Positions 1 through 64,000 of a DNA stretch of 64,000 nucleotides are shown here, in pieces. The notes beneath the pieces were generated by a model, which did not search any database, was not told where the DNA came from, and saw only the letters and a list, made by a program, of their open reading frames with translations. Source of the DNA: Alphaproteobacteria bacterium (GTDB lineage Bacteria > Pseudomonadota > Alphaproteobacteria > Geminicoccales > Geminicoccaceae); assembly GCA_026982705.1 (NCBI GenBank), contig JALSGP010000042.1:1-64000 (forward strand). The letters run 5' to 3'. Made by a program: the position numbers and the translations under genes. Every line of letters starts with the position of its first letter. Position 1 is the stretch's first letter.

Positions 1-805
<805 letters not shown>

Positions 806-896
806 GGTCGGACCCCTTCGTTCGTGCGTCCCTCCATCGGAGCGGACCCCGCGGACCGCGGCCCGTCGCGGCACCGCGGCCCGCATTCCGCCCGTC

Positions 897-924
897 ATGT
901 GGGGATCGCCCCGGCCGGTACAAG
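897..924 (-). promoter_or_regulatory. Sigma32 (RpoH)-type heat-shock promoter for clpB
   Basis: Reading the minus strand, CTTGTAC (924-918) is followed by a 13-base spacer and CCCCACAT (904-897). The enterobacterial sigma32 consensus is CTTGAAA, 11-16 bases, CCCCATNT, so the -10 matches 7 of 8 positions and the -35 keeps CTTG. It lies between the stop of the upstream permease gene (932) and the clpB start (805), which fits clpB having its own heat-inducible transcript. The match is seen directly; its activity is inferred. Confidence 0.6.
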
Positions 925-931
925 GCCGCGT

Positions 932-2062
932 TCAACCGTAGGGATCGGCGGCGTCCCGCAGCCCGTCGCCGAAGAAATTGAAGGCCAGCACCACCAGCAC
1001 CACCGGCACCACCGGCGCGAGCAACCAGGGATAGAGGACGATGGCGTCCACGTTCTGGGCCTCGTTCAGCAGCACCCCCCAGCTCACCATCGGCGGCCTG
1101 ACGCCGAGGCCCAGGAAGGAGAGGGCCGTCTCGCCGAGGATCATGTTGGGGATGGAAAGGGTGGCGGAGGCGATGAGGTGGGAGGCGAAGTTGGGGATCA
1201 CGTGGCGGCCGAGGATCCACAGCGGCCCCGCGCCGAACAGCCGTGCCGCCTGGACGAACTCCTCCTCCCTGAGCGCCAGCACCTTGCCCCGCACCGAGCG
1301 GGCGAGACCGGTCCAGTCGACGAGCCCGAGGATGACGGTGATGCCGAAATAGACCCACAGGGGATCCCACCACACGGGGATGGCGGCGGACAGCGCCAGC
1401 CACAGGGGGATGGTGGGGAAACAGCGGATCACCTCGATGGTGCGCTGGACCAGCCGGTCCACGAGCCCGCCGTAGTAGCCGGCGAGTCCGCCCAGCAGGA
1501 TGCCGAGGGCGAAGCTGACGGCGATGCCCACCAGGCCCACCGTGAGCGAGATGCGCGCGCCGTAGAGGATGCGCGAGAGGAGATCGCGGCCCAGCCGGTC
1601 GGTGCCCAGCAGATGGAGGCTCGAGCCCTCCGCCGGACACACCAGATGCCGCTCCGCCTCCCACAGGTTCCACAGCCGGTAGGGATCGCCGCGGCAGAAG
1701 AAGCGCAGCGGACGGGGACGGCTCCGGTCCTCCACGTACACCCGCCGCATGGTGGCGAGGTCGAGGGTCATGCGCAGATCGTAGACGAAGGGGCCCACGA
1801 AGCGTCCCTCGTGGAACAGGCGCACCGGCTGCGGTGGCGCGTGGATGGCGGCGGGATCGCGGCTGTCGCGGGCATAGGGGGCGAGGAACTCGACGAAGGG
1901 CAGCAGGGCGTAGAGGAAGGCGAGGAAGCCGAGACTCCAGACGGCGAGGCGGTGGCGGCGGAAGCGGCGCAGCACCAGCCGCCACTGCGGGAGCACCTCC
2001 ACCGCCTCGCTCCCCGCCTCCTCCCCGGGCCGCCAGGGCGCCGGATCCACGTAGCGGCTCAT
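932..2062 (-). CDS. Peptide/oligopeptide-type ABC transporter permease (DppC/YejE-like)
   Basis: This is the inner-membrane permease subunit of a peptide-class ABC importer, 376 residues. An N-terminal membrane segment (about 35-55) is followed by a long periplasmic insertion (about 70-150), typical of the OppC-like subfamily that works with solute-binding proteins of about 600 residues. The core begins at LLGTDRLGRDLLSRILYG and carries five more membrane segments and the EAA loop facing the ATPase (EEEFVQAARLFGAG). It overlaps the stop of the upstream permease by four bases (ATGA), so the two are translationally coupled. No ATPase or binding protein adjoins it. The likely partners are the genes at 19746-23434. 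Confidence 0.9.
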   Translation of the reverse strand: MSRYVDPAPWRPGEEAGSEAVEVLPQWRLVLRRFRRHRLAVWSLGFLAFLYALLPFVEFLAPYARDSRDPAAIHAPPQPVRLFHEGRFVGPFVYDLRMTLDLATMRRVYVEDRSRPRPLRFFCRGDPYRLWNLWEAERHLVCPAEGSSLHLLGTDRLGRDLLSRILYGARISLTVGLVGIAVSFALGILLGGLAGYYGGLVDRLVQRTIEVIRCFPTIPLWLALSAAIPVWWDPLWVYFGITVILGLVDWTGLARSVRGKVLALREEEFVQAARLFGAGPLWILGRHVIPNFASHLIASATLSIPNMILGETALSFLGLGVRPPMVSWGVLLNEAQNVDAIVLYPWLLAPVVPVVLVVLAFNFFGDGLRDAADPYG

Positions 2063-3054
2063 CGCTCGAGGCGCCCGAAGCGCACCCGCGGGTCCACGAG
2101 GGCGAGGAGGATGTCCGAGAGCAGCATCCCCAGCACCACCAGCACCGCCTCCAGCATCAGGAAGGAGCCGGCGAGATACATGTCCTGGGTCTGCAGCGCC
2201 CGCACCAGCACCGGCCCGGTGGTGGGCAGCGACAGCACCACCGACACCAGCGCCGAGCCGGAGATGAATTCCGGCAGCAGACTGCCGATGTCGGCGACGA
2301 AGGGGACCAGCGCCATCCGCAGGGGATAGCGCAGCAGCAGCCGCCGGCGGGGCACGCCCTTGGCGCGGGCCGTGACGACGTAGGGCTTCCTCAGCTCGTC
2401 CAGCAGATTGGCGCGGATGCGGCGGATGGTGGCGGCGGTGCCGGCGGTGCCGATCACCACCACCGGCACCCACAGATGCTCCAGCACCGACAGGAACTTC
2501 CCCCAGCTCATGGGGGCGTCGAGATATTCGGGATCCACCAGCCCGCCGATGGAGGTGCCGAACCAGACGTTGGCGAGGTAGACCAGCACCAGCGCCAGCA
2601 GGAAGTTGGGGGTGGCGAGGCCCAGGAAGCCCAGGAAGGTGAGGCCGTGGTCCGCCCAGCTGTAGCGGTGGGTGGCGGAATAGAGAGCGATGGGAAAGGC
2701 CACGATCCAGGTGAACAGCACCGTGGCGAAAGAGACGACGAAGGTGAGGAACACGCGGTCGCCGATCACCTCCGTGACCGGCCGATCGTATTCGAAGGAC
2801 CAGCCGAGATCGCCGTGGAGCAGTCCCCACAGCCAGGTCAGATAACGCTCGAGGAACGGGCGATCGAGACCGTAGAGCTCGCGCAGATAGGCGATCCGCT
2901 CCTGCGAGACCGCCTCGCCCTGGGCCTGCATCTCGGCGATCTGCGCCGAGAGATAGTCGCCCGGCGGCAGTTCGATGATCACGAAGGTGACGAAGCTGAT
3001 CAGCAGCAGCGTCGGCACCGCTCCCAGGAGCCGGCGCAGCACGTAGCCCGGCAC
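2059..3054 (-). CDS. Peptide/oligopeptide-type ABC transporter permease (DppB/YejB-like)
   Basis: This is the first permease subunit of the same importer, 331 residues. The N-terminus MPGYVLRRLLGAVPTLLLIS is the usual first membrane helix of the DppB family. A periplasmic domain with PPGDYL and six membrane segments follow, with an EAA-type loop around VVTARAKGVPRRRLLLRYPL. Translation starts at GTG (3054), only six bases after the tenA stop, so tenA and both permease genes form one transcription unit. The class is clear, but the substrate cannot be read from the permeases. Confidence 0.9.
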   Translation of the reverse strand: MPGYVLRRLLGAVPTLLLISFVTFVIIELPPGDYLSAQIAEMQAQGEAVSQERIAYLRELYGLDRPFLERYLTWLWGLLHGDLGWSFEYDRPVTEVIGDRVFLTFVVSFATVLFTWIVAFPIALYSATHRYSWADHGLTFLGFLGLATPNFLLALVLVYLANVWFGTSIGGLVDPEYLDAPMSWGKFLSVLEHLWVPVVVIGTAGTAATIRRIRANLLDELRKPYVVTARAKGVPRRRLLLRYPLRMALVPFVADIGSLLPEFISGSALVSVVLSLPTTGPVLVRALQTQDMYLAGSFLMLEAVLVVLGMLLSDILLALVDPRVRFGRLER

Positions 3055-3060
3055 GGCCGT

Positions 3061-3738
3061 CTACTCCGTCGCCTCGACCGGCCAGTCCTCGAGCCGCCAG
3101 GCCGCGTCCCAGAACATCCACTCGAGCCGGCTGGAAGCGAGATGGGCCTCGCGCATGCGTGCGCGCACCGCGTCACCGGCCTCCGCCCACGCCCGGTCGG
3201 CGAGGGCGAGGATGCGGCGGACCTGGTCGGCGAAGGCCTCGTCGGCGTAGGTGTCGATCCAGCGCTGCCAGGGATTGCCGGGGCGGCTTTCGGCCAGCAG
3301 CACCTTCCCCACCTCGTGATAGATGTGGAAACAGGGCACCAGCGCCGCCAGCGCCACCGGCCAATCGTCGCCGGCGGCGGTGGAGATCAGGAAGTGACCG
3401 TAGGCGAAGCAGGTGGGCGAGGGCCGCGAGGCGGCGAAGGCGGCCTCGTCGATGCCGAAGTCCCGGAAGAAGCCGTCGTGGAGCGCCCGTTCCACCACGA
3501 TGGCGTCGTGGGAGGCACGGGCCAGCTCCACCTGCCCCTCCACCGTCGGCGCCCGCGCCGCCGCCAGCGCCAGCGCGCGGGCGAACAGGGCGAGATAGTG
3601 GGCGTCCTGGACCATGTAGTGGACGAAGCGCTCGCGCGCGAGGGAACCGTCGGCGAGGCCGCGCACGAAGGGATGGTCGAGGATGCGCCGGAAGAGGGGC
3701 GCGATCTCGTCGAACATGCGGGCGGAGAAGCCGCTCAC
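3061..3738 (-). CDS. tenA: TenA-family aminopyrimidine aminohydrolase / thiaminase II
   Basis: TenA enzymes hydrolyse aminomethyl- and aminopyrimidines, salvaging the pyrimidine half of degraded thiamine in the cytoplasm. The 225-residue, all-helical protein has the usual length. The residues expected from Bacillus subtilis TenA (Asp44, Cys135, Glu205) fall at D45 (MVQDAHYL), C136 (VPCFHIY) and E206 (RLEWMFW), so the active site looks intact and of the Cys type. It is the first gene of an operon with two peptide-type ABC permeases six bases downstream. That suggests, without proving, that the importer handles a thiamine breakdown product or related molecule. Confidence 0.92.
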   Translation of the reverse strand: MSGFSARMFDEIAPLFRRILDHPFVRGLADGSLARERFVHYMVQDAHYLALFARALALAAARAPTVEGQVELARASHDAIVVERALHDGFFRDFGIDEAAFAASRPSPTCFAYGHFLISTAAGDDWPVALAALVPCFHIYHEVGKVLLAESRPGNPWQRWIDTYADEAFADQVRRILALADRAWAEAGDAVRARMREAHLASSRLEWMFWDAAWRLEDWPVEATE

Positions 3739-3828
3739 CCTGTCGATCCTCCGAGGCTCGCGTTGTCGCGGGACGCATCCGGCTTATCTCGCCCGCCGGG
3801 GTCGTGGCAACGGTCGGGAGACGGGACC

Positions 3829-4209
3829 ATGGCGGGACGGAGAGCGGCCGACTTCGTCGCCGAGGCGCGACAGGTGGTGGAGGCCGTGCAGCCGGAGGAG
3901 GCGGCGAAGCTGCTCAACCGCGAGGACGTGGTGTTCGTGGACGTGCGCGAGGAGACGGAGCGGCGCCAGGGCACCGTCCCGGGCTCCGTCCACGTCCCCC
4001 GCGGCCTCCTCGAATGGTACGCCGATCCCACCCTGCCGGTGCACAAGTCGGAGCTGTCGCCGGACAAGACGCTGGTGGTCTTCTGCGCCGCCGGCGGCCG
4101 TTCCATCCTCGCCGCGAAGACCCTCAAGGAGATGGGCTATCCGCGGGTGGTCAACCTCGAGGGCGGCTTCAACGCCTGGCGCGAGAAGGGACTGCCCGTG
4201 GGTCACTGA
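3829..4209 (+). CDS. Single-domain rhodanese-like sulfurtransferase
   Basis: This 126-residue protein consists of a single rhodanese domain. The active-site loop CAAGGRS places the persulfide-carrying cysteine at C86. The first conserved block VVFVDVREETE (34-44) and the C-terminal EGGFNAWREKGLP are typical. No signal peptide is seen, so it should act in the cytoplasm as a sulfur carrier or thiosulfate-type sulfurtransferase; the acceptor is unknown. It diverges from tenA across about 90 bases, and its last seven bases overlap the 3' end of nagA on the other strand. ATG 3829 was chosen because the family N-terminus starts about there. Confidence 0.9.
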   Translation: MAGRRAADFVAEARQVVEAVQPEEAAKLLNREDVVFVDVREETERRQGTVPGSVHVPRGLLEWYADPTLPVHKSELSPDKTLVVFCAAGGRSILAAKTLKEMGYPRVVNLEGGFNAWREKGLPVGH

Positions 4210-5300
4210 GCGGGGTCCAGGGGCGCGCCGCCGAGATGGATCCGCGCCAGCTCCGGTCCCGCCTCGAACACCAGCAGATCGGCGCGCAGACCGGGCGCGA
4301 TCCGTCCGCGATCGGCGAGCCCCAGATAGTCCGCCGGCACGGTGGCGACCATGCGCACCGCCGTCAGGGGGTCGAGGCCGATGGCGAGGAGGCGGGCGAA
4401 GGCGCGGTCGGTGGTGAGGACCGAGCCGGCGAGGGTGCCGTCCTCGAGTTCCACCCGCTCGCCGCGGCGCCGGACCGTCCGGCCGCCCAGCCGGTGGGGG
4501 CCGTCGGGCATGCCGGCGGCGGCGACGGCGTCCGTCACCGCGTAGAGGCCGGGGATGGCGCGGCGGGCGGCGTGGATGGCGGCGGGGTGGACGTGGTGGA
4601 GATCCGGGATGATCTCCGCGTAGCGGGCGTGGGCGAGCGCACAGCCCACCGCTCCCGGTTCGCGGTGGTGCAGTCCGCTCATGGCGTTGTAGAGATGGGT
4701 GAAGCCCGCGGCGCCGGCCTCCAGCATCGCCCGCGCCGCCGCATAGTCGCAGCGGGTGTGGCCGATCTGGACGCGGACCCCGTGCTGCCGGAAGAGAGCG
4801 AGCAGGCGCCCGCGGGGATCCGCCTCGGGCGCGAGGGTGACCACCCGCACCGGCCCCGCCGCGAGGAGGGCGCGGGCGAGGTCCGGATCGTCGCGCCGGG
4901 TGTGGGGCGGCTGGGCCCCCAGCGCCCGCGGGTCGAGGAAGGGCCCCTCGAGATGGAGGCCCAGCACCCGCGCCTCCTCGCGACCGGGCGCCCGCACCAC
5001 CGCCCCCACCGCCGCCGCCGCCCGCAGCAGCGTCTCCCTCGGCGCGCAGACGGTGGTGGCGAGCAGGGCGGTGGTGCCGTGGCGCAGGTGGAAGGCGGCC
5101 ATGTGGCGCACCGCCGCCTCTCCCTCCATCACGTCGGCCCCGGCGCCGCCGTGGACGTGGAGATCGACGAAGCCGGGGGTGACCAGCGGCCACTCCGGCG
5201 CCGCCGGGTCCTCCTCCACCGCCAGGATCGTCCCGGCGAAGCGCACGCGCCCGCGCACCACCCGCTCGCCGGTGACGATGCGCCCGCGGATCTCGCGCAT
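4203..5300 (-). CDS. nagA: N-acetylglucosamine-6-phosphate deacetylase
   Basis: NagA removes the acetyl group of N-acetylglucosamine 6-phosphate, giving glucosamine 6-phosphate for murein and amino-sugar recycling. The 365-residue amidohydrolase shows the HVH pair (48-50), the metal ligand E118 in GLHLEGPF, H181 (IGHTRCDY), H202 (THLYNAMSGL) and the catalytic D257 in AVTDAVAAAG. All match the known enzyme. It diverges from anmK across 41 bases. NagA and AnmK act in the same recycling pathway, so the shared intergenic region probably drives both. Confidence 0.95.
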   Translation of the reverse strand: MREIRGRIVTGERVVRGRVRFAGTILAVEEDPAAPEWPLVTPGFVDLHVHGGAGADVMEGEAAVRHMAAFHLRHGTTALLATTVCAPRETLLRAAAAVGAVVRAPGREEARVLGLHLEGPFLDPRALGAQPPHTRRDDPDLARALLAAGPVRVVTLAPEADPRGRLLALFRQHGVRVQIGHTRCDYAAARAMLEAGAAGFTHLYNAMSGLHHREPGAVGCALAHARYAEIIPDLHHVHPAAIHAARRAIPGLYAVTDAVAAAGMPDGPHRLGGRTVRRRGERVELEDGTLAGSVLTTDRAFARLLAIGLDPLTAVRMVATVPADYLGLADRGRIAPGLRADLLVFEAGPELARIHLGGAPLDPAQ

Positions 5301-5341
5301 CGTGACGCGTCTCCCGCCCGCACCGGCCCGGAGGATCCCCG

Positions 5342-6565
5342 GTGAGCCGCCCGGTCCTCGCCCTCGGCCTCATGAGCGGCACGTCCATGGACGGGATCGA
5401 CGTGGCGCTGCTGGAGACCGACGGCCGCGGCACGGCCCGTCCCCTGGGCGGCCGCACCTTCCCCTACCCCGAGGCCTTCCGCAAGCGCCTGGCGGCGGCG
5501 GTGCGGGCGGTGACGCCAGCGGCTCCGGAGGCGCGGGCCCTCGCCCGCGAGCTCACCGACCGCCACGCCGAGGCGGTGGAGGCCTTCCTCGCCGGCCGTC
5601 CGGAAGGGCACCGCCGCATCGAGGTGGTGGGATTCCACGGCCACACCCTGCGCCATCGTCCCCGTCTCGGCGAGACGGTGCAGCTCGGCTGCGGGGCCCG
5701 TCTCGCCCGCCGCCTCGGGCTTCCGGTAGTGAGCGACTTCCGCTCCGAGGACGTGCGCCGGGGCGGTCAGGGCGCGCCGCTGGTGCCCCTCTACCACGCC
5801 TGTCTGCTGGCCCACCGGCCGCCGCCGCAGGCGGTGCTCAATCTGGGCGGCATCGCCAACCTCACCTGGATCGGACCCGGCGGCGCGCTGCGCGCCGGCG
5901 ACGTGGCGCCCTGCAACGCGCTCCTCGACGACTGGGTGCGTCGGCACACGGGCCTCCCGTTCGACCGGGACGGCGAGGTGACCCTGCGGGGACGGGCGGA
6001 TCCCGCGCGGGTGGCGGCGGTGCTGGCGCACCCCTTCTTCGCGCGGCCGCCGCCGCGCAGTCTCGATCGCCTCGACTTCGACACGGACTTCCTCACCGGC
6101 CTCGATCTCGCCGACGGGCTCGCCACGGCGGCGGCGCTGGTGGCGGAGGCGACGGCGCGGCTGCTGGCGGTCCTGCCGGCGCCGCCGCGGCGGCTGTGGC
6201 TCACGGGCGGCGGCCGTCGCAACCGCGGCCTCGTGCGGGCGCTGGCCCGGCGTCTCGCCGTGCCGGTGGCGCCGGTGGAGGCGCTGGGTCGCGACGGCGA
6301 TCTGCTGGAGGCGGAGGCCTTCGCCTATCTGGCGGTGCGGGTGTGCCGGGGACTACCTACGAGCCTTCCGGAGACCACGGGTGTCGTCGAGCCGGTCCGC
6401 GGCGGCGTCCTCCACCGGCCGGAGAGCGAAGGAGCGCACGCCGGCGGTCCGCACCGTCTCGCTCACGGCGAAGAAGGTGGGGATCGCCAGGATCAGGAAC
6501 GGCCAGGACCAGGGCCGGAGCCAGGTCTCGACGGCGAGCCAGAGGAGCAGCCCGGCGGCGAGTGA
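5342..6565 (+). CDS. anmK: Anhydro-N-acetylmuramic acid kinase, with an unusual C-terminal tail
   Basis: AnmK opens the 1,6-anhydro ring of anhydro-MurNAc taken up from murein turnover and phosphorylates it. The ATP-binding block MSGTSMDGID (11-20) and FHGHTLRHRP are intact, and the family normally ends soon after GGVLHRP, here at residue 360. This reading frame goes on for 47 more residues, rich in Gly, Glu and Pro, and ends at 6565, overlapping a convergent small gene on the other strand by about 210 bases. The tail looks like an antisense shadow of that gene, so it may be a read-through extension without function. The start is GTG at 5342. Confidence 0.93.
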   Translation: MSRPVLALGLMSGTSMDGIDVALLETDGRGTARPLGGRTFPYPEAFRKRLAAAVRAVTPAAPEARALARELTDRHAEAVEAFLAGRPEGHRRIEVVGFHGHTLRHRPRLGETVQLGCGARLARRLGLPVVSDFRSEDVRRGGQGAPLVPLYHACLLAHRPPPQAVLNLGGIANLTWIGPGGALRAGDVAPCNALLDDWVRRHTGLPFDRDGEVTLRGRADPARVAAVLAHPFFARPPPRSLDRLDFDTDFLTGLDLADGLATAAALVAEATARLLAVLPAPPRRLWLTGGGRRNRGLVRALARRLAVPVAPVEALGRDGDLLEAEAFAYLAVRVCRGLPTSLPETTGVVEPVRGGVLHRPESEGAHAGGPHRLAHGEEGGDRQDQERPGPGPEPGLDGEPEEQPGGE

Positions 6566-6640
6566 ACCGCGGATCACGACCGGACGGCGGAGGCACGCGC
6601 CGTTCCGCATCCGTCCGGCGAGCCGTCCCGTCGCGATCAT
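6353..6640 (-). CDS. Small membrane protein, paralogue of the 57-residue protein at 6765-6938
   Basis: I do not recognise the family. Starting from the ATG at 6640, the protein has 95 residues: a basic N-terminus, a hydrophobic stretch at about 26-60 and a polar C-terminus. The segment WLAVETWLRPWSWPF closely resembles WLAFESWYRPLSWTF in the next gene upstream on the same strand, so the two are tandem paralogues. That similarity is the main reason to believe the gene, since its 3' half lies opposite the anmK tail. A later start at 6610 is possible. Its role is unknown. Confidence 0.55.
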   Translation of the reverse strand: MIATGRLAGRMRNGACLRRPVVIRGSLAAGLLLWLAVETWLRPWSWPFLILAIPTFFAVSETVRTAGVRSFALRPVEDAAADRLDDTRGLRKARR

Positions 6641-6764
6641 GCCCGTGTCTCCACGATGCGCGTCCCGCCCCCGGGACGTCCGGACGAGTATCGTCGTGAC
6701 GAAACGGGAACGCAACCGGATATGCCGGTTTCCACGCATGGCCGACACATGAACGCCCCTCCGC

Positions 6765-6938
6765 TCACTCCCGGCCGGGAACGCGCAGCAGATGGACCAC
6801 CGCCACGAAGGCGACGGCGAGGGCGAGGAAGAAGGTCCAGGACAGGGGCCGGTACCAGCTCTCGAAGGCCAGCCAGGCGACGGCGCCGGTCGCCGCCGAC
6901 AGGCGGAACCACAGGCGTTCCAGGTGTTCGCGGATCAC
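6765..6938 (-). CDS. Very small Trp-rich membrane protein (57 residues)
   Basis: I do not recognise the family. The GTG start at 6938 follows a good ribosome site (GGGGAGG, four bases before the start codon). The 57 residues carry a short basic N-terminus (MIREHLERLWFRL), two hydrophobic stretches (about 15-27 and 33-51) separated by ESWYRPLSW, and a basic end. The WLAxE(S/T)WxRPxSWxF signature recurs in the downstream gene at 6353-6640. Both probably sit in the inner membrane. The pair lies between anmK and the Lon-family operon and is transcribed away from the latter. Confidence 0.6.
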   Translation of the reverse strand: MIREHLERLWFRLSAATGAVAWLAFESWYRPLSWTFFLALAVAFVAVVHLLRVPGRE

Positions 6939-7160
6939 GGAGCCTCCCCGTCCCGCCCGCACGGCGGTCCCGCTGTGGTACGGTGCGACCCTCGTCGCCC
7001 CTCTCGATATGCGAAGTGATGCGCCGGCGCCAGCGCACCAGCCCCCGGATCCCTCCGGATGTCCGCACACGCGATCGTGATCCCACACGAGGCGAGGACA
7101 CGTCCCTTCCCTGCCCCGGTGCGGGCGTGTAGAGGCGGATGGAGGGCAGGGGACGCGACG

Positions 7161-9572
7161 ATGCGCGAACTGGCGGCGGAGGAGCTGGCCTGGCGTTGTC
7201 CCGTGGCGGAGCTCGGCTTCGCCACCACCGCCGAACTACCGGACCTCGACGGCATCGTCGGTCAGGCGCGGGCGGTGGAGGCCCTGGACTACGCCCTCGC
7301 CGTCGGCCGCCGCGACCACAACGTCTACGCCTTGGGCCCGCCCGGGGTCGGCCGCCACACGGTGGTGCGGCGACTGCTGGAGACCCATGCCCGCCGTCGG
7401 CCGGCGCCCGACGACTGGGTCTACGTCAACGATTTCGCCGATCCGCACCGGCCGCGGCCGCTCCGACTGCCGGCGGGCCGCGGCCGCGCCTTCCGCGACG
7501 ATTGCCACCAGCTCCTGGGCGATCTGGTGGAGGCCCTGCGCAACGCCTTCGAGAGCGAGGAATACCGGACCCGCCGCCAGCTCCTCGAGAAGGAGGTGGA
7601 GGAGCGGCAGAAGCAGGCCATCGCCCGGGTGGAGGAGGAGGCGCGGCGCCGGAGCATCGCGCTGCTGCGCACCCCCATGGGCTTCGTCTTCGCGCCCACC
7701 GTCGAGGGCCGGGTGATGCCGCCGGAGCGCTTCCAGCAGCTCCCCGAGCCGGTGCGTCACGAGATCGAGGCGCAGATCGAGGCGCTGCAGCGGCGGCTGG
7801 AGGCCGCGCTCCGGGACATGCCCGCCTGGATCAAGGAGATGCGCGAGAAGATCCGCCGTCTCAACGTGGAGACGGCGACGGTGGTGGTGGACTATCTGGT
7901 GGGCCAGCTCGCCCGCCGCTGGCAGGATCTCCCCGAGGTGGTGGACCATCTGGGGGCGCTGCGGCGCGACGTGATCGAGCGGGTGGAACTGTTCCTCGCC
8001 CTGCCCGAGCAGGTGCGGCCGGCGGCGGCGGGCGTGGAGGAGACGCACCCGCTGTTCCGCCGCTACGCCGTCAACCTGCTGGTGGACCACGCCGACACCA
8101 CCCACGCGCCGGTGGTCCACGAGGACGATCCCGGTTTCGAGCATCTGGTGGGGCGCATCGAACACCGGGTGGAGATGGGCGCGCTCTTCACCGACTTCCT
8201 GCTGGTGCGGCCGGGGGCGCTGCACCGGGCCAATGGCGGCTATCTGATCCTCGACGCCCACAAGCTGCTGGCCCGCCCCTTCGCCTGGGACGCCCTCAAG
8301 CGGGCGCTCTCGCGCGGCCGCATCCGCATCGAGCCCGCGACCTCCGGCCTCGGTCTGCCGCTCACCGTCTTCCTGGAGCCGGAGCCCATCCCCCTCGACC
8401 TCCAGGTGGTGCTGGTGGGGGACCGGCTGCTCTACTATCTGCTGTCGGAGCTGGACCCGGAGTTCCCGCGGCTGTTCCGCATCGCCGCCGATTTCGACGA
8501 GCGGGTGCCGCGGCGGCCCGAGACGATCACCCTCTATGCCCGCTTCGTCGCCGAACGGGCCCGGCGCGAACGCCTGCGCCCCTTCGCGGCGGAGGCGGTG
8601 GCGCGGGTCCTGGAGGAGGCGGTGCGCGCGGCGGAGGACCGCGACGAGTTCTCCGCCGACTTCGCCCGCCTCGGGGACCTGCTGCGGGAGGCGGACCATC
8701 TCGCCGGCCGCGCCGGCCGCGAGGTGGTGACGGCGGAGGACGTGGAGGCGGCGGTGGCGGCGCGCACCCGTCGTGCCGCGCGCCTCCACGAGCGCACCCT
8801 TGAGGCCATCGAGCGGGAGGTGGTGCGCATCCCCACGAGCGGACGCGCGGTGGGCCAGATCAACGGCCTGTCGGTGTTCACCCTGGGCGGCCACAGCTTC
8901 GGCCGGCCGAGCCGGATCACCGCCCGCGCCCGCATGGGCGGCGGCCGGGTGGTGGACATCGAACGGGAGGTGGCGCTGGGGGGGCCCGTCCACTCCAAGG
9001 GGGTGCTGATCCTCACCGGCCATCTCATGGCCCGCTACGTGCCGGACATGCCGCTTTCCCTCTCCGCCACCCTGGTGTTCGAACAGAGCTACGGGACGGT
9101 GGAGGGCGACAGCGCCTCGGCGGCGGAACTGCTGGCGCTGCTGTCGGCCATCGCCGAGGTCCCGCTGGCCCAGAACCTCGCCATCACCGGCAGCGTCGAC
9201 CAGCACGGCCACGTCCAGGCCATCGGCGGCGTCAACGAGAAGATCGAGGGCTTCTTCGACCTCTGCGCCCGCCGCGGGCTCGACGGCAGCCACGGGGTGG
9301 TGATCCCGCGGGCCAATCTGCGCCATCTCCAGCTCCACCGGCGGGTGCGCGAGGCGGTGGCGGCGGGGCGCTTCCACGTGTGGGCGGTGGACCGGGTGGA
9401 CGAGGCCATCGAACTGTTCACGGGCCTCCCCGCCGGAACGCGGGGACCCGACGGCCACTATCCGGAGGGCAGCTTCCACCGACGGGTGGAGGAACGGCTC
9501 CGGGCCTTCGCCGAGGCGCGCCGGCGCTTCGGCGGGGGCGAGGGGGACGAGCGGCGGGATCCGGGACGATGA
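7161..9572 (+). CDS. Lon-related ATP-dependent protease (AAA_32/YcbZ type)
   Basis: This 803-residue protein couples an AAA+ module to a C-terminal Lon-type serine protease domain, the layout of the YcbZ/LonH-like group rather than classical LonA. The P-loop reads GPPGVGRHT, with Arg where Lys is usual; this is a known feature of the group. A helical insertion (about 130-250) precedes the second half of the AAA+ fold. The protease domain shows the catalytic serine in VEGDSASAAE (near 650) and the lysine in GGVNEKIEGFF (near 692). ATG 7161 was chosen because the conserved sequence begins there and a purine-rich site precedes it. It heads a four-gene operon. Confidence 0.9.
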   Translation: MRELAAEELAWRCPVAELGFATTAELPDLDGIVGQARAVEALDYALAVGRRDHNVYALGPPGVGRHTVVRRLLETHARRRPAPDDWVYVNDFADPHRPRPLRLPAGRGRAFRDDCHQLLGDLVEALRNAFESEEYRTRRQLLEKEVEERQKQAIARVEEEARRRSIALLRTPMGFVFAPTVEGRVMPPERFQQLPEPVRHEIEAQIEALQRRLEAALRDMPAWIKEMREKIRRLNVETATVVVDYLVGQLARRWQDLPEVVDHLGALRRDVIERVELFLALPEQVRPAAAGVEETHPLFRRYAVNLLVDHADTTHAPVVHEDDPGFEHLVGRIEHRVEMGALFTDFLLVRPGALHRANGGYLILDAHKLLARPFAWDALKRALSRGRIRIEPATSGLGLPLTVFLEPEPIPLDLQVVLVGDRLLYYLLSELDPEFPRLFRIAADFDERVPRRPETITLYARFVAERARRERLRPFAAEAVARVLEEAVRAAEDRDEFSADFARLGDLLREADHLAGRAGREVVTAEDVEAAVAARTRRAARLHERTLEAIEREVVRIPTSGRAVGQINGLSVFTLGGHSFGRPSRITARARMGGGRVVDIEREVALGGPVHSKGVLILTGHLMARYVPDMPLSLSATLVFEQSYGTVEGDSASAAELLALLSAIAEVPLAQNLAITGSVDQHGHVQAIGGVNEKIEGFFDLCARRGLDGSHGVVIPRANLRHLQLHRRVREAVAAGRFHVWAVDRVDEAIELFTGLPAGTRGPDGHYPEGSFHRRVEERLRAFAEARRRFGGGEGDERRDPGR

Positions 9573-10345
9573 GCGCGCAGGCGACCTCCGGCGGGCGGGT
9601 GGTGGTGGCCCTGGTCCGCATGGAGACGGAGGCGGAGCTGGGCGCACTGCTCCGGCTGGCGCGCGGGCTCGCCGCCGAAGTGGAGGTGGCGTGGCTGGAG
9701 GACCGGCGGCTGGAGCAGGCCGCCGCCCTGCCCTTCACCCGCGCCGTCACCCGCTACGGGCGGCTGGTGAGCTTCGAGGTGGAGGAGGTGCGGCGCGGGC
9801 TGCGACTCTTCGCCGCGAGACTGGAGCGGCGGGTGCGGGAGCTGGCGGCCGGCACGGTGGGATGCCGGCTGGTGACGCGGACGGCGACGGCCACCCTCCG
9901 CCTCGCCGGCCCCCGCGACGTGCTGGTGCTGACGTCGGCCGACCTGCGGGCGGTGGCGGAGGCCTTCGGCGCGGAGGTGCTGACCCGTGATGGACCGGTG
10001 GTGGTGCCCCTTTCGGAGACGGGGCCGGTGGTGGCGGTCACGGCCGGCGATCCCCGCACCCTGGCGCTGGTGCGCCGTCTCGCCGACGGGGATGCCGGGA
10101 CGGTGGTGCTCGCGACCGACGAGGAGGGCGTGCGCGCGGGGCTCGGCGAGGCCGTCGGGCGGGTGCGGCTGGAGACGGCCGCCGGCGACGTCTTGAACCG
10201 CCGGCTCGCGGACCTCATTCAAAGGGGCGTCCGCCTCGCGGTCGCCGATCCCGCCCTGGTGCCGGTGCTGATGGCCGCGCTGGACGCGGTGGCGGGGGCC
10301 GGCGGAGCGGGCGATGCCGCGTCACCCGAGACGAGAGAGCGATGA
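9569..10345 (+). CDS. Conserved hypothetical protein, possibly universal-stress-protein-like
   Basis: The protein has 258 residues and no signal peptide or membrane segment. Two alternating hydrophobic-strand regions are visible. The first (about 10-50) contains VEVAWLEDRRLEQAAALPFTR, recalling poorly characterised proteins with a Usp-like fold that carry a LEDxxLxxxAALPF motif. The second (about 125-220) has strands VLVLTSADL, VVVPL, VVAVTAGD and VVLATDEEG. Its ATG overlaps the Lon-family stop (ATGA), and its own stop overlaps the next gene, so it is coupled to both. I infer a role alongside the protease; the chemistry is unknown. Confidence 0.7.
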   Translation: MSAQATSGGRVVVALVRMETEAELGALLRLARGLAAEVEVAWLEDRRLEQAAALPFTRAVTRYGRLVSFEVEEVRRGLRLFAARLERRVRELAAGTVGCRLVTRTATATLRLAGPRDVLVLTSADLRAVAEAFGAEVLTRDGPVVVPLSETGPVVAVTAGDPRTLALVRRLADGDAGTVVLATDEEGVRAGLGEAVGRVRLETAAGDVLNRRLADLIQRGVRLAVADPALVPVLMAALDAVAGAGGAGDAASPETRER

Positions 10346-10593
10346 GCGAACGTGCCCGCCGCAATCCCCACGCCCGCCCGACGCTGAGCGAGATCGCCGA
10401 GCTCGTGGGCGGCGACGACCCCGTCAGGCACCTGCGGATCCTCAAGACCGGCGCCACCTTCGCCGAGATCGAGCAGGCGCTGGCCTGGGCCCAGGGGGCC
10501 GGCGAGGTGCTGGGGGAGGAGGAGCGGCCGCTGTCGGGCCGGGTCGCCGCCGTCTACGACATCCTCACCGAGGACCGCGACGAACTGGAATGA
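10342..10593 (+). CDS. Small soluble hypothetical protein (83 residues)
   Basis: I do not recognise the family. This acidic, probably helical protein contains DPVRHLRILKTGATFAEIE and ends in DILTEDRDELE. It has no signal peptide or membrane segment. The ATG overlaps the preceding stop by four bases, and the next gene starts 20 bases after its stop, so it is an internal member of the Lon-family operon. Its size and acidic character would suit an adaptor or regulator of the protease, but that is only a guess from context. Confidence 0.65.
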   Translation: MSERARRNPHARPTLSEIAELVGGDDPVRHLRILKTGATFAEIEQALAWAQGAGEVLGEEERPLSGRVAAVYDILTEDRDELE

Positions 10594-10612
10594 TCCCGAG
10601 CGGGAGGACGAG

Positions 10613-11083
10613 ATGCCGCGTCGCAGACTGTGGATCGTGGTGGCCGACGGTGCCCGGGCGCGCTTCTTCCAGGCCGATGGCGGCGACCACACCATCCGGC
10701 CCTTCCACGAGGAGCTCTACGATCCCGCCCGCCGCAAGGGGTCCGAGCTCCTCGCCGACAGGCCCGGCCGCACCCAGAACCGCATCCACGACCAGGGCCG
10801 TCACGCCATGGAGCCCGACACCGATCCGAAGCGGGTGGAGAAGGAGCGCTTCGCCCGCGCCATCGCCGCCTTCCTCGCCCAGGGGCTCCACGAGGGCCGC
10901 TTCAACGAGCTGATGCTGGTGGCGGCGCCCCGTACCCTGGGCGATCTGCGCGCCGCCCTCGACCCGCAGGTGGCGGCGCGGGTGCGGCACGAGCTGGCCA
11001 AGGACATGACCACCCTGCCGGATCCGGAGATCGAGGCGCAGCTGCGGCCGCTGGTCTGGCCCCATCTCGCCGCCGGCGGCTGA
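10613..11083 (+). CDS. Host-attachment-family protein (PF10116 type)
   Basis: This 156-residue protein matches the family named after an Agrobacterium protein required for attachment to host cells. It opens LWIVVADGARARFF, the usual first strand, and has the family's central GRTQNRIHDQGRHAMEP and the end block LMLVAAPRTLGDLR followed by HELAKDMTTLP. It has no signal peptide. These proteins are related to the Rossmann-like domain of eRF1 (bacterial eRF1-like families), so the original attachment phenotype may be indirect. It closes the Lon-family operon, and nothing on this strand follows it for over 3 kb. Confidence 0.85.
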   Translation: MPRRRLWIVVADGARARFFQADGGDHTIRPFHEELYDPARRKGSELLADRPGRTQNRIHDQGRHAMEPDTDPKRVEKERFARAIAAFLAQGLHEGRFNELMLVAAPRTLGDLRAALDPQVAARVRHELAKDMTTLPDPEIEAQLRPLVWPHLAAGG

Positions 11084-11120
11084 GCGCGCGGACGGCGGGC
11101 CCGTCCGGGCGCGGACCGCG

Positions 11121-11157
11121 GAAAAAGAAGGGCGGAGCGGACCGGTGCCGCTCCGCC
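11121..11157 (-). terminator. Rho-independent terminator (hairpin plus T-rich tail on the minus strand)
   Basis: A perfect 10-base stem (11131-11140 with 11148-11157) and a 7-base loop are followed, on the minus strand, by CTTCTTTTTC (11130-11121). This would end transcripts coming leftwards from the tail-spike cassette or from the putative FNR-dependent promoter at 11327-11280. On the plus strand no T tract follows, though the hairpin could still stabilise the 3' end of the host-attachment transcript. Confidence 0.75.
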
Positions 11158-11280
11158 GAATTCATGTTCCGCCCCACCAACGACCCCGACCAAGGGTGCG
11201 GAACATGTCCGGGCCATCGAGCCGCCTGCAGCCGGGTGGTTCGGTGGCGGTGCGGCCGGCTGCAGTGCCGCCTCAATGCG
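11121..11280 (-). ncRNA. Candidate FNR-controlled small RNA (about 160 bases)
   Basis: No gene fits this gap between two converging genes, but it has the parts of a small RNA unit. There is an FNR box whose centre is about 40.5 bases from the predicted start, and an extended -10-like element (TGCTAGGTA, 11295-11287). Two 10-base inverted repeats follow (11256-11265 with 11226-11235; 11198-11207 with 11163-11172), then the terminator at 11157-11121. The start near 11280 is predicted from spacing alone. The alternative is that these hairpins are just the 3' untranslated region of the tail-spike transcript, whose stop is at 11347. The repeats are seen; expression is inferred. Confidence 0.45.
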
Positions 11281-11313
11281 TCTCCGTACCTAGCAGAAGA
11301 CCCGGGCCGTGCC

Positions 11314-11327
11314 TTGATCGAGATCAA
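11314..11327. promoter_or_regulatory. Perfect FNR/Anr-type box TTGATCGAGATCAA
   Basis: The 14-base palindrome matches the consensus TTGAT-N4-ATCAA at all ten defined positions. FNR-class regulators activate class II promoters when the box is centred near -41.5. Here a -10-like element on the minus strand sits at the right distance. The site is only 20 bases past the stop of the minus-strand tail-spike gene and faces no annotated gene start, so its target must be an unannotated transcript, or the site is a relic or chance. Confidence 0.65.
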
Positions 11328-11346
11328 AGCGGGGCGCCGGTCGGCC

Positions 11347-13668
11347 TCAGTCCTCGATGTAGACGTGGTTGGGCTCCTGCGGCTCGTCGGCGGCGGTCAC
11401 GTAGACGGTCACCGTCTTGCGCGGCTGGGTGATGACATAGGGATCGACGCCGCCGGGCGCCGCCAGGGTCATGCCGGCGCCGGCGCGGATCTCCACGTCG
11501 CCGGGACCGCCCTTCTGGACCTTGAACCAGACGCACTCCACACCGGGCGGGACGAGACCGGTGGGGACCTCCAGGAAGGTGGTGGCGCCGGCCGTCACCC
11601 GGATCAGCTGGCCCACGTAGTGGCCCGGCACGGCGAAGCCGCCGGCGGTGCGGTGGACCCGGAGGAAGTGGTTCTCGTCCCCGTCGGGAAAGAGGTCGGG
11701 GATGAAGACCTCGTCGTTGCCGGTGACATAGACCCGCACCCGCTGGTACTGGGTTCGGATGCGGTTCTTGCCCTTGGGCAGATAGAGGGTGACGCCGGGG
11801 CCGGCCTCGAAGACCACGTCCCCCACCCCCTGCTTGATGACGTCGAACCAGCGCAGTCCCTCGCCCGGCGCCACCAGACCGGCGGGAATGGTGCAGATGC
11901 GTTCCTGGGCGTGGTTGACCCGGTGGACCTTGCCGAAGTCGGCCCGGCTCACCGTCCAGGAGAGGTTGCGCACCCGCTCCGGCTGGACGCCGCGGCGCAC
12001 GCCCAGCGGCACCCAGGTGAGCACGCCCGGATCGTCCTCGAGCTGGAGGTACCAGCCGGGGCCGAGCCACTGTTCGCCGGTGGCGGGCAGCACCGCCGGA
12101 TCGGTGGCGTAGACGGCGAGGCCGGCCTTCTGGCGCGGGGGCGGCGTGGTGCGCGGGAACAGATAGAGGGGATCGGCGATCTCGATGCGGGCGAGCTCGC
12201 CGCGGGCACTGCCCTCGCCGTTGCCCAGGGTCAGCCGCACGTCCATCATGGGCTGACCGGTGTCGGGATTGGGATCGCCGTTGGCCACCGTGCGGGTGAT
12301 GGCGGCCATCTGGAAGCTGGTGATGTCGAAGAGGATGCCGCGCGCCGGCCGGTCGACGGCGGGATGGGTGTCGTAGTCGCTCTGCGCCGCCCCCTTGTAG
12401 TGGGCGGTGAGCATGGGCACGCCGCGATCGCGGGCGCGGATCTGCCAGGCGAGCTGATCGTACTTGTCGAGGCCGTTGATCTCCCGCGCCACGAGGCCGG
12501 TGTCGCCCAGCACGCCGCCGTCGCCCGGATAGTTGCCCACCGGGGCCGGCCCCATGAAGTTGCAGCCGACGAAGGTGCGCTTGACGCAGGAATTGGGGAA
12601 GGTGGCGTTGCTGTCGCGGTAGCGGTTGGCCGGGTCGGGGACGTTGTGGGTCTGACACAGCATGTAGGTGATGGCGCTGTTGCGCCCCGAGGTGCCGGCC
12701 GATTCCGAATATTCCTCGAAGCCCACCTCGACGATCTCGGCATCGCAGAGCAGCAGCAGCACCCGGGCACAGTTGCGCAGGCGGAATCCGACGGTGCCGG
12801 GATGGGGGGTGAGACCGCTCTGCGGCGCCGTCACCTGGATGCGCTGCAGCAACATGTTGTTGATGAGCCTGGTGGCGTCGGCGGCCGCCCCGTCGAGGTG
12901 GATGCCGACGGTGTTCGGCGCGCCGAGGCGGATCGCCACCTCCTGGACCAGGGAGTCGCCGAAGTTGACGCCGGGCATGGCGGCGCGCCAGCGGATGCCG
13001 TTGCAGGCGAGGGCGTGGGCCCCGCCGCCGAGGCCGGCGTTGATGCCGCCGATCCAGCACTCGTTGGCGTCCACCATGTCGAGACACCAGCCGTCGGGAT
13101 CGTCGAGGCCGGCCGGCGCGGCCCCGCCCGTGAATACCAGGTCGCGGGCGCGGAACTCGTGCCCGTGGACGCGGATGCCGCCCGTCGTCATGCGGATGGT
13201 GAAGCCCTCGACGGTCACCCGGTTCCAGTTGGTGTCGGCGAAGGGCTCCACCTGGAAGGCTCCCTCGTTGCGCCGCACCACCAGCGCCTGCGGGCCCTCC
13301 GCCACCAGCACGGCGAGATCGCGGCCGGCGCCCACCAGATGCCGTCTGGGCGGCACGTCCACCGGCGCCGCGAGACGGTAGGTACCGGGGGGCACGAACA
13401 CCTGCTCGTGGGCGGCGAGGGCCGCGGCGAAAGCCGGGGCGTCGTCGGCCACGCCGTCGCCGACGGCGCCGAAATCACGCACCGAGACGAATTCGCCGAG
13501 ACGGTCGTGGACGGGCCGCGGCGCACTCGCACCCGGTGCCCGGTAGGGCAGATCGGCGAAGGTGGCGCGGCGGGTGAGATTGCCGCTGACGGTGGAGACC
13601 AGCAGCCGGTCCTCGGGCGTGAGGGGACCGGCGGGATCGAGCTCGTGGATCTGCTTGGCGACGGTCAT
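11347..13668 (-). CDS. Phage tail-spike-like pectate-lyase-fold protein (possible polysaccharide depolymerase)
   Basis: This 773-residue protein has the build of a phage tail spike. A short head-binding-like N-terminus (MTVAKQIHELDPAGPLTPED) is followed by the pectate-lyase-3 entry motif VRDFGAVGDGVADD near residue 63 and a long right-handed beta-helix (about 75-480). The C-terminal part holds two copies of a phage-fibre-like unit, IPAGLVAPGEGLRWFDVIKQG and VPTGLVPPGVECVWFKVQKG, each followed by G(V/M)TL. It has no signal peptide. It is the last of three coupled genes and lies beside a polysaccharide operon. Cleavage of the cell's own or a rival's glycan is inferred; no catalytic residues could be assigned. 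Confidence 0.8.
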   Translation of the reverse strand: MTVAKQIHELDPAGPLTPEDRLLVSTVSGNLTRRATFADLPYRAPGASAPRPVHDRLGEFVSVRDFGAVGDGVADDAPAFAAALAAHEQVFVPPGTYRLAAPVDVPPRRHLVGAGRDLAVLVAEGPQALVVRRNEGAFQVEPFADTNWNRVTVEGFTIRMTTGGIRVHGHEFRARDLVFTGGAAPAGLDDPDGWCLDMVDANECWIGGINAGLGGGAHALACNGIRWRAAMPGVNFGDSLVQEVAIRLGAPNTVGIHLDGAAADATRLINNMLLQRIQVTAPQSGLTPHPGTVGFRLRNCARVLLLLCDAEIVEVGFEEYSESAGTSGRNSAITYMLCQTHNVPDPANRYRDSNATFPNSCVKRTFVGCNFMGPAPVGNYPGDGGVLGDTGLVAREINGLDKYDQLAWQIRARDRGVPMLTAHYKGAAQSDYDTHPAVDRPARGILFDITSFQMAAITRTVANGDPNPDTGQPMMDVRLTLGNGEGSARGELARIEIADPLYLFPRTTPPPRQKAGLAVYATDPAVLPATGEQWLGPGWYLQLEDDPGVLTWVPLGVRRGVQPERVRNLSWTVSRADFGKVHRVNHAQERICTIPAGLVAPGEGLRWFDVIKQGVGDVVFEAGPGVTLYLPKGKNRIRTQYQRVRVYVTGNDEVFIPDLFPDGDENHFLRVHRTAGGFAVPGHYVGQLIRVTAGATTFLEVPTGLVPPGVECVWFKVQKGGPGDVEIRAGAGMTLAAPGGVDPYVITQPRKTVTVYVTAADEPQEPNHVYIED

Positions 13669-13844
13669 GGTGCGGATCCATAGACGAGGGGTTGGGCGGT
13701 TTCGGTGACCAGCAGCGCACCGCTCTCGGTGACGAGGGCGAAGGCGGGGATGCCGCCGGGCGGCGGCAGCCGGACAGGCGAGGGCCGGGTGCCGGAGGTG
13801 ACGGCGAGCTGGCCCACGAAGCCGATCGTGCGGCGCACGCGCAT
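13665..13844 (-). CDS. Tiny phage-like structural or accessory protein (59 residues)
   Basis: I do not recognise the family. The protein starts MRVRRTIGFVGQLAVTSGTR, has a proline- and glycine-rich middle and ends in two short strands (FALVTESGALLVTETAQPL), which suggests a small beta structure. It has no signal peptide. Its ATG lies three bases after the stop of the gene before it, and its stop overlaps the start of the tail-spike gene (ATGA). The tight packing is what supports it as a real gene. Small proteins in this position in phages are often spike or fibre accessories. Confidence 0.6.
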   Translation of the reverse strand: MRVRRTIGFVGQLAVTSGTRPSPVRLPPPGGIPAFALVTESGALLVTETAQPLVYGSAP

Positions 13845-13846
13845 GG

Positions 13847-14173
13847 TCAGATGCGCCCGATGATGTAGGCCTCGCAGTTGGCGCCCTCGGCGACGAAGGC
13901 CACGTAGCGCTCGCCGCGGCGCAGGGGCACGTCCACGTAGACCCCCGGATAGAGGAAGGGGCTGGTGAGGGGATCGGCCGTCACCGTCTCGTCGCCCACC
14001 TCGAAGCGGCAGGGGCCGGTGGCGATGAGGGTGACGATCTCGATGTCGTCGGGAATGGGATCGGGATTGCGGGTGGAGGTGGCGGTCACCAACAGCTTGC
14101 GGGTGCCGCGGTAGTCGAAGCCCAGCACGGGCACCGGATGGCCGTTGTCGTCCAGCGGGAACAGCAGGCTCAT
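13847..14173 (-). CDS. Small phage-like protein, first gene of tail-spike cassette
   Basis: This 108-residue protein has an all-beta look. The start MSLLFPLDDNGHPVPVLGFD and the later blocks CRFEVGDETVTADPLTSPFL and YPGVYVDVPLRRGERYVAFV resemble small phage structural proteins encoded before fibre genes. I base this on pattern memory, not a search. It has no signal peptide. It opens the leftward three-gene cassette, 65 bases downstream of the -10 of a good sigma70-type promoter. No other phage genes such as portal, capsid, lysis or integrase are present nearby. Confidence 0.65.
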   Translation of the reverse strand: MSLLFPLDDNGHPVPVLGFDYRGTRKLLVTATSTRNPDPIPDDIEIVTLIATGPCRFEVGDETVTADPLTSPFLYPGVYVDVPLRRGERYVAFVAEGANCEAYIIGRI

Positions 14174-14237
14174 GGGTGGCGTCCCTCGATGGCAGCGGGA
14201 GGCGGGGGCCTCCTGTGAACACGATCCTTCGACGGTC

Positions 14238-14267
14238 CTGATACCAGGAAAATGATCCCATTGTCAA
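14238..14267 (-). promoter_or_regulatory. Sigma70-type promoter for the tail-spike cassette
   Basis: On the minus strand TTGACA (14267-14262) and TATCAG (14243-14238) are separated by 18 bases, with an unusually AT-rich spacer for this genome. The -35 is perfect and the -10 matches four of six positions. It would start RNA near 14230, about 57 bases before the first cassette gene. The patch lies in the 141-base gap shared with the divergent glycosyltransferase operon. Confidence 0.6.
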
Positions 14268-14314
14268 ACCGTATCCCCGCCGCCCACCTTCCGCGGGGAG
14301 GCGGGAAGACCGGC

Positions 14315-15520
14315 ATGGCCCGTGGACGGCGCGTCCTCGTCTACAGTCACGACAGCTTCGGCCTCGGCCACCTGCGCCGCTGCCGGGTCGTCGCCCACAC
14401 CCTGGTGGAACACTTCCCCGATCTCTCGGTGCTGATTCTCTCCGGCTCGCCCATCGTCGGCAGCTTCGAGTTCCGTGCCCGCGTCGACTTCGTGCGCATT
14501 CCCGGCGTCATCAAACTGCGCAACGGCGCCTACACCTCCCTCGCGCTCCACATCGACGTGGCCGAGACCCTCGCCATCCGGCGCGCCGTGGTGCGCGCGA
14601 CCGCCGAGGCCTTCCGCCCGGACCTCTTCCTGGTGGACAAGGAACCCACAGGGCTGCGCGGCGAGGTGCTGGAGACGCTCCGGGCCCTGCGCCGCCGCGG
14701 CTGCCGGCTGGTGCTGGGCCTGCGCGACATCATGGACGATCCCCTGAAGCTGGTGCGGGAATGGCGGCGCAAGCGCGCCTGGCAGGTGCTGGCGGAGCTC
14801 TACGACGAGATCTGGGTCTACGGCGTGCCGGAGATGTTCGACGTGGTGGCCGAGATCCCGGGAATGCGCCGCCATGCCGCCAAGATCGCTTATGTGGGCT
14901 ATCTGCCGCGGCGGCCGCCGCGCGAGGAAGGCGCCGAGACGCCGCCCCTGCCCGCGGAGCCCTTCCTGCTGGTGACCACCGGCGGCGGCCGCGACGGCGA
15001 GGCGCTGATGGACTGGGTGCTCGCGGCCTACGAGGCGGATCCCGCCATCCCCTGGCCTGCGATGCTGGTCTTCGGCCCCTTCATGCGTCCCGAGGCGCGC
15101 CGTGCCTTCGCCGCCCGCGCCGCCCGCGATCCCCGGCTCTCCGCCCTCACCTTCGACAACCGTCCCGAGCGGCTGTACGCCCGCGCCGCCGGCGTGGTGG
15201 CCATGGGCGGCTACAACACCTTCTGCGAGATCCTGAGCTTCGACCGGCCGGCGCTGATCGTGCCCCGCACCCGCCCGCGTCGCGAGCAGGCCATCCGCGC
15301 CGAACGCGCCGCCCGTCTCGGCCTCGTGCGCGTCCTCGACGGCGAGGGCCCGCGCGATCCCGCCGTCATGGCCCGCGCCCTCCACGAACTCCCCCACGGC
15401 CCGCGCCCCGGCGCCCGCGGGCGGGCGCTGCTCTCGGGCGAGCGGCGGCTGGTGGAGCTGGCCGCCCCGGTCCTCGCGCCGGCGGAGCCCCGCCGTCGTG
15501 CCGCGGGAGGGCTGGCGTGA
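14315..15520 (+). CDS. MurG-like (GT28-type) glycosyltransferase
   Basis: This 401-residue protein has a two-lobed GT-B build. The N-terminus VLVYSHDSFGLGHLRR carries the Gly-His glycine-loop motif of UDP-sugar glycosyltransferases related to MurG. The C-terminal lobe has LLVTTGGGRDG and VVAMGGYNTFCEIL, typical of the GT28 C-terminal domain. It has no signal peptide, so it should work on the cytoplasmic face of the membrane. It is the first gene of a seven-gene run with four-base overlaps, and the product at 17915-19069 is a paralogue. ATG 14315 follows a purine-rich site. Donor and acceptor sugars are unknown. Confidence 0.85.
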   Translation: MARGRRVLVYSHDSFGLGHLRRCRVVAHTLVEHFPDLSVLILSGSPIVGSFEFRARVDFVRIPGVIKLRNGAYTSLALHIDVAETLAIRRAVVRATAEAFRPDLFLVDKEPTGLRGEVLETLRALRRRGCRLVLGLRDIMDDPLKLVREWRRKRAWQVLAELYDEIWVYGVPEMFDVVAEIPGMRRHAAKIAYVGYLPRRPPREEGAETPPLPAEPFLLVTTGGGRDGEALMDWVLAAYEADPAIPWPAMLVFGPFMRPEARRAFAARAARDPRLSALTFDNRPERLYARAAGVVAMGGYNTFCEILSFDRPALIVPRTRPRREQAIRAERAARLGLVRVLDGEGPRDPAVMARALHELPHGPRPGARGRALLSGERRLVELAAPVLAPAEPRRRAAGGLA

Positions 15521-16770
15521 GCCCGCCCACCCTCGCGGTCGTGGTCAAGGGCTGGCCGCGGCTGTCCGAGACCTTCATCGCCCGCGAACTGCTGGCGATG
15601 GAGGAGGCGGGGCTCGCCTTCCGCATCGTCTCCCTGCGCCGGCCCACCGATCCCCATCTCCATCCCGTCCATCGACGGATCCGCGCTCCGGTCACCTATC
15701 TGCCGGAATATGTGAGGGACGAGCCGCGCAGGGTGCTGCGGGCGTTCGCGGACGCGCTGCGACGTCGCCGGCTCGGGCGTGTCCTCGGCCTCTTCCTCCG
15801 CCATCTGCTGCGCGATCCCACGCCCAACCGCGTGCGCCGCCTCGCCCAGGCGCTGGTGCTGGTGCACGAGCATCCGGAGCTCGCCCGCCTCCACGTCCAC
15901 TATCTCCACACCCCCGCCTCCGTGGGCCTCTACGCGGCCCGCATGCTGGGGATCCCCTTCTCCCTCTCCGCCCACGCCAAGGACGTCTGGACCACGCCGC
16001 CGGAGGAGCTCCGCGGGAAGCTGGAGGCGGCCGCCTTCACCGTCACCTGCACCCGCACCAATCTCGAGTATCTCCGCACCCTCGCCCCCCGCGCGCGGAT
16101 CGAGCTGGTCTACCACGGAATCGACCTCGACGGGCTGCCGCCGCCGCCCGCGCGCCCGCCCCGCGACGGCCGCGATCCCACGGATCCCGTCCGCTTTCTC
16201 ACGGTGGCGCGGGCGGTGCCCAAGAAGGGGCTCGACGTGCTGCTCAAGGCGCTCACACGCCTTCCCGCCGACCTCCACTGGCGGCTCGTGCACGTGGGCG
16301 ACGGCATCGAGCGGCCGCGGCTGGAGGAGCTCGCCCGCCGCCTCGGCCTCGCCGCCCGGGTGGAGTTCCGGGGGGCCCGTCCGCGGGACGCGGTGGTGGC
16401 GGCGCTGGCGGAGGCGGATCTGTTCGTGCTGCCGGCGCGCGTCGCCCCCGACGGCGACCGCGACGGTCTGCCCAACGTGCTGCTGGAGGCGGCGGCCCTG
16501 GCGCTGCCGCTGCTCACCACCCCCGTCTCCGCCATCCCGGAGTTCGTGCGCGACGGCATCGAGGGGGTGCTGGTGCCACCGGAGGACGAGGCGGCGCTGG
16601 CCGCGGCCCTCGCCGACCTCGCCCGCGATCCGGCCCGGCGCCGGCGGCTGGGTGGGGCGGCCCGGCGACGGGTGCGGGCGGCGTTCCGTTTCCACGACCA
16701 TATCGGCCGCCTGCTCCGCCTGCTGGGGACCGTCCCGGCACCGCCGCCGACCGCCGTCGTACCGGCATGA
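15517..16770 (+). CDS. Family 4 glycosyltransferase (colanic-acid/WcaL-like)
   Basis: This 417-residue GT-B enzyme starts at a GTG inside the previous stop (GTGA). The start LAVVVKGWPRLSETFIAREL is the usual opening of GT4 enzymes of exopolysaccharide loci. The middle has SLSAHAKDVWTTPPEEL, and the C-terminal lobe has VPKKGLDVLLKAL, VHVGDGIERPRLE and the nucleotide-sugar block DGLPNVLLEAAALALPLLT. It should act at the inner face of the membrane, adding a sugar to a lipid-linked or surface glycan. Specificity cannot be told from sequence. Confidence 0.88.
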   Translation: MSPPTLAVVVKGWPRLSETFIARELLAMEEAGLAFRIVSLRRPTDPHLHPVHRRIRAPVTYLPEYVRDEPRRVLRAFADALRRRRLGRVLGLFLRHLLRDPTPNRVRRLAQALVLVHEHPELARLHVHYLHTPASVGLYAARMLGIPFSLSAHAKDVWTTPPEELRGKLEAAAFTVTCTRTNLEYLRTLAPRARIELVYHGIDLDGLPPPPARPPRDGRDPTDPVRFLTVARAVPKKGLDVLLKALTRLPADLHWRLVHVGDGIERPRLEELARRLGLAARVEFRGARPRDAVVAALAEADLFVLPARVAPDGDRDGLPNVLLEAAALALPLLTTPVSAIPEFVRDGIEGVLVPPEDEAALAAALADLARDPARRRRLGGAARRRVRAAFRFHDHIGRLLRLLGTVPAPPPTAVVPA

Positions 16771-17918
16771 GGATCGCCTTCTACGCCCCCCTCAAGCCGC
16801 CGGATCATCCCGTCCCCTCCGGGGACCGCACCGTCGCCCGCGCCTGGATCGCGCTGCTCGCCCGCCTCGGCCACGAGGTGCAGGTGGTGTGCCGCCTGCG
16901 CACTCGCGAAGTGGGCGATCCCGACCGCATCGCCCGCCTCGACCACCTCGGCGCCCGCGCCGCCCGCCTCCTCCTCCGGCGCTTCGCCCGCGGCCGCCGT
17001 CCGCGGCCGGATCTCTGGTTCACCTACCACCCCTATCCGAAGGCGCCGGATCCGCTGGGCCCCGTGGTGGCCCACCGTCTCGGCATTCCCCTCGTGGTGG
17101 CCGAGCCCAGTCTCTCCCGTCGCCAGGCCATCGGCCCTCTCGCCGCCCGTCACCGGGCGGTGCGCGACCTCCTGGCCCGCGCCCGTCTGGTGCTGGTCCC
17201 CACCCGCCGCGACATGCCGGCGCTGATCCCGCACCTGCGCCCCGACACGCCGCTGGTCCATCTTCCACCCTTCCTGGACACCGCGCCCCATCGCGCCGCC
17301 GCCGCCCACCGCGTCCGCCACCGCGGCGCCCTCGCCCGCGAGCTCGGTCTCGACCCCGCCCGCCCCTGGCTCCTCGCCGTCGCCATGATGCGCCCGGGCG
17401 TCAAGGCGGAGTCGTGGCGGCTGCTGGCCGCCGCCCTCGCCCGGCTGGAGGGCCCGTCCTGGCACCTGCTGGCGGTGGGGGACGGGCCGCTGGGGGGCGC
17501 CATCGCGACCGAGCTCCGCCGTCTCGGTCCGCGGGTGCGCCTGCTCGGCGCGCGACCGCCGGAGACCCTGCCCCCGCTCTATGCCGCCTGCGACCTGCTG
17601 GTCTGGCCGGGGATCGGCGAGGCCTACGGCATGGTGTATCTGGAGGCCCAGGCGAGCGGCCTGCCGGTGGTGGCGGTGCGGAGTGCGGGCGTGCCCGAGG
17701 TGGTGGACGCGGATGTGGGCAATGTGCTGGTGGCGGAGGCGGACCCCGCCGCCTACGCCGCCGCCGTGGCCCGCCTGCTGGCGGATGCCGGGGCGTTGCG
17801 CGCCCGCGGCCTGTGCGCGCGGCGGCGGGTGGTGGCGGTGCACGACCTCGCCGCCGCCGCCCGCCGGGTGGGGCCGAGACTCGCCGCCCTCGCGGGGTGC
17901 GGGGAGCGGGCGCCGTGA
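16767..17918 (+). CDS. Family 4 glycosyltransferase
   Basis: This 383-residue GT-B protein has a start (MRIAFYAPLKPPDHPVPSGD) typical of GT4 enzymes that bind the acceptor in a glycine-rich loop. The C-terminal lobe carries LLAVGDGPLGGAI and the donor-binding GIGEAYGMVYLEAQASGLPV with its paired glutamates. The N-terminal lobe is short and rich in Arg and Ala. It overlaps both neighbours by four bases. It differs enough from the preceding GT4 that the two probably make different linkages of the same glycan; that is inference. Confidence 0.87.
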   Translation: MRIAFYAPLKPPDHPVPSGDRTVARAWIALLARLGHEVQVVCRLRTREVGDPDRIARLDHLGARAARLLLRRFARGRRPRPDLWFTYHPYPKAPDPLGPVVAHRLGIPLVVAEPSLSRRQAIGPLAARHRAVRDLLARARLVLVPTRRDMPALIPHLRPDTPLVHLPPFLDTAPHRAAAAHRVRHRGALARELGLDPARPWLLAVAMMRPGVKAESWRLLAAALARLEGPSWHLLAVGDGPLGGAIATELRRLGPRVRLLGARPPETLPPLYAACDLLVWPGIGEAYGMVYLEAQASGLPVVAVRSAGVPEVVDADVGNVLVAEADPAAYAAAVARLLADAGALRARGLCARRRVVAVHDLAAAARRVGPRLAALAGCGERAP

Positions 17919-19069
17919 GCCGGGCGCTGATCTGGGTCCAGAGCCTGCTGGGCAGCGGCCACCTCCGCCGCGCCCTCGTCATCGCCGACGCCCTCGCCGG
18001 CGAGGGGTTCGCCGTCACCGTCGCCAACGGCGGTCCGCCTCCCTCCGGGCCGTGCCCGGCGGGGGTGGATCTGGTCCAGCTGCCGCCGGTGCGGGCCGGC
18101 GATGCCGGCTTCGGCACCTTGGTGGATGCCGACGGCGCCCCCGTCTCCGACGCCCTCTTCGCCGAGCGGGCGGCGCGGCTGCGGGCGCTGGTGGCGGAGA
18201 CGGCCCCGCGCGTCCTCCTCACCGAGCTCTTCCCCTTCGGCCGCCGCGCCTTCCACCGCGAACTGCTGCCGCTGCTGGAGGCGCTGGCCGGCCGTCGCGA
18301 GCGGCCGCTGCTGGTGGCCTCGGTGCGCGACATCCTGGTGGCACCGGCCGATCCCGCCCGTCCGCGGGCGGCGGCCGAGCTCGCCCGCCGCCTCTACGAT
18401 CTGGTGCTGGTCCACGCCGACCCGCGTCTCGTCCCCTTCGGCCACAGCTTCCCGGCGGCGCGCATGCTGTGGGACCGGCTGCGCTACACCGGCTACGTGT
18501 GCGCGGGAGCGACGGGATCGCCCGCGCCGCTCTCGGCCCGCCGCGGGGTGCTGGTGACGGGGGGCGGCGGACGGGTGGCAGGGCCGCTCTTGGAGGTGGC
18601 CCTCGCCGCCGCCCGCCGCGATCCCGCGGGCGAGCCCTGGCGGCTGGTGGCGGGTCCCGATCTCGACGACGACGCCTTCGCCGCCCTCGCCCGCCGCGCC
18701 CGCGGGGCGCCGGTGCGGCTGGTGCGGGCCGATCCGGACCTTCCCCGGAGCCTCGCCGCCGCGCGGGTGGTGGTGGCGCGCAGCGGCTACAACACGGTGG
18801 TGGAGGCGCTGGCCGCCGCCACGCCCCTCGTGGCCGTGCCCTTCGAGACGGGCCGCGAGACCGAACAGCGCACCCGCGCCGAACGCCTCGCCGCCCTCGG
18901 CTTCGCCCGCCTGGTGCCGGAGACGGCGCTGACGCCGGAGGCTCTTCTCGCCGCCGTCGACGCCCTGCGCCGGGCGCCGCCGCGACCGCCGCGCCTCCTC
19001 CTCGACGGAGCCCGCCGCACCGCCCGCCTGCTGCGGGAGGTGTGGGCGCGACGGGAGGGAAGGCCGTGA
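17915..19069 (+). CDS. MurG-like (GT28-type) glycosyltransferase, paralogue of the first operon gene
   Basis: This 384-residue protein starts at a GTG within the previous stop. ALIWVQSLLGSGHLRRAL mirrors the GHLRR start of the product at 14315-15520, and the C-terminal lobe has GVLVTGGGGRVAGP and VVVARSGYNTVVEALAAATP, the sugar-nucleotide site of the GT28 fold. The two GT28-like enzymes thus flank two GT4 enzymes in one operon. It has no signal peptide. Substrates are unknown. Confidence 0.85.
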   Translation: MSRALIWVQSLLGSGHLRRALVIADALAGEGFAVTVANGGPPPSGPCPAGVDLVQLPPVRAGDAGFGTLVDADGAPVSDALFAERAARLRALVAETAPRVLLTELFPFGRRAFHRELLPLLEALAGRRERPLLVASVRDILVAPADPARPRAAAELARRLYDLVLVHADPRLVPFGHSFPAARMLWDRLRYTGYVCAGATGSPAPLSARRGVLVTGGGGRVAGPLLEVALAAARRDPAGEPWRLVAGPDLDDDAFAALARRARGAPVRLVRADPDLPRSLAAARVVVARSGYNTVVEALAAATPLVAVPFETGRETEQRTRAERLAALGFARLVPETALTPEALLAAVDALRRAPPRPPRLLLDGARRTARLLREVWARREGRP

Positions 19070-19749
19070 ACCCGCTCTCGCTGTGGTGGCGGGACGACGA
19101 CGCCGGGGGCGATCATCCCGCCCTCGCCCGCCTCCTCGCCCTCGCCGAGCGCCTCGCCGTCCCGCTGGCGCTGGCGGTGATCCCGGCCCGCCTCGAGCCC
19201 GCCTGCGCCCGCCGCATCGTCGCCGCCCGCGACGTCCGGGTGCTCCAGCACGGCATCGCCCACCGTGACCATGCCCGCCCCGGCGAGCGCCGCATCGAAC
19301 TGGGCGGGGACGCGCCGCGGACGCGGCTGCTGCGCGGTCTGCGTGCCGGTCGGCGCCGCCTCGCGCGGGTCTTCGGCACCCGTTTCCTGCCGGTGCAGGT
19401 GCCGCCCTGGAACCGCATCGATCCCGCGCTGGAGGCGTGTCTTCCCGGCCTCGGCTATGTCGCCGTCTCCACCGAATGGCGCCGGCGGGCGCCTCCGGTG
19501 CCGGGACTGCGCCGGGTCGATGTTCACATCGACGCGATCCGGCGCGAAGATGGCCGCGTCGGCCCGCCGGCCTGGCTCGCCGCCGAGCTGGAGGCGCGTC
19601 TCGCCGCGGGCCATGCCGGCCCCCTCGGCCTCATGACCCACCATCGGGTCATGGACGTGGAGGACTTCGCACGACTGGAGCGCTTCGTCCGGTGGCTCGG
19701 GACGCGCGTACGCTGGATCCACCCGTGCGATCTGTTCGCGCCGCCGTGA
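19066..19749 (+). CDS. Polysaccharide deacetylase-like protein (NodB fold)
   Basis: This 227-residue protein has the features of a short polysaccharide deacetylase. LWWRDDDAGGDHPAL near the N-terminus supplies the metal-binding aspartates, and LQHGIAHRDH has the H-x3-H ligand pair. PWNRIDPALEACLPGLG and the late GLMTHHRVMD complete the usual order. It lacks a signal peptide, which argues for action on a lipid-linked or nucleotide-linked sugar in the cytoplasm. Its GTG start overlaps the glycosyltransferase stop, and its stop overlaps the ATPase start, so it is coupled on both sides. Confidence 0.83.
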   Translation: MNPLSLWWRDDDAGGDHPALARLLALAERLAVPLALAVIPARLEPACARRIVAARDVRVLQHGIAHRDHARPGERRIELGGDAPRTRLLRGLRAGRRRLARVFGTRFLPVQVPPWNRIDPALEACLPGLGYVAVSTEWRRRAPPVPGLRRVDVHIDAIRREDGRVGPPAWLAAELEARLAAGHAGPLGLMTHHRVMDVEDFARLERFVRWLGTRVRWIHPCDLFAPP

Positions 19750-21617
19750 CGGTGCCGCCGCTCCTGGAGGTGCGGGACCTCCATGTCACCTTCCGTACCG
19801 ACGCGGGTCCGGTGCCGGCGGTGCGGGGTGCCTTCCTCGACGTGCCGCCGGGCCGCACGGTGGCACTGGTGGGCGAGAGCGGCTCCGGCAAGACCGCCAT
19901 CGCCCGCGCCATCCTCGGCATCCTCCCCGAGGAGGCGGAGATGCGGGCCGCGCGCATGCTGTTCCGCGATCCGGCCGCGCCCGCCCCCGTCGATCTCGCC
20001 GCCCTCGACCCCGAAGGCGAGGCGCGCCGGCGCATCCGCGGCCATCGCATCGCCATGGTCTTCCAGGAGCCCATGACGGCCCTCTCGCCGCTCCACACCA
20101 TCGGCGACCAGATCGGCGAGGCGCTACGGGTGCACACCGACCTCTCCCGCCGCGAGATCCGCGACCGCGTGCGCGCCATCCTCGCCCGCGTGGCCTTTCC
20201 CGATCCGGAACGGGCCATGCGCGCCTACCCCTTCGAACTCTCCGGCGGTCTCCGCCAGCGGGCGGTGATCGCCATGGCGCTGGTGTGCCGGCCGGCGCTG
20301 CTGGTGGCCGACGAGCCCACCACCGCCCTCGACGTCACCGTCCAGGCCCAGATCCTGGCCCTGCTGCGCGACCTCCAGGCCGAGTTCGGCATGGCGGTGC
20401 TGTTCGTCACCCACGATCTCGGCATCGTCGCCCAGCTCGCCGACGAGGTGGTGGTGATCCACGGCGGCCGCATCCTCGAGGCGGGCCCCTGCGCCGAGGT
20501 CATGCGCCGGCCCGGCCATCCCTACACCCGCACCCTGCTGGCCGCGGTCCCGCGGCTGCGCGGACCGGTGCCACCGCCCCCCGCGCCCACCACCGGCGAC
20601 GCCGTGGCCGAGCTCGCCGCCCTGCTGCGCCCCGCCGGCCGGCCGCCGGCGGATCGACCGGTGCTGGTGGCGGAGGGTCTCGCCAAGGCCTTCACCCTCC
20701 GCCGCCGGGGCCGCTGGCGGCTGCGGCCGCAGCGGGTTCCGGCGGTGCGCGACGTGGGCTTCCGGGTCGAGGCCGGCGCGTGCCACGCGCTGGTGGGGGA
20801 GAGCGGCTCCGGCAAGACCACCGTCTGCCGGATGCTGGTGCGGGCGCTGGTGCCGGACGCCGGCCGCCTCCGCCTCGCCACGCCCGGGGGAGAGCTGGAC
20901 ATCGCCACCCTGCCGCCACGGGAGCTGCCCCGCCTACGCCGCCACGTCCAGTATGTGTTCCAGGATCCCTGGTCGGCGCTGGACCCGCGCATGACCGTCC
21001 ACGACATCGTCGCCGAGCCGCTGGTGGTGCAGGGCGTGGGCACGGCACGGGAGCGGACGGAACGGGTGGCGGCGCTGCTGCGGGCGGTGGGACTCCGGCC
21101 GGAGCACATGCACCGCTATCCGCACCACTTCTCCGGCGGCCAGCGCCAGCGCATCGGCATCGCCCGCGCCCTCGCCCTCGGCCCCACCCTGCTGGTGCTG
21201 GACGAGCCCGTCTCCGCCCTCGACGTGGTGGTGCAGGCGCGGGTGCTGGAACTGCTGGCGGCGCTGCAGCAGGCCCTCGGCCTCGCCTACGTCTTCGTCG
21301 CCCACGACCTCGCGGTGGTGCGGCGCATCGCCCGGCGGGTGGGCGTCATGTGCCGAGGGCTACTGGTGGAGGAGGGGCCGGTGGAGGCGCTGTTCGAGGA
21401 TCCCCGCCATCCCTACACCCGCGCGCTGCTGGCCGCCGTGCCCGAGCCGGATCCGGACGTCCCCGTCGACTTCCGCGCCGTCGCCGCCGGCGCCTCCGAT
21501 CCCGCCGCCTGGCCGGCGCCGTTTACGATCCGTACCGGTTCCGGCACCATGCGCGAGGTCGCCCCCGGACATCGGGTCCGCTTCGGGGACCGAGAGGAGG
21601 GAGAGGAGGAGCCGTGA
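19746..21617 (+). CDS. Double-ATPase subunit of a peptide-type ABC importer (DppD-DppF/YejF-like)
   Basis: This 623-residue cytoplasmic ATPase carries two complete ABC domains in one chain. The first has Walker A GESGSGKTA (near 43), signature LSGGLRQR (near 163) and Walker B LLVADEPTTALDV. The second has GESGSGKTT (near 350), FSGGQRQR (near 461) and LLVLDEPVSALDV. Each half ends with the oligopeptide-transporter C-terminal region (GHPYTRTLLAAVP, RHPYTRALLAAVP). It overlaps the deacetylase and the binding-protein genes by four bases each. No permease gene is near; the permeases at 932-3054 are of the matching class. The start is GTG at 19746. Confidence 0.93.
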   Translation: MTVPPLLEVRDLHVTFRTDAGPVPAVRGAFLDVPPGRTVALVGESGSGKTAIARAILGILPEEAEMRAARMLFRDPAAPAPVDLAALDPEGEARRRIRGHRIAMVFQEPMTALSPLHTIGDQIGEALRVHTDLSRREIRDRVRAILARVAFPDPERAMRAYPFELSGGLRQRAVIAMALVCRPALLVADEPTTALDVTVQAQILALLRDLQAEFGMAVLFVTHDLGIVAQLADEVVVIHGGRILEAGPCAEVMRRPGHPYTRTLLAAVPRLRGPVPPPPAPTTGDAVAELAALLRPAGRPPADRPVLVAEGLAKAFTLRRRGRWRLRPQRVPAVRDVGFRVEAGACHALVGESGSGKTTVCRMLVRALVPDAGRLRLATPGGELDIATLPPRELPRLRRHVQYVFQDPWSALDPRMTVHDIVAEPLVVQGVGTARERTERVAALLRAVGLRPEHMHRYPHHFSGGQRQRIGIARALALGPTLLVLDEPVSALDVVVQARVLELLAALQQALGLAYVFVAHDLAVVRRIARRVGVMCRGLLVEEGPVEALFEDPRHPYTRALLAAVPEPDPDVPVDFRAVAAGASDPAAWPAPFTIRTGSGTMREVAPGHRVRFGDREEGEEEP

Positions 21618-23434
21618 TCCGACCGGCCGTCGTCGCCTGGAGCCTCGCCCTGGCCCTCGTCGCCGCACCCCTCTCCGCCGGCCCGCCGGCGGAGCCGCGG
21701 GTGCTGGACGATCTGCCGGAGACGGGCACGCCCGGCGGCACCCTGCGCATGCTGGTGACGCGGGGCAAGGACACCCGGCTGATGTACGTCTACGGCTATG
21801 CCCGCCTCGTGGCTTTCACGCCGGATCTGCGTCTCGTGCCCGACATCGTCGCCGCCTACGAGGTGGAGGACGGCCGCATCTTCACCTTCCGTCTCCGGGA
21901 GGGCCACCGCTGGTCCGACGGGGCCCCCTTCACCGCTGAGGACTTCCGCTTCTGGTGGGAGGACTGGGCCAACGACCGGGAGCTGCGGCCCTACGGGCTG
22001 CCGCCGACGCTGTTGGTGGACGGCGAGCCGCCGCGGGTGAGCTTTCCGGACGCGCGCACCGTCCGCTACGCCTGGTCGCGGCCCAATCCCCTCTTCCTGC
22101 CGCGGCTCGCCGCCGCCGCCCCGCTGGTGATCTACGCGCCGGCCCACTATCTCGGGCGCTTCCACCGCCGCTACGCCGATCCCGAAGCGCTGGCGCGGCT
22201 GGTGGCGGAGGACCGTGCCCGCGACTGGGTGCAGCTCTTCTACCGGCGGGCGCGGGCGTATCGCTTCGACAATCCCGACCTCCCCACCCTCCAGCCCTGG
22301 CGGCCGGTGACGCGGCCGCCCGCCCAGCGCTTCGTCTTCGTGCGCAATCCCCACTTCCACCGGGTCGATTCCCGTGGCCAGCAGCTCCCCTACCTCGACC
22401 GGGTGGTGCTGGAGGTGGTCTCGCCCGAGCTGGTGCCGGTGAAGACCGGCGCCGGCGAGACCGATCTCCAGTTCCGTGGCCTCGCCTTCAAGGACGTCAC
22501 CTTCCTCAAGCAGAGCGAGGCGCGCAGCGGCCTGCGCACGCTGCTGTGGAAGGAGGGGCGAAGCGCCCATCTCGCCCTCTACCCCAACCTCAACGCGAAG
22601 GATCCCGTCTGGCGCCGGCTGTTCCGCGAGCGCCGCTTCCGCCTCGCCCTCTCCCTCGCCCTCGACCGCGAGGCCATCTCCCGCTTCCTCTACTTCGGCC
22701 TCGCCACCCCCGCCAACAACACGATCCTCCCCGAGAGCCCGCTCTGGGACGAGGAGATCGGCCGTGCCTGTCTCGGCCACGACCCGGTGCGGGCGGCGGC
22801 ACTGCTGGACGAGCTGGGGCTGGAGGCGGGCGCGGACGGCGTCCGCCGGCTGCCCGACGGTCGCCCCCTGGAATGGGTGGTGGAGACGGCGGGCGAGGAG
22901 GCGGAACAGACCGACGTGCTGGAGCTGGTGCGCGACCAGTGGGCCCGCGTCGGCATCCGCATCCACACCCGTCCCACCGAGCGCGAGCTCCTGCGCAACC
23001 GCATCTTCTCCGGCGAGGCCTTGATGGTGCTGTGGTGGGGACACGACAATGGCGTGCCCACCGCCGACACGAGCCCCGCCGCCTTCGCCCCCACCAGCCA
23101 GGCGGACCAGCCGCAGTGGCCCCGCTGGGGCCAGCACTACGAGACGGGCGGCCGCGCCGGCGAGGCGCCGGACCTGCCGGCGGCGGTGCGCCTCCTCGAA
23201 CTGTTCGAGAGGTGGACGCGCAGTCCCGACCGCGAGGCCCGCACCGCCGTCTGGAAGGAGATGCTGCGCCTCTACGCCCGCGAATGCTTCACCATCGGTC
23301 TGGTCAAGGACGTGCTGCAGCCGGTGATGGTGCGGCGGGGCCTGCGCAACGTCCCCGAGCGGGCCATCTTCGCCTGGGAGCCCTTCGCCCAGATCGGCGT
23401 CTACCGGCCCGACACCTTCTTCTGGGCCCGCTGA
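21614..23434 (+). CDS. Peptide-type ABC transporter solute-binding protein (SBP_bac_5)
   Basis: This 606-residue periplasmic protein has a Sec-type signal peptide (about 1-22, ending LSAGPPA). The family 5 binding fold is shown by LVPDIVAAYEVEDGRIFTF, LREGHRWSDGAPFTAEDF and, later, RFRLALSLALDREAISRF. This long form normally sits in one operon with a DppB/DppC pair and an ATPase. Here its GTG start overlaps the ATPase stop, but permeases are absent. The 3' end overlaps the convergent methyltransferase gene by 34 bases. The ligand may be a peptide, sugar or other small molecule; it cannot be read from sequence. Confidence 0.92.
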   Translation: MIRPAVVAWSLALALVAAPLSAGPPAEPRVLDDLPETGTPGGTLRMLVTRGKDTRLMYVYGYARLVAFTPDLRLVPDIVAAYEVEDGRIFTFRLREGHRWSDGAPFTAEDFRFWWEDWANDRELRPYGLPPTLLVDGEPPRVSFPDARTVRYAWSRPNPLFLPRLAAAAPLVIYAPAHYLGRFHRRYADPEALARLVAEDRARDWVQLFYRRARAYRFDNPDLPTLQPWRPVTRPPAQRFVFVRNPHFHRVDSRGQQLPYLDRVVLEVVSPELVPVKTGAGETDLQFRGLAFKDVTFLKQSEARSGLRTLLWKEGRSAHLALYPNLNAKDPVWRRLFRERRFRLALSLALDREAISRFLYFGLATPANNTILPESPLWDEEIGRACLGHDPVRAAALLDELGLEAGADGVRRLPDGRPLEWVVETAGEEAEQTDVLELVRDQWARVGIRIHTRPTERELLRNRIFSGEALMVLWWGHDNGVPTADTSPAAFAPTSQADQPQWPRWGQHYETGGRAGEAPDLPAAVRLLELFERWTRSPDREARTAVWKEMLRLYARECFTIGLVKDVLQPVMVRRGLRNVPERAIFAWEPFAQIGVYRPDTFFWAR

Positions 23435-24288
23435 GCGCCGCCGGTGCGGAGCACCGCCCACAGCGAGCATTCCGGCGCATCCTCCACCCGCGGCAGGGCG
23501 CCCAGGGGACTCGCCTGCCAGCGTTCGCGACAGCGGGTGGTGATCCAGTGGCTGGAGAAGAGGGGCTCCAGCCCACCCGCCAGCAGCCAGGCCGCCAGCA
23601 GCGACTGCTCGCCGTAGCCGCGCCAGCGCCAGGCGGCGGGATAGGGATCCGGCAGGAACACGTCGTGGACGTGGACCAGCACCCCCGCCGGCAGCCGCGG
23701 CAGGATGCGCAGGAAGATGCGATCCACGTCCGAGCCGGGCAGCGCCAGATGGCTCGAGTCCACGAACAGCACGTCGCCCGGTCCCAGTGCCGCCACCACC
23801 CGATCCTCCACCTCCTCCAGCCGCCGGGGCAGATGCTCCACCTCGAGGGCGGCGATGTCGGCGCGGGGCGCGGGATCGATGCAGAGGTGGCGGGTGGCGA
23901 GGCCCCCGTCGACACGGGCACGGGCCAGCACGCGGGTGCTGTGGCCGCAGCCGATCTCCACCAGCGTGCGGGGACGCCGCCGGCGCACCAGCGCGTAGGC
24001 CACCGCCAGATCGAGACGGGGAAACCAGCCCTGGTCCAGGCGCGGGGCCGGCGGCGGTCCGCCGAAGCGGGCGAGATCGTCCAGATGGCCCTCGGCGGCG
24101 ACCAGCAGCGTCAGGAACGTCGCCTCGTGACGGCGGAAGAGTTCCGCCACCGCCGGATAGTCCACCGGTGCGAGACGGTCTGCGTGGCGGTAGGGGATCC
24201 AGATGCCGGCGCGGGTGAGGCCGAGGGCCGTCGCCACCATGCGCAGCCGCCGGCGCCAGCCGAGCTGCCGGATCGGATCGTCCCGCAT
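23401..24288 (-). CDS. Class I SAM-dependent methyltransferase (Methyltransf_24-like)
   Basis: This 295-residue protein has motif I at TLVEIGCGHST (near 108), then an acidic CIDPAPRADI for the ribose of S-adenosylmethionine. DVLFVDSSHLALPGSDVDR and VLVHVHDVFLPDPYP match the family 24 class often found in glycan and natural-product loci. There is no signal peptide. It converges on the binding-protein gene and is followed within its own transcript only by that overlap. Upstream on the same strand, one base away, ends the MBL-fold gene, so the two probably form an operon. A glycan or small-molecule O-methyltransferase is the best guess. Confidence 0.82.
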   Translation of the reverse strand: MRDDPIRQLGWRRRLRMVATALGLTRAGIWIPYRHADRLAPVDYPAVAELFRRHEATFLTLLVAAEGHLDDLARFGGPPPAPRLDQGWFPRLDLAVAYALVRRRRPRTLVEIGCGHSTRVLARARVDGGLATRHLCIDPAPRADIAALEVEHLPRRLEEVEDRVVAALGPGDVLFVDSSHLALPGSDVDRIFLRILPRLPAGVLVHVHDVFLPDPYPAAWRWRGYGEQSLLAAWLLAGGLEPLFSSHWITTRCRERWQASPLGALPRVEDAPECSLWAVLRTGGAQRAQKKVSGR

Positions 24289-24289
24289 G

Positions 24290-25120
24290 TCAGAGGCTCA
24301 GCACCAGGCCCTCCCGCGCCACCCGCGAGCCCGGCCGTCGCCGCTCCAGCTCGGCGGCGATGGCGTCGAGGGCGTCGTCGTCGCGGTCGGGATGGTGGTG
24401 GAAGACCACGAGTCGGCCGGCACCGGCCGCCTCCACCAGCCGCACCCCCTCCTGCCAGGTGGAATGGCCCCAGCCGCGGAAGCGCGGGAACTCCTCGTCG
24501 GTGTAGGTGCAGTCGTAGATCACGAGATCGGCGTCGCGGATCAGCGCCGTCACCGCCGGATCGCGCACCCCCTCCTCGTGCTCGGTGTCGGTGACATAGC
24601 AGAGGATGCGGCCGCCGTACTCCACCCGATAGCCGGTGGCGCCGCCGGGATGCCGCAGCGGGGCGGTGCGCACCACCACCCCCGGCTCCGGCTCCAACGT
24701 CTCGCCGGCGCGGAAGTCGCGGTACTCGAGGCGCGCGGCCAGTGCCTCCAGGGGAATGGGGAAGAAGGGCTGGCACACGAGCTGGGCGAGGGTGGCGGCG
24801 AGGGTGGTACCCCGCGCTCGCAGATGACCGCACCACAGACGGAAGCGATGGGCGGGATCCCGGAGCGGGGCGAAGAAGGGCAGCCCGCAGAGATGATCGA
24901 AATGGAGGTGGGAGAGGAAGAGGTGGGCGGTCAGCGGCCGACGGCTGCGCAGCCACTCCCGCCCGAGGGGACGGATGCCGGTGCCGGCATCGAAGACGAG
25001 CCGGTGGGGGCCGAGCCGCACCTCCACGCAGCTCGTGTTGCCGCCGTAGCGCCGGGTCTCCGGTCCCGGCGTCGGCACCGAGCCGCGCACACCCCAGAAG
25101 CGCACGTAGACGTCGGACAC
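24290..25120 (-). CDS. Metallo-beta-lactamase-fold hydrolase
   Basis: This 276-residue cytoplasmic protein of the MBL superfamily has the zinc motif [10 protein letters not shown] (H-x-H-x-D-H) near residue 70. The start [26 protein letters not shown] is typical of the bacterial MBL-fold group often annotated as phosphodiesterase-like or cAMP-phosphodiesterase-like. Later ligands are the D in [11 protein letters not shown] and the final H in [12 protein letters not shown]. The GTG start at 25120 fits a GGAGAG site seven bases upstream. The start of the methyltransferase gene lies one base beyond its stop. The exact substrate is unknown. Confidence 0.85.
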
Positions 25121-25293
25121 CCTCCCGCTCTCCGTTCTCGGCACCCGCGACCCTACGCCGTCCCGCCCCGCCGGCACAAGGCGTGGGGAGCGCACGCGGA
25201 CGTGCCCATCTGGGATTCGGCCCGGACCCGCCCTAAGTGAGGCCGCGCGCGGTGGCGCGTGCGGCACGTCCCCCGACGACGGAGAGCGGACGC

Positions 25294-26610
25294 ATGGCGG
25301 TGGCGACGCCCATCCGACGGCCCGCGGAGGCGGGCTTCTTCAGCGGATCGCTGGCCGAGCGCGATCCCGAGGTGTTCGAGGCGATCCGCGGCGAGCTCGG
25401 GCGCCAGCGGGACGGCATCGAGCTCATCGCCAGCGAGAATCTGGTGAGCCGGGCCGTGCTGGAGGCCCAGGGCTCGGTACTCACCAACAAGTACGCCGAG
25501 GGCTATCCCGGCCGCCGCTACTACGGCGGCTGTGCCTGGGTGGACGTGGCCGAGAGCCTCGCCATCGAGCGCGCCAAGCGCCTCTTCGGCTGCCGCTTCG
25601 CCAACGTCCAGCCCCACTCCGGCGCCCAGGCCAACGAGGCGGTGTTCCTCGCCCTGCTGCAGCCGGGGGACGTGATCCTCGGCATGGATCTGGCGGCCGG
25701 CGGCCATCTCACCCACGGCGCCCGCCCCTCCATCTCCGGCCGGTGGTTCCGCGCCGTCACCTACGGCGTCCGCCGCGAGGACGGGCTGCTGGACTACGAG
25801 GAGATCGCCCGTCTCGCCGAGGCGCACCGGCCGAAGCTCGTCATCGCCGGCGCCTCCGCCTACGCGCGGGTGATCGACTTCGCCCGCTTCCGGGCCATCG
25901 CCGACTCGGTGGGCGCCTGGCTGATGGTGGACATGGCCCACATCGCCGGACTCGTGGCCACCGGTCACCACCCCTCCCCCTTCCCCCACGCCCACGTGGT
26001 CACCAGCACCACCCACAAGACCCTCCGCGGTCCGCGCGGCGGCCTCGTCCTCACCGACGACGAGGAGATCGCGAAGCGGATCGACCGCGCCGTCTTTCCG
26101 GGGCTGCAGGGCGGTCCCCTCATGCACGTGATCGCCGCCAAGGCGGTGGCCTTCGGCGAGGCGCTCCGGCCCGAGTTCCGCGACTACATCGCCGCGGTGG
26201 TGGAGAACGCCCGCACGCTGGCGGCGGTGATGGTGGAACGCGGGCTCGCCATCGTCACCGGCGGCACCGACACCCATCTCATGCTGGTGGACCTGCGCCC
26301 CAAGGGCATCCGGGGCAACGCCGCCGAACGGGCGCTGGAGCGCGCGCGCATCACCTGCAACAAGAACGCGGTCCCCTTCGATCCGGAGAAGCCGGCCGTC
26401 ACCTCCGGCATCCGCCTCGGCACGCCGGCCGCCACCACCCGCGGCCTCGGTCCCGAGGAGTTCCGCACCGTGGGCCATCTCATCGGCGACGTGCTGGACG
26501 CCCTCGCCCGCGATCCCGACGGCGATCCGGCGGTGGAGGCGCGGGTGGCGGCGCGGGTGCTGGAGCTCTGCCGCCGCTTTCCTGTCTATCCGGACCTCGC
26601 CCGGGTCTGA
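25294..26610 (+). CDS. glyA: Serine hydroxymethyltransferase
   Basis: GlyA uses pyridoxal phosphate to interconvert serine and glycine, loading the one-carbon unit onto tetrahydrofolate. The 438-residue protein has the folate/substrate block [19 protein letters not shown], the YPGRRYYGG loop and the PLP lysine in [13 protein letters not shown] (near 240). ATG 25294 was chosen because a GGAGAG site stands seven bases before it; an in-frame ATG 57 bases upstream has none. It diverges from the MBL-fold gene. Length and all motifs are normal. Confidence 0.97.
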
Positions 26611-26697
26611 GGCGGGCGACGGCGTGCTTGCGGCGGGCGCGCGGCTGTGGCCAAATCGCCGCGGCGGGTGCGCGGGCTCCCGAGGGAGAGGCAGGCC

Positions 26698-27591
26698 ATG
26701 CAGCTGCGCGGATCCATCGTCGCCCTGGTGACTCCCTTCGACGCCGACGGCCGCATCGACGAGCGGGCCTTCGCGGATCTGATCGAGTGGCACATCGCCG
26801 AGGGCACCCACGGTTTCGTGCCGGTGGGGACCACCGGCGAGTCGCCCACGCTCAGCCACGAGGAACACGAGCGGGTGGTGGAGCTGTGCGTGGAAGCGGT
26901 GCGCGGCCGGCGGCCGGTGATCGCCGGCACCGGCTCCAACTCCACCGAGGAGGCCATCCGCCTCACCCGTCACGCCCAGAAGGTGGGGGCGGAGGCGGCG
27001 CTGGTGGTCACGCCCTACTACAACAAGCCCACCCAGGAGGGCCTCTACGCCCACTACCGGGCCATCCACGACGCCACCGACATCCCCATCGTCATCTACA
27101 ACATCCCCGGGCGCTCGGTGGTGGACATGACGCCGGAGACCATGGCCCGGCTGGCGGAGCTCCCCCGCATCGTCGGCGTCAAGGACGCCACCGGGGACAT
27201 CGTGCGGCCGCTGGTGACGGCCGAGCGCTGCGGGCGCGACTTCGTCCAGCTCTCCGGCGAGGACGCCAACACCCTGGCCTTCCTCGCCCACGGCGGCGTG
27301 GGCTGCATCTCGGTCACGGCCAATGTGGCGCCGCGGCTGTGCGCGGAGGTCCACGAGGCCTGGTGGCAGGGCGATGCCGAACGGGCCCTCGCCCTGCACC
27401 GGCGACTGCTGCCGCTGCATCGGGCCTTGTTCCTCGAGACCAGCCCGGCACCGGTGAAGTATGCGCTGTCGGCCCTCGGTCGCTGTCGCGAGACGGTGCG
27501 GCTGCCGCTGGTGCCCCCGGGCGAGGCGACGCGCCGTGCCGTCGAGGCGGCGATGCGGAGCGCCGGCATCCTCGACCGGACGGATCCATGA
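26698..27591 (+). CDS. dapA: 4-hydroxy-tetrahydrodipicolinate synthase
   Basis: DapA condenses pyruvate with aspartate semialdehyde, the first step of the diaminopimelate/lysine branch. The 297-residue TIM barrel has [14 protein letters not shown], the catalytic tyrosine in [13 protein letters not shown], and the Schiff-base lysine near residue 161 in [11 protein letters not shown] 26698 is preceded by a strong purine-rich site (GAGGGAGAGG). Its stop overlaps the smpB start by four bases, a pairing common in Alphaproteobacteria. Confidence 0.97.
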
Positions 27592-28064
27592 GCGGGGAGG
27601 CTGGCCGCCGGCTGGTGGCGCGCAACCGGCGTGCCTTCCACGACTATCACATCGAGGAGCGCATCGAGGCGGGCCTCCGGCTCACGGGCACCGAGGTGAA
27701 GTCGCTGCGCCAGGGGCGCGCCAACATCAACGAGGCCTATGCCGGCGAGATGGATGGGGAACTGTGGCTGTTCAATGCCCATATCCCCGAATACGCGCCC
27801 GCGGGCCGCTTCAACCACGAGCCGCGCCGTCCCCGCAAATTGCTCCTGAAAAAAAGGGAGATGGAGCGACTGATCGGTGCCGTGCGACGCCGCGGCTACA
27901 CCCTCGTCCCCCTCTCTCTCTACTTCAATTCCCGTGGCTGGGCCAAAGTGGAACTCGGCCTCGCCCTAGGCAAGAAGAAGTACGACAAGCGCGCCGCCGA
28001 GCGGGAGCGCGAGTGGCAGCGCCAGAAGGCGCGGCTGCTGCGCCACCGCACGCCGGTGGAGTGA
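27588..28064 (+). CDS. smpB: SsrA (tmRNA)-binding protein
   Basis: SmpB brings tmRNA to stalled ribosomes for trans-translation. The 158-residue OB-fold protein has [18 protein letters not shown], the [20 protein letters not shown] block and the basic C-terminal tail beginning [15 protein letters not shown], which acts in the decoding centre. Start and dapA stop overlap (ATGA). The tmRNA gene itself is not in the window. Its normal length and motifs leave no doubt. Confidence 0.97.
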
Positions 28065-28134
28065 GCGGGCGTTAACGATTCCTCAGGATTCGGCGGTCAG
28101 GATCACCGCGGGCCGTGGACCGGGGTGGTCCCGC

Positions 28135-29013
28135 ATGTTCGCGATCGTCGGCATCGTCGTGGTCTTCGCCGCCGTCTTCGGGGGCTATACCGCCGCCGGC
28201 GGCAAGTTCGGCGTGATCCTGCACGCCCTGCCCTTCGAGCTCACCATGATCGGCGGCGCGGCCATCGGCGCCTTCCTCATCGCCAACGGCATGTCGGTGG
28301 TGAAGGGGCTGGCGGGCGACTTCAAGCTGATCTTCGGGGGTCCGAAGTGGAAGAAGGACGACTATCGTGACCTCCTGTCCCTCATGTTCATGATCGTCAA
28401 ACTCCTGAAAAGCAAGGGCGTGCTCGTCCTGGAACCCCATCTGGAGAAGCCCCACGAAAGCACGCTCTTCGCCAAGTTTCCCAAGATTCAGCACGACCAC
28501 TTCGCGCTGGACTTCATCGCCGACACCCTGCGCATGATGACCATGAGCATGGACGATCCCTATCAGGTCGAGGACCACATGCAGCGCCAGCTCAAGAAGC
28601 ACCACGCCGAGCTGCATGCCCGGGCGGCGGCGCTGCAGACCATGGCCGACGGCATGCCGGCGCTGGGCATCGTCGCGGCGGTGCTGGGCGTGATCAAGAC
28701 CATGTCGGCCATCGACCAGCCGGTGGAGGTGCTGGGCGAGATGATCGGCGGTGCGCTGGCGGGGACCTTCCTCGGCGTGTTTCTCGCCTACGGCTTCATC
28801 GGCCCCATGGCCTCGCGCCTCAACCAGGTCTACGAACAGGACGGGCAGTTCTACTGCATCATCCGCGACGCGCTGGTGGCCTATCTGCAGGGGCATTCGG
28901 CGCCGGTGGCGGTGGAGATCGCCCGCGGCAACGTGCCCACGGAATTCCAGCCCAGCTTCCACGAGATGGACGAACATCTCAACAGTCTGCCCGCCGATCC
29001 GCTCGCGGCCTGA
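28135..29013 (+). CDS. motA: Flagellar motor stator protein MotA
   Basis: MotA forms the proton-conducting stator of the flagellar motor with MotB in the inner membrane. The 292-residue protein has two N-terminal membrane segments (MFAIVGIVVVFAAVFGG and FELTMIGGAAIGAFLIANG), a large cytoplasmic loop with the charged part that touches FliG, and two C-terminal segments including the conserved proline stretch ADGMPALGIVAAVLGVIK. motB follows six bases after the stop. Upstream lies a GTTAAC motif that could be half of a CtrA site, but only half of it matches. No other flagellar genes are in the window, as is common for motAB. Confidence 0.96.
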   Translation: MFAIVGIVVVFAAVFGGYTAAGGKFGVILHALPFELTMIGGAAIGAFLIANGMSVVKGLAGDFKLIFGGPKWKKDDYRDLLSLMFMIVKLLKSKGVLVLEPHLEKPHESTLFAKFPKIQHDHFALDFIADTLRMMTMSMDDPYQVEDHMQRQLKKHHAELHARAAALQTMADGMPALGIVAAVLGVIKTMSAIDQPVEVLGEMIGGALAGTFLGVFLAYGFIGPMASRLNQVYEQDGQFYCIIRDALVAYLQGHSAPVAVEIARGNVPTEFQPSFHEMDEHLNSLPADPLAA

Positions 29014-29019
29014 ACCGCC

Positions 29020-30054
29020 ATGCCCGACGCCGAACGTCCCATCGTCGTCAAGAAGGTGATCGAGGAGGGTGGCCACGGCCATCACGGCGGCGCCTGGAAG
29101 GTGGCCTACGCCGACTTCGTCACCGCCATGATGGCCTTCTTCCTGCTGCTGTGGCTGCTGGCCACCGCCAGCGAGGACACTCTCAAGGGCCTCGCCGAAT
29201 TCTTCAGCGACGCCCAGGTCAACCGCGGCGAGCCGGGCGGTGTCGGCGGCATTCTCGACGGCATCACCGTCACCCCCATGGAGCCCATCGTGCCCGAGAC
29301 CACGACGCCCTTCAGCTTTCAGGTGGCGGTGCCGATGGTGGAGGAGGAGCGCGAGGGCGAGCCCACCCTCGAGCTCACCTTCGCCGACGGCGGCGCGGAG
29401 GAGGGCGGCAGCGGCGATGCCGAGGACCTGTCGGACGCCGCCTTCGAGGCGGAGCTCGCCCGCCGCGAGCGCGAGGCCTTCGAAGAGGTGAAGCGGGCGC
29501 TGGAGCAGGCGGTGGCGGAGGATCCGGAGCTGCGCGCCTTCTCCGACAATCTGCGCATCCAGCAGACCCCGGAGGGGCTCGAGATCGAGATCGTCGACCG
29601 CCGCGGCGAGGCCATGTTCCCCAGCGGCAGCGCCCGCATGTATCCGCACATGCGGGAGATCCTGCGGGCGGTGGTGGAGACGGTGCGGCGTCTGCCCAAC
29701 CGCATCCGGGTCACCGGCCACACCGACGCCCGCCCCTTCCGCCGCCGCGGCTACGACAACTGGCGGCTGTCGGTGGATCGGGCGCTGGCCACCCGCGAGG
29801 CGCTGGTGGAGCTGGGGCTGCCCGAGGGGCGCATCGTCGAGGTGTCGGGCAAGGCGGCGACGGACCCGCTGGTCCCGGACAATCCCTACGATCCGCGCAA
29901 CCGCCGCATCTCCATCCTGCTGCTGCGGGAACACGGCCACACCGGCGCCGGGACGGCGAAGGCGGCGGAGGGGCGCGGCGGCGCGGAGACCGGGACGGAC
30001 GGGGAGAAAAGCCGGGCGGAGCCCGTCGACGCCATCCTGGGGCTGCCCCGTTGA
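29020..30054 (+). CDS. motB: Flagellar motor stator protein MotB
   Basis: This 344-residue partner of MotA is anchored in the inner membrane and in murein. The short cytoplasmic start is followed by the single membrane segment YADFVTAMMAFFLLLWLLA, with the proton-carrying aspartate in YADF, and then a long acidic plug and linker (about 70-165). The OmpA-type murein-binding domain shows VTGHTDARPFRRRGYDNWRL and PDNPYDPRNRRISILLL. The linker is longer and more acidic (EEEREGEPTLE, EEGGSGDAEDL) than in enterobacteria. The protein ends with a charged disordered tail of about 40 residues. Confidence 0.95.
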   Translation: MPDAERPIVVKKVIEEGGHGHHGGAWKVAYADFVTAMMAFFLLLWLLATASEDTLKGLAEFFSDAQVNRGEPGGVGGILDGITVTPMEPIVPETTTPFSFQVAVPMVEEEREGEPTLELTFADGGAEEGGSGDAEDLSDAAFEAELARREREAFEEVKRALEQAVAEDPELRAFSDNLRIQQTPEGLEIEIVDRRGEAMFPSGSARMYPHMREILRAVVETVRRLPNRIRVTGHTDARPFRRRGYDNWRLSVDRALATREALVELGLPEGRIVEVSGKAATDPLVPDNPYDPRNRRISILLLREHGHTGAGTAKAAEGRGGAETGTDGEKSRAEPVDAILGLPR

Positions 30055-30103
30055 GCGGCCCCCGCTTCCGCGGGACGAGGCTCCCCGCGTCCGGTGCCCC
30101 CGC

Positions 30104-30143
30104 CCCCGTCGCCGCGGCTTCCCGTTTCCGCGGGGCGACGGGG
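30104..30143. terminator. Strong hairpin after motB, possible terminator
   Basis: Ten bases at 30104-30113 pair with 30134-30143, and four more (30114-30117 with 30128-30131) pair past a two-base bulge, closing a ten-base loop. It starts 50 bases after the motB stop. No T tract follows, so it may act in 3'-end stabilisation or Rho-dependent ending instead. Confidence 0.45.
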
Positions 30144-30288
30144 CGGCGGCGCATCGCCGACGAGGGGACGAGAACCGGACGACGGCCGGCGCCGGGCCAT
30201 CCGGGCCGCGTTCACCCGGAGGGATGCATCGGCGCCGATGGGGCGGCCGCGGGTCTCCACCGGGACTCGCCCGGCGACCTGCGGATCT

Positions 30289-30369
30289 CCGCGGGCGGCG
30301 TGGGCTGCGACCTGTCGCCGACATCGCTGAGGCGGCGGCGAGGGCCGACCGCGGGCGGCGTGGGCTGCG
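30289..30369. repeat. 21-base direct repeat, two copies exactly 60 bases apart
   Basis: The same 21 bases, containing GCGGGCGGCGTGGGCTGCG, occur at 30289-30309 and 30349-30369 with a 39-base unrelated spacer. The flanks differ, so this is a discrete repeat, not a duplicated segment. The 60-base period is a multiple of three, so it could once have been coding, but no convincing protein is present. Its role is unknown. Confidence 0.75.
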
Positions 30370-30665
30370 CCCGCCCGGTCCACGGGACGCGGTCGCCGTC
30401 GCCTCCGGATCCGCACCCTTCCCACGCGGCGACGGCCCACGCGCCGCTCCCGCACGGGTTCATCCGCCGCCGCGGCGGCACCCGGCGACCCACGGCCCCG
30501 TCCGCACCCCCGCCGCCCCTCCACCCTCGCCCGCGGCGGCCTTCCGCGTCTCCCCGACACGGCGGCCGGACCGCGTACCGCCCCGTGCCGGCCGGCGGAT
30601 CCCCGTCCCGGGTTCCGCACGAGGATTCGCGCCCCGCCGTGCCCCGGTGCCGGCCGGCCGCCGTC

Positions 30666-30968
30666 TCAGGCGAAGGCGCGGCGCGAGCCCCGGCAGCTCA
30701 CGAACAGCAGCAGGCCCGGCACCAGCAGCACCACGAAGGCCGGGAGCGAGAGGAGGAAACGGACGGGCACCCAGGCGAGGCTGCCGAGGGTCCGCTCCAC
30801 CAGCCCCTGGAAGCCCACGAGGCTGTTGGCGTGGACATTGTACCAGATCCTGCCCAGCGAGACCGGTTCGTAGCCGCCGGTGGCCCAGATCATGAGCACC
30901 TGGGCGAAGGCGGTCGCCGCCGCCAGCACCAGCAGTCCGTAGCCCAGCGCGTAACCGAACCGCCGCAT
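30666..30968 (-). CDS. Small membrane protein (100 residues)
   Basis: I do not recognise a named family, though similar short proteins occur in Alphaproteobacteria. The N-terminus MRRFGYALGYGLLVLAAATA is a membrane segment or uncleaved signal. YEPVSLGRIWYNVHANSLVG is a polar middle expected outside the membrane, and LLSLPAFVVLLVPGLLLFVS a second membrane segment. The predicted topology is two helices with both ends inside. ATG 30968 was chosen because the hydrophobic start begins there. It lies 135 bases downstream of bamE on the same strand and might share its transcript. Confidence 0.7.
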   Translation of the reverse strand: MRRFGYALGYGLLVLAAATAFAQVLMIWATGGYEPVSLGRIWYNVHANSLVGFQGLVERTLGSLAWVPVRFLLSLPAFVVLLVPGLLLFVSCRGSRRAFA

Positions 30969-31103
30969 CGGCCGCCGTCCTCCCGACACCGCGCCCCAGA
31001 TGGTGGTGGCGGGGGGAGGGGACAAGCGGCCGTCGCCGGCGGGATTCGTGGCCCGACCGGGGTGCGGCGGGGCGACGCCCGCCCCGTCGCCGGCGCGGGC
31101 GGA

Positions 31104-31556
31104 TCAGGGCTCGTCGTGGGCGCGGCGGCCGGTGAAGCGGCCGATGTTCTGGATGAGCTGGCGGAAGATGCTCTGCTCGTTGCCGAGGGTGGGCGTGCGA
31201 TCGGCCACCGGCTCCACCGCCCGCGCCCGATCGAGACCGCGGGTCTCCACCTTTTCCACCACGTCGCCGTCGTCGAAGGTGATGACCACCACCTGCTGGT
31301 CCGCCACCTCCCGGCGCGTGGCGGTGCGGGCGATGGTCTGGCGCACGTAGAGCCAGGTGGCCGGATCGAAGGGCGCCACCGTCGAGGGCGAACCCAGGAG
31401 CTGCACCACCTCCTCCCGGGTGGTGACGCCCGGACGGATGGCGGCGAGATCGCTCTCGGCGAAGCGCTGGCCGCGCTGGTCGACCATCGGGCTGCAGGCG
31501 AGAAGGCCCGAAAGGAGCATCGGTGTGGCGAAGGCGACGACGAGCCTGCGAGGCAT
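31104..31556 (-). CDS. bamE: Outer membrane assembly lipoprotein BamE (SmpA/OmlA)
   Basis: BamE is a lipoprotein part of the complex that folds beta-barrel proteins into the outer membrane. The 150-residue protein begins with a lipoprotein signal whose lipobox is LLAC. The SmpA/OmlA domain shows IRPGVTTREEVVQLLGSPS and ATWLYVRQTIARTATRR. It is divergent from the ubiquinol-cytochrome c chaperone gene 89 bases away, an arrangement common in Alphaproteobacteria. The C-terminal part (about 110-150) is longer than in Escherichia coli, as usual in this class. Confidence 0.93.
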   Translation of the reverse strand: MPRRLVVAFATPMLLSGLLACSPMVDQRGQRFAESDLAAIRPGVTTREEVVQLLGSPSTVAPFDPATWLYVRQTIARTATRREVADQQVVVITFDDGDVVEKVETRGLDRARAVEPVADRTPTLGNEQSIFRQLIQNIGRFTGRRAHDEP

Positions 31557-31584
31557 GGCGGTCTCCGTTCCCCGGTCTTCCGAC

Positions 31585-31612
31585 TTGTCCCGTTCCCCCG
31601 GTCCAATATGAA
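31585..31612 (+). promoter_or_regulatory. Possible sigma70-type promoter for the bc1 chaperone gene
   Basis: TTGTCC (31585-31590) and TATGAA (31607-31612) stand 16 bases apart, each matching four of six consensus positions. They sit in the 89-base gap between divergent bamE and the chaperone gene, about 34 bases before the latter's ATG. The match is modest, and the spacing and AT content are the main support. Confidence 0.35.
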
Positions 31613-31645
31613 CGGAGCCGGGGGCGGCGACCAGAGGAGAGGGGC

Positions 31646-32158
31646 ATGGGCTGGCTGCGACGATGGCGGCGGCGGCGACTCGGGGAGGAAATGGCGGCCC
31701 GCCGCTACGGCGAGGTGGTGGCGTGGGCGCGCGATCCCATCCTCTACGCCCGCTACGGCGTGCCCGACACGCCGGAGGGGCGTTTCGAGATGCTGGTGCT
31801 GCACCTGGTGGCCGCCGCCTGCGGGCTGCGCCGTGCCGGCGAGGAGACGCTGGCCCAGGCGCTGGTGGACCTGTTCTTCGCCGACCTCGACCGCAGCCTG
31901 CGCGAGATGGGCGTGGGCGATCTCTCGGTGGGCCGCCAGGTGAAGCGGCTGGGTGAACTGTTCCTCGCCCGCTCGCGGCGGCTCTCCGCCGCCCTCGCCG
32001 GCGGCGGTGACGGCGAGGCGGACGTGGTGGACCTGCTGCGGCGCAATCTGCCGATGCTGGAGATGGACGGGGCGACGGCCATCGCCCGCCGTCTCTTCGA
32101 CCTCGCCGATCACTGCACCCGATCGGCCGCGAGAAAGGCCACCACCGGCGCGATCTGA
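31646..32158 (+). CDS. Ubiquinol-cytochrome c chaperone family protein (CBP3/UQCC1-like)
   Basis: Members of this family help assemble cytochrome b of the bc1 complex; CBP3 is the yeast relative. The 170-residue helical protein shows ARDPILYARYGVPDTPEGRF and FEMLVLHLVAAACGLRRAGE. ALVDLFFADLDRSLREMGVGDLSVGRQVKRLGELF is the conserved core in this family, which fixes the call. No signal peptide. ATG 31646 follows an AGAGGAGAGG site. Its 3' end overlaps the convergent hydrolase gene by 49 bases. Confidence 0.92.
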   Translation: MGWLRRWRRRRLGEEMAARRYGEVVAWARDPILYARYGVPDTPEGRFEMLVLHLVAAACGLRRAGEETLAQALVDLFFADLDRSLREMGVGDLSVGRQVKRLGELFLARSRRLSAALAGGGDGEADVVDLLRRNLPMLEMDGATAIARRLFDLADHCTRSAARKATTGAI

Positions 32159-32994
32159 GCGGGATCCATCAGCGCCGGCGCATGGCCCACGCCGGCGAAG
32201 GTCCGCACCTCCGTCCCCGGCCGCCTGCGCACCATCTCCGCCACCACCGCCTCCGGCAGGATGGGGCTCTCGGCGCCCCGCAGCACCAGCACCGGTTCCG
32301 CGAGCCGGGCGAAGCCGTCCCACAGGTCGATGTCGGCGACGGCCCGGGCGAGGAAGGGCTCGCGGATGCGGGGATCGTAGTGGAGGCGGAAGCGCCCCGC
32401 GCCGTCGCGCCGGGCCGAGTGGAGGGCGAGATGGCGCCACTGGGCGTCGGTGAGGGGGCCGAAGCCGTGGTGGACGGCGCGCAGATGGGCCTCCAGCGCA
32501 TCGAGGGTGGGAAAGACGGGATCGCGGCCCAGATAGTCGGCGATGGGGGCGAGGGCCTCCCTCGGCACCCACGGGCCGATGTCGTTCAGCACCAGCCGGC
32601 CGATCCGCTCCGGGGTGTGGCGCGCGAGTTCCAGCGCCACGAGCCCGCCCATGCTGGTGCCGACCCAGTCCACCCGCCCGATCTCCAGCCGGTCCACCAA
32701 CAGCATCACGTCGCGGGCGTAGGTGGGGAGGTCGTAGCCCCCGGGATCCGGGAGCGGATCCGAGGCGCCGCGGCCGGCCACGTCCAGTTGCAACACCCGC
32801 CGGCCGCGGGCGGCCAGCGCCAGCGCCAGGGCGTCGAAGTCGCGGGCGTTGCGGGTGAGGCCGTGGACGCACAGCACCGGCCTCGGATCGTCCCGCGGCC
32901 CGCGGACGAAGACGGCGAGCCGACGGTGACCGGCGGCGGGGCCGAGATCCACCCGCAGCCGTTCCGGCAGCGGTTCGCCTTCGCCTCCCTGCAC
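32110..32994 (-). CDS. Alpha/beta-fold hydrolase
   Basis: This 294-residue cytoplasmic hydrolase has the oxyanion region VLCVHGLTRNARDFD. The nucleophile elbow GTSMGG puts the catalytic serine near residue 117, and the late histidine is in AGVGHAPALMD. Such enzymes act as esterases, lactonases or C-C bond hydrolases; the substrate cannot be told. The GTG at 32994 was preferred to an upstream ATG because a strong GGAGG site precedes it at the right distance and the extra residues are low complexity. Confidence 0.85.
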   Translation of the reverse strand: MQGGEGEPLPERLRVDLGPAAGHRRLAVFVRGPRDDPRPVLCVHGLTRNARDFDALALALAARGRRVLQLDVAGRGASDPLPDPGGYDLPTYARDVMLLVDRLEIGRVDWVGTSMGGLVALELARHTPERIGRLVLNDIGPWVPREALAPIADYLGRDPVFPTLDALEAHLRAVHHGFGPLTDAQWRHLALHSARRDGAGRFRLHYDPRIREPFLARAVADIDLWDGFARLAEPVLVLRGAESPILPEAVVAEMVRRRPGTEVRTFAGVGHAPALMDPAQIAPVVAFLAADRVQ

Positions 32995-33036
32995 GGACCC
33001 TCCTCCCCTCCCGACGACCCCGTCCCGCACCGGCGC

Positions 33037-34707
33037 TCAGGCCTCGTGCGCCCGCAGCTTGCGCTCGGTCATGCGGCACAGCATCACCACCGGCACCAGC
33101 CCGGCGGCGACGATCATGAGCGAGGGCACGGCGGCACCGGCGAGGCGTTCGGTGGTGGCGAGCCGATAGGCCTCGACGGCGAGGGTGTCGAAGTCGAAGG
33201 GCCGCAGCACCAGCGTCGCCGGCAGCTCCTTCATCACGTCCACGCACACCAGGATGGCGGCGCTGGTGAGATGGGGCCGCAGCAGCGGCAGATGGACCCT
33301 GAGGAAGGTGGCGAGCCGGCCGTGACCGAGGCTGCGGGCGGCGTCGGTCAGATGGGGGCCGATGCGGGCGAGACCGGCCTCCAGCGGATTGTAGGCCACC
33401 GCGAAGAAACGCACGAGATAGCCGTAGACCAGGGCCAGCAGCGTGCCGGAGAACAGCAGGCCCCGATGGCCGAGGACCCCGGCCAGGGCATGGTCCACGG
33501 TCCCGAGGGTGACGAGGAGGCCGACGCCGATCACGGCACCGGGGACGGCATAGCCGAGGGTGGCGGTGCGCAGGGTGACGCGCGCCAGCCGGCCCGGCGC
33601 CTCCCGGGCCGCCACCAGCATCGCCAGGGCCACCACCACGATCACCACCGCCGCCAGCAGCGCCACCTGGAGGGTGTCGGCGGTGAGGGCCAGCAGACGT
33701 CCGAGGGAGGGAGCCTCCCGCCGGTCCAGGGCCATGAGCCCGAGCGCCAGGGCCGGCAGCAGGAAGCCCAGAAGCCAGGGGGCGGTGCAGAGCGCCGCCG
33801 CCGCCCCGCCGCGCCAGCCGGCGAGCCGCGGACGGTGGCGACGATAGAGATGGGTGGTGCGGGGCGCGAAGCTGGCCCGTCCCCGCAGCAGCCGTTCGGC
33901 GAGCAGGATCAGCGCCACCGCCGCCACCAGCAGGGAGGAGAGCTGGGCGGCGGCCGCCGGCGCGCCGAGGGCGTACCAGGCGCGGTAGATGCCGGTGGTG
34001 AAGGTGGGGACGCCGAAGAAGGAGACGGCCCCGAAGTCGGCGAGGGTCTCCATGGCCACGAAGGCAAGCCCCGCCGCCACCGCCGGCCGCGCCAGCGGCA
34101 GCCCCACCCGGTGGAAGGCGCCGAAGCCACTGCAGCCGAGGGTGCGGCTCACCTCCAGCGCGCACTGGGACTGTTCCACGAAGGCGGCCCGGGCGAGGGC
34201 GTAGACATAGGGATAGAGGGCGAGGGCGAGGACGAAGACGGCCCCGCCCAGGGAACGGATCTCCGGAAAGACGTAGTCGCCCACGCCCAGGCCGGTCGCG
34301 GCCCTGAGCCAGCTCTGCACCGGCCCCGTGACGTCCAGGAGATCGGTGTAGGCATAGGCCAGCACGTAGGCCGGCATGGCGAGCGGCAGCAGCAGCGCCC
34401 AGGAGGCCACCCGCCGCCCCGGGAAGTCGTACATGGCCACGAGCCAGGCGCAGGCGGTGCCCACCGCGCCGGTCACCAGCGCCACGCCCGCGAGCAGCAG
34501 GGCGCTGTTGGCCACGTAGTCCCACAGCACGGTGGCGGCGAGATGGCGCCAGAGGTCGCCGCCGCCGGTGCTCTGCGCGAAGACGGCCAGCACCGGGGCG
34601 GCGACGAGGAGTGCGGGCACCAGCAGCACCGCCCGGCGCAGCAGCGGGCCGACGCCGAGAGCCGGCGCGCTCGCCTCCGGTCCGAATCGTGCGCTGCCCA
34701 CCGCCAT
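33037..34707 (-). CDS. Iron(III)-type ABC transporter permease (FbpB/SfuB-like, double domain)
   Basis: This 556-residue inner-membrane protein has about twelve membrane segments in two homologous halves, each with an EAA-type loop (LEVSRTLGCSGFGAFHRV and TDAARSLGHGRLATFLRVHL), as in Fbp/Sfu iron permeases. Such permeases are normally flanked by a periplasmic iron-binding protein and an ATPase. Neither is adjacent here, so they must be encoded elsewhere. ATG 34707 is where the conserved sequence begins. The gene diverges from the HNH gene over about 108 bases, which contain AT-rich patches but no clear Fur or Irr box. Confidence 0.9.
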   Translation of the reverse strand: MAVGSARFGPEASAPALGVGPLLRRAVLLVPALLVAAPVLAVFAQSTGGGDLWRHLAATVLWDYVANSALLLAGVALVTGAVGTACAWLVAMYDFPGRRVASWALLLPLAMPAYVLAYAYTDLLDVTGPVQSWLRAATGLGVGDYVFPEIRSLGGAVFVLALALYPYVYALARAAFVEQSQCALEVSRTLGCSGFGAFHRVGLPLARPAVAAGLAFVAMETLADFGAVSFFGVPTFTTGIYRAWYALGAPAAAAQLSSLLVAAVALILLAERLLRGRASFAPRTTHLYRRHRPRLAGWRGGAAAALCTAPWLLGFLLPALALGLMALDRREAPSLGRLLALTADTLQVALLAAVVIVVVALAMLVAAREAPGRLARVTLRTATLGYAVPGAVIGVGLLVTLGTVDHALAGVLGHRGLLFSGTLLALVYGYLVRFFAVAYNPLEAGLARIGPHLTDAARSLGHGRLATFLRVHLPLLRPHLTSAAILVCVDVMKELPATLVLRPFDFDTLAVEAYRLATTERLAGAAVPSLMIVAAGLVPVVMLCRMTERKLRAHEA

Positions 34708-34815
34708 GGATGCCGCCGCTCCCCGCCCTATGGCGTTTCCCCGGGTGCATGCCGCGTCCGTCCGCGATATAGGACCGGGTGTGTCCGGATTGACATGGAA
34801 ACATTCTAGACTGCC

Positions 34816-35115
34816 ATGACCGAAGACGCACGCTGCCCGCTGTGCGGCCGCCCGCTGCCCGAGGACGGGCCGGTGGACCGTCATCACGTGGTGCCCAAGA
34901 GCCGCGGCGGCCGGGTGACGGTGCGCATGCACCGCATCTGTCACCGGAAGCTGCACAGCCTCTTCAGCGAGGCGGAGCTGGCCCGCATCGGTGACGATTT
35001 CGCCGCCCTCGCCCGCGATCCCGACATCGCCCGCTTCCTGCGCTGGATCCGCACCAAGCCGCCCCACTTCCACGCCCGCACCGCACCGGCCCGTCGCCGC
35101 CGGCGCCGGCGGTGA
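34816..35115 (+). CDS. Small HNH-type nuclease-like protein (99 residues)
   Basis: The N-terminal CPLCGRPLP and the later CHRKLHSL form a zinc-binding pair, and VDRHHVVPKSRGG is the first half of the HNH motif with its paired histidines. MHRICHRKLHSLFSEAELA is well conserved in a group of small proteobacterial HNH proteins. The protein ends in a run of arginines, suggesting nucleic-acid contact. There is no partner such as a terminase or methylase nearby. Whether it cuts DNA in the cell is unknown. Confidence 0.85.
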   Translation: MTEDARCPLCGRPLPEDGPVDRHHVVPKSRGGRVTVRMHRICHRKLHSLFSEAELARIGDDFAALARDPDIARFLRWIRTKPPHFHARTAPARRRRRRR

Positions 35116-35208
35116 CGGTCACGTTCCGTCACCTCTTGAGGACTCCGGCTGGGAATGCTGCAATGGAGACGCACGTCGGACTAGAGGGCACATGTGGGAG
35201 GACACGGG

Positions 35209-35670
35209 ATGCATCGACCGATCACCATCGCCGTTCTCGTCGCCACGCTGCTGGCGGCCGGAGCCGTCGGCGCCCAGGAGGAGCCGAAGGGCGTGGTCGC
35301 CTATCGCATCGCCGTCATGCGCACCCTCGGTGCCCAGATGATGGCCGTCAAGACCGCCCTCACCGAATCCCTCGAGTTCGTGGACAACGTGAAGTGGCAT
35401 GCCGCCGTGATCGAGGACGCGGCGAAGGCCATGCAGGCGCAGCTCGAGGATCTGTTCCCCAAGGGGTCGACGGAGAACAGCCGCGCCCTTCCCACCATCT
35501 GGCAGAAGTGGGACGACTTCGCCGCCGCCACCGACCGCTTCGTGGAGCTGGCCGGCGAATTCCGGAAGGTGGCCGAGGGCGACGACGACCAGGCCATGCT
35601 CGCCGCCTTCGCGAAACTGGGCAAGAAGGGCTGCGGCGCCTGCCACGAGGGGTTCCGCAAAAAGAACTGA
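35209..35670 (+). CDS. Cytochrome c'
   Basis: Cytochromes c' are periplasmic four-helix-bundle haem proteins that bind NO and may protect against nitrosative stress. The 153-residue precursor has a signal peptide (1-22, ending VGAQEEP) and a single haem site near the C-terminus, CGACHEGFRKK (C142, C145, H146), the position typical of this class. GSTENSRALPTIWQKWDDF is the conserved mid-helix block. ATG 35209 follows GGGAGGA. A dihaem cytochrome c starts 13 bases after its stop, so the two are probably cotranscribed. Confidence 0.93.
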   Translation: MHRPITIAVLVATLLAAGAVGAQEEPKGVVAYRIAVMRTLGAQMMAVKTALTESLEFVDNVKWHAAVIEDAAKAMQAQLEDLFPKGSTENSRALPTIWQKWDDFAAATDRFVELAGEFRKVAEGDDDQAMLAAFAKLGKKGCGACHEGFRKKN

Positions 35671-35683
35671 CGAAGCCGGAACC

Positions 35684-36556
35684 GTGAGATCGCGGATCCG
35701 CACCGGCGTCCTCCGGACGCCGGTGGTCGTCCTGGTCCTGCTCCTCGGCGCCGTGACGATCCGGGCGGAGGAGGATTCCGGGAACCGGGGCGCGCAGGTG
35801 TTCGCCATCGCCGGCTGCGCCAACTGCCACACGGCCAGGAACGGACCGCCGCTGGCGGGCGGCGATCCCCTGCGCACACCCTTCGGCATCTTCCATCCGC
35901 CCAACATCACCCCCGATCCCGAGACGGGCATCGGCCGCTGGACCTACGGGGATTTCGTGCGCGCCATGCGGGAGGGTCGGGCGCCGGACGGCACGCCCTA
36001 CTATCCCGCCTTCCCCTACACCTCCTACCACCGCATGACCGACGCGGACCTGTGGGCGCTGTGGGCGTATCTGCGGAGGGTGCCGCCGGTGCGGGCGCCG
36101 CGCCGCGACCACGAGCTGTCCTTTCCCTACGGTCTGCGCAGCGGTCTCCACCTCTGGCAGTGGCTGTTCCACGACCCGCGCCCCTTCGTGCCCGATCCCG
36201 ACCGCGACGGGACCTGGAACCGCGGCGCCTATCTGGTGCTGGGTCCGGGTCACTGCGCCGAATGCCACACGCCCCGCGGCTGGTTCGGCCAGCTCGACGA
36301 GGACCGCCTCTTCGCCGGCAATCCCGACGGGCCGGAGGGGACCAAGGTGCCCAACATCACGCCCGATCCCGAGGTCGGCATCGGCCGCTGGAGCGTGGAC
36401 CAGATCGTCTTCTACCTGAGGGTGGGCATGCGGCCGGACGGCGATTTCGCCGGGGGCCCCATGGCGAAGGTGATCGAGAACGGGACGAGCCGTCTGCCGG
36501 ACTCGGATCTCCGGGCCATCGCCGTCTTCCTGAAATCGCTGCCGCCGCGGCGCTAG
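35684..36556 (+). CDS. Dihaem cytochrome c
   Basis: This 290-residue periplasmic protein has a signal peptide (about 1-28) and two haem sites, CANCH (45-49) and CAECH (near 192-196). Each is followed by a PPNITPDPETGIGRWT or VPNITPDPEVGIGRWS block, so it is an internally duplicated class I cytochrome c. It resembles the cytochrome subunits of alcohol, aldehyde and sorbosone dehydrogenases. No dehydrogenase gene lies here; the electron donor is unknown. The start is GTG. It overlaps the convergent merR by four bases. Confidence 0.9.
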   Translation: MRSRIRTGVLRTPVVVLVLLLGAVTIRAEEDSGNRGAQVFAIAGCANCHTARNGPPLAGGDPLRTPFGIFHPPNITPDPETGIGRWTYGDFVRAMREGRAPDGTPYYPAFPYTSYHRMTDADLWALWAYLRRVPPVRAPRRDHELSFPYGLRSGLHLWQWLFHDPRPFVPDPDRDGTWNRGAYLVLGPGHCAECHTPRGWFGQLDEDRLFAGNPDGPEGTKVPNITPDPEVGIGRWSVDQIVFYLRVGMRPDGDFAGGPMAKVIENGTSRLPDSDLRAIAVFLKSLPPRR

Positions 36557-36987
36557 CCGTCCCACGGTCCCGCGAACAGCCGTTCCAGCAGCGCGCAGTC
36601 CGGATCCTCCCCGCGCCGACAGCCCGCCACCAGCGCGGCGAGGCGATCGCGCACCGCCGTCAGTTCGGCGAGGCGGTGCTCCACCGCCAGGAGATGACGC
36701 GCGGCCAGCGCCCGGACCTCCTCGCAGGTGCCGCCACGGCCGCCGACGGCCAGCAGTTCCCGCACCTCCTCCAGCGAGAAACCGAGACGACGGGCCGCCC
36801 GCACGAACCGCAGCCGGGCGAGATGGGCGGGACCGTAGCGGCGGTGGCCGCGGTCGGTACGCGGTACCGGTGGCAGCAGGCCGATCCGCTCGTAGAAGCG
36901 CACCGTCTCCGGATGACAGCCGGCGCGGGCGGCGAGCTCGCCGCGTCGCCAGCCCGGCTCACGGGTCCGTGAGGACGAGGGGCTCAT
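36553..36987 (-). CDS. merR: Mercury-responsive regulator MerR
   Basis: This 144-residue MerR-family DNA-binding protein has a winged-helix start (GELAARAGCHPETVRFYERIG) and a long dimerisation helix. Three cysteines, C88, C123 and C132, have spacings of 35 and 9, exactly those of the Hg-binding C82, C117 and C126 of Tn501 MerR, so it is a mercury sensor and not a zinc or copper one. It diverges from merT over a perfect operator and should both repress and, with mercury, activate the merTPA promoter. Confidence 0.95.
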   Translation of the reverse strand: MSPSSSRTREPGWRRGELAARAGCHPETVRFYERIGLLPPVPRTDRGHRRYGPAHLARLRFVRAARRLGFSLEEVRELLAVGGRGGTCEEVRALAARHLLAVEHRLAELTAVRDRLAALVAGCRRGEDPDCALLERLFAGPWDG

Positions 36988-36993
36988 GGGGCC

Positions 36994-37024
36994 TTGATCC
37001 TGGAGCGGCTCCAGGATCTACATG
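36994..37024 (+). promoter_or_regulatory. merT promoter with MerR operator
   Basis: The -35 TTGATC (36994-36999) and the -10-like TACATG (37019-37024) are separated by 19 bases, the over-long spacer that MerR-family regulators untwist. The spacer region holds a perfect 10-base dyad, GATCCTGGAG (36996-37005) and CTCCAGGATC (37009-37018), around CGG. The site lies seven bases before the merR start on the other strand, as in classical mer loci. Confidence 0.88.
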
Positions 37025-37062
37025 GAGGGTCGGTTCCGGATCGGCCAGACGGGAGGGACCGG

Positions 37063-37461
37063 ATGTCGGATGCACGTGTCTCGCCGAGCGCTGCCGTCGC
37101 GGAAGGGGGTGAGCGGGTGGACGGCGCCCGCGAGCCTCTGGTCCCGCTCTCGGCCCTGGGAGCGGCCGGCCTCTCCGCCTCCTGCTGCCTGCTGCCGCTG
37201 GCGCTGGTGCTGATGGGACTGGGTGGTGTCTGGATCGGCTCCCTCACCGCCCTCGCCGCCCACGAGCCGTGGCTGCTCACGGTTTCGGCGGGCCTGCTCG
37301 CCTTCGGCTTCCATCGTGCCTACGGACGGCGGGCACGCTGCACCGCCGACGGCTGCCGCCGGCGGAGTCTCCGCCTGACCCGGGCCGTGCTCTGGTTCTC
37401 CGCCGTCGTGGTGCTGGCCTCCGCCACCACCGGCTGGTGGATCCCCTGGCTGCTGGACTGA
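37063..37461 (+). CDS. merT: Mercuric ion transporter MerT
   Basis: MerT takes Hg(II) from MerP across the inner membrane to MerA. The 132-residue protein has three membrane segments. The first holds the paired cysteines C41-C42 (LSASCCLLPL) and the loop after the second holds another pair (RCTADGC). An N-terminal extension of about 25 polar residues precedes the first helix. ATG 37063 follows GGGAGG. merP begins 12 bases after the stop. Confidence 0.93.
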   Translation: MSDARVSPSAAVAEGGERVDGAREPLVPLSALGAAGLSASCCLLPLALVLMGLGGVWIGSLTALAAHEPWLLTVSAGLLAFGFHRAYGRRARCTADGCRRRSLRLTRAVLWFSAVVVLASATTGWWIPWLLD

Positions 37462-37473
37462 GGAGATCGCGAC

Positions 37474-37809
37474 ATGCGCCGTCTCGTCCTTTTCGTCCTC
37501 GCCCTCCTGCCGCTGCTCCCGACTCCCCGACCGGCTCCGGCCGCCGGCGACACCCCCGCGACGCACGCGGTGACCCCACGGGCGGAGGTGGTGCTGGTGG
37601 TGGAGAACATGACCTGCCCCTCCTGTCCCTACATCGTCGAGCGGGCCCTCACGGCGGTCGAGGGCGTGGTGGCGGCGGAGGTGGACTTCGCGAGCCGGAC
37701 CGCCCGCGTGGTCTACGACCCCGCCGTCACCGACATCGAGGATCTCACCGCCGCCACCGCCGGCTACGGCTATCCCTCCCGTCCCCTCGCCGGCGACGGG
37801 GCCTCCTGA
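37474..37809 (+). CDS. merP: Periplasmic mercury-binding protein MerP
   Basis: This 111-residue protein has a signal peptide (about 1-24) and one heavy-metal-associated domain. The metal site is NMTCPSCPYIV, with C48 and C51. It picks up Hg(II) in the periplasm and hands it to MerT. The gene lies between merT and merA with short gaps (12 and 43 bases). MerA here lacks its own N-terminal metal domain, so MerP is the only such domain in the locus. Confidence 0.94.
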   Translation: MRRLVLFVLALLPLLPTPRPAPAAGDTPATHAVTPRAEVVLVVENMTCPSCPYIVERALTAVEGVVAAEVDFASRTARVVYDPAVTDIEDLTAATAGYGYPSRPLAGDGAS

Positions 37810-37852
37810 TCCGCGGCATCCCCGCACCGCCTTCCCTTGCGGAGAAACGCCC

Positions 37853-39268
37853 GTGTCCCCTTCCGAATCCTCCGGGACCTTCGATCTCGCCGTGGTGGGG
37901 GCCGGCTCCGCCGGCTTCGCCGCCGCCATCGCCGCCGCCGAACGGCGGGCGCGGGTGCTGCTGATCGGACACGGAACCCTCGGCGGCACCTGTGTCAACA
38001 TCGGCTGCGTGCCCTCCAAGTTCCTGATCCGGGCCGCCGAGGCCGCCCACGCCGGCCGTCACGCGCGCCGTTTTCCCGGCATCGCGGGCGACACCCGGCT
38101 CGTGGACTGGGCGGCCCTGCAGCGGGCGCGCGAGGAGCTGGTCACCACGCTGCGGCGGGAGAAATACGAGGCGCTGCTGCCGCTCTATCCGAACGTCCGC
38201 TATCTGGAGGGGCGGGCGCGCCTCCGGGCGGACGGCGTGGAGGTGGACGGCCGGCGCCTTCCGGCGCGGGCGGTGGTGATCGCCACCGGCGCCCGCCCCG
38301 CCGTTCCGCCCATCCCCGGCATCGAGACGGTGCCGGTGCTGACCAGCACCGAAGCCTTGGCGCTCCCGCGGCGGCCCGCCTCGCTGCTGGTGGTGGGCGC
38401 CGGTTACATCGGCTGCGAACTGGCCCAGGCCTATGCCCGCTTCGGCACCGCCGTGACCCTCGTCTGCCGCCGCCGACTGCTGCCCGGATTGGATCCGGAG
38501 GTGTCCGAGACCCTCACCGCCGCCTTCGCCGCAGAAGGGATCCGGGTGGTGACGGGCGTGCGCTACCGGCGGCTGCGGCCGCGGGAAAGTGGCGTCGCCC
38601 TCGAGATGGAGCGGGAGGGGCGGGTGGAGACGCTGACGGCGGAGCGGCTGCTGGTGGCCACCGGCCGCGTGCCCGACACGGAGAATCTCGGCCTCGCGGA
38701 GCTCGGCATCGCCACCGACTCCCGCGGCTTCGTCGAGGTGGACGACCGTCTGCGCACGAGCCGTCCGGGCGTCTATGCCGCGGGGGACGTCACCGGCGGC
38801 CCCATGTTCGTCTACGTGGCCGCCCGGCAGGGCCGCATCGCCGCCCTCAACGCCCTCGAGGGCGACCGCCACCGCTACGCGCCGGCGGCGGTGCCGTCGG
38901 TGGTGTTCACCGATCCCCAGGTGGCGGCGGTGGGCTGGAGCGAGACGGCGGCGCGGGCGGCGGGGCTCGAGGTGGAGGTGCGCACCCTGTCCCTCGCGGC
39001 GGTTCCCCGTGCCCTCGTCGCCCGTGACGCGCGCGGCTTCGTCCGGATGGTGGCGGACCGCGGGGACGGCCGCGTGCGCGGCGTCCAGATCGTGGCCCCC
39101 GAGGGCGCCGATGCCGTCCAGACCGCCACCCTCGCCCTCGAGGCCGGCTTCACGGTGGAGCGGCTGGCGGAGGTGCTCTTCCCCTATCTCACCACGGTGG
39201 AGGGGCTGCGGCTGGTGGCCCAGACCTTCACCCGCGACGTCTCACGCCTGTCCTGCTGCGCCGCCTGA
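37853..39268 (+). CDS. merA: Mercuric reductase MerA
   Basis: MerA reduces Hg(II) to volatile Hg(0) using NADPH and FAD in the cytoplasm. The 471-residue flavoprotein has VVGAGSAGFAAA for FAD, the redox disulfide GTCVNIGCVPSK (C47, C52), a second Rossmann site VVGAGYIGCELA, and the C-terminal cysteine pair SCCAA that marks MerA among pyridine-nucleotide disulfide reductases. The N-terminal metal-binding domain of Tn501 MerA is absent. The start is GTG at 37853. The 3' end overlaps the convergent MFS gene by 27 bases. Confidence 0.95.
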   Translation: MSPSESSGTFDLAVVGAGSAGFAAAIAAAERRARVLLIGHGTLGGTCVNIGCVPSKFLIRAAEAAHAGRHARRFPGIAGDTRLVDWAALQRAREELVTTLRREKYEALLPLYPNVRYLEGRARLRADGVEVDGRRLPARAVVIATGARPAVPPIPGIETVPVLTSTEALALPRRPASLLVVGAGYIGCELAQAYARFGTAVTLVCRRRLLPGLDPEVSETLTAAFAAEGIRVVTGVRYRRLRPRESGVALEMEREGRVETLTAERLLVATGRVPDTENLGLAELGIATDSRGFVEVDDRLRTSRPGVYAAGDVTGGPMFVYVAARQGRIAALNALEGDRHRYAPAAVPSVVFTDPQVAAVGWSETAARAAGLEVEVRTLSLAAVPRALVARDARGFVRMVADRGDGRVRGVQIVAPEGADAVQTATLALEAGFTVERLAEVLFPYLTTVEGLRLVAQTFTRDVSRLSCCAA

Positions 39269-40453
39269 GGCTCCGGCCGGCGGGCGCGGGCCGGCGGCGA
39301 GGGCCAGCAGCAGCGCCACCAGCGCCAGCGCCGCCGCCAGCAGGAAGGTGGCCGTCGGCCCGGCCCCGTCCCAGCCGACGCCGGCCACGAGACCGGCCAC
39401 CAGCGAGGCGATGCCGACGGTGAAATGGTAGAGACCGAAGGCGGTGCCACGGAGTTCGGCCGGTGCCGCATCGGCCACCATGGCCGCGAGCAGCCCCTGA
39501 CTCGCGGCGAGATGGAGGCCGTAGAGGGCGACGCCGGCGAAGGCCACCGCGATCCCCGGGGCCAGCGCCAGCATCAGATCGGCACCGATCAGCAGGCCGA
39601 AGGCCAGCGCCAGCAGCGCCGCCCGCGGCAGCCGATCGGCGAGCGCGCCGAAGGGATAGGCGCAGGCGGCATAGACCAGGTTCATGGCCACCAGCACCAG
39701 CGGCGAGACCGCCGCGGCCAGCCCCAGCTCGTACAGCCGCAGGATCAGGAACGCCTCCACCAGACGGGCGACGAGACCGATGCCGGCGGCGGCCAGCACC
39801 AGCCAGAACGTCCCGGGCAGCCGTGCGAGATCCGCCCGCCACGAGGGGCGCGCGGCCGGGACCCCCGCCACCGTCCGCTGCGGTTCGCGGACGAAGCGGG
39901 CCAGCACCGCCACCGAGAGGATCGCCGGCACCACGGCGAACAGATAGACCCGGCGCACGTCGCCGGCGACGAGCAGCATGAGGGCGCTGGCGGCGAGGGG
40001 GCCCAGCACCACCCCCACCGTGTCCAGGGCCTGGCGCAGGCCGTAGGCGCGCCCCCGCAGCGCCTCCGGCACCAGGTCGGCGATGAGGGCATCGCGCGGC
40101 GCCCCGCGGATGCCCTTGCCGATGCGATCCAGCACCCGCGCCACCAGCACGGCCCCCACGCCGCCGGCCAGGGCGAACAGGGGCTTGGCCAGAGCGGCGA
40201 GGCCGTAGCCGGCCAGCACCAGCGGCTTGCGCCGCGGCAGGCGGTCGGCGAGCCGGCCGGAGGCGAGCCGGGTGAAGGAGGCCACCGCCTCCGCCAGCCC
40301 CTCCACCATGCCGAGGGCGGTGGCGCTCGCCCCCAGCACCCCCACCAGGAAGACCGGCAGCAGGGCGTGGATGGTCTCGCTGGAGGTGTCCATCAGCAGC
40401 GAGACCACGCCCAGCACCCACAGCGTCCGCGGCAGCCGTCCGCCGGCGCCCAT
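39242..40453 (-). CDS. Major facilitator superfamily transporter
   Basis: This 403-residue inner-membrane protein has twelve predicted helices. Motif A-like loops occur after helix 2 (ASGRLADRLPRRKPL) and after helix 8 (PFGALADRLPRAALL). The block DRIGKGIRGAPRDALIADL is typical of a proteobacterial MFS group related to multidrug and small-molecule exporters. Its closeness to the mer locus, tail to tail, does not by itself imply a metal substrate. The start is ATG at 40453, and the substrate is unknown. Confidence 0.88.
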   Translation of the reverse strand: MGAGGRLPRTLWVLGVVSLLMDTSSETIHALLPVFLVGVLGASATALGMVEGLAEAVASFTRLASGRLADRLPRRKPLVLAGYGLAALAKPLFALAGGVGAVLVARVLDRIGKGIRGAPRDALIADLVPEALRGRAYGLRQALDTVGVVLGPLAASALMLLVAGDVRRVYLFAVVPAILSVAVLARFVREPQRTVAGVPAARPSWRADLARLPGTFWLVLAAAGIGLVARLVEAFLILRLYELGLAAAVSPLVLVAMNLVYAACAYPFGALADRLPRAALLALAFGLLIGADLMLALAPGIAVAFAGVALYGLHLAASQGLLAAMVADAAPAELRGTAFGLYHFTVGIASLVAGLVAGVGWDGAGPTATFLLAAALALVALLLALAAGPRPPAGASGGAAGQA

Positions 40454-40538
40454 GCCCGTCCCGCCGGCCGCTCCGCGGTCTTCCTGAAGCGCACCGAAAT
40501 CCCTGTCCAGCGCGACGACTGGTCCCGGCCCGCCGGCG

Positions 40539-40554
40539 ACCGATATCGATCGGT
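40539..40554. promoter_or_regulatory. Short inverted repeat in the divergent MFS / fatty-acid-hydroxylase promoter gap
   Basis: ACCGAT and ATCGGT stand four bases apart in the 119-base gap between the MFS and sterol-desaturase-family genes, 19 bases before the latter's ATG. The size and place suit an operator, but no local regulator gene is present, and a 6-base dyad can arise by chance. Confidence 0.25.
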
Positions 40555-40572
40555 GAGACGCGGAGGTGGCGC

Positions 40573-41436
40573 ATGGAGCTGCTGCTGACCCACGAGGTCC
40601 CCGTTCGCACCGCCGTCTTCCTCCTGGTGCTGGTGGCCATGGCGCTGTGGGAGGCGGCGGTGCCGAGGCGGCGGCGCGAACTGCCCCGGCTGCTGCGCTG
40701 GAGCGGCAATCTCGGCCTCGTGGTGGTGGACGCGCTGGTGGTGCGGGCGGTGCTGCCGCTGCTGGCGGTGGGCGTAGCGGCGCTGGCGGAGGCGCGCGGT
40801 TTCGGCCTCCTGCCGGCCCTCGGCCTGCCGCGCCCCCTCGCCGTGCTGGCGGCGGTGGTGCTGCTGGACCTCACCGTCTATCTCCAGCACGTGCTCTTCC
40901 ACGCCGTGCCGGCGCTGTGGCGGCTGCACCGGGTCCACCACGCCGACCCGGAGTTCGACACCACCACCGGCGTGCGCTTCCACCCGGTGGAGATCCTCCT
41001 CTCCATGCTGCTCAAGATGGCGGTGGCCGGGGCCCTGGGCGCCCCGCCCGAGGCGGTGGTGCTGTTCGAGATCCTCCTCAACGCCAGCTCCCTCTTCAAT
41101 CACGCCAATCTCGCCCTGCCGCCGCGGGTGGACCGGTGGCTGCGACGGGTGATCGTCACCCCCGACATGCACCGCGTCCACCATTCGGTGCATCCGGACG
41201 AACATCACCGCAATTTCGGCTTCGCCCTCTCCATCTGGGACCGGCTGTTCGGCACCTACCGCGCCCAGCCGCGCGACGGCCACGAGCGGATGGTGCTGGG
41301 CCTGCGCATCTTCCGCGATCCGGCGGAACAGCGCCTCGACCGACTCGTCACCCAGCCCTTCCGCCGCCCCGCCGGCCGGGCCCCGACCCTGCTGGGCGAA
41401 GCCGACGGCGGGCGGCGGTCGCTCACGCAGGGGTGA
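40573..41436 (+). CDS. Fatty acid hydroxylase / sterol desaturase family protein
   Basis: This 287-residue inner-membrane di-iron enzyme of the FA_hydroxylase family has three or four membrane helices. The histidine clusters are in place: HVLFH, LHRVHHAD, the lone histidine of FNHANLALP, and HRVHHSVHPDEHH. Members hydroxylate or desaturate lipids or carotenoids. The histidine order, with the long HRVHH-SVHPDEHHRNFG block, is that of the bacterial sterol-desaturase-like group of unassigned substrate. It is followed 61 bases later by the CcdA-like gene. Confidence 0.9.
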   Translation: MELLLTHEVPVRTAVFLLVLVAMALWEAAVPRRRRELPRLLRWSGNLGLVVVDALVVRAVLPLLAVGVAALAEARGFGLLPALGLPRPLAVLAAVVLLDLTVYLQHVLFHAVPALWRLHRVHHADPEFDTTTGVRFHPVEILLSMLLKMAVAGALGAPPEAVVLFEILLNASSLFNHANLALPPRVDRWLRRVIVTPDMHRVHHSVHPDEHHRNFGFALSIWDRLFGTYRAQPRDGHERMVLGLRIFRDPAEQRLDRLVTQPFRRPAGRAPTLLGEADGGRRSLTQG

Positions 41437-41497
41437 GTGGACGACGACGGCGCAGGGCGGCGGGATCGCGCCGGAGCCGTGCCGGATCGGAGCGTGC

Positions 41498-42187
41498 ATG
41501 AGTCCCTTCGAGCTGATGGTGCTGCCTCTGGCGCTGGGGTTGCTGGGCTTCGTGGAGCCCTGCACCCTCGGCACCACCCTGCTGTTCGTGGACTGGCTGG
41601 GGGCCCGGCCGCCGGGCCGGCGCCTGTTGGAGACCCTCGCCTTCGCCGGCGCCCGCGCGACGCTGGTGGGGCTGCTCGGCCTCGCCGCCGCCCTCGTCGG
41701 GACCGCCTTCACCGGTTTCCAGCGCGCGGTCTGGATCGGCCTCGGGAGCCTCTACCTGCTGCTCGGCACCGTCCAGCTCCTCCGGCGGCGCCCCCTCGGA
41801 ATGCGCCTCTCGCTTCCCGGTGCCGACGGCCGTCACGCCGCCGGCACCGCCCTCGGTCTCGGTCTCCTCTTCGGCCTCAACATTCCCGCCTGCGCGGCGC
41901 CATTGCTGGCCCTGCTGCTGGGGACGGCGGCCGCCGCCGGCGCCTCCGGTCTCGGTCCGGTGACGGGATTCCTTTCCCTCGCCCTCTTCGGCTTCGCCCT
42001 GTCGTTGCCGGTGGTGGCGGCGGTGGCGCTGCCGCGAGGACGCCGCGCCCTCGAGGCCCTCCGCCGGTGGACCGATCGCGTGCCGCGGCTCACCGGGGCC
42101 GTGCTGGTGGCGGTGGGCGTCTGGTCCGTCGTCTTCGCGCTCACCGTCGACATCCCCCTCGTCGGCGACGGCGCCGGACCGCGTTGA
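41498..42187 (+). CDS. CcdA/DsbD-like membrane thiol transporter
   Basis: This 229-residue inner-membrane protein has six predicted helices. The two conserved cysteines of the CcdA family are in GFVEPCTLG (C22) and NIPACAAPLL. CcdA proteins carry reducing equivalents from cytoplasmic thioredoxin to periplasmic partners, for example in cytochrome c maturation. Both cysteines sit beside prolines as expected. It starts a run of four genes on the plus strand. Its partner thiol protein is not in the window. Confidence 0.85.
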   Translation: MSPFELMVLPLALGLLGFVEPCTLGTTLLFVDWLGARPPGRRLLETLAFAGARATLVGLLGLAAALVGTAFTGFQRAVWIGLGSLYLLLGTVQLLRRRPLGMRLSLPGADGRHAAGTALGLGLLFGLNIPACAAPLLALLLGTAAAAGASGLGPVTGFLSLALFGFALSLPVVAAVALPRGRRALEALRRWTDRVPRLTGAVLVAVGVWSVVFALTVDIPLVGDGAGPR

Positions 42188-42239
42188 CGCGCCGCGGCGG
42201 GCGGTGTCGAAAGGGTTCCGGTCGCGGTCGGGAGCACGC

Positions 42240-43034
42240 ATGGACATCCTCGTCTTCGGGGCACGGACCGGCACCCTGCGGCGGCTGGCGGCGCGGGGAT
42301 TCCGTCCCCTCCTGCCCGGTGGCGGAGAGGCGCCGGCGGGCGTGGAGACGGTGGCGGAGCCGGCGGTGCTGTGGGAACGGCTGCCATCTCCCCGCTTCGC
42401 CCTGCTGGACCTCGCCGGGACCGCGCTGGAGGAGGGTCTCGCCGAGGTGTCGCGCTGGCTGGAGCCGGGCGACGTGCTGCTGGATCCCTCGCCGAGCTGG
42501 TGGTGCGACACCCTCCGCCGCGCCCGCCGTTCCCGCCACCGTGCGCTGCACCATCTGGATCTGGCCGAGCTGGACGAGAGCGGCGCGGCGCGGCTGCTGG
42601 TGGGCGGGACGCAAGAGGCGGTGGACCTCGCCGCGCCCGTCCTGGACCGGCTGGCGCCGGCCGGCGGCTGGCGGCGCCTCGGCAGTCCCGGCGCCGCCCA
42701 TTTCGCCCGCGCCCTCGCCGAGGCGGTGCGCACGGTGCGGGCCCTGGCCCACGGTGAGGCGGTCCAGCTCGCCGAGGCCTTTCCGGGGGAGTTCGACGGC
42801 GCCCTCGCCCGGCGCCTGTGGCCGCCCCTCGCGCCCGGCGACGGCCGCGAGGCCTGGGTGCCGGACGATGCGGTGCGGCTGGAGGCGGCGGTGCCGGTGC
42901 TGGCGCAGGCGGTGATGCTGCGCATCGGCGAGCGGCTCGACGAACACGCCTCGGTCCCGCCACCGCCGCGCTTCGGCCCCTTCCTGTGGCCGGAGGAACC
43001 GGAGGAGGGAGCACCGGAAGACCCCGGCGGCTGA
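42240..43034 (+). CDS. Degenerate 6-phosphogluconate-dehydrogenase-like protein, probably not catalytic
   Basis: The 264 residues follow the order of the short bacterial 6-phosphogluconate dehydrogenase. LEPGDVLLDPSPSWWCD stands for GDIVIDGGNS, then come LLVGGTQEAV, GWRRLGSPGAAHFAR (for the GxGHFVKMVHNGIEY block) and, near the end, VPVLAQAVMLRIGER. The catalytic lysine and asparagine of the KMVHNGIEY block are replaced (FARALAEAVR), and the N-terminal NADP loop (GLGRMG in true enzymes) reads GARTGTL. The fold is probably kept while the activity is lost. ATG 42240 follows GGGAG. It stands between a CcdA-like and a dienelactone-hydrolase gene. Confidence 0.72.
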   Translation: MDILVFGARTGTLRRLAARGFRPLLPGGGEAPAGVETVAEPAVLWERLPSPRFALLDLAGTALEEGLAEVSRWLEPGDVLLDPSPSWWCDTLRRARRSRHRALHHLDLAELDESGAARLLVGGTQEAVDLAAPVLDRLAPAGGWRRLGSPGAAHFARALAEAVRTVRALAHGEAVQLAEAFPGEFDGALARRLWPPLAPGDGREAWVPDDAVRLEAAVPVLAQAVMLRIGERLDEHASVPPPPRFGPFLWPEEPEEGAPEDPGG

Positions 43035-43091
43035 TCTTCCCCCCACCGGAGCGTGGCTCTAAATCGGACGTGGAGGTGGGGAGGAGGGGCC

Positions 43092-43745
43092 ATGGCTCCC
43101 GCCGACGACGACATCCTCGAGCTCGAGATCCCGCCCCACGACCTCGGCGCCTTCCTCGGGGTGCCGCCGGAACCGGCCGGGCTCGTGATCTTCGCCCACG
43201 GCAGCGGCTCCTCCCGCTTCAGTCCCCGCAACGGCTTCGTCGCCCGCGAACTGCGCACCGCCGGCTTCGCCACCCTGCTCTTCGACCTGCTCACCGCCGA
43301 GGAGTCGCTGGACCGCGCCCGGGTCTTCGACATCACCCTCCTCGCGGAGCGCCTGCTGGAGGCGGTGGACTGGGCCCGCCGCCGGCCGGAGCTGGCGTCC
43401 CTCCCCATCGGTCTCTTCGGCGCCAGCACCGGGGCCGCCGCCGCCCTCGTGGCCGCCGCCGAGGAGCCAGAGGTGGTGCGCGCGGTGGTCTCCCGCGGCG
43501 GCCGGCCGGATCTCGCCGGGCCCGCCCTGCCGAAGGTGCGGGCGCCGACGCTGCTGATCGTCGGCGGACACGACACGGTGGTCCTCGAACTCAACCGTCT
43601 CGCCCGGCGCCGCATGACGGCGCCGGTGGAGCTCGCCGTGGTCCCCGGTGCCGGCCACCTCTTCGAGGAGCCGGGTGCGCTGGAGCGGGTGGTGGAGCTC
43701 GCCCGCGACTGGTTCCGCCGCTGGCTCGGGGGCAGGGAGGCGTGA
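43092..43745 (+). CDS. Dienelactone-hydrolase-family protein (alpha/beta hydrolase)
   Basis: This 217-residue cytoplasmic hydrolase has the opening VIFAHGSGSSRFSPRNGFVA. The nucleophile is in GLFGASTGAAAAL, the acid in VGGHDTVV, and the histidine in VPGAGHLFEEP. This short form is elsewhere found alone or fused to a phosphoribosyltransferase; no such domain is present here. It starts after a GGAGGGG site, and its stop overlaps the GTG of the GH1 gene by four bases. The substrate is unknown. Confidence 0.87.
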   Translation: MAPADDDILELEIPPHDLGAFLGVPPEPAGLVIFAHGSGSSRFSPRNGFVARELRTAGFATLLFDLLTAEESLDRARVFDITLLAERLLEAVDWARRRPELASLPIGLFGASTGAAAALVAAAEEPEVVRAVVSRGGRPDLAGPALPKVRAPTLLIVGGHDTVVLELNRLARRRMTAPVELAVVPGAGHLFEEPGALERVVELARDWFRRWLGGREA

Positions 43746-45010
43746 GCAGCGCGCCGCCCGCCGACTTTCCCGCGGACTTCCGCTTCGGCGCCGCCACCGC
43801 CGCCCACCAGGTGGAGGGCGACAACGTCCACAGCGACTGGTGGGAGGCGGAGCAGGCGGGTCGCCTGCCCCACCGCTCCGGCGCCGCCTGCCGCCACCAC
43901 GCCCTCTACGCCGAGGACTTCGACCGCGCCGCCGCATTGGGTCACGATGCCCACCGTCTCTCGGTGGAATGGGCACGCATCGAGCCGCGGCCGGGCCGCA
44001 TCGACCGCGCCGCCCTCGACCACTACCGGCGGGTGATGACGGCGCTGCGGGAGCGCGGTCTCGAACCCTTCGTCACCCTCCAGCACTTCACCCTGCCCGC
44101 CTGGTTCGCCCGGGAAGGGGGCTGGCTCGCCGCCGACGCCCCGGCCCGCTTCACCCGCTATGCGGCGGTGGTGGCGGAGGCGCTGGGCGATCGCGTCACC
44201 TTCTGGCTCACCGTCAACGAACCCACCGTCTACGCCAAGCGGGCCTACGCGGTGGGGGACTGGCCGCCCTTCCGCCACGGCCGCTTCGGCGAGGCGCGGC
44301 GGGTGGTGGCGGCGATGCTGGAGGCCCACCGGCGCGCGGCCGCCGAGCTCCACCGCCTGTGCCCCGGGGCCCGGGTGGGGATCGCCCACAGCGCGCCCTT
44401 CGTCACCCCGCGCACGCCCGCCACCCTCCTCGACCGCCTGGTGGCGCGCCTGCGCGATCTGGTGCTCAACACCCTGCCGGTACGGAGCGCGCGGCCCGGC
44501 CTCGACTGGCTCGGCCTCAACTACTACGCCCGTCAGCTGGTCCACTGGCGACCGCGGGGGACCGCCTGGCTGTTCGGGACCGACTGGACCGGCCCCGACG
44601 GCCGCGGACCGCGCCGCTTCTCCGACCTCGGCTGGGAGATCTGGCCCGCGGGGCTCGGCGCGGTCCTCCGCCGCTTCGCCGCCCTCGGCCTCCCCCTCTA
44701 CGTGACCGAGAACGGACTCGCCACCCGCGACGAGGCGCTGCGGGTGCGCTTCCTGCTGGACCATCTGCGGGAGGTGGCGCGGGCGCGGGCCGACGGGGTG
44801 GACGTGCGCGGCTATTTCTGGTGGTCGCTCCTGGACAATTACGAATGGGCCGAGGGCTTCGCCCCCCGCTTCGGCCTCTACGAGACGGACTACCGGGACT
44901 GCACGCGGCGCCCGCGCCCCGTCGCCGAGGTCTACCGGGAGATCTGCCTGACCCGCAGCCTCGCCGCCGGCGAGCGCAGGGCCACCGCCCTGGCGGGGAC
45001 CGAGGCCTGA
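43742..45010 (+). CDS. Glycoside hydrolase family 1 beta-glucosidase-like enzyme
   Basis: This 422-residue cytoplasmic retaining glycosidase is of usual length. DFRFGAATAAHQVEGDN is the family start, the acid/base glutamate is in LTVNEPTVY, the nucleophile in LYVTENGLA, and WWSLLDNYEWAEGF lies at the active-site rim. It should release beta-linked glucose, galactose or similar units. It has no signal peptide, so the substrate must be imported. The GTG start overlaps the hydrolase stop. The 3' end overlaps the convergent SGNH-like gene by 79 bases. Confidence 0.93.
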   Translation: MSSAPPADFPADFRFGAATAAHQVEGDNVHSDWWEAEQAGRLPHRSGAACRHHALYAEDFDRAAALGHDAHRLSVEWARIEPRPGRIDRAALDHYRRVMTALRERGLEPFVTLQHFTLPAWFAREGGWLAADAPARFTRYAAVVAEALGDRVTFWLTVNEPTVYAKRAYAVGDWPPFRHGRFGEARRVVAAMLEAHRRAAAELHRLCPGARVGIAHSAPFVTPRTPATLLDRLVARLRDLVLNTLPVRSARPGLDWLGLNYYARQLVHWRPRGTAWLFGTDWTGPDGRGPRRFSDLGWEIWPAGLGAVLRRFAALGLPLYVTENGLATRDEALRVRFLLDHLREVARARADGVDVRGYFWWSLLDNYEWAEGFAPRFGLYETDYRDCTRRPRPVAEVYREICLTRSLAAGERRATALAGTEA

Positions 45011-46035
45011 CCGCGGCGGGCCACGGGCGGCCGCGGGCCCCCTTCCCGCAACAGCGCCACCAGCGCCCGCGTCTGCACCCGCACCCAGGGCGCCCTCAGG
45101 TGATAGGCGTCGAAGAAGGCCTCCTCGGGCAGCGCCAGTTCCCGATGCAGATCCACCACCCGCGTGCCGGTGCCGGCCAGTGCCCGTCGTACCCGCGCCA
45201 TGTGGTCGGCGAGACCGCGTCCCTCCGGATCCCAGGCGGCGAGATAGCCGGGCCGCATGGGCGCCAGCACGAAGACCGAGTCGATGCCGCGGGCCTCCAG
45301 CATGCGGGCGATCTCCCCGAGCGCCCGATAGCAGCGGGGATCCGGCTCGGGGAAGATGCCGCGCACGATCCGCGCCGGCACCCGCTCCCGGGTGACGGTG
45401 AGCAGTTGCCCGCCCCACGGCTCGAGCCGGCGGGTGTCGAGGGTGTCGGGACCGAGGCGCAGCCGGCGCGGCCAGTCGAGGGCATCCCGCAGCAACCGCA
45501 GCGGCGCCAGATGACGCAGGTGATGGTAGAGGAGCGGATAGCGCCGGGTCAGGAGATCGCGGGCCTCGTCGGGATCGAACAGCCGGGCGGTGGCCGGCGG
45601 ACAGGCCTCGAAGTCGATGTAGGTGGACATGAGCACCACCCGCCGCACCCGCGGTTCCCGTTCGAGCAGGAACGCCAGCCAGAAGCGGGTCTGGTGCATC
45701 TTGGCCCCCAGCAGCCCCACATTGCGGAAGCGCACGCCCCCGCCGAGGCCCTCCCGCACCACGGTCCCGTCCACACCGTAGAAGGCCACGGAGGAACCGG
45801 CGAACAGGAGATCGGCCGGGGGCGGCGGCCTCTCGCGCCAGCGCAGGAGGGTGAGGTCGAGATCCCAGCGGCCGCTGAGGGGGGGCGGCGGCAGGCGCCC
45901 CGTCGCATCCAGCAGGGCGAGGCCGCCCACCACCAGACCGAGGGTGCCCAGCAGCGCCGCCGCGAACAGGCGGACGAAGCGGCGCCCCTGCCGCCGATCC
46001 GGATGCGGTTCAGAACTGGAAATAGAGGAACTCAC
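44932..46035 (-). CDS. SGNH-hydrolase-like membrane-anchored protein, partner of the MBOAT acyltransferase
   Basis: This 367-residue protein has one N-terminal membrane segment (FAAALLGTLGLVVGGLALLD) and a periplasmic SGNH-like domain. The first block is LLFAGSSVAFYGVDG, with the serine expected in the GDS position, and the end block has FDAYHLRAPW, giving the Asp-x-x-His pair. Such proteins often work beside MBOAT enzymes to move acetyl or D-alanyl groups to polysaccharides (compare DltB-DltD and AlgI-AlgX/AlgJ). The start overlaps the MBOAT gene end by 26 bases. A slightly later start is possible. Confidence 0.78.
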   Translation of the reverse strand: MSSSISSSEPHPDRRQGRRFVRLFAAALLGTLGLVVGGLALLDATGRLPPPPLSGRWDLDLTLLRWRERPPPPADLLFAGSSVAFYGVDGTVVREGLGGGVRFRNVGLLGAKMHQTRFWLAFLLEREPRVRRVVLMSTYIDFEACPPATARLFDPDEARDLLTRRYPLLYHHLRHLAPLRLLRDALDWPRRLRLGPDTLDTRRLEPWGGQLLTVTRERVPARIVRGIFPEPDPRCYRALGEIARMLEARGIDSVFVLAPMRPGYLAAWDPEGRGLADHMARVRRALAGTGTRVVDLHRELALPEEAFFDAYHLRAPWVRVQTRALVALLREGGPRPPVARRGQASVPARAVALRSPAARLRVRQISR

Positions 46036-47572
46036 GCGGCGCCTCCGAGACCAGGGCCAGGAGCAGCACCGCCGCCGTCACCCCGAGGGCGACGGCCTGG
46101 GCGGGCCGGGCGTCGAAACGGGCGAGCACCGCCGGCACGAACCGCCACCAGCGATCGTCCAGCGGCCGTGCGCCCTCGAGACGGAACCACTGCTGGGTGT
46201 TGGGCAGGAGGAAGGCGATGGCGGCGGCACCGGCGAGCCACAGCGCTTCCTCGCCGCCGCGGAAGAGGAAGTCGGGGACGTAGCGGAACTCGACGCCGAG
46301 GACGCCGAGCAGGGGCGTGAGCGGACCGAAGAGGGCGGCAAACTTCTCCGGCAGGACGATGCCGTTGAGACCGGCCATGCCGGCGAGGATGCGGCCGGCC
46401 GCCTCGAAGCTCTCGGCCCGGAAGGGAACCCACGCCACCACCACGGCGAGGAAGGTGAGCGTCCATGCCGCGAACCGCCCCCACGCGCTCGGCCGCTCCG
46501 GGAGCCATCCGAGCCGCGCGCGCAGGGCCCGCCAGCCGTGGGCGATCATGAGGTAGAGACCGTGGAGGCCGCCCCAGACCACGAAGGTCCAGGCGGCACC
46601 GTGCCAGAGGCCGCCCAGCAGCATGGTGATCATCAGATTGAGATAACGCCGCACCGGCCCCTTCCGGCTGCCCCCCAGGGGAATGTAGAGATAGTCGCGG
46701 AGGAAGCGCGACAGGGTCATGTGCCAGCGGCGCCAGAAATCCACGATGTCGGTGGCCTTGTAGGGACTGTCGAAGTTGAAGGGAAGGCGGATGTTGAACA
46801 TCCGCGCGAGGCCGATGGCCATGTCGGAATATCCGGAGAAGTCGAAATAGAGCTGGAAGGTATAGGCCAGCGCTCCGCCCCACGCCTCCAGGAGGGTGGG
46901 ATCGCGGCCGGCCAGCGCCGCGTCGAACACCGGCGTGGCATAGACCGCCACGCCGTCGGCGACGATCACCTTCTTGACGAGACCGAAGGTGAAGATGGCG
47001 AGGCCCAGGGCGAAATGGTCGGGCCGCGGCCGGTAGGTGGCGCTCTCGCGGAACTGGGGCATCATCTCGCCGTGATGGACGATGGGCCCGGCGATGAGCT
47101 GGGGGAAGAAGGAGACGAAGAGGGCGTAGTCGACGAGTCCCCGGGAGCCGACGAGCCCGCGATGGGCGTCCACCAGATAGGCGATCTGCTGGAAGGTGAA
47201 GAAGGAGATCCCGAGGGGCAGGAACACGCCGGCGACGACGAGATCCGCCCCCGTGAGCGCGCCGAGGGTGCCGAGGAAGAAGTTGACGTATTTGAAATAG
47301 CCGATCACCGCCAGGTCGAGGGCGATGCCCAGGGTCAAGAGCGCCCGCGACGGCCGGCGCAGCAGCCGCTGACCGATGGCGTAGTTGACCAGGATGCTGG
47401 CCAGCAGCAGCAGGACGAAGGGCGGATTCCACCAGGCGTAGAAGAACAGCGAACAGGCCACCAGCCACAGGGGGGCGAAGCGCCGCGTCGCCTCGCGCCG
47501 GCCCAGCAGGAAGAAGCCCAGGAGCGTGACCGGCAGGAATCCCAGCAGGAACTCGAGCGAGTGGAAGAGCAT
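46010..47572 (-). CDS. MBOAT-family O-acyltransferase (AlgI/DltB-like)
   Basis: This 520-residue polytopic inner-membrane enzyme moves an acyl, usually acetyl, group across the membrane towards a surface glycan. It opens MLFHSLEFLLGFLPVTLLGF, as AlgI-like proteins do. The conserved arginine/tryptophan stretch DIVDFWRRWHMTLSRFLRDY, the LGGSRKGP motif and the catalytic histidine of GGLWHGAAW are all present. It lies directly upstream of the SGNH-like gene on the same strand, so together they form an acylation pair. The glycan could be the one made by the operon at 14315-19749, but that is only a guess. Confidence 0.92.
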   Translation of the reverse strand: MLFHSLEFLLGFLPVTLLGFFLLGRREATRRFAPLWLVACSLFFYAWWNPPFVLLLLASILVNYAIGQRLLRRPSRALLTLGIALDLAVIGYFKYVNFFLGTLGALTGADLVVAGVFLPLGISFFTFQQIAYLVDAHRGLVGSRGLVDYALFVSFFPQLIAGPIVHHGEMMPQFRESATYRPRPDHFALGLAIFTFGLVKKVIVADGVAVYATPVFDAALAGRDPTLLEAWGGALAYTFQLYFDFSGYSDMAIGLARMFNIRLPFNFDSPYKATDIVDFWRRWHMTLSRFLRDYLYIPLGGSRKGPVRRYLNLMITMLLGGLWHGAAWTFVVWGGLHGLYLMIAHGWRALRARLGWLPERPSAWGRFAAWTLTFLAVVVAWVPFRAESFEAAGRILAGMAGLNGIVLPEKFAALFGPLTPLLGVLGVEFRYVPDFLFRGGEEALWLAGAAAIAFLLPNTQQWFRLEGARPLDDRWWRFVPAVLARFDARPAQAVALGVTAAVLLLALVSEAPREFLYFQF

Positions 47573-47814
47573 GGATCCGGTCCGGTGCGCCGGCGCGGTG
47601 CCGGCATCCAATCTGACCCGAGGGGCGACGCCTTGCAACGCGGGGGAGGTCGGCGCGGACGGGTGATCGGCTCCGGAGTACGCCCCTTCGATGTATTCGG
47701 GGATGCCGTGTTCGCCGAGTGGACGGGGGCGCGCAGGCGCTTGGACCGGCGGCGGCGGCCGTGCTAACCGTCCCGCCGCCATCCGGGAGCGGGCCCAAGG
47801 GTCGGGAGGTGTCC

Positions 47815-49479
47815 ATGAGCGAGGCGGCGGTCGCGCGCGAGCGCATGGAGTTCGACGTGGTGATCGTGGGCGGCGGGCCCGCCGGGCTCGCCGCCGCCAT
47901 CCACATCGCCCGCCTCGCCCGCGAACGCGGGCTCGAACCCTCCGTCTGCCTGCTGGAGAAGGGATCGGAGATCGGCGCCCACATCCTCTCCGGGGCGGTG
48001 ATCGAGACTCGCGCGCTCGACGAACTGCTGCCGGACTGGCGCGAAGGGGGGGCGCCCCTCACCACGCCGGCGCGCGAGGACCGTTTCCTCTTCCTCACCG
48101 AGCGCCGCGCCGTCCGCCTGCCCACCCCGCCGCAGATGCGCAACGAGGGCAATTGGATCGTCAGCCTCTCCGATCTCTGCCGGTGGCTGGGCGAGCGGGC
48201 CGAGGCGCTGGGCGTGGAGGTGTTCGCGGGCTTCCCGGCGGCCGAGGTGCTCTACGACGGGGAGGGCCGGGTCGCCGGCGTGATCACCGGCGACATGGGC
48301 GTGCGCCGGGACGGCACCCCCGGTCCCAACCACCAGCCCGGGGTGGAGCTGCACGCCCGCTACACCCTCTTCGCCGAGGGCTGCCGCGGCCATCTCACCC
48401 GACGCCTCGAGCGGCATTTCGACCTCCGCCGTGACGCCCAGCCCCAGACCTACGGCCTCGGCATCAAGGAGCTGTGGGAGGTGCCGGAGGCGCGCCACCG
48501 GCCGGGGCTGGTGATCCACACCGTGGGCTGGCCGCTGGATCCGGACACCTACGGCGGCTCCTTCCTCTACCACTGGACCGGCCCCTCCGGAGAGCGCTTC
48601 GTCTCCGTCGGCTTCGTGGTGGGCCTCGACTACACCAACCCCTGGCTCTCCCCCTTCGAGGAGATGCAGCGCTTCAAGCTCCATCCGGCCATCCGCCCGC
48701 TGTTCGAGGCGGGCGCGCGGCGGGTGGGCTACGGCGCCCGCGCGCTGGTGGAGGGCGGTTTCCAGTCGCTGCCGCGGCTGGTCTTCCCGGGCGGTGCCCT
48801 CGTCGGCGACTGTGCCGGCTTCCTCAACGTGCCCAAGATCAAGGGCACCCACATGGCCATGAAGTCGGCCATGGTGGCGGCGGAGGCGGTGGTGGAGGCG
48901 CTGGCCCGCGGCGAGAGCCGCACCGTCCTCGACGCCTATCCGGAGCGGCTGCGGACGAGCTGGCTCTGGGACGAGCTCTACCGCGCGCGCAACATTCGCC
49001 CCGCCTTCCGCTGGGGGCTGTGGCCGGCCATGGCCTACGCCGCCCTCGACACCTGGGTATTCCGCGGCAGAGCGCCCTGGACCCTGCGGCACCATGCCCC
49101 CGACCACGCGACGCTGCGGCGGGCCGCGGAGGCACGGCGGATCGACTATCCGAAACCGGACGGTCGCATCACCTTCGACCGGCTCTCCTCGGTCTTCCTC
49201 GCCAACGTGGCCCACGAGGAGGACCAGCCCTGCCATCTGCGGCTGCGGGATCCGCGCGTCCCGGTGGAGGTGAACCTGGCGGAATATGGCGGACCCGAGG
49301 CGCGCTACTGTCCGGCCGCCGTGTACGAGTTCGTGGACGACGGGCGGGGCGGTCGGCGTCTTCAGATCAATTTCGCCAACTGCGTCCACTGCAAGACCTG
49401 CGACATCAAGGATCCGCGCCAGAACATCGAGTGGGTGCCGCCGGAGGGCGGCGGCGGCCCCAATTACGTCCACATGTGA
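47815..49479 (+). CDS. Electron-transfer flavoprotein-ubiquinone oxidoreductase
   Basis: ETF-QO passes electrons from electron-transfer flavoprotein to the quinone pool. The 554-residue protein begins with an FAD site (VVIVGGGPAGLAAAIHIARL). A quinone and membrane-docking region follows (LPRLVFPGGALVGDCAGFLN). The C-terminal 4Fe-4S cluster uses RYCPAAVYEF and NCVHCKTCDIKDP. Length and motif order are normal. ATG 47815 was chosen at the first conserved residues. The ETF subunits themselves are not in the window. It is divergent from the MBOAT gene over about 240 bases. Confidence 0.96.
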   Translation: MSEAAVARERMEFDVVIVGGGPAGLAAAIHIARLARERGLEPSVCLLEKGSEIGAHILSGAVIETRALDELLPDWREGGAPLTTPAREDRFLFLTERRAVRLPTPPQMRNEGNWIVSLSDLCRWLGERAEALGVEVFAGFPAAEVLYDGEGRVAGVITGDMGVRRDGTPGPNHQPGVELHARYTLFAEGCRGHLTRRLERHFDLRRDAQPQTYGLGIKELWEVPEARHRPGLVIHTVGWPLDPDTYGGSFLYHWTGPSGERFVSVGFVVGLDYTNPWLSPFEEMQRFKLHPAIRPLFEAGARRVGYGARALVEGGFQSLPRLVFPGGALVGDCAGFLNVPKIKGTHMAMKSAMVAAEAVVEALARGESRTVLDAYPERLRTSWLWDELYRARNIRPAFRWGLWPAMAYAALDTWVFRGRAPWTLRHHAPDHATLRRAAEARRIDYPKPDGRITFDRLSSVFLANVAHEEDQPCHLRLRDPRVPVEVNLAEYGGPEARYCPAAVYEFVDDGRGGRRLQINFANCVHCKTCDIKDPRQNIEWVPPEGGGGPNYVHM

Positions 49480-49494
49480 GGCCGGGAACGAAGG

Positions 49495-49516
49495 GGCCCG
49501 GGCCGGAGCCCGGGCC
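49495..49516. terminator. Hairpin between converging ETF-QO and Cys-rich gene
   Basis: An 8-base perfect stem (49495-49502 with 49509-49516) and a 6-base loop lie in the 60-base gap between the two converging genes. No T tract follows on the plus strand; on the minus strand CCCCTTCGTT follows, weakly T-rich. It may serve as a two-way ending signal. Confidence 0.45.
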
Positions 49517-49539
49517 GTCCCGTCGCCCCGCGGCGGAGG

Positions 49540-49848
49540 TCAGTTCTGGTCCTGCCGTTCCAGGCAGGAGCGCTCGGCCACGCACAGGCAGAAGCCCAGC
49601 CGGCAGCCGACCGTCCGCCAGCAGGCGCCGAGGGCATCGCCGCACGGGTTCTGGGATGCCGCGGGACGCGGCGCTCCCGGCTCGAGCGGGAGGCGGCGGG
49701 TGACCTTGCCCTGTCGCTGCAACTGCCGCTCGAGCCGCTCCAGTTCCTTCGCGCCCCCGTCGCGGCCCGCCGACGCCGGCAACGGCGAGGCGAGGAGCAG
49801 GGCCGCGGCCGCGAGGATCGTCGTCGTCGTGCGCAGCTTCGTTCCCAT
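49540..49848 (-). CDS. Small secreted cysteine-rich protein (102 residues)
   Basis: I do not recognise the family. A signal peptide (about 1-28, TTTTILAAAALLLASPLPASA) leads to a charged stretch and then a cluster of six cysteines in about 25 residues (NPCGDALGACWRTVGCRLGF, then CLCVAERSC). The even number and close spacing suggest disulfides or a metal site in the periplasm. ATG 49848 follows GGAGG at the right distance. It lies 27 bases downstream of the yfcG-like gene on the same strand but has its own ribosome site. Confidence 0.7.
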   Translation of the reverse strand: MGTKLRTTTTILAAAALLLASPLPASAGRDGGAKELERLERQLQRQGKVTRRLPLEPGAPRPAASQNPCGDALGACWRTVGCRLGFCLCVAERSCLERQDQN

Positions 49849-49875
49849 CTCCGTTCCTCCCGATCCACTCACCGT

Positions 49876-50595
49876 TCAGGACCCGGGGCGGTCCCGCCGG
49901 ACCACTTCCGCCCCCTGACCGAACAGGATCCTCTTCGCCTCCTCGTCGAGGCCGCGGGCGGCCTCCCGGATCTCCGCGGCCCGGGCGTAGGCCCGCTGGG
50001 TCGCCGGCCGCGCGCGGATCTCCTCGAACCAGCGGCGCAGATTCGGGTGATCGTCGAGGCGCTGCCGCTGCCGCTTCCAGGGCACCACCCACGGATAGCA
50101 GGCCATGTCGGCGATGGTGTAGGCCTCGCCGGCGAGGAAGCGGCGTCCCTCCAGCCGCCGGTCCAGCACCGCGTGGAGCCTCGAGACCTCCCGCACGTAG
50201 CGTTCCGTCGCATAGGGAACCCGCTCCGGCGCGTAATCGAGGAAGTGGTGCGCCTGGCCGGCCATGGGTCCGAGGCCGCCCACCTGCCAGAACAGCCATT
50301 CCAGCACCGTCTTGCGGCCGCGGAGATCGGCCGGGAGGAAGCGACCGGTCTTCTCGGCGAGATAGAGCAGGATCGCCCCCGACTCGAAGACGGAGAGCGG
50401 CGGTCCCCCGTCCGGCGGGTCGTGGTCGACGATGGCGGGGATGCGGTTGTTGGGACTGACGGCGAGGAAGGCGGGATCGAACTGGGCGCCGCGACCGATG
50501 TCGACGGGCACGAGCCGGTACGGCAGGCCCGCCTCCTCCAGGAAGAGGGTGATCTTGTGCCCGTTGGGCGTGGGCCAGTAGTAGAGATCGATCAC
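49876..50595 (-). CDS. yfcG: Glutathione S-transferase family protein (YfcG/nu class)
   Basis: This 239-residue cytoplasmic protein begins [20 protein letters not shown], close to Escherichia coli YfcG, a disulfide-bond reductase using glutathione. The thioredoxin-fold half has [13 protein letters not shown] and [20 protein letters not shown]. The helical half has [18 protein letters not shown]. Its ATG overlaps the acpS stop by four bases, making it the last gene of a pdxJ-acpS-yfcG operon, an unusual third member. It is longer than YfcG by a basic C-terminal tail. Confidence 0.9.
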
Positions 50596-51056
50596 CGTCC
50601 CGGATCCCCCGTCGCCGTCTCCGACCCTCCCGTCTCGGCCCCGTGCCCGGCCGGCGGCGTGACGGGCACGGCCCAGATGATCACGAAGGCCTGGGCCAGG
50701 GGCGGTTCGTCCGTGAGGGTGAGCTCGATGCGCGCCGCCATGCCCGGCGGCGTGATCTCGGCGAGGCGGCGCGCCGCTCCCCCGTGCAGGCGCAGGGTGG
50801 GTTTGCCCGAGGGCAGATTCACCACCTCGAGGTCACGGAGGAAGACGCCGCGGCGGAAACCGGTGCCCAGCGCCTTGGCGCAGGCCTCCTTGGCGGCGAA
50901 GCGCTTGGCGTAGGTCTCGGCCCGTCGCGAGCGGCGCTCGGCCCGCGCCCGCTCGCCGGCGGTGAAGCAGCGGTGGGTGAAGCGGTCGCCGAAGCGCTCG
51001 AGGGTGCGCTCGATCCGCCGGATGTCCACGAGATCGGTGCCGAGGCCGAGGATCAT
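50592..51056 (-). CDS. acpS: Holo-[acyl-carrier-protein] synthase
   Basis: AcpS transfers 4'-phosphopantetheine from coenzyme A to the serine of acyl carrier protein. The 154-residue protein has [20 protein letters not shown] with the metal ligand D8, and [15 protein letters not shown] with the second acidic ligand. It is longer than Escherichia coli AcpS by a Thr/Gly-rich tail of about 25 residues. ATG 51056 overlaps the pdxJ stop (ATGA), and its stop overlaps the next start. The call is secure. Confidence 0.95.
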
Positions 51057-51787
51057 GCCCCGCTCCGCACGGCGTCGAGGATCTCGCGCATGCGCCGCAC
51101 CGCCGCCACGAACCCCGCGAAGACCGCCTCGCCGATCAGGAAGTGGCCGATGTTGAGCTCCACCACCTGGGGCAGGGCCGCCACCGGCCGCACATTGTCG
51201 TAGTCGAGGCCGTGGCCGGCATGGCATTCGAGGCCGAGCTCCGCGCAGCGCCGCGCCGCCTCCACGAGCCGCCGCAGCTCCCGCTCCCGCGCCGTCCCGG
51301 CGGCCTCGCAGTAGGTGCCGGTGTGCAGTTCCACGCAGGGCACCCCCACCCGCGCCGCCGCCTCCAGTTGCACCGGGTCGGGGTCCACGAAGAGGGAGAC
51401 GCGGATGCCGGCCTCCAGGAGCGGGCCGACGTAGCGGCGCAGATACGTCTCCTGCCCGGCCACGTCGAGCCCGGATTCGGTGGTGCGCTCCTCGCGGCGT
51501 TCGGGGACGATGCAGCAGGCGTGCGGCCGCACCCGCAGGGCGATGGCCCGCATCTCCTCCGTCGCCGCCATCTCCAGATTGAAGGGCAGGTCCACCTCGC
51601 GGGCGATGCGCTCCACGTCGGCGTCGGTGATGTGGCGGCGGTCCTCGCGCAGATGGGCCGTCACCTGGTCGCCGCCCGCCTCGCGGACGAGACGGGCCGC
51701 CCGGATCGGGTCGGGATGGGTCCCGCCGCGGGCATTGCGCAGGGTGGCCACATGGTCGATGTTGATGCCGAGGCGGATGCGCCGCAT
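51053..51787 (-). CDS. pdxJ: Pyridoxine 5'-phosphate synthase
   Basis: PdxJ makes pyridoxine phosphate from 1-deoxyxylulose phosphate and amino-acetone phosphate, the last step of the DXP-dependent vitamin B6 route. The 244-residue TIM barrel shows [33 protein letters not shown], the ESGLDV region, and [18 protein letters not shown]. It heads the pdxJ-acpS-yfcG operon, where many relatives have lepB after acpS. A probable sigma70 promoter lies about 27 bases upstream. Confidence 0.96.
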
Positions 51788-52105
51788 GGACCGTCTCCCC
51801 CGTCCCGGCGCCTCTCATAGGCCGTGCGGTGAACGGTGCAAGGGCACGGAACCACCGCGGGAGAGATGGTGGGGGAACGTCCCTTGCCCGCGTCCCGCCG
51901 CATCGCTCCGCTCACATGGTGAGGCCGCCGCGAAGCGGGTCGCGCCCTCCGGACGGTTCCGGGGCGGGCCTCGCGTCTTCGGAGCGGAGAGGGCGTACGG
52001 GCCCTCGGTCTTGCCCCCCGCTTCGGGTCCGGTTATGCGGAAAGATGCCCCCTCCCGGTAAGGGGAGGGACGACGTACCACACGAACGAGGGAGAACCAC
52101 GGGCC
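51788..52105. other. Gene-free divergent gap between pdxJ and sodC (318 bases)
   Basis: The gap holds the pdxJ promoter near its left end and no other recognisable element. An inverted repeat CCCTCCC/GGGAGGG (near 52051-52070) lies about 35 bases before sodC and might be an operator or part of its leader. No gene, tRNA or riboswitch fold is apparent to me. Confidence 0.5.
51814..51841 (-). promoter_or_regulatory. Probable sigma70-type promoter for pdxJ operon
   Basis: On the minus strand TTGCAC (51841-51836) and TATGAG (51819-51814) are 16 bases apart, matching five and four of six consensus positions. The -10 lies 26 bases before the pdxJ ATG at 51787. The short leader includes a GGGACGGGGGAG site that serves as ribosome binding site. 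Confidence 0.45.
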
Positions 52106-52630
52106 ATGTTCCGAGCCGCATGGGGTGTCCTGCTTCTGGGTCTGTGGGCCGGCGGCGTCGCCGCCGCCCAGCTCGAAGTGCGCATGCACGCCATCTCCCC
52201 CGAGGGCGTGGGCGAGGCCATCGGCACCGTCACCGTCGCCGACGGTCCCTTCGGCGCCATCTTCGCGCCCGATCTCACGGGGCTGCCCCCCGGCGAGCAC
52301 GGCTTCCACGTCCACGCCAACGCCTCCTGCGACCCCGGCGAGAAGAACGGGAAGAAGGTCGCCGGTCTCGCCGCGGGCGGCCACTGGGATCCCGGGAACA
52401 CCGGTCGTCACGAGGGCCCGGTGGGCGCGGGGCATCTGGGCGATCTGCCACGCCTCCTGGTCGACGCCGAGGGTCGTGCCCGCCTGCCGGTGGTGGCACC
52501 GCGCATCCGCGAGGTGGAGACGCTGCGGGGCCACGCCCTGATGATCCATGCCGGCGGCGACAACTATTCGGACGAGCCGAAGAAGCTCGGTGGCGGCGGT
52601 GCGCGCATCGCCTGCGGCGTCGTCGAGTGA
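52106..52630 (+). CDS. sodC: Periplasmic copper-zinc superoxide dismutase
   Basis: SodC removes superoxide in the periplasm. The 174-residue precursor has a signal peptide (1-21). The copper ligands are in HGFHVHANASC and GHALMIHAGGDNYSD, the zinc ligands in GGHWDPGNTGRHEGP, and the disulfide pair is C73-like in NASCDP and C at the end in RIACGVVE. It has a normal length with the full active site. A perfect 11-base hairpin follows the stop. Confidence 0.95.
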   Translation: MFRAAWGVLLLGLWAGGVAAAQLEVRMHAISPEGVGEAIGTVTVADGPFGAIFAPDLTGLPPGEHGFHVHANASCDPGEKNGKKVAGLAAGGHWDPGNTGRHEGPVGAGHLGDLPRLLVDAEGRARLPVVAPRIREVETLRGHALMIHAGGDNYSDEPKKLGGGGARIACGVVE

Positions 52631-52639
52631 ACGTGGGGC

Positions 52640-52665
52640 GCGGGCGGGCCGTCGGGCCCGCCCGC
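52640..52665 (+). terminator. Perfect 11-base hairpin after sodC
   Basis: GCGGGCGGGCC (52640-52650) pairs fully with 52655-52665 across a 4-base loop, ten bases after the sodC stop. No T tract follows, so it is at least a 3'-end stabilising structure and perhaps a GC-rich terminator. Confidence 0.5.
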
Positions 52666-52725
52666 CGTCCGCTCCCTCCCCGGTGCCGGGAGGAGGACGC
52701 CGGTGACACGGACGGAGACGGAGCG

Positions 52726-53136
52726 ATGGTGGACGCGGCGACGGTGGCGGCCTGGCTGGAGGCCCATTTCGCGCCCTGGGTGCGGGAGCTCGACATCCGC
52801 GTCGAGACGGTGGAGACGGGACGGGTGCTCCTCGCGGTCCCGGCGGGGTCGCGCATCGCCCGGGTGGGCGGCATCGTCTGCGGCCAGGCCACGATGGCGC
52901 TGGCGGACACCGCCATGGCGCTGGCCCTCGCCACCACGAGGGGCACTTTCGTCCCCACCACCGTCACCCAGACCACCACCTTCCTGCGGCCGGCACGCGG
53001 GGCGCGGCTCGCGGCCGATGCCCGGGTGGTACGGGCCGGGCGCACCCTCGCCTACGGCGAGATCACCCTCCACGACGACGATCCCGGCCGTCCCGTGGCC
53101 CGGGCCACCAGTACCTACATGTTCCTGGAGAGCTGA
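52726..53136 (+). CDS. PaaI-like hotdog-fold thioesterase
   Basis: This 136-residue cytoplasmic acyl-CoA thioesterase-like protein has the hotdog helix block GGIVCGQATMALADTAMALA and the strand FVPTTVTQTTTFLRPARG, the usual pair in the PaaI/HGG group. The final strand GRTLAYGEITLHDDD precedes the end. There are no partners for phenylacetate breakdown nearby, so the substrate is open. ATG 52726 has GGAGACGGAG just before it. The stop overlaps the convergent TRAP permease gene by 22 bases. Confidence 0.87.
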   Translation: MVDAATVAAWLEAHFAPWVRELDIRVETVETGRVLLAVPAGSRIARVGGIVCGQATMALADTAMALALATTRGTFVPTTVTQTTTFLRPARGARLAADARVVRAGRTLAYGEITLHDDDPGRPVARATSTYMFLES

Positions 53137-55250
53137 TCCCGTCGCCCCGGCCACAGGCGGTCGAGCGCCAGCACGGCGGCCACCGTCACGGCCGCCGCCC
53201 CGTGCCAGGCGGCAGCGGCAGGCCACAACAGCACCACCCCCGCCGCCGCCAGCGCCAGCCGCGTCGGCAGGGCCAGCGGCCATTCGGCGTAGCCCTCGAA
53301 GGCGGCGGCGAGGGCGTAGACGGCCAGCGCCGCGAAGAGGGTGATACCGAGGGCGGTGGCGAAGTCGCCCGAGAGATAGGGCGTGTAGGCGAACAGCACC
53401 GGCACGATGTAGAGGCCCTTGGCGATGCGCCAGGCGGTGAGCCCCGTGGCCATGGGCGGGGTCCTGGCGACGGCGGCGGCGGCGAAGGCGGCGAGACAGA
53501 CGGGGGGTGTGACGTTGCTGTCCTGGGACAGCCAGAAGATGATCATGTGCGCCGACAGCAGGGTGGTGAGCAGGACCTCCGGCGACAGCGCCTGCTGGAA
53601 CAGGGTCCCCGAGAATTCCGGGGGCACCAGCGCGTAGAGGGCCGCCGCCTCCTCGTACGGCATCGGCCCGGCCAGTCTCGCCGCGGCGGCCGGATCGGCC
53701 AGCAGGAAGATGGCCTTCGCCGCCTCCGGCAGGGTGCCGTCGGCGATCATGGCGATCACGTGGTTCTGATTGATGAGCTGTACCAGCGCCGGCGCCGAGA
53801 GGGTGGCGAGGACGATGTAGGAGGCGGTCACCGGCAACCCCATCCCCAGCACCAGCGAGGCCAGCGCCACCAGCACCAGCGCCACGAAGAGGCTGCCGCC
53901 GGCCCACTCCGCCAGCATCAGCGAGATGGTGTTGCCCATGCCGGTGGTGGCCACCACCATGACCACCAGCCCGATGGTCACCAGCAGCATGGCGGTGGTG
54001 ACCATGTTGCGCGCGCCCAGCGCCAGCGCCTCCAGCACCGCCCGCGGGCCCATGGGCCTCGGCCCGAGCCAGCTCGCCACCACCACCGCCAGCATGCCGG
54101 CACCGGCGGCGTAGGTGGGGGTGAAGCCCCACACCAGCATGCCCACCAGTACGCCGATGGGCAGGACGAAGGTGAGGCCGCCCCGGCGCAGCACCTCCCA
54201 CAGCGGGGGCGGAGTCTCCGCCGGCGGTCGCAGGTCGTGCTTGCGGGCGGTGATGCGCACCCACACGCCCACGGAGAAGAAGTACAGCAGCGCCGGCAGC
54301 ACCGAGACGGCGGCGATGGTGAGGTAGGGGATCTGGGTGTAGTTGGCCATGACGAAGGCGCCCGCCCCCATGATGGGCGGCATGAGCTGGCCGCCGGTGG
54401 ACGCCGCCGCCTCGACGCCGGCGGCGAAGCGCGGCGGGAAGCCGGCGCGGGTCATGAGGGGAATGGTGACCACGCCGGTGGAGACGGTGTTCGCCACCGC
54501 CGAACCGGAGACCGTGCCCATCAGCGCCGAGCCGAACACCGCCACCAGCCCCGGGCCGCCGGTGAAGCGGCCGGCCACCACCCGCGCCAGATCGATGACG
54601 AAGTCGCCCGCCCCCGAGCGCAGCAGGAAGGCGCCGAAGAGCACGAACATGAACACGTAGGTGGCGCCGATGCGGGCGATGTCGCCGAACATCCCCGAGA
54701 CTTCGAAATAGGCGCGGAACAGGGTGGTCTCGAGGGTGAGGCCGGGAAAGCGGAACACGCCCGGCGCCCACGGGCCGAGGAAGGCCACGTAGGCGAGCCC
54801 CAGCAGGGCCAGCACCGGGATGAACCAGCCGGCGCTGCGCCGCGCGAACTCCAGCGCCAGCGCCACGGCGAGGATGGAGAAGAGCCAGTCGCTCCAGACG
54901 AAGGTGACGCCGCGTTCGTAGAGGGGATCGAAGGCGAAGACGGCATAGATCCCCGCCGCCAGCGCCAGCAGTCCGAGCCCCGCGTCGACCACGAGCATCG
55001 CCCGCGAATCCCGCCGGCGGGCGGGGATCACGAGGGCGCAGAGGAGGCCGAAGCCGCCCCAGTGGACGGCGGTGAGGGTGAGCTCCCGCACCAGCCCCAC
55101 GGTGTTGGCCCAGATGTGGAAGAGGGCGAGGGCGACGCCGATCCAGAACACCACCCGGCCCAACGGCGTGCCGTCGAGGGGCCGCGTGGCGGCCACCGAC
55201 ACCGCCTCCTCGGCGGCCTCGGCGTCGCGCGGACGTTCCAGCGAGGCCAT
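53115..55250 (-). CDS. TRAP transporter permease, fused 4TM/12TM subunit (TAXI type)
   Basis: This 711-residue inner-membrane protein carries the small (about 40-190) and large (about 200-700) TRAP permease domains in one chain, the form paired with TAXI binding proteins. The large domain shows GSALMGTVSGSAVANTVSTG, AASTGGQLMPPIMGAGAFVM, and LGMGLPVTASYIVLATLSAP. TRAP importers use sodium or proton gradients, not ATP. ATG 55250 is preferred to an earlier start at 55304, where the extra residues are low complexity. It lies just downstream of its binding-protein gene. Confidence 0.93.
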   Translation of the reverse strand: MASLERPRDAEAAEEAVSVAATRPLDGTPLGRVVFWIGVALALFHIWANTVGLVRELTLTAVHWGGFGLLCALVIPARRRDSRAMLVVDAGLGLLALAAGIYAVFAFDPLYERGVTFVWSDWLFSILAVALALEFARRSAGWFIPVLALLGLAYVAFLGPWAPGVFRFPGLTLETTLFRAYFEVSGMFGDIARIGATYVFMFVLFGAFLLRSGAGDFVIDLARVVAGRFTGGPGLVAVFGSALMGTVSGSAVANTVSTGVVTIPLMTRAGFPPRFAAGVEAAASTGGQLMPPIMGAGAFVMANYTQIPYLTIAAVSVLPALLYFFSVGVWVRITARKHDLRPPAETPPPLWEVLRRGGLTFVLPIGVLVGMLVWGFTPTYAAGAGMLAVVVASWLGPRPMGPRAVLEALALGARNMVTTAMLLVTIGLVVMVVATTGMGNTISLMLAEWAGGSLFVALVLVALASLVLGMGLPVTASYIVLATLSAPALVQLINQNHVIAMIADGTLPEAAKAIFLLADPAAAARLAGPMPYEEAAALYALVPPEFSGTLFQQALSPEVLLTTLLSAHMIIFWLSQDSNVTPPVCLAAFAAAAVARTPPMATGLTAWRIAKGLYIVPVLFAYTPYLSGDFATALGITLFAALAVYALAAAFEGYAEWPLALPTRLALAAAGVVLLWPAAAAWHGAAAVTVAAVLALDRLWPGRRDQLSRNM

Positions 55251-55278
55251 GCGGCGATCCGGGCTCCGCGGCGCGAAG

Positions 55279-55307
55279 GGGGTGGGGAGCGCGCCGGTCC
55301 CCACCCC
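55279..55307 (-). terminator. Hairpin between TAXI binding-protein and TRAP permease genes
   Basis: A 10-base perfect stem (55279-55288 with 55298-55307) with a 9-base loop sits in the 63-base gap after the binding-protein stop (55314) and before the permease start (55250). Such intercistronic hairpins usually protect the upstream message and lower permease output, so that the binding protein exceeds its permease. No T tract is present, so it would be an attenuator, not a full stop. Confidence 0.6.
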
Positions 55308-55313
55308 GAAGGT

Positions 55314-56342
55314 TCACTGCGGCGGCAGGAGATGCTCGGGGATCTCGAGCCCCGCCTCCCGGTAGAAGCGCAGCGCACCGGGATGGAGCGGCGCCGGCAG
55401 CCCCGCGATGGCCTTCTCCAGCGCCATGGCCTTGGTGGCGGCGTGGATGTTGTGGAGGAAGGGCAGGTTCTCGTAGATGGTCTTGACGATCAGATAGACC
55501 GCCTCCTCGTCCACGTCCGCCCGCACGCCGAGGAAGTTGGGCTGGGCGATGGTCGGGACGTCCTCGTCCTGGTTGGGATAGGTGCCGGCCTCGAGGGTGT
55601 ACGGCGTCCACAGATTCATGCCGCCGTCCGCCTTCGCGGCCAGCTCCGGCGGGAACTTCAGGATCGCCAGCCGCTCGCCCACCGCCGCCATGGCGCGGGT
55701 CACCGCCGAGACCGGCGGACCGGCGGGCAGATTGGCGCCCACCACATTGCCGTTCTGCAGGGCGTCGGCGGTGGGACCGTAGCCGAGATAGACCAGTTCG
55801 AACTTCTCGGGATCGATGCCGAGATTGCCGAGGATGGTGCGGCCCGACCCCTCGGTGCCGGAGTTCTTCTTGCCGATGGAGAACGGCTTGCCGTAGGCGT
55901 TCTCCAGATCCATCACCGTGCCGGTGGTGACGTAGTCGCGATAGAGCAGGAAGTGCTCCACGTTCTGCCACAGCATCGTCACCGACCGCAGCCAGGTCTG
56001 CGGTCCGGCCCCGGCGAAGCGGCCCGTTCCCGTCCAGGCCCACTTGCCGAACAGACCCTGAAGGATCGCGAACTGGGCCTGGTTCTCCCGCAGCAGCTTG
56101 ACGTTCTCGCCCGAGCCGGCCGAGCTGATGGCCGACATGTCGATCTTCTGCTTGGGCTGGAGCTTGACCTTGATCAGCGTGGCGATGGCCACGCCCACCG
56201 GATAGTAGGTGCCGCCGGTGGTGGCGGTGGCGAGGATGTAGGAGCGGTCCCGACCGGCCCGCGCCCCGCGCAGCCCCGCCAGCGTGAGCGCGGCCGCCCC
56301 GGCGGTGCCGAACAGCAATTCACGACGTCGGACGGTGGACAT
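55314..56342 (-). CDS. TAXI-family TRAP transporter solute-binding protein
   Basis: This 342-residue periplasmic protein has a signal with arginine pair and hydrophobic stretch (RRRELLFGTAGAAALTLAGL), possibly Tat-dependent. The TAXI-family opening ATATTGGTYYPVGVAIATLI, the block SAGSGENVKLLRENQAQFAI and PFSIGKKNSGTEGSG are clear. Ligands known for the family include glutamate and similar acids; this one is unassigned. Its gene precedes the fused permease gene with a hairpin between. Confidence 0.93.
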   Translation of the reverse strand: MSTVRRRELLFGTAGAAALTLAGLRGARAGRDRSYILATATTGGTYYPVGVAIATLIKVKLQPKQKIDMSAISSAGSGENVKLLRENQAQFAILQGLFGKWAWTGTGRFAGAGPQTWLRSVTMLWQNVEHFLLYRDYVTTGTVMDLENAYGKPFSIGKKNSGTEGSGRTILGNLGIDPEKFELVYLGYGPTADALQNGNVVGANLPAGPPVSAVTRAMAAVGERLAILKFPPELAAKADGGMNLWTPYTLEAGTYPNQDEDVPTIAQPNFLGVRADVDEEAVYLIVKTIYENLPFLHNIHAATKAMALEKAIAGLPAPLHPGALRFYREAGLEIPEHLLPPQ

Positions 56343-56508
56343 CCGGATGCCTCCTCCTCTGGCCCGGCCGGCATCCGCACCGGCCTGCGCCGTCAGCATG
56401 CCGCGGGGACCGGACCCCGGCAAGCCCCGCCGCCCGGGCTCGACGGCCCGGGGACGGGGCGATACCTTGCGCGCGGTGCGCCCGTGCGGCGCGAGCGGCG
56501 GACTCGGC

Positions 56509-58029
56509 ATGGCAGGTCGCGGTGGTCCCACCCGGCGCGCCGGTTGGCGTGTCCTCTTCCTCCTTCCGATCCTCGTCCCGCCCCTCCTCGTCTCCGTGCC
56601 CCCGGCGGTGCGGGCCGGCGAGGACTGGGCGCGTCTCGTGGAGGAGGGCGCCGCGCTGGTGCGGGCGGGACGGCTGGAGGAGGCGCGCGACCGCTTCGCC
56701 GAGGCGGTGGAGGCCGCCGGCGGGACGGAGGATCCCGAGGTCCGGCTGCAACGGGCGGTGGCCCTCAACAATCTGGGCTTCGCGCTCCACCGTCTGGGGC
56801 GTCTCGAGGAAGCGGAGCGCGCCTATCGCGAGGCGCTCGCCCTCCGTGAAGCGGTGCTGGGCGAGGAGGATCCGGCGGTGGCGCAGGTGCTGGTCAATCT
56901 CGCCGAACTCGCCCGTGCCCGCGGCGATCTCGACGCCGCCGAACGTCTCCACCGACGGGCGCTGGCCATCCGCGAGGCCCGGCTCGGCCCCGATCATCCC
57001 GACACCGCCCAGAGCCGCATCGGATTCGCCGCGGTGGCGGCGGCCCGTGGCCGCCTCGGAGCGGCGCGCGAAGATTTCCGCGAGGCCCTGGCCACCCTCG
57101 AGAAGACCCTCGGCCGTGATCATCCCGACACGGTGGGGGTGCTGGCCGATCTCGCCGCCCTCGAGGCCGGCGCCGGCCGCCTCGAGGAGGCGGAGCGCCT
57201 CTACCGCGACGCCCTCGCCCGGCTGGAGGGGCGGGCGGAGACGCCGGCGGACCGTCTCGTGCCGTTGCTGGTGAACCTCGCCGAGGTGTTGCGACGCCAG
57301 GGGCGCAGCGAGGAGGCGGTGCCGCTCCTGGAGCGGGCGCTGGCCTCGCTGGCCGACGACGCCCCGCCCTCGCCCACCACCGTCCGCATCCGCAACGATC
57401 TCGGCGTCAATCTCTTCGAGGTGGGGGAGATCGAGCGCGCCGCGCGGGTGCTGGAGCGGGCCGTCGCCGACTCGAAGAGTCTCGGCGACGTGCCGGCGGA
57501 CCTCGCCGTCTCGGCGCGCGCCAATCTCGCCACCGTTCTCGCCACCGCCGGCGAGCGGGACCGCGGACTCGGACTCCTGACGGAGGCCATCGCCATCGAG
57601 GAGAAGGCGGGCGCCCATCCGGCGGAGCTGGCACGGCTGTGGAACGACCACGGCGCCCTCGCCTACGATCTGGGCCGGCTGGAGGAGGCGGTGGAGGATT
57701 TCGCGCGGGCCGTCGAACTCGCCGAGCGCGCCTTCGGCGCCGACGATCCGCGCCTCCTGCCCTATCTCCGCAACCGGGCCACCGCCCTTCTCGCCGCCGC
57801 ACGCCCGGAGGCGGCGAAGCGGCTGGAGGCGCGCATCCGGGCCCTCGAAGCGGCCTCTTCGTCCCACCGGACCGCCACCGCCGCGGGGGGCGACGGTCCG
57901 GAGCCGGCCGCGGGGGACGGATCTCCGCGGGTGCCGCCGGCGCCGGCACCGCGCCCCGCCGCCGGGCCCGCCGATGCGGCGAAGCCGGAGCGCGGCTCAG
58001 CCGACGCCGCCCGCGACCGCGGCCGCTGA
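56509..58029 (+). CDS. Secreted tetratricopeptide-repeat protein
   Basis: This 506-residue protein has a signal peptide (about 1-36, ending AVRAGEDWARL). It is followed by about nine TPR or TPR-like repeats (about 38-435) with the TPR_12 pattern ALNNLGFALHRLGRLEEAER and RLGPDHPDTAQSRIG. The last 70 residues are a disordered Pro/Ala/Gly tail. It should be a periplasmic scaffold for protein-protein contact; the partner is unknown. It diverges from the TAXI gene, and its last 33 bases overlap the convergent asnB-like gene. Confidence 0.85.
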   Translation: MAGRGGPTRRAGWRVLFLLPILVPPLLVSVPPAVRAGEDWARLVEEGAALVRAGRLEEARDRFAEAVEAAGGTEDPEVRLQRAVALNNLGFALHRLGRLEEAERAYREALALREAVLGEEDPAVAQVLVNLAELARARGDLDAAERLHRRALAIREARLGPDHPDTAQSRIGFAAVAAARGRLGAAREDFREALATLEKTLGRDHPDTVGVLADLAALEAGAGRLEEAERLYRDALARLEGRAETPADRLVPLLVNLAEVLRRQGRSEEAVPLLERALASLADDAPPSPTTVRIRNDLGVNLFEVGEIERAARVLERAVADSKSLGDVPADLAVSARANLATVLATAGERDRGLGLLTEAIAIEEKAGAHPAELARLWNDHGALAYDLGRLEEAVEDFARAVELAERAFGADDPRLLPYLRNRATALLAAARPEAAKRLEARIRALEAASSSHRTATAAGGDGPEPAAGDGSPRVPPAPAPRPAAGPADAAKPERGSADAARDRGR

Positions 58030-59925
58030 GGTCTCCGCGCCCGTCCCTTCCAGGAGACCGAGGCGCACGCCCACCGCCTCCGGATCCTCGCCGGCCAGAT
58101 GGATGCGTCCCCACAGTTCGAGGGCCAGCAGGCCGAAGGGGCCGTGGGTGCGGCGCGGCAGCTCGTCGAGGACGCGGCGGATGGCCGCCCGGGCGAGTCC
58201 CAGCGTCTCGGCCACGAAGCCGCCCGCGAGGGCGCGACCGTCGGCAAGTGGCGCCAGATAGTCGGCGAGGGGCAGGGGGAAGCCCATCTTCGGCCGGTGG
58301 ACGTGGGCACGCGGCAGCAGGGGTTCGGCGATGCGCTTGAGCACCCATTTGTCGGCGCGCCGTCCCACCTTCCATTCGGCCGGCAGGGCCAGCGCCAGAT
58401 GCACCAGCCGCGGATCCAGGAAGGGCTCGCGGCACTCCACCGAGGCGCCCATGGTGGTCCGGTCCAGCCGTCGCAGCAGCGGGGCGAGGAAGTCGACGAG
58501 ATCGCACGCGGTGCCGGCCATGACCGCTCGCTCGCCGGCATCGGTCACGAAGCGGAAGGCCGCCTCCGCCCGCGCCTCCAGCTCGGCCCTGAGGCCGCGG
58601 TCGAGGGCCGTCACCGCCGCCGGCAGCGCCTCGCGGAAGCGGTGGGCGGTGACGGGAAGCCCGTCCATCCCGTAGACGAAGAGGGTGAGGGCGTCGCGCA
58701 GCCGGGGCGGCAGCCGCCGGAACAGGGGAGCGAGGCGGACCAGCCGGCGGCGACGACGCTGGCTCCAGGCATAGCCGCCGAACAGCTCGTCCGCCCCCTC
58801 CCCCGACAGCAGCACGACGACGCCGTGCGCCCGCGCGGTGCGGGCGATCTCGTGATAGGCGACGGAGTTGGGATGGGTGATGGGCAGGTCCTCGAGCCAG
58901 GCCACCCGCGGCAGACCGCGGCGGAAGACGGACGGATCCAGCTCCCGGACCACCAGCGGGATGCCCGCCGTCCGCGCCACCGTCTCGGCGTACGGGCGCT
59001 CGTCGAAGCCCCGCCCCGCCGGCACCGAGACGTGGAAGGCGGTGAGGTCGCGCTGCACCCGCGCCGCCAGCAGGGTCACCAGGCTGGAATCGAGCCCGCC
59101 CGACAGCAGCACCCCCACCGGCACGTCCGCGACCAGGCGCAGGCGGATCGAATCGGCGAGCAGCCGCGCCACCTCCTCAACCACCACCCGGACGGGCGTG
59201 CGGGCGAGGGTACGGTGGCGCTCGGCGTCCACGGCGGCGAGCGGATCGTACCAGCGGGAGAGACGCGGTGTGCCGTCCCGACCCACCCGCAGCAGATGGC
59301 CTGCCGGCAACTGGCGGATGCCCACCACCGGCGTGCGGGTACCGAGACCGTCGAGATTCCGGTAGAGCCACCACTCCGCGAGGGCCGCCCGGTCCGCCTC
59401 CCGCCGCGGCAGCTCCGCCAGCAGCGCCTTGAGCTCGGAGGCGAACACGAGCCGCCGGCCCACCACCGCCCAGTAGAGGGGCTTCACCCCGTAGCGGTCG
59501 CGCACCAGCAGCAGCTCACCGCGGTCGGCCCGGTAGAGGGCGAAGGCGAACATGCCGATGAAGCGGTGGAGGATCGCTTCGCCGTGCCGCACCATCGCCT
59601 CCAGCACCACCTCGGTGTCGGTGTGGGAGCGGAAGACGACGCCCTCCGCCGTCAGCTCCCGGCGCAGGGTCCCGTGGTCGTAGACCTCTCCGTTGTAGGC
59701 GAGGAGCGCGCGGTCACCGGCGCCGCGCATGGGCATGTGGCCGGCCGGCGAGAGATCGAGGATGGCGAGGCGCACCGAGCCCAGACACACCGGCCCCTCG
59801 CACGCCACCCCACGGTCGTCCGGCCCGCGATGGGCGATACGGTCGAGCATGCGGTCCACCCGCCGGCGCTCCCCGTCACCGGCGGGGCGGCCGTCGAGAC
59901 GGAGGATGCCGGCGAGGCCGCACAT
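57997..59925 (-). CDS. asnB: Asparagine synthase (glutamine-hydrolysing) family amidotransferase
   Basis: This 642-residue protein has an N-terminal class II glutamine amidotransferase domain with the catalytic Cys2 (MCGLAGILRL), RGPDDRGV and the YNGEVYDHG region. A C-terminal synthetase domain (about 220-620) follows with the PP-loop LLSGGLDSSLV and LLSGEGADELFGGY. Paralogues of AsnB often amidate sugars or peptides in polysaccharide loci. Placement beside AP-superfamily and Gfo/Idh genes makes that likely here rather than plain asparagine synthesis. It starts six bases after the stop of the phosphatase-like gene, so it is the last gene of that operon. Confidence 0.9.
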   Translation of the reverse strand: MCGLAGILRLDGRPAGDGERRRVDRMLDRIAHRGPDDRGVACEGPVCLGSVRLAILDLSPAGHMPMRGAGDRALLAYNGEVYDHGTLRRELTAEGVVFRSHTDTEVVLEAMVRHGEAILHRFIGMFAFALYRADRGELLLVRDRYGVKPLYWAVVGRRLVFASELKALLAELPRREADRAALAEWWLYRNLDGLGTRTPVVGIRQLPAGHLLRVGRDGTPRLSRWYDPLAAVDAERHRTLARTPVRVVVEEVARLLADSIRLRLVADVPVGVLLSGGLDSSLVTLLAARVQRDLTAFHVSVPAGRGFDERPYAETVARTAGIPLVVRELDPSVFRRGLPRVAWLEDLPITHPNSVAYHEIARTARAHGVVVLLSGEGADELFGGYAWSQRRRRRLVRLAPLFRRLPPRLRDALTLFVYGMDGLPVTAHRFREALPAAVTALDRGLRAELEARAEAAFRFVTDAGERAVMAGTACDLVDFLAPLLRRLDRTTMGASVECREPFLDPRLVHLALALPAEWKVGRRADKWVLKRIAEPLLPRAHVHRPKMGFPLPLADYLAPLADGRALAGGFVAETLGLARAAIRRVLDELPRRTHGPFGLLALELWGRIHLAGEDPEAVGVRLGLLEGTGAETSAAAVAGGVG

Positions 59926-59931
59926 GGTCCC

Positions 59932-61488
59932 TCAGCGGAAGACGGGAAGCGGCCGCCCCTCGAGATGGGCGGGCGGCGTCACCCCGGCCATGGCCAGCAC
60001 GCTCGCCGGGATGTCGACGATGTGCGGCCGCTCGACGGCCGCCTCCCGCACCACCCGCGGCCCGCGGGCGAAGAGGAAGGCGTTGGGCCGGTGGTTGCCG
60101 GTGTAGTGGGCCGGCACCTCCCACGGCGCCGGGCCCTCGATGCGGCCGGCCGTGGGGGCCTCCACGGCGGTGGTGATCCGCGCCGCCGGATCGAAGCTCA
60201 CCACCAGATCCGGCAGATGCACGCGCTGATCGCCCGGGAAGACGGCGTCGATGCGGTGGACGCCGTGGGCGCAGCGGCGGCCGGTGACGGGATGGACGAG
60301 GCCGGCGAACTCGCGGGCGAGCCGGTCCAGGAGCGCCTCCGCCTCCTCGCCGGCGCCCACGATTCCCTCCGGTTCGCGACCGGCGAGATTGAGGCGCACG
60401 TAGCCCTCGTTGCTGTTGGGAATACAGAAGGCGCGGGTGCGGGACCAGTCGATGCCGCTGTTCATCCACTTCATGGCGAGGCGTTGGCGCACCGCCCGCG
60501 GCAGACAGCGGGAGAGGCTCTGACGCACCGGCAGCGGGATCAGCGTCCGCAGGCGCTGGGCCAATCCCGCCTTCGGCCCGTCCGCCGCGTCCCCGGCACC
60601 ACCGCCCAGCCCGCTCGCGTGGAGGAGATCGAGGGCGTGCAGCAGCGGCGCCACCAGATGGGAGCCGGAGTGGTTGGGCCCCATGCCGTCGCCGGAGAAG
60701 ACGAGCACCGTCGTCTCCTCGCCCACCGCCTCCAGCACCCGCCCGATGGCGGCGTCCACCGCCCGGTAGACGTCGCGCAGGGGATGGACGCCCTCGGGCA
60801 GGGGGGGATCCGGGCGCAGCGGATAGTCGGGATCGCCGCCGTGCCAGAGATAGTGGCCGCCGCCGTGGGGTTCGGCGAAATTGACGAAGGCCACCCGCCA
60901 GGGATGTTCCGTCAGGAGCCAGGCCAGCACCTCGCCCTTGACCCGGGCCGCCAGGACGAGGGTGTCGCGAAAGCGGAGCAGGTCGGGGATGGTGACCTGG
61001 TCGAGATGCTCCGGGGCCGGATAGCGGCCGAAGCGGCGCACGATCTCCCGATGGAGCCCGGACGGATGGCTGCCGGGTTCCGTGAACCAGGTCCAGGTGC
61101 CGTACTCCCGCACCTGGATGCCGCGGAAGTCCGGCGCCACCGGCCGGTCCATGAAGGCGTCCACCACGAGGGTGGGCACGCCGGCGGCATCCAGCACCTC
61201 CCAGAAGGCCGGCAGCGCCCGCCAGGCGGGATCCGTGCGGTGGATGCGCCGGCTCCCGGCCCGCACCTGGAAGGCGTGGTAGAGGCCGTGGCGGCCGGGC
61301 GTGGCGCCGGTGTAGATGGTGGGCCAGGCCGAGACGTGCATGACCTCGGCGGTGGTGGCGAGGCGCAGCGCCACCCCGTCACGGACCAGCGAGTCCAGCA
61401 CCGGCAGCGCGCCCTCGCCGCGCCAGGCCTCGATCAGCTCCAGATCGGCCGAATCGAGGCCGATCAGCAGGATCCGGTCCGCACTCAC
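59932..61488 (-). CDS. Alkaline-phosphatase-superfamily protein (type I phosphodiesterase/nucleotide pyrophosphatase-like)
   Basis: This 518-residue protein starts at a GTG with RILLIGLDSADLELIEAW, the first metal block of the family. HVSAWPTIYTGATPGRHGLY follows at the usual place for the nucleophile region, then NFAEPHGGGHYLW and LVFSGDGMGPNHSGSH as later metal ligands. It has no signal peptide, so it should act inside the cell or be membrane-associated. The protein encoded at 62534-64000 is a close paralogue. Its start overlaps the Gfo/Idh stop (GTGA). Relatives in exopolysaccharide clusters are poorly understood; the substrate is unknown. Confidence 0.85.
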   Translation of the reverse strand: MSADRILLIGLDSADLELIEAWRGEGALPVLDSLVRDGVALRLATTAEVMHVSAWPTIYTGATPGRHGLYHAFQVRAGSRRIHRTDPAWRALPAFWEVLDAAGVPTLVVDAFMDRPVAPDFRGIQVREYGTWTWFTEPGSHPSGLHREIVRRFGRYPAPEHLDQVTIPDLLRFRDTLVLAARVKGEVLAWLLTEHPWRVAFVNFAEPHGGGHYLWHGGDPDYPLRPDPPLPEGVHPLRDVYRAVDAAIGRVLEAVGEETTVLVFSGDGMGPNHSGSHLVAPLLHALDLLHASGLGGGAGDAADGPKAGLAQRLRTLIPLPVRQSLSRCLPRAVRQRLAMKWMNSGIDWSRTRAFCIPNSNEGYVRLNLAGREPEGIVGAGEEAEALLDRLAREFAGLVHPVTGRRCAHGVHRIDAVFPGDQRVHLPDLVVSFDPAARITTAVEAPTAGRIEGPAPWEVPAHYTGNHRPNAFLFARGPRVVREAAVERPHIVDIPASVLAMAGVTPPAHLEGRPLPVFR

Positions 61489-62537
61489 GCCTCCCCCCGC
61501 ATCGCCCGGGCCAGCCGCTCCTCGGTGAGCACCTCGTCGAGGGCCACCACCCGTCCCTCCCGATCCGAGCGCTTGCCCGCCTCCACCATGGCCACCGTCC
61601 AGATGTTGTCCTCGGCCCGGGTCTCGGCCGGCGTGCCGTCCCGCACCATGGCCACCAGTGCGTTCAGCAGCGAGGTGGTGCCGCCCTGCGGGTAGGGCTT
61701 CTCGTCGCCCGGCGGCACCGGCACGTTGCGCACCGGGCGGAACCAGCGGCTGCCGGCGGGACGGTGGAACACCCACTTGCGGTTGGACCACAGCACCCCC
61801 CTCTCCCCCTCGATCCAGATGGAGAAGCCGAAGCGGTGGGAGCGGAGGGTGCCGAGATAGTTCACCCGCGGGCCGTCGAACTCGATGGTGGCCTGGGTGT
61901 CGGAGCCGTGGGCGTAGTCGCTCCAGGGGGCGTTCCACACCCGCGCCGAGAGCGCCTGCGGCCGGGTGCCGAGGAAGGCGCGGAGGCTGTCGAAATGGTG
62001 GATGGCGATCTCCTGGAGTTGGGGATAGTCGATGCGGGCGAGCCAGGGCCCCTCGGTGTGGCTCGGCATGTGGCGCCGGTCCACCAGGTCCACGTAGTCG
62101 ATGCGCCCGAGCATCCCCTCCCCGAGCAGCTTCTTGAGGGTGCGCTCGGCCGGGAAGAAGCGGTAGTTCTCCGCCACCATCACCGGCCGGCCGGTGCGGG
62201 CGGCGGCGGCGACGACCGACAGCCCCTCCGCCACGTCGCGGGCGAGGGGCTTCTCCACCATCACCGCGAGGCCCGCCTCGAGGCAGCGGACGGTCTGGGC
62301 GGCGTGGTGTTCGCTGGGGCTCGCGATCAGCGCCGCATCGGCCGCGACGGCGGCGAGGGCCTCCTCGAGGTCGGCGAAGACGGGCACCCCCTCGCCCAGC
62401 ATCTCCCGCGCCCGCGCGCGGTTGGCGGCGTCCGGCTCCACCAGCCCCGCGTGGGTCACCTCGCCGTGTCGCTTCACGAAATCGATCCAATGGCGCCCGC
62501 GGATGCCGGCGCCGATCTGAAGAACGCGGACGGTCAC
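61485..62537 (-). CDS. Gfo/Idh/MocA-family NAD(P)-dependent sugar oxidoreductase
   Basis: This 350-residue cytoplasmic enzyme has the Rossmann start VLQIGAGIRGRHWIDFV. The conserved lysine is in the family motif MVEKPLARD, and the catalytic-site histidine and aspartate region is QEIAIHHFDSLRAFLG. Members oxidise or reduce sugars, inositols or sugar nucleotides. Both ends overlap the flanking genes by four bases, so it is locked between the two phosphatase-like genes. A role in making or remodelling an unusual sugar is likely. Confidence 0.9.
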   Translation of the reverse strand: MTVRVLQIGAGIRGRHWIDFVKRHGEVTHAGLVEPDAANRARAREMLGEGVPVFADLEEALAAVAADAALIASPSEHHAAQTVRCLEAGLAVMVEKPLARDVAEGLSVVAAAARTGRPVMVAENYRFFPAERTLKKLLGEGMLGRIDYVDLVDRRHMPSHTEGPWLARIDYPQLQEIAIHHFDSLRAFLGTRPQALSARVWNAPWSDYAHGSDTQATIEFDGPRVNYLGTLRSHRFGFSIWIEGERGVLWSNRKWVFHRPAGSRWFRPVRNVPVPPGDEKPYPQGGTTSLLNALVAMVRDGTPAETRAEDNIWTVAMVEAGKRSDREGRVVALDEVLTEERLARAMRGEA

Positions 62538-64000
62538 CGATCTCCTCCCGCTGCGATCTCGGGCCACACCTCGCCCCGCATCTCCGCCGGCGGTGCCACG
62601 CCGAAGCGGGCGAGGACGCTCGGGGCGAGGTCGAGCACGTCCCCTTCCGCCGCCGCCACGCCGCCGCGGGTGGCGGCGAAGCCGGGCCCGGCGTGGGTGC
62701 CGGGGCGCGGATCCGGCGAGCACCCGCACACCGTCCCGATCTCCGGATGATGGACGGCCTCGACGGGGGCCGCGTCGTCCCACACCACCACCAGATCCGG
62801 CAACCGGTCGCGGCGGCGGCCGGGGAAGACCTCGTCCACCACCAGCACCTCGCGCACCACCCGCCGCCCGCGCGCCGGATCCACGAGCTCGGAGAGCTTC
62901 GCCCGCATCTCCTCGACGAGGGCGCGGGCGGCCTCGGGCGCGACGGTGCCCTCCGGCTCGCGACCCCGCAGATTGAGGCGGATCAGCCCCTCGAGATCGG
63001 TGGGCAGCGGATAGGCGCGGGTGCGGGACCAGTCCACCGCCGCCGTGTCCACCCGCCGGGCGAGACGGTCGCGCAGCGCCCGCGGCAGCCGGCGCGCCAG
63101 CGACTTGCGCAGGTCCTGCGGCAGCAGATCGCGCAGCCGCCGCACCGGATCGAAGCCGCCGCCCGCGACCGCGGGCTTCTCCGTGTCCCCATCCTCCGTG
63201 GCGCCGGCGGCGTGCTCGGCCGAGGCGTACCAGCCGAAGCGGGCCAACACCTCCGGCAGCAGGTGCCAGCCGGCGCGGTTGGGGCGGGTGCCGTCGGCGG
63301 AGACCAGCACCACGTCCCAGGCCGGCCCCGCCGCCTCCAGGACGCGGCCGACGGCGTCGTCGAGGGCGGCGTGGAAGCGGCGCAGCGCGTCCTCGTCGCC
63401 GAACAGATAGTGACCGGCCACGTGGGTCTCGCCGAACACCATCAGGGCGAAGTCGACGGCGTGTTCGCGCAGCAGCCAGGCGGCGGCCCGCGCCCGTGCC
63501 GCCAGTGCCCGCTCGAGGGCCGGCACCACCCGGTCGACGTCGAGAGGGGCGAAGCCGAGATCGTGGGCCTCCCAGGGCAGCGGATAGCGACCCACCGCCC
63601 GCCGCAGACGGCCCAGCAGGGGCGCCGGCCGCGAGACGCCGTCGAGATAGCGGGCCCAGCAGCCCCAGTCGAAGACGGCGGCCCCGCCGTGACCCTCCTC
63701 GGGATGGGTGTAGGGCGCGTCGAAGACGAGAGTGCGCACGCCCGCCCCGTCCAGCCGTCGCCAGAGGGTGGGCACGCCGTAGAGACCGGTCTCGAAGCGC
63801 ACCCAGCCCTGCACGCCGGGGCGGGGCTGGAAGGTGAAGTAGACGCCGTGCTCGCCCGGCGGCATGCCCGTGTAGAGGGAGGGCCAAGCGGCGATGTGCA
63901 GCCGGTCGGCGGGCGAGGCGAGCCGGCGCAGGCCGCCGGCCAGGAACTCCGCCACCACCGGCATGGTGCCGTCGGCGGCGAAGCGGTGGAAGGTGTCGCC
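62534..64000 (-). CDS. Alkaline-phosphatase-superfamily protein, 5' end outside window
   Basis: The frame runs open to the right edge (GDTFHRFAADG just inside), so the first metal block is missing from view. The visible 488 or so residues show HIAAWPSLYTGMPPGEHGVY, matching HVSAWPTIYTGATPGRHGLY of the protein at 59932-61488. FGETHVAGHYLFGDE and LVSADGTRPNRAGWH stand for its other metal blocks. The two are therefore paralogues in one operon. In this one the metal block has SADGTRPN in place of SGDGMGPN, so its activity may differ. Confidence 0.83.
   Translation of the reverse strand, partial: GDTFHRFAADGTMPVVAEFLAGGLRRLASPADRLHIAAWPSLYTGMPPGEHGVYFTFQPRPGVQGWVRFETGLYGVPTLWRRLDGAGVRTLVFDAPYTHPEEGHGGAAVFDWGCWARYLDGVSRPAPLLGRLRRAVGRYPLPWEAHDLGFAPLDVDRVVPALERALAARARAAAWLLREHAVDFALMVFGETHVAGHYLFGDEDALRRFHAALDDAVGRVLEAAGPAWDVVLVSADGTRPNRAGWHLLPEVLARFGWYASAEHAAGATEDGDTEKPAVAGGGFDPVRRLRDLLPQDLRKSLARRLPRALRDRLARRVDTAAVDWSRTRAYPLPTDLEGLIRLNLRGREPEGTVAPEAARALVEEMRAKLSELVDPARGRRVVREVLVVDEVFPGRRRDRLPDLVVVWDDAAPVEAVHHPEIGTVCGCSPDPRPGTHAGPGFAATRGGVAAAEGDVLDLAPSVLARFGVAPPAEMRGEVWPEIAAGGDR

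Follow-up and report, generated by a model that had tools for sequence, protein, structure and literature searches.

A putative FNR-activated small RNA gene in a narrow lineage of Alphaproteobacteria

Introduction

What does an exact FNR box control when it lies in a gap between two converging genes? We examined this question at a locus in a 64-kb stretch of alphaproteobacterial DNA (the whole of the stretch analyzed, here called the window). A sequence-only reading of the window had proposed that the box drives a small RNA (sRNA) of about 160 bases. Detailed studies of sRNAs activated by FNR come from just a handful of groups, and this locus provides an independent comparative-genomics case from an uncultured lineage of Alphaproteobacteria.

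Results and discussion

The FNR box and its predicted promoter

The gap is 263 nt long. On one side of it is a gene predicted to encode a pectate-lyase-like protein (PF12708; 11347-13668, minus strand) and on the other a gene predicted to encode a baeRF12/Host_attach family protein (10613-11083, plus strand), so that the flanking genes converge as had been described. The minus strand of the gap contains an exact FNR box, TTGATCTCGATCAA (= TTGATCGAGATCAA), at 11314-11327, just where a perfect site had been reported. A genome-wide pattern search found that this is the sole instance of a perfect TTGAT-N4-ATCAA in the 2.66-Mb genome. Allowing up to one mismatch, FNR-type sites numbered one in the 64 kb, against 0.06 expected by chance, and 16 across the genome, against one for a reversed control pattern.

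The predicted transcription start is G11279 on the minus strand, which would put the center of the box at -41.5, a spacing as in class II FNR promoters. The sequence-only reading had placed the start near 11280 with the box some 40 bases away; its class II placement holds, and its start position was off by one base. An extended -10-like element, TGCTAGGTA, is found at 11295-11287 of the minus strand (hexamer 11292-11287), ending at the base given earlier. Among relatives this element varies (for instance TTAGTA, CATGAT, and TTAGCA), and because it is only loosely kept we treat it as putative. An automatic sigma-70 scan of the region returned no promoters, which is expected for a region with no -35 element and is no argument against a class II FNR promoter. 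The RNA gene predicted from this start is about 159 nt long (11279-11121, minus strand), in keeping with the length first proposed.

Conservation of the locus in relatives

We compared the 263-nt gap with 60 relatives in a DNA search. Strong matches were found in five genomes (G001, G003, G004, G018, and G024; 88-92% identity over about 120-135 nt) and a weaker match in a sixth (G016; 87% over 75 nt). The best alignments begin at the predicted transcription start and finish around the terminator, and the conserved block in the window begins at 11279. Two further BLAST matches were rejected, one of just 25 bases in the terminator region (G006, L009) and one of just 44 bases that is apparently within coding sequence (G041, L010); neither genome has a match to the covariance model described below.

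The window and the six relatives gave a comparison set of seven loci from three genera. All six relatives carry an FNR box (TTGATCCAGATCAA, TTGATCTGGATCAA, TTGATCAGGATCAA in three of them, and TTGATCGAGGTCAA), and in 7/7 loci the distance from the box center to the first base of (G/A)CATTGA is exactly 41.5 nt. Mean pairwise identity across the seven was 0.87 in the box and 0.85 in the first hairpin of the RNA, the latter an ungapped value that is lowered by a 2-nt deletion in one sequence. It was 0.65 in hairpins 2 and 3, 0.63 in the 3' part of the upstream gene, 0.46 in the spacer, 0.40 beyond the terminator, 0.37 in the -10 region, and 0.34 upstream of the box. The RNA is better conserved than the neighboring gene. 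This pattern, in which the site, the spacing, and the product are kept and the rest has drifted, is that of a predicted regulated RNA gene. Loss of the box and hairpins beside conserved neighbors had been named beforehand as the outcome that would speak against an sRNA; what we found is that the box, spacing, RNA body, and terminator are all kept in six other genomes.

The same comparison bears on the suggestion that the block belongs to the lyase-like gene at 11347-13668, as its 3' UTR and terminator, with an incidental FNR box and no promoter of its own. This gene is on the same strand as the RNA, is its constant upstream neighbor, and has its stop codon 19 nt from the box. However, the box is fixed at exactly -41.5 while its surroundings drift, the distance from the lyase stop codon to the box is variable, and no 3' region of this kind follows the lyase genes in other genera. 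We consider a 3' UTR highly improbable.

By contrast with the lyase-like gene, the gene downstream of the RNA is not a conserved neighbor. In the window and bacterium HR39 this position is occupied by the baeRF12/Host_attach gene, which converges on the RNA. G001 has a hydrolase-like gene there, and G004, G018, G024, and G016 have an O-acetylhomoserine sulfhydrylase-like gene that is co-oriented with the RNA (the hydrolase and sulfhydrylase types were named from their translations). Because this neighbor varies, no single gene has the RNA as its leader. An attenuator, in the form of an FNR-controlled 5' leader of the sulfhydrylase-like gene, would fit the four genomes in which that gene lies downstream on the same strand, but the box, RNA, and terminator are still kept where the downstream gene converges (the window and HR39) or differs (G001), and other genomes of the family have the lyase gene near a sulfhydrylase gene, judged by translation, without box or RNA. 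We rejected the leader on these differences in gene order and regard it as quite improbable, leaving a stand-alone sRNA gene as the preferred reading.

The plus strand of the window at 7059-11083 carries a row formed by a LonB-like protease gene, one or two short uncharacterized genes, and the baeRF12/Host_attach gene. Of the loci examined, the window and HR39 are the only ones in which this block adjoins the RNA.

Predicted structure of the RNA

Alignment of the seven RNAs gave a predicted fold with three hairpins. Hairpin 1 (11215-11278), identified from fold and alignment, has 20 pairs, with 100% of cells paired in the seven sequences. Its 13-base loop, CCGCACCGCCACC (11243-11255), and the stretch CTGCAGGCGGCTCGATGGCCCGGAC are invariant in 7/7 RNAs, making the loop a candidate target-pairing region. 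Hairpin 2 (CATGTTCCG...CGGAACATG; 11163-11207) is supported by the fold and by an inverted repeat of 13 bases with 92% identity (11163-11175/11195-11207). Hairpin 3 (11131-11157), identified from an inverted repeat and a terminator scan, is the stem-loop of a predicted intrinsic terminator and is followed by a T-rich tail, CTTCTTTTTC (11121-11130), from the same scan. The two perfect 10-base inverted repeats noticed from the letters were both located, at 11226-11235/11256-11265 and 11131-11140/11148-11157, the second being the terminator stem that is associated with CTTCTTTTTC. The scan found two terminator-like elements in the region, against 0.1 expected, and an equivalent of hairpin 3 with a T-rich run is present in 7/7 sequences (weakest in L004, TTGTTTTCC).

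The window RNA has a predicted folding energy of -81.3 kcal/mol, with z = -2.6 relative to dinucleotide shuffles. Counted across all of the structure, the share of paired cells is 93.3%, compared to 91.3% in shuffled alignments (2/500 reach the observed value) and 38-50% when the structure is slid. Pairs changed on both sides number five, compared to 2.0 in shuffled alignments (10/500 reach this). The closeness of the sequences keeps this covariation modest. Hairpin 1 has one compensatory pair and varies very little, so covariation barely tests it.

We also considered that the transcript is a small mRNA for a short protein. Some open frames are present, such as one in four relatives that starts at TTG and has 37 codons. 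Against this, indels put the window, L004, and the remaining sequences in different frames, no ORF is common to all, in two of the seven sequences the RNA lacks any complete ORF of 8 or more codons, and the features that are conserved are pairing partners and a loop. With its frames broken in this way, we rejected coding potential, which we rate as the remotest of the explanations, and retain a noncoding sRNA.

The candidate regulator and its other sites

Two CRP-family proteins score above the cut-off in the genome. The first (L011, on contig C12) contains the cysteine cluster VCCGHHRVCESCEVRDLAVC, which has the CESCEVRDLAVC pattern; an RLC follows later in the sequence, and the recognition helix reads TIETVSR. 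Among NCBIfam models FnrL scores highest, at 183 bits, which does not reach the curated cut-off of 300. The protein matches structures of both FixK2 and FNR. The second protein has no such cysteine cluster.

The sequence TTGATC-N2-GATCAA also suits FixK and DNR, so we asked how probable it is that the box serves another CRP-family regulator of the FixK or DNR type, in which case the signal would not be oxygen sensed via an iron-sulfur cluster. The solved structure closest to L011 by score is FixK2, and a CRP-family protein without the cluster exists in this genome. But the cysteines of the first protein follow the FNR pattern, its best-scoring model is FnrL, and it shares the genome with only one other family member above the cut-off. 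We therefore think another regulator improbable, and an FnrL-like protein is the preferred regulator of the sRNA.

Other genes provided candidate sites for the same regulator. One-mismatch FNR boxes precede ccoN (TTGATCCAAGTCAA; L015 1501-1514, C12:227193-227206) and ccoG (TTGATATCGGTCAA; L020 1501-1514, C19:108474-108487). Both genes, which belong to the cbb3 oxidase, are typical FNR/FixK targets and are probable FnrL targets here. Another site, TTGATCGCGGTCAA (L017 1501-1514, C13:25571-25584), is roughly 240 nt ahead of a gene for a COX2-domain protein, possibly a further FNR-controlled oxidase. The sRNA has the best box in an apparently working FNR regulon. That the single best FNR box of the genome is at the sRNA suggests that the RNA may be a main output of the oxygen sensor in this lineage.

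Proposed mechanism and targets

Taken together, the locus is very probably a previously undescribed stand-alone sRNA gene with a class II FNR promoter, whose product would pair in trans with the help of Hfq. Direct support comes from the conserved sequence, the box-to-start spacing, the predicted fold, the terminator, and the genes for the regulator and Hfq; transcription, oxygen dependence, pairing, and targets are inferred. We propose that at low oxygen the FnrL-like protein would carry an iron-sulfur cluster, bind the box at -41.5, and recruit RNA polymerase. The resulting transcript of about 159 nt would stop at the intrinsic terminator of the gene. As a prediction, the promoter part of this model, in which FNR activates from a class II site, is strongly supported by the comparison of loci.

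The RNA would most likely act in trans by base pairing via the invariant C-rich loop CCGCACCGCCACC of hairpin 1, probably with Hfq, the gene for which is present in the genome. The outcome could be less translation of mRNAs that are unneeded without oxygen or the tuning of part of the FnrL regulon. Taken alone, the pairing step is tentative, with a chance that we put slightly below even. Exact complements of the loop number 24 in the window's own genome, compared to 10 for a reversed control. A search for such complements in four genomes revealed no start-codon-proximal site in common, leaving particular targets unsupported. One exact complement in G004 (L079, around 1501) is about 75 nt inside a gene that we read as U32/UbiU-type and that presumably functions in oxygen-independent ubiquinone synthesis. 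This gene is a possible target, and the complement is not conserved in the sites examined.

Comparison with known FNR-controlled sRNAs

The sequence-only reading had held that the RNA is not recognizable as FnrS or PhrS, and our Rfam scan agrees as far as it can tell. No Rfam family matched at gathering score, and with E up to 5 the only matches were at chance level, none of them FnrS. For PhrS the scan bears only so far as Rfam 15 may include a model for it; no model matched the RNA. PhrS of Pseudomonas aeruginosa is ANR-dependent, so that there, too, a regulator of the FNR type drives an sRNA at low oxygen, as predicted for the window RNA. PhrS carries a conserved ORF, whereas the window RNA has none.

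At the Escherichia coli fnrS promoter the FNR site is centered at -41.5 (PMC3032703). The enterobacterial FnrS thus resembles the window RNA in its class II site at -41.5, in being a stand-alone sRNA, and in the presence of Hfq, but it belongs to another bacterial class and has no sequence or covariance match to it. The fnrS of Neisseria gonorrhoeae has a predicted class II FNR site with a -10 element and a Rho-independent terminator, with evidence from RNA-seq and lacZ fusions (PMC3032703). It is similar to the window RNA, known from its sequence and compared here by description, in its predicted class II site, short RNA, and terminator. The gonococcal RNA is likewise a functional parallel that takes its name from its promoter. 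The window RNA is, by its predicted features, a new sRNA family of the FNR-activated kind, parallel in function to FnrS and not its homolog.

Our search for literature on FNR- or FixK-driven sRNAs in Alphaproteobacteria found only cases from Rhodobacter. In Rhodobacter sphaeroides, ChIP-seq placed FnrL upstream of RSs0019 and RSs2461, two uncharacterized sRNAs for which neither a function nor an effect of FnrL had been shown (PMC4263372), and PcrZ of the same species is tied in via PrrA and FnrL (PMC8139620). These are, like the window RNA, alphaproteobacterial sRNAs linked to FnrL. They are compared with it here by description, and the covariance search of 385 Alphaproteobacteria genomes found no relative of the window RNA outside its family. 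The locus adds to the impression that sRNAs driven by FNR have originated several times, with a shared promoter layout but no relationship between the RNA bodies.

Distribution and diverged loci

The covariance search of related genomes that had been suggested was run with a model (R1) that scores the window RNA at 168 bits. It found the RNA in 8 of the 31 genomes from the window's family, the sole family of its order in the genome set. Across the class, the search of the 385 genomes found only the window's own genome (G000) and G016, both members of this family. The RNA was thus found only in one alphaproteobacterial family among the genomes searched. An exact-pattern search of named genomes found it in bacterium HR39, bacterium HR40, and four Alphaproteobacteria metagenome-assembled genomes; the lineage that contains the RNA is narrow and mostly made up of such assemblies.

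Diverged forms were observed in two genera, in G010 (L032 1461-1660; box TTGATCCAGATCAA) and G015 (L051; box TTGACTTGGGTCAA, a version with two mismatches). Both are downstream of the same lyase-like gene and have an identical 26-nt terminator hairpin, GGAGAGGGAGCCTGCCATCCCTCTCC, but a different RNA body. The G015 locus has no clear U-run. The lyase-like genes of other genera have neither box nor RNA. In six genomes the 26-mer GGAGAGGGAGCCTGCCATCCCTCTCC occurs as one copy per genome, always at the sRNA locus, and for this reason the two diverged loci appear orthologous to the others despite their differing RNA bodies. It is conceivable, though we think it unlikely, that the locus is a cassette of FNR promoter and terminator in which the RNA body has been replaced between genera. 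If so, the part that does not change, the terminator loop (CCTGCCAT), could itself serve for pairing, and the body would have been redirected to new targets.
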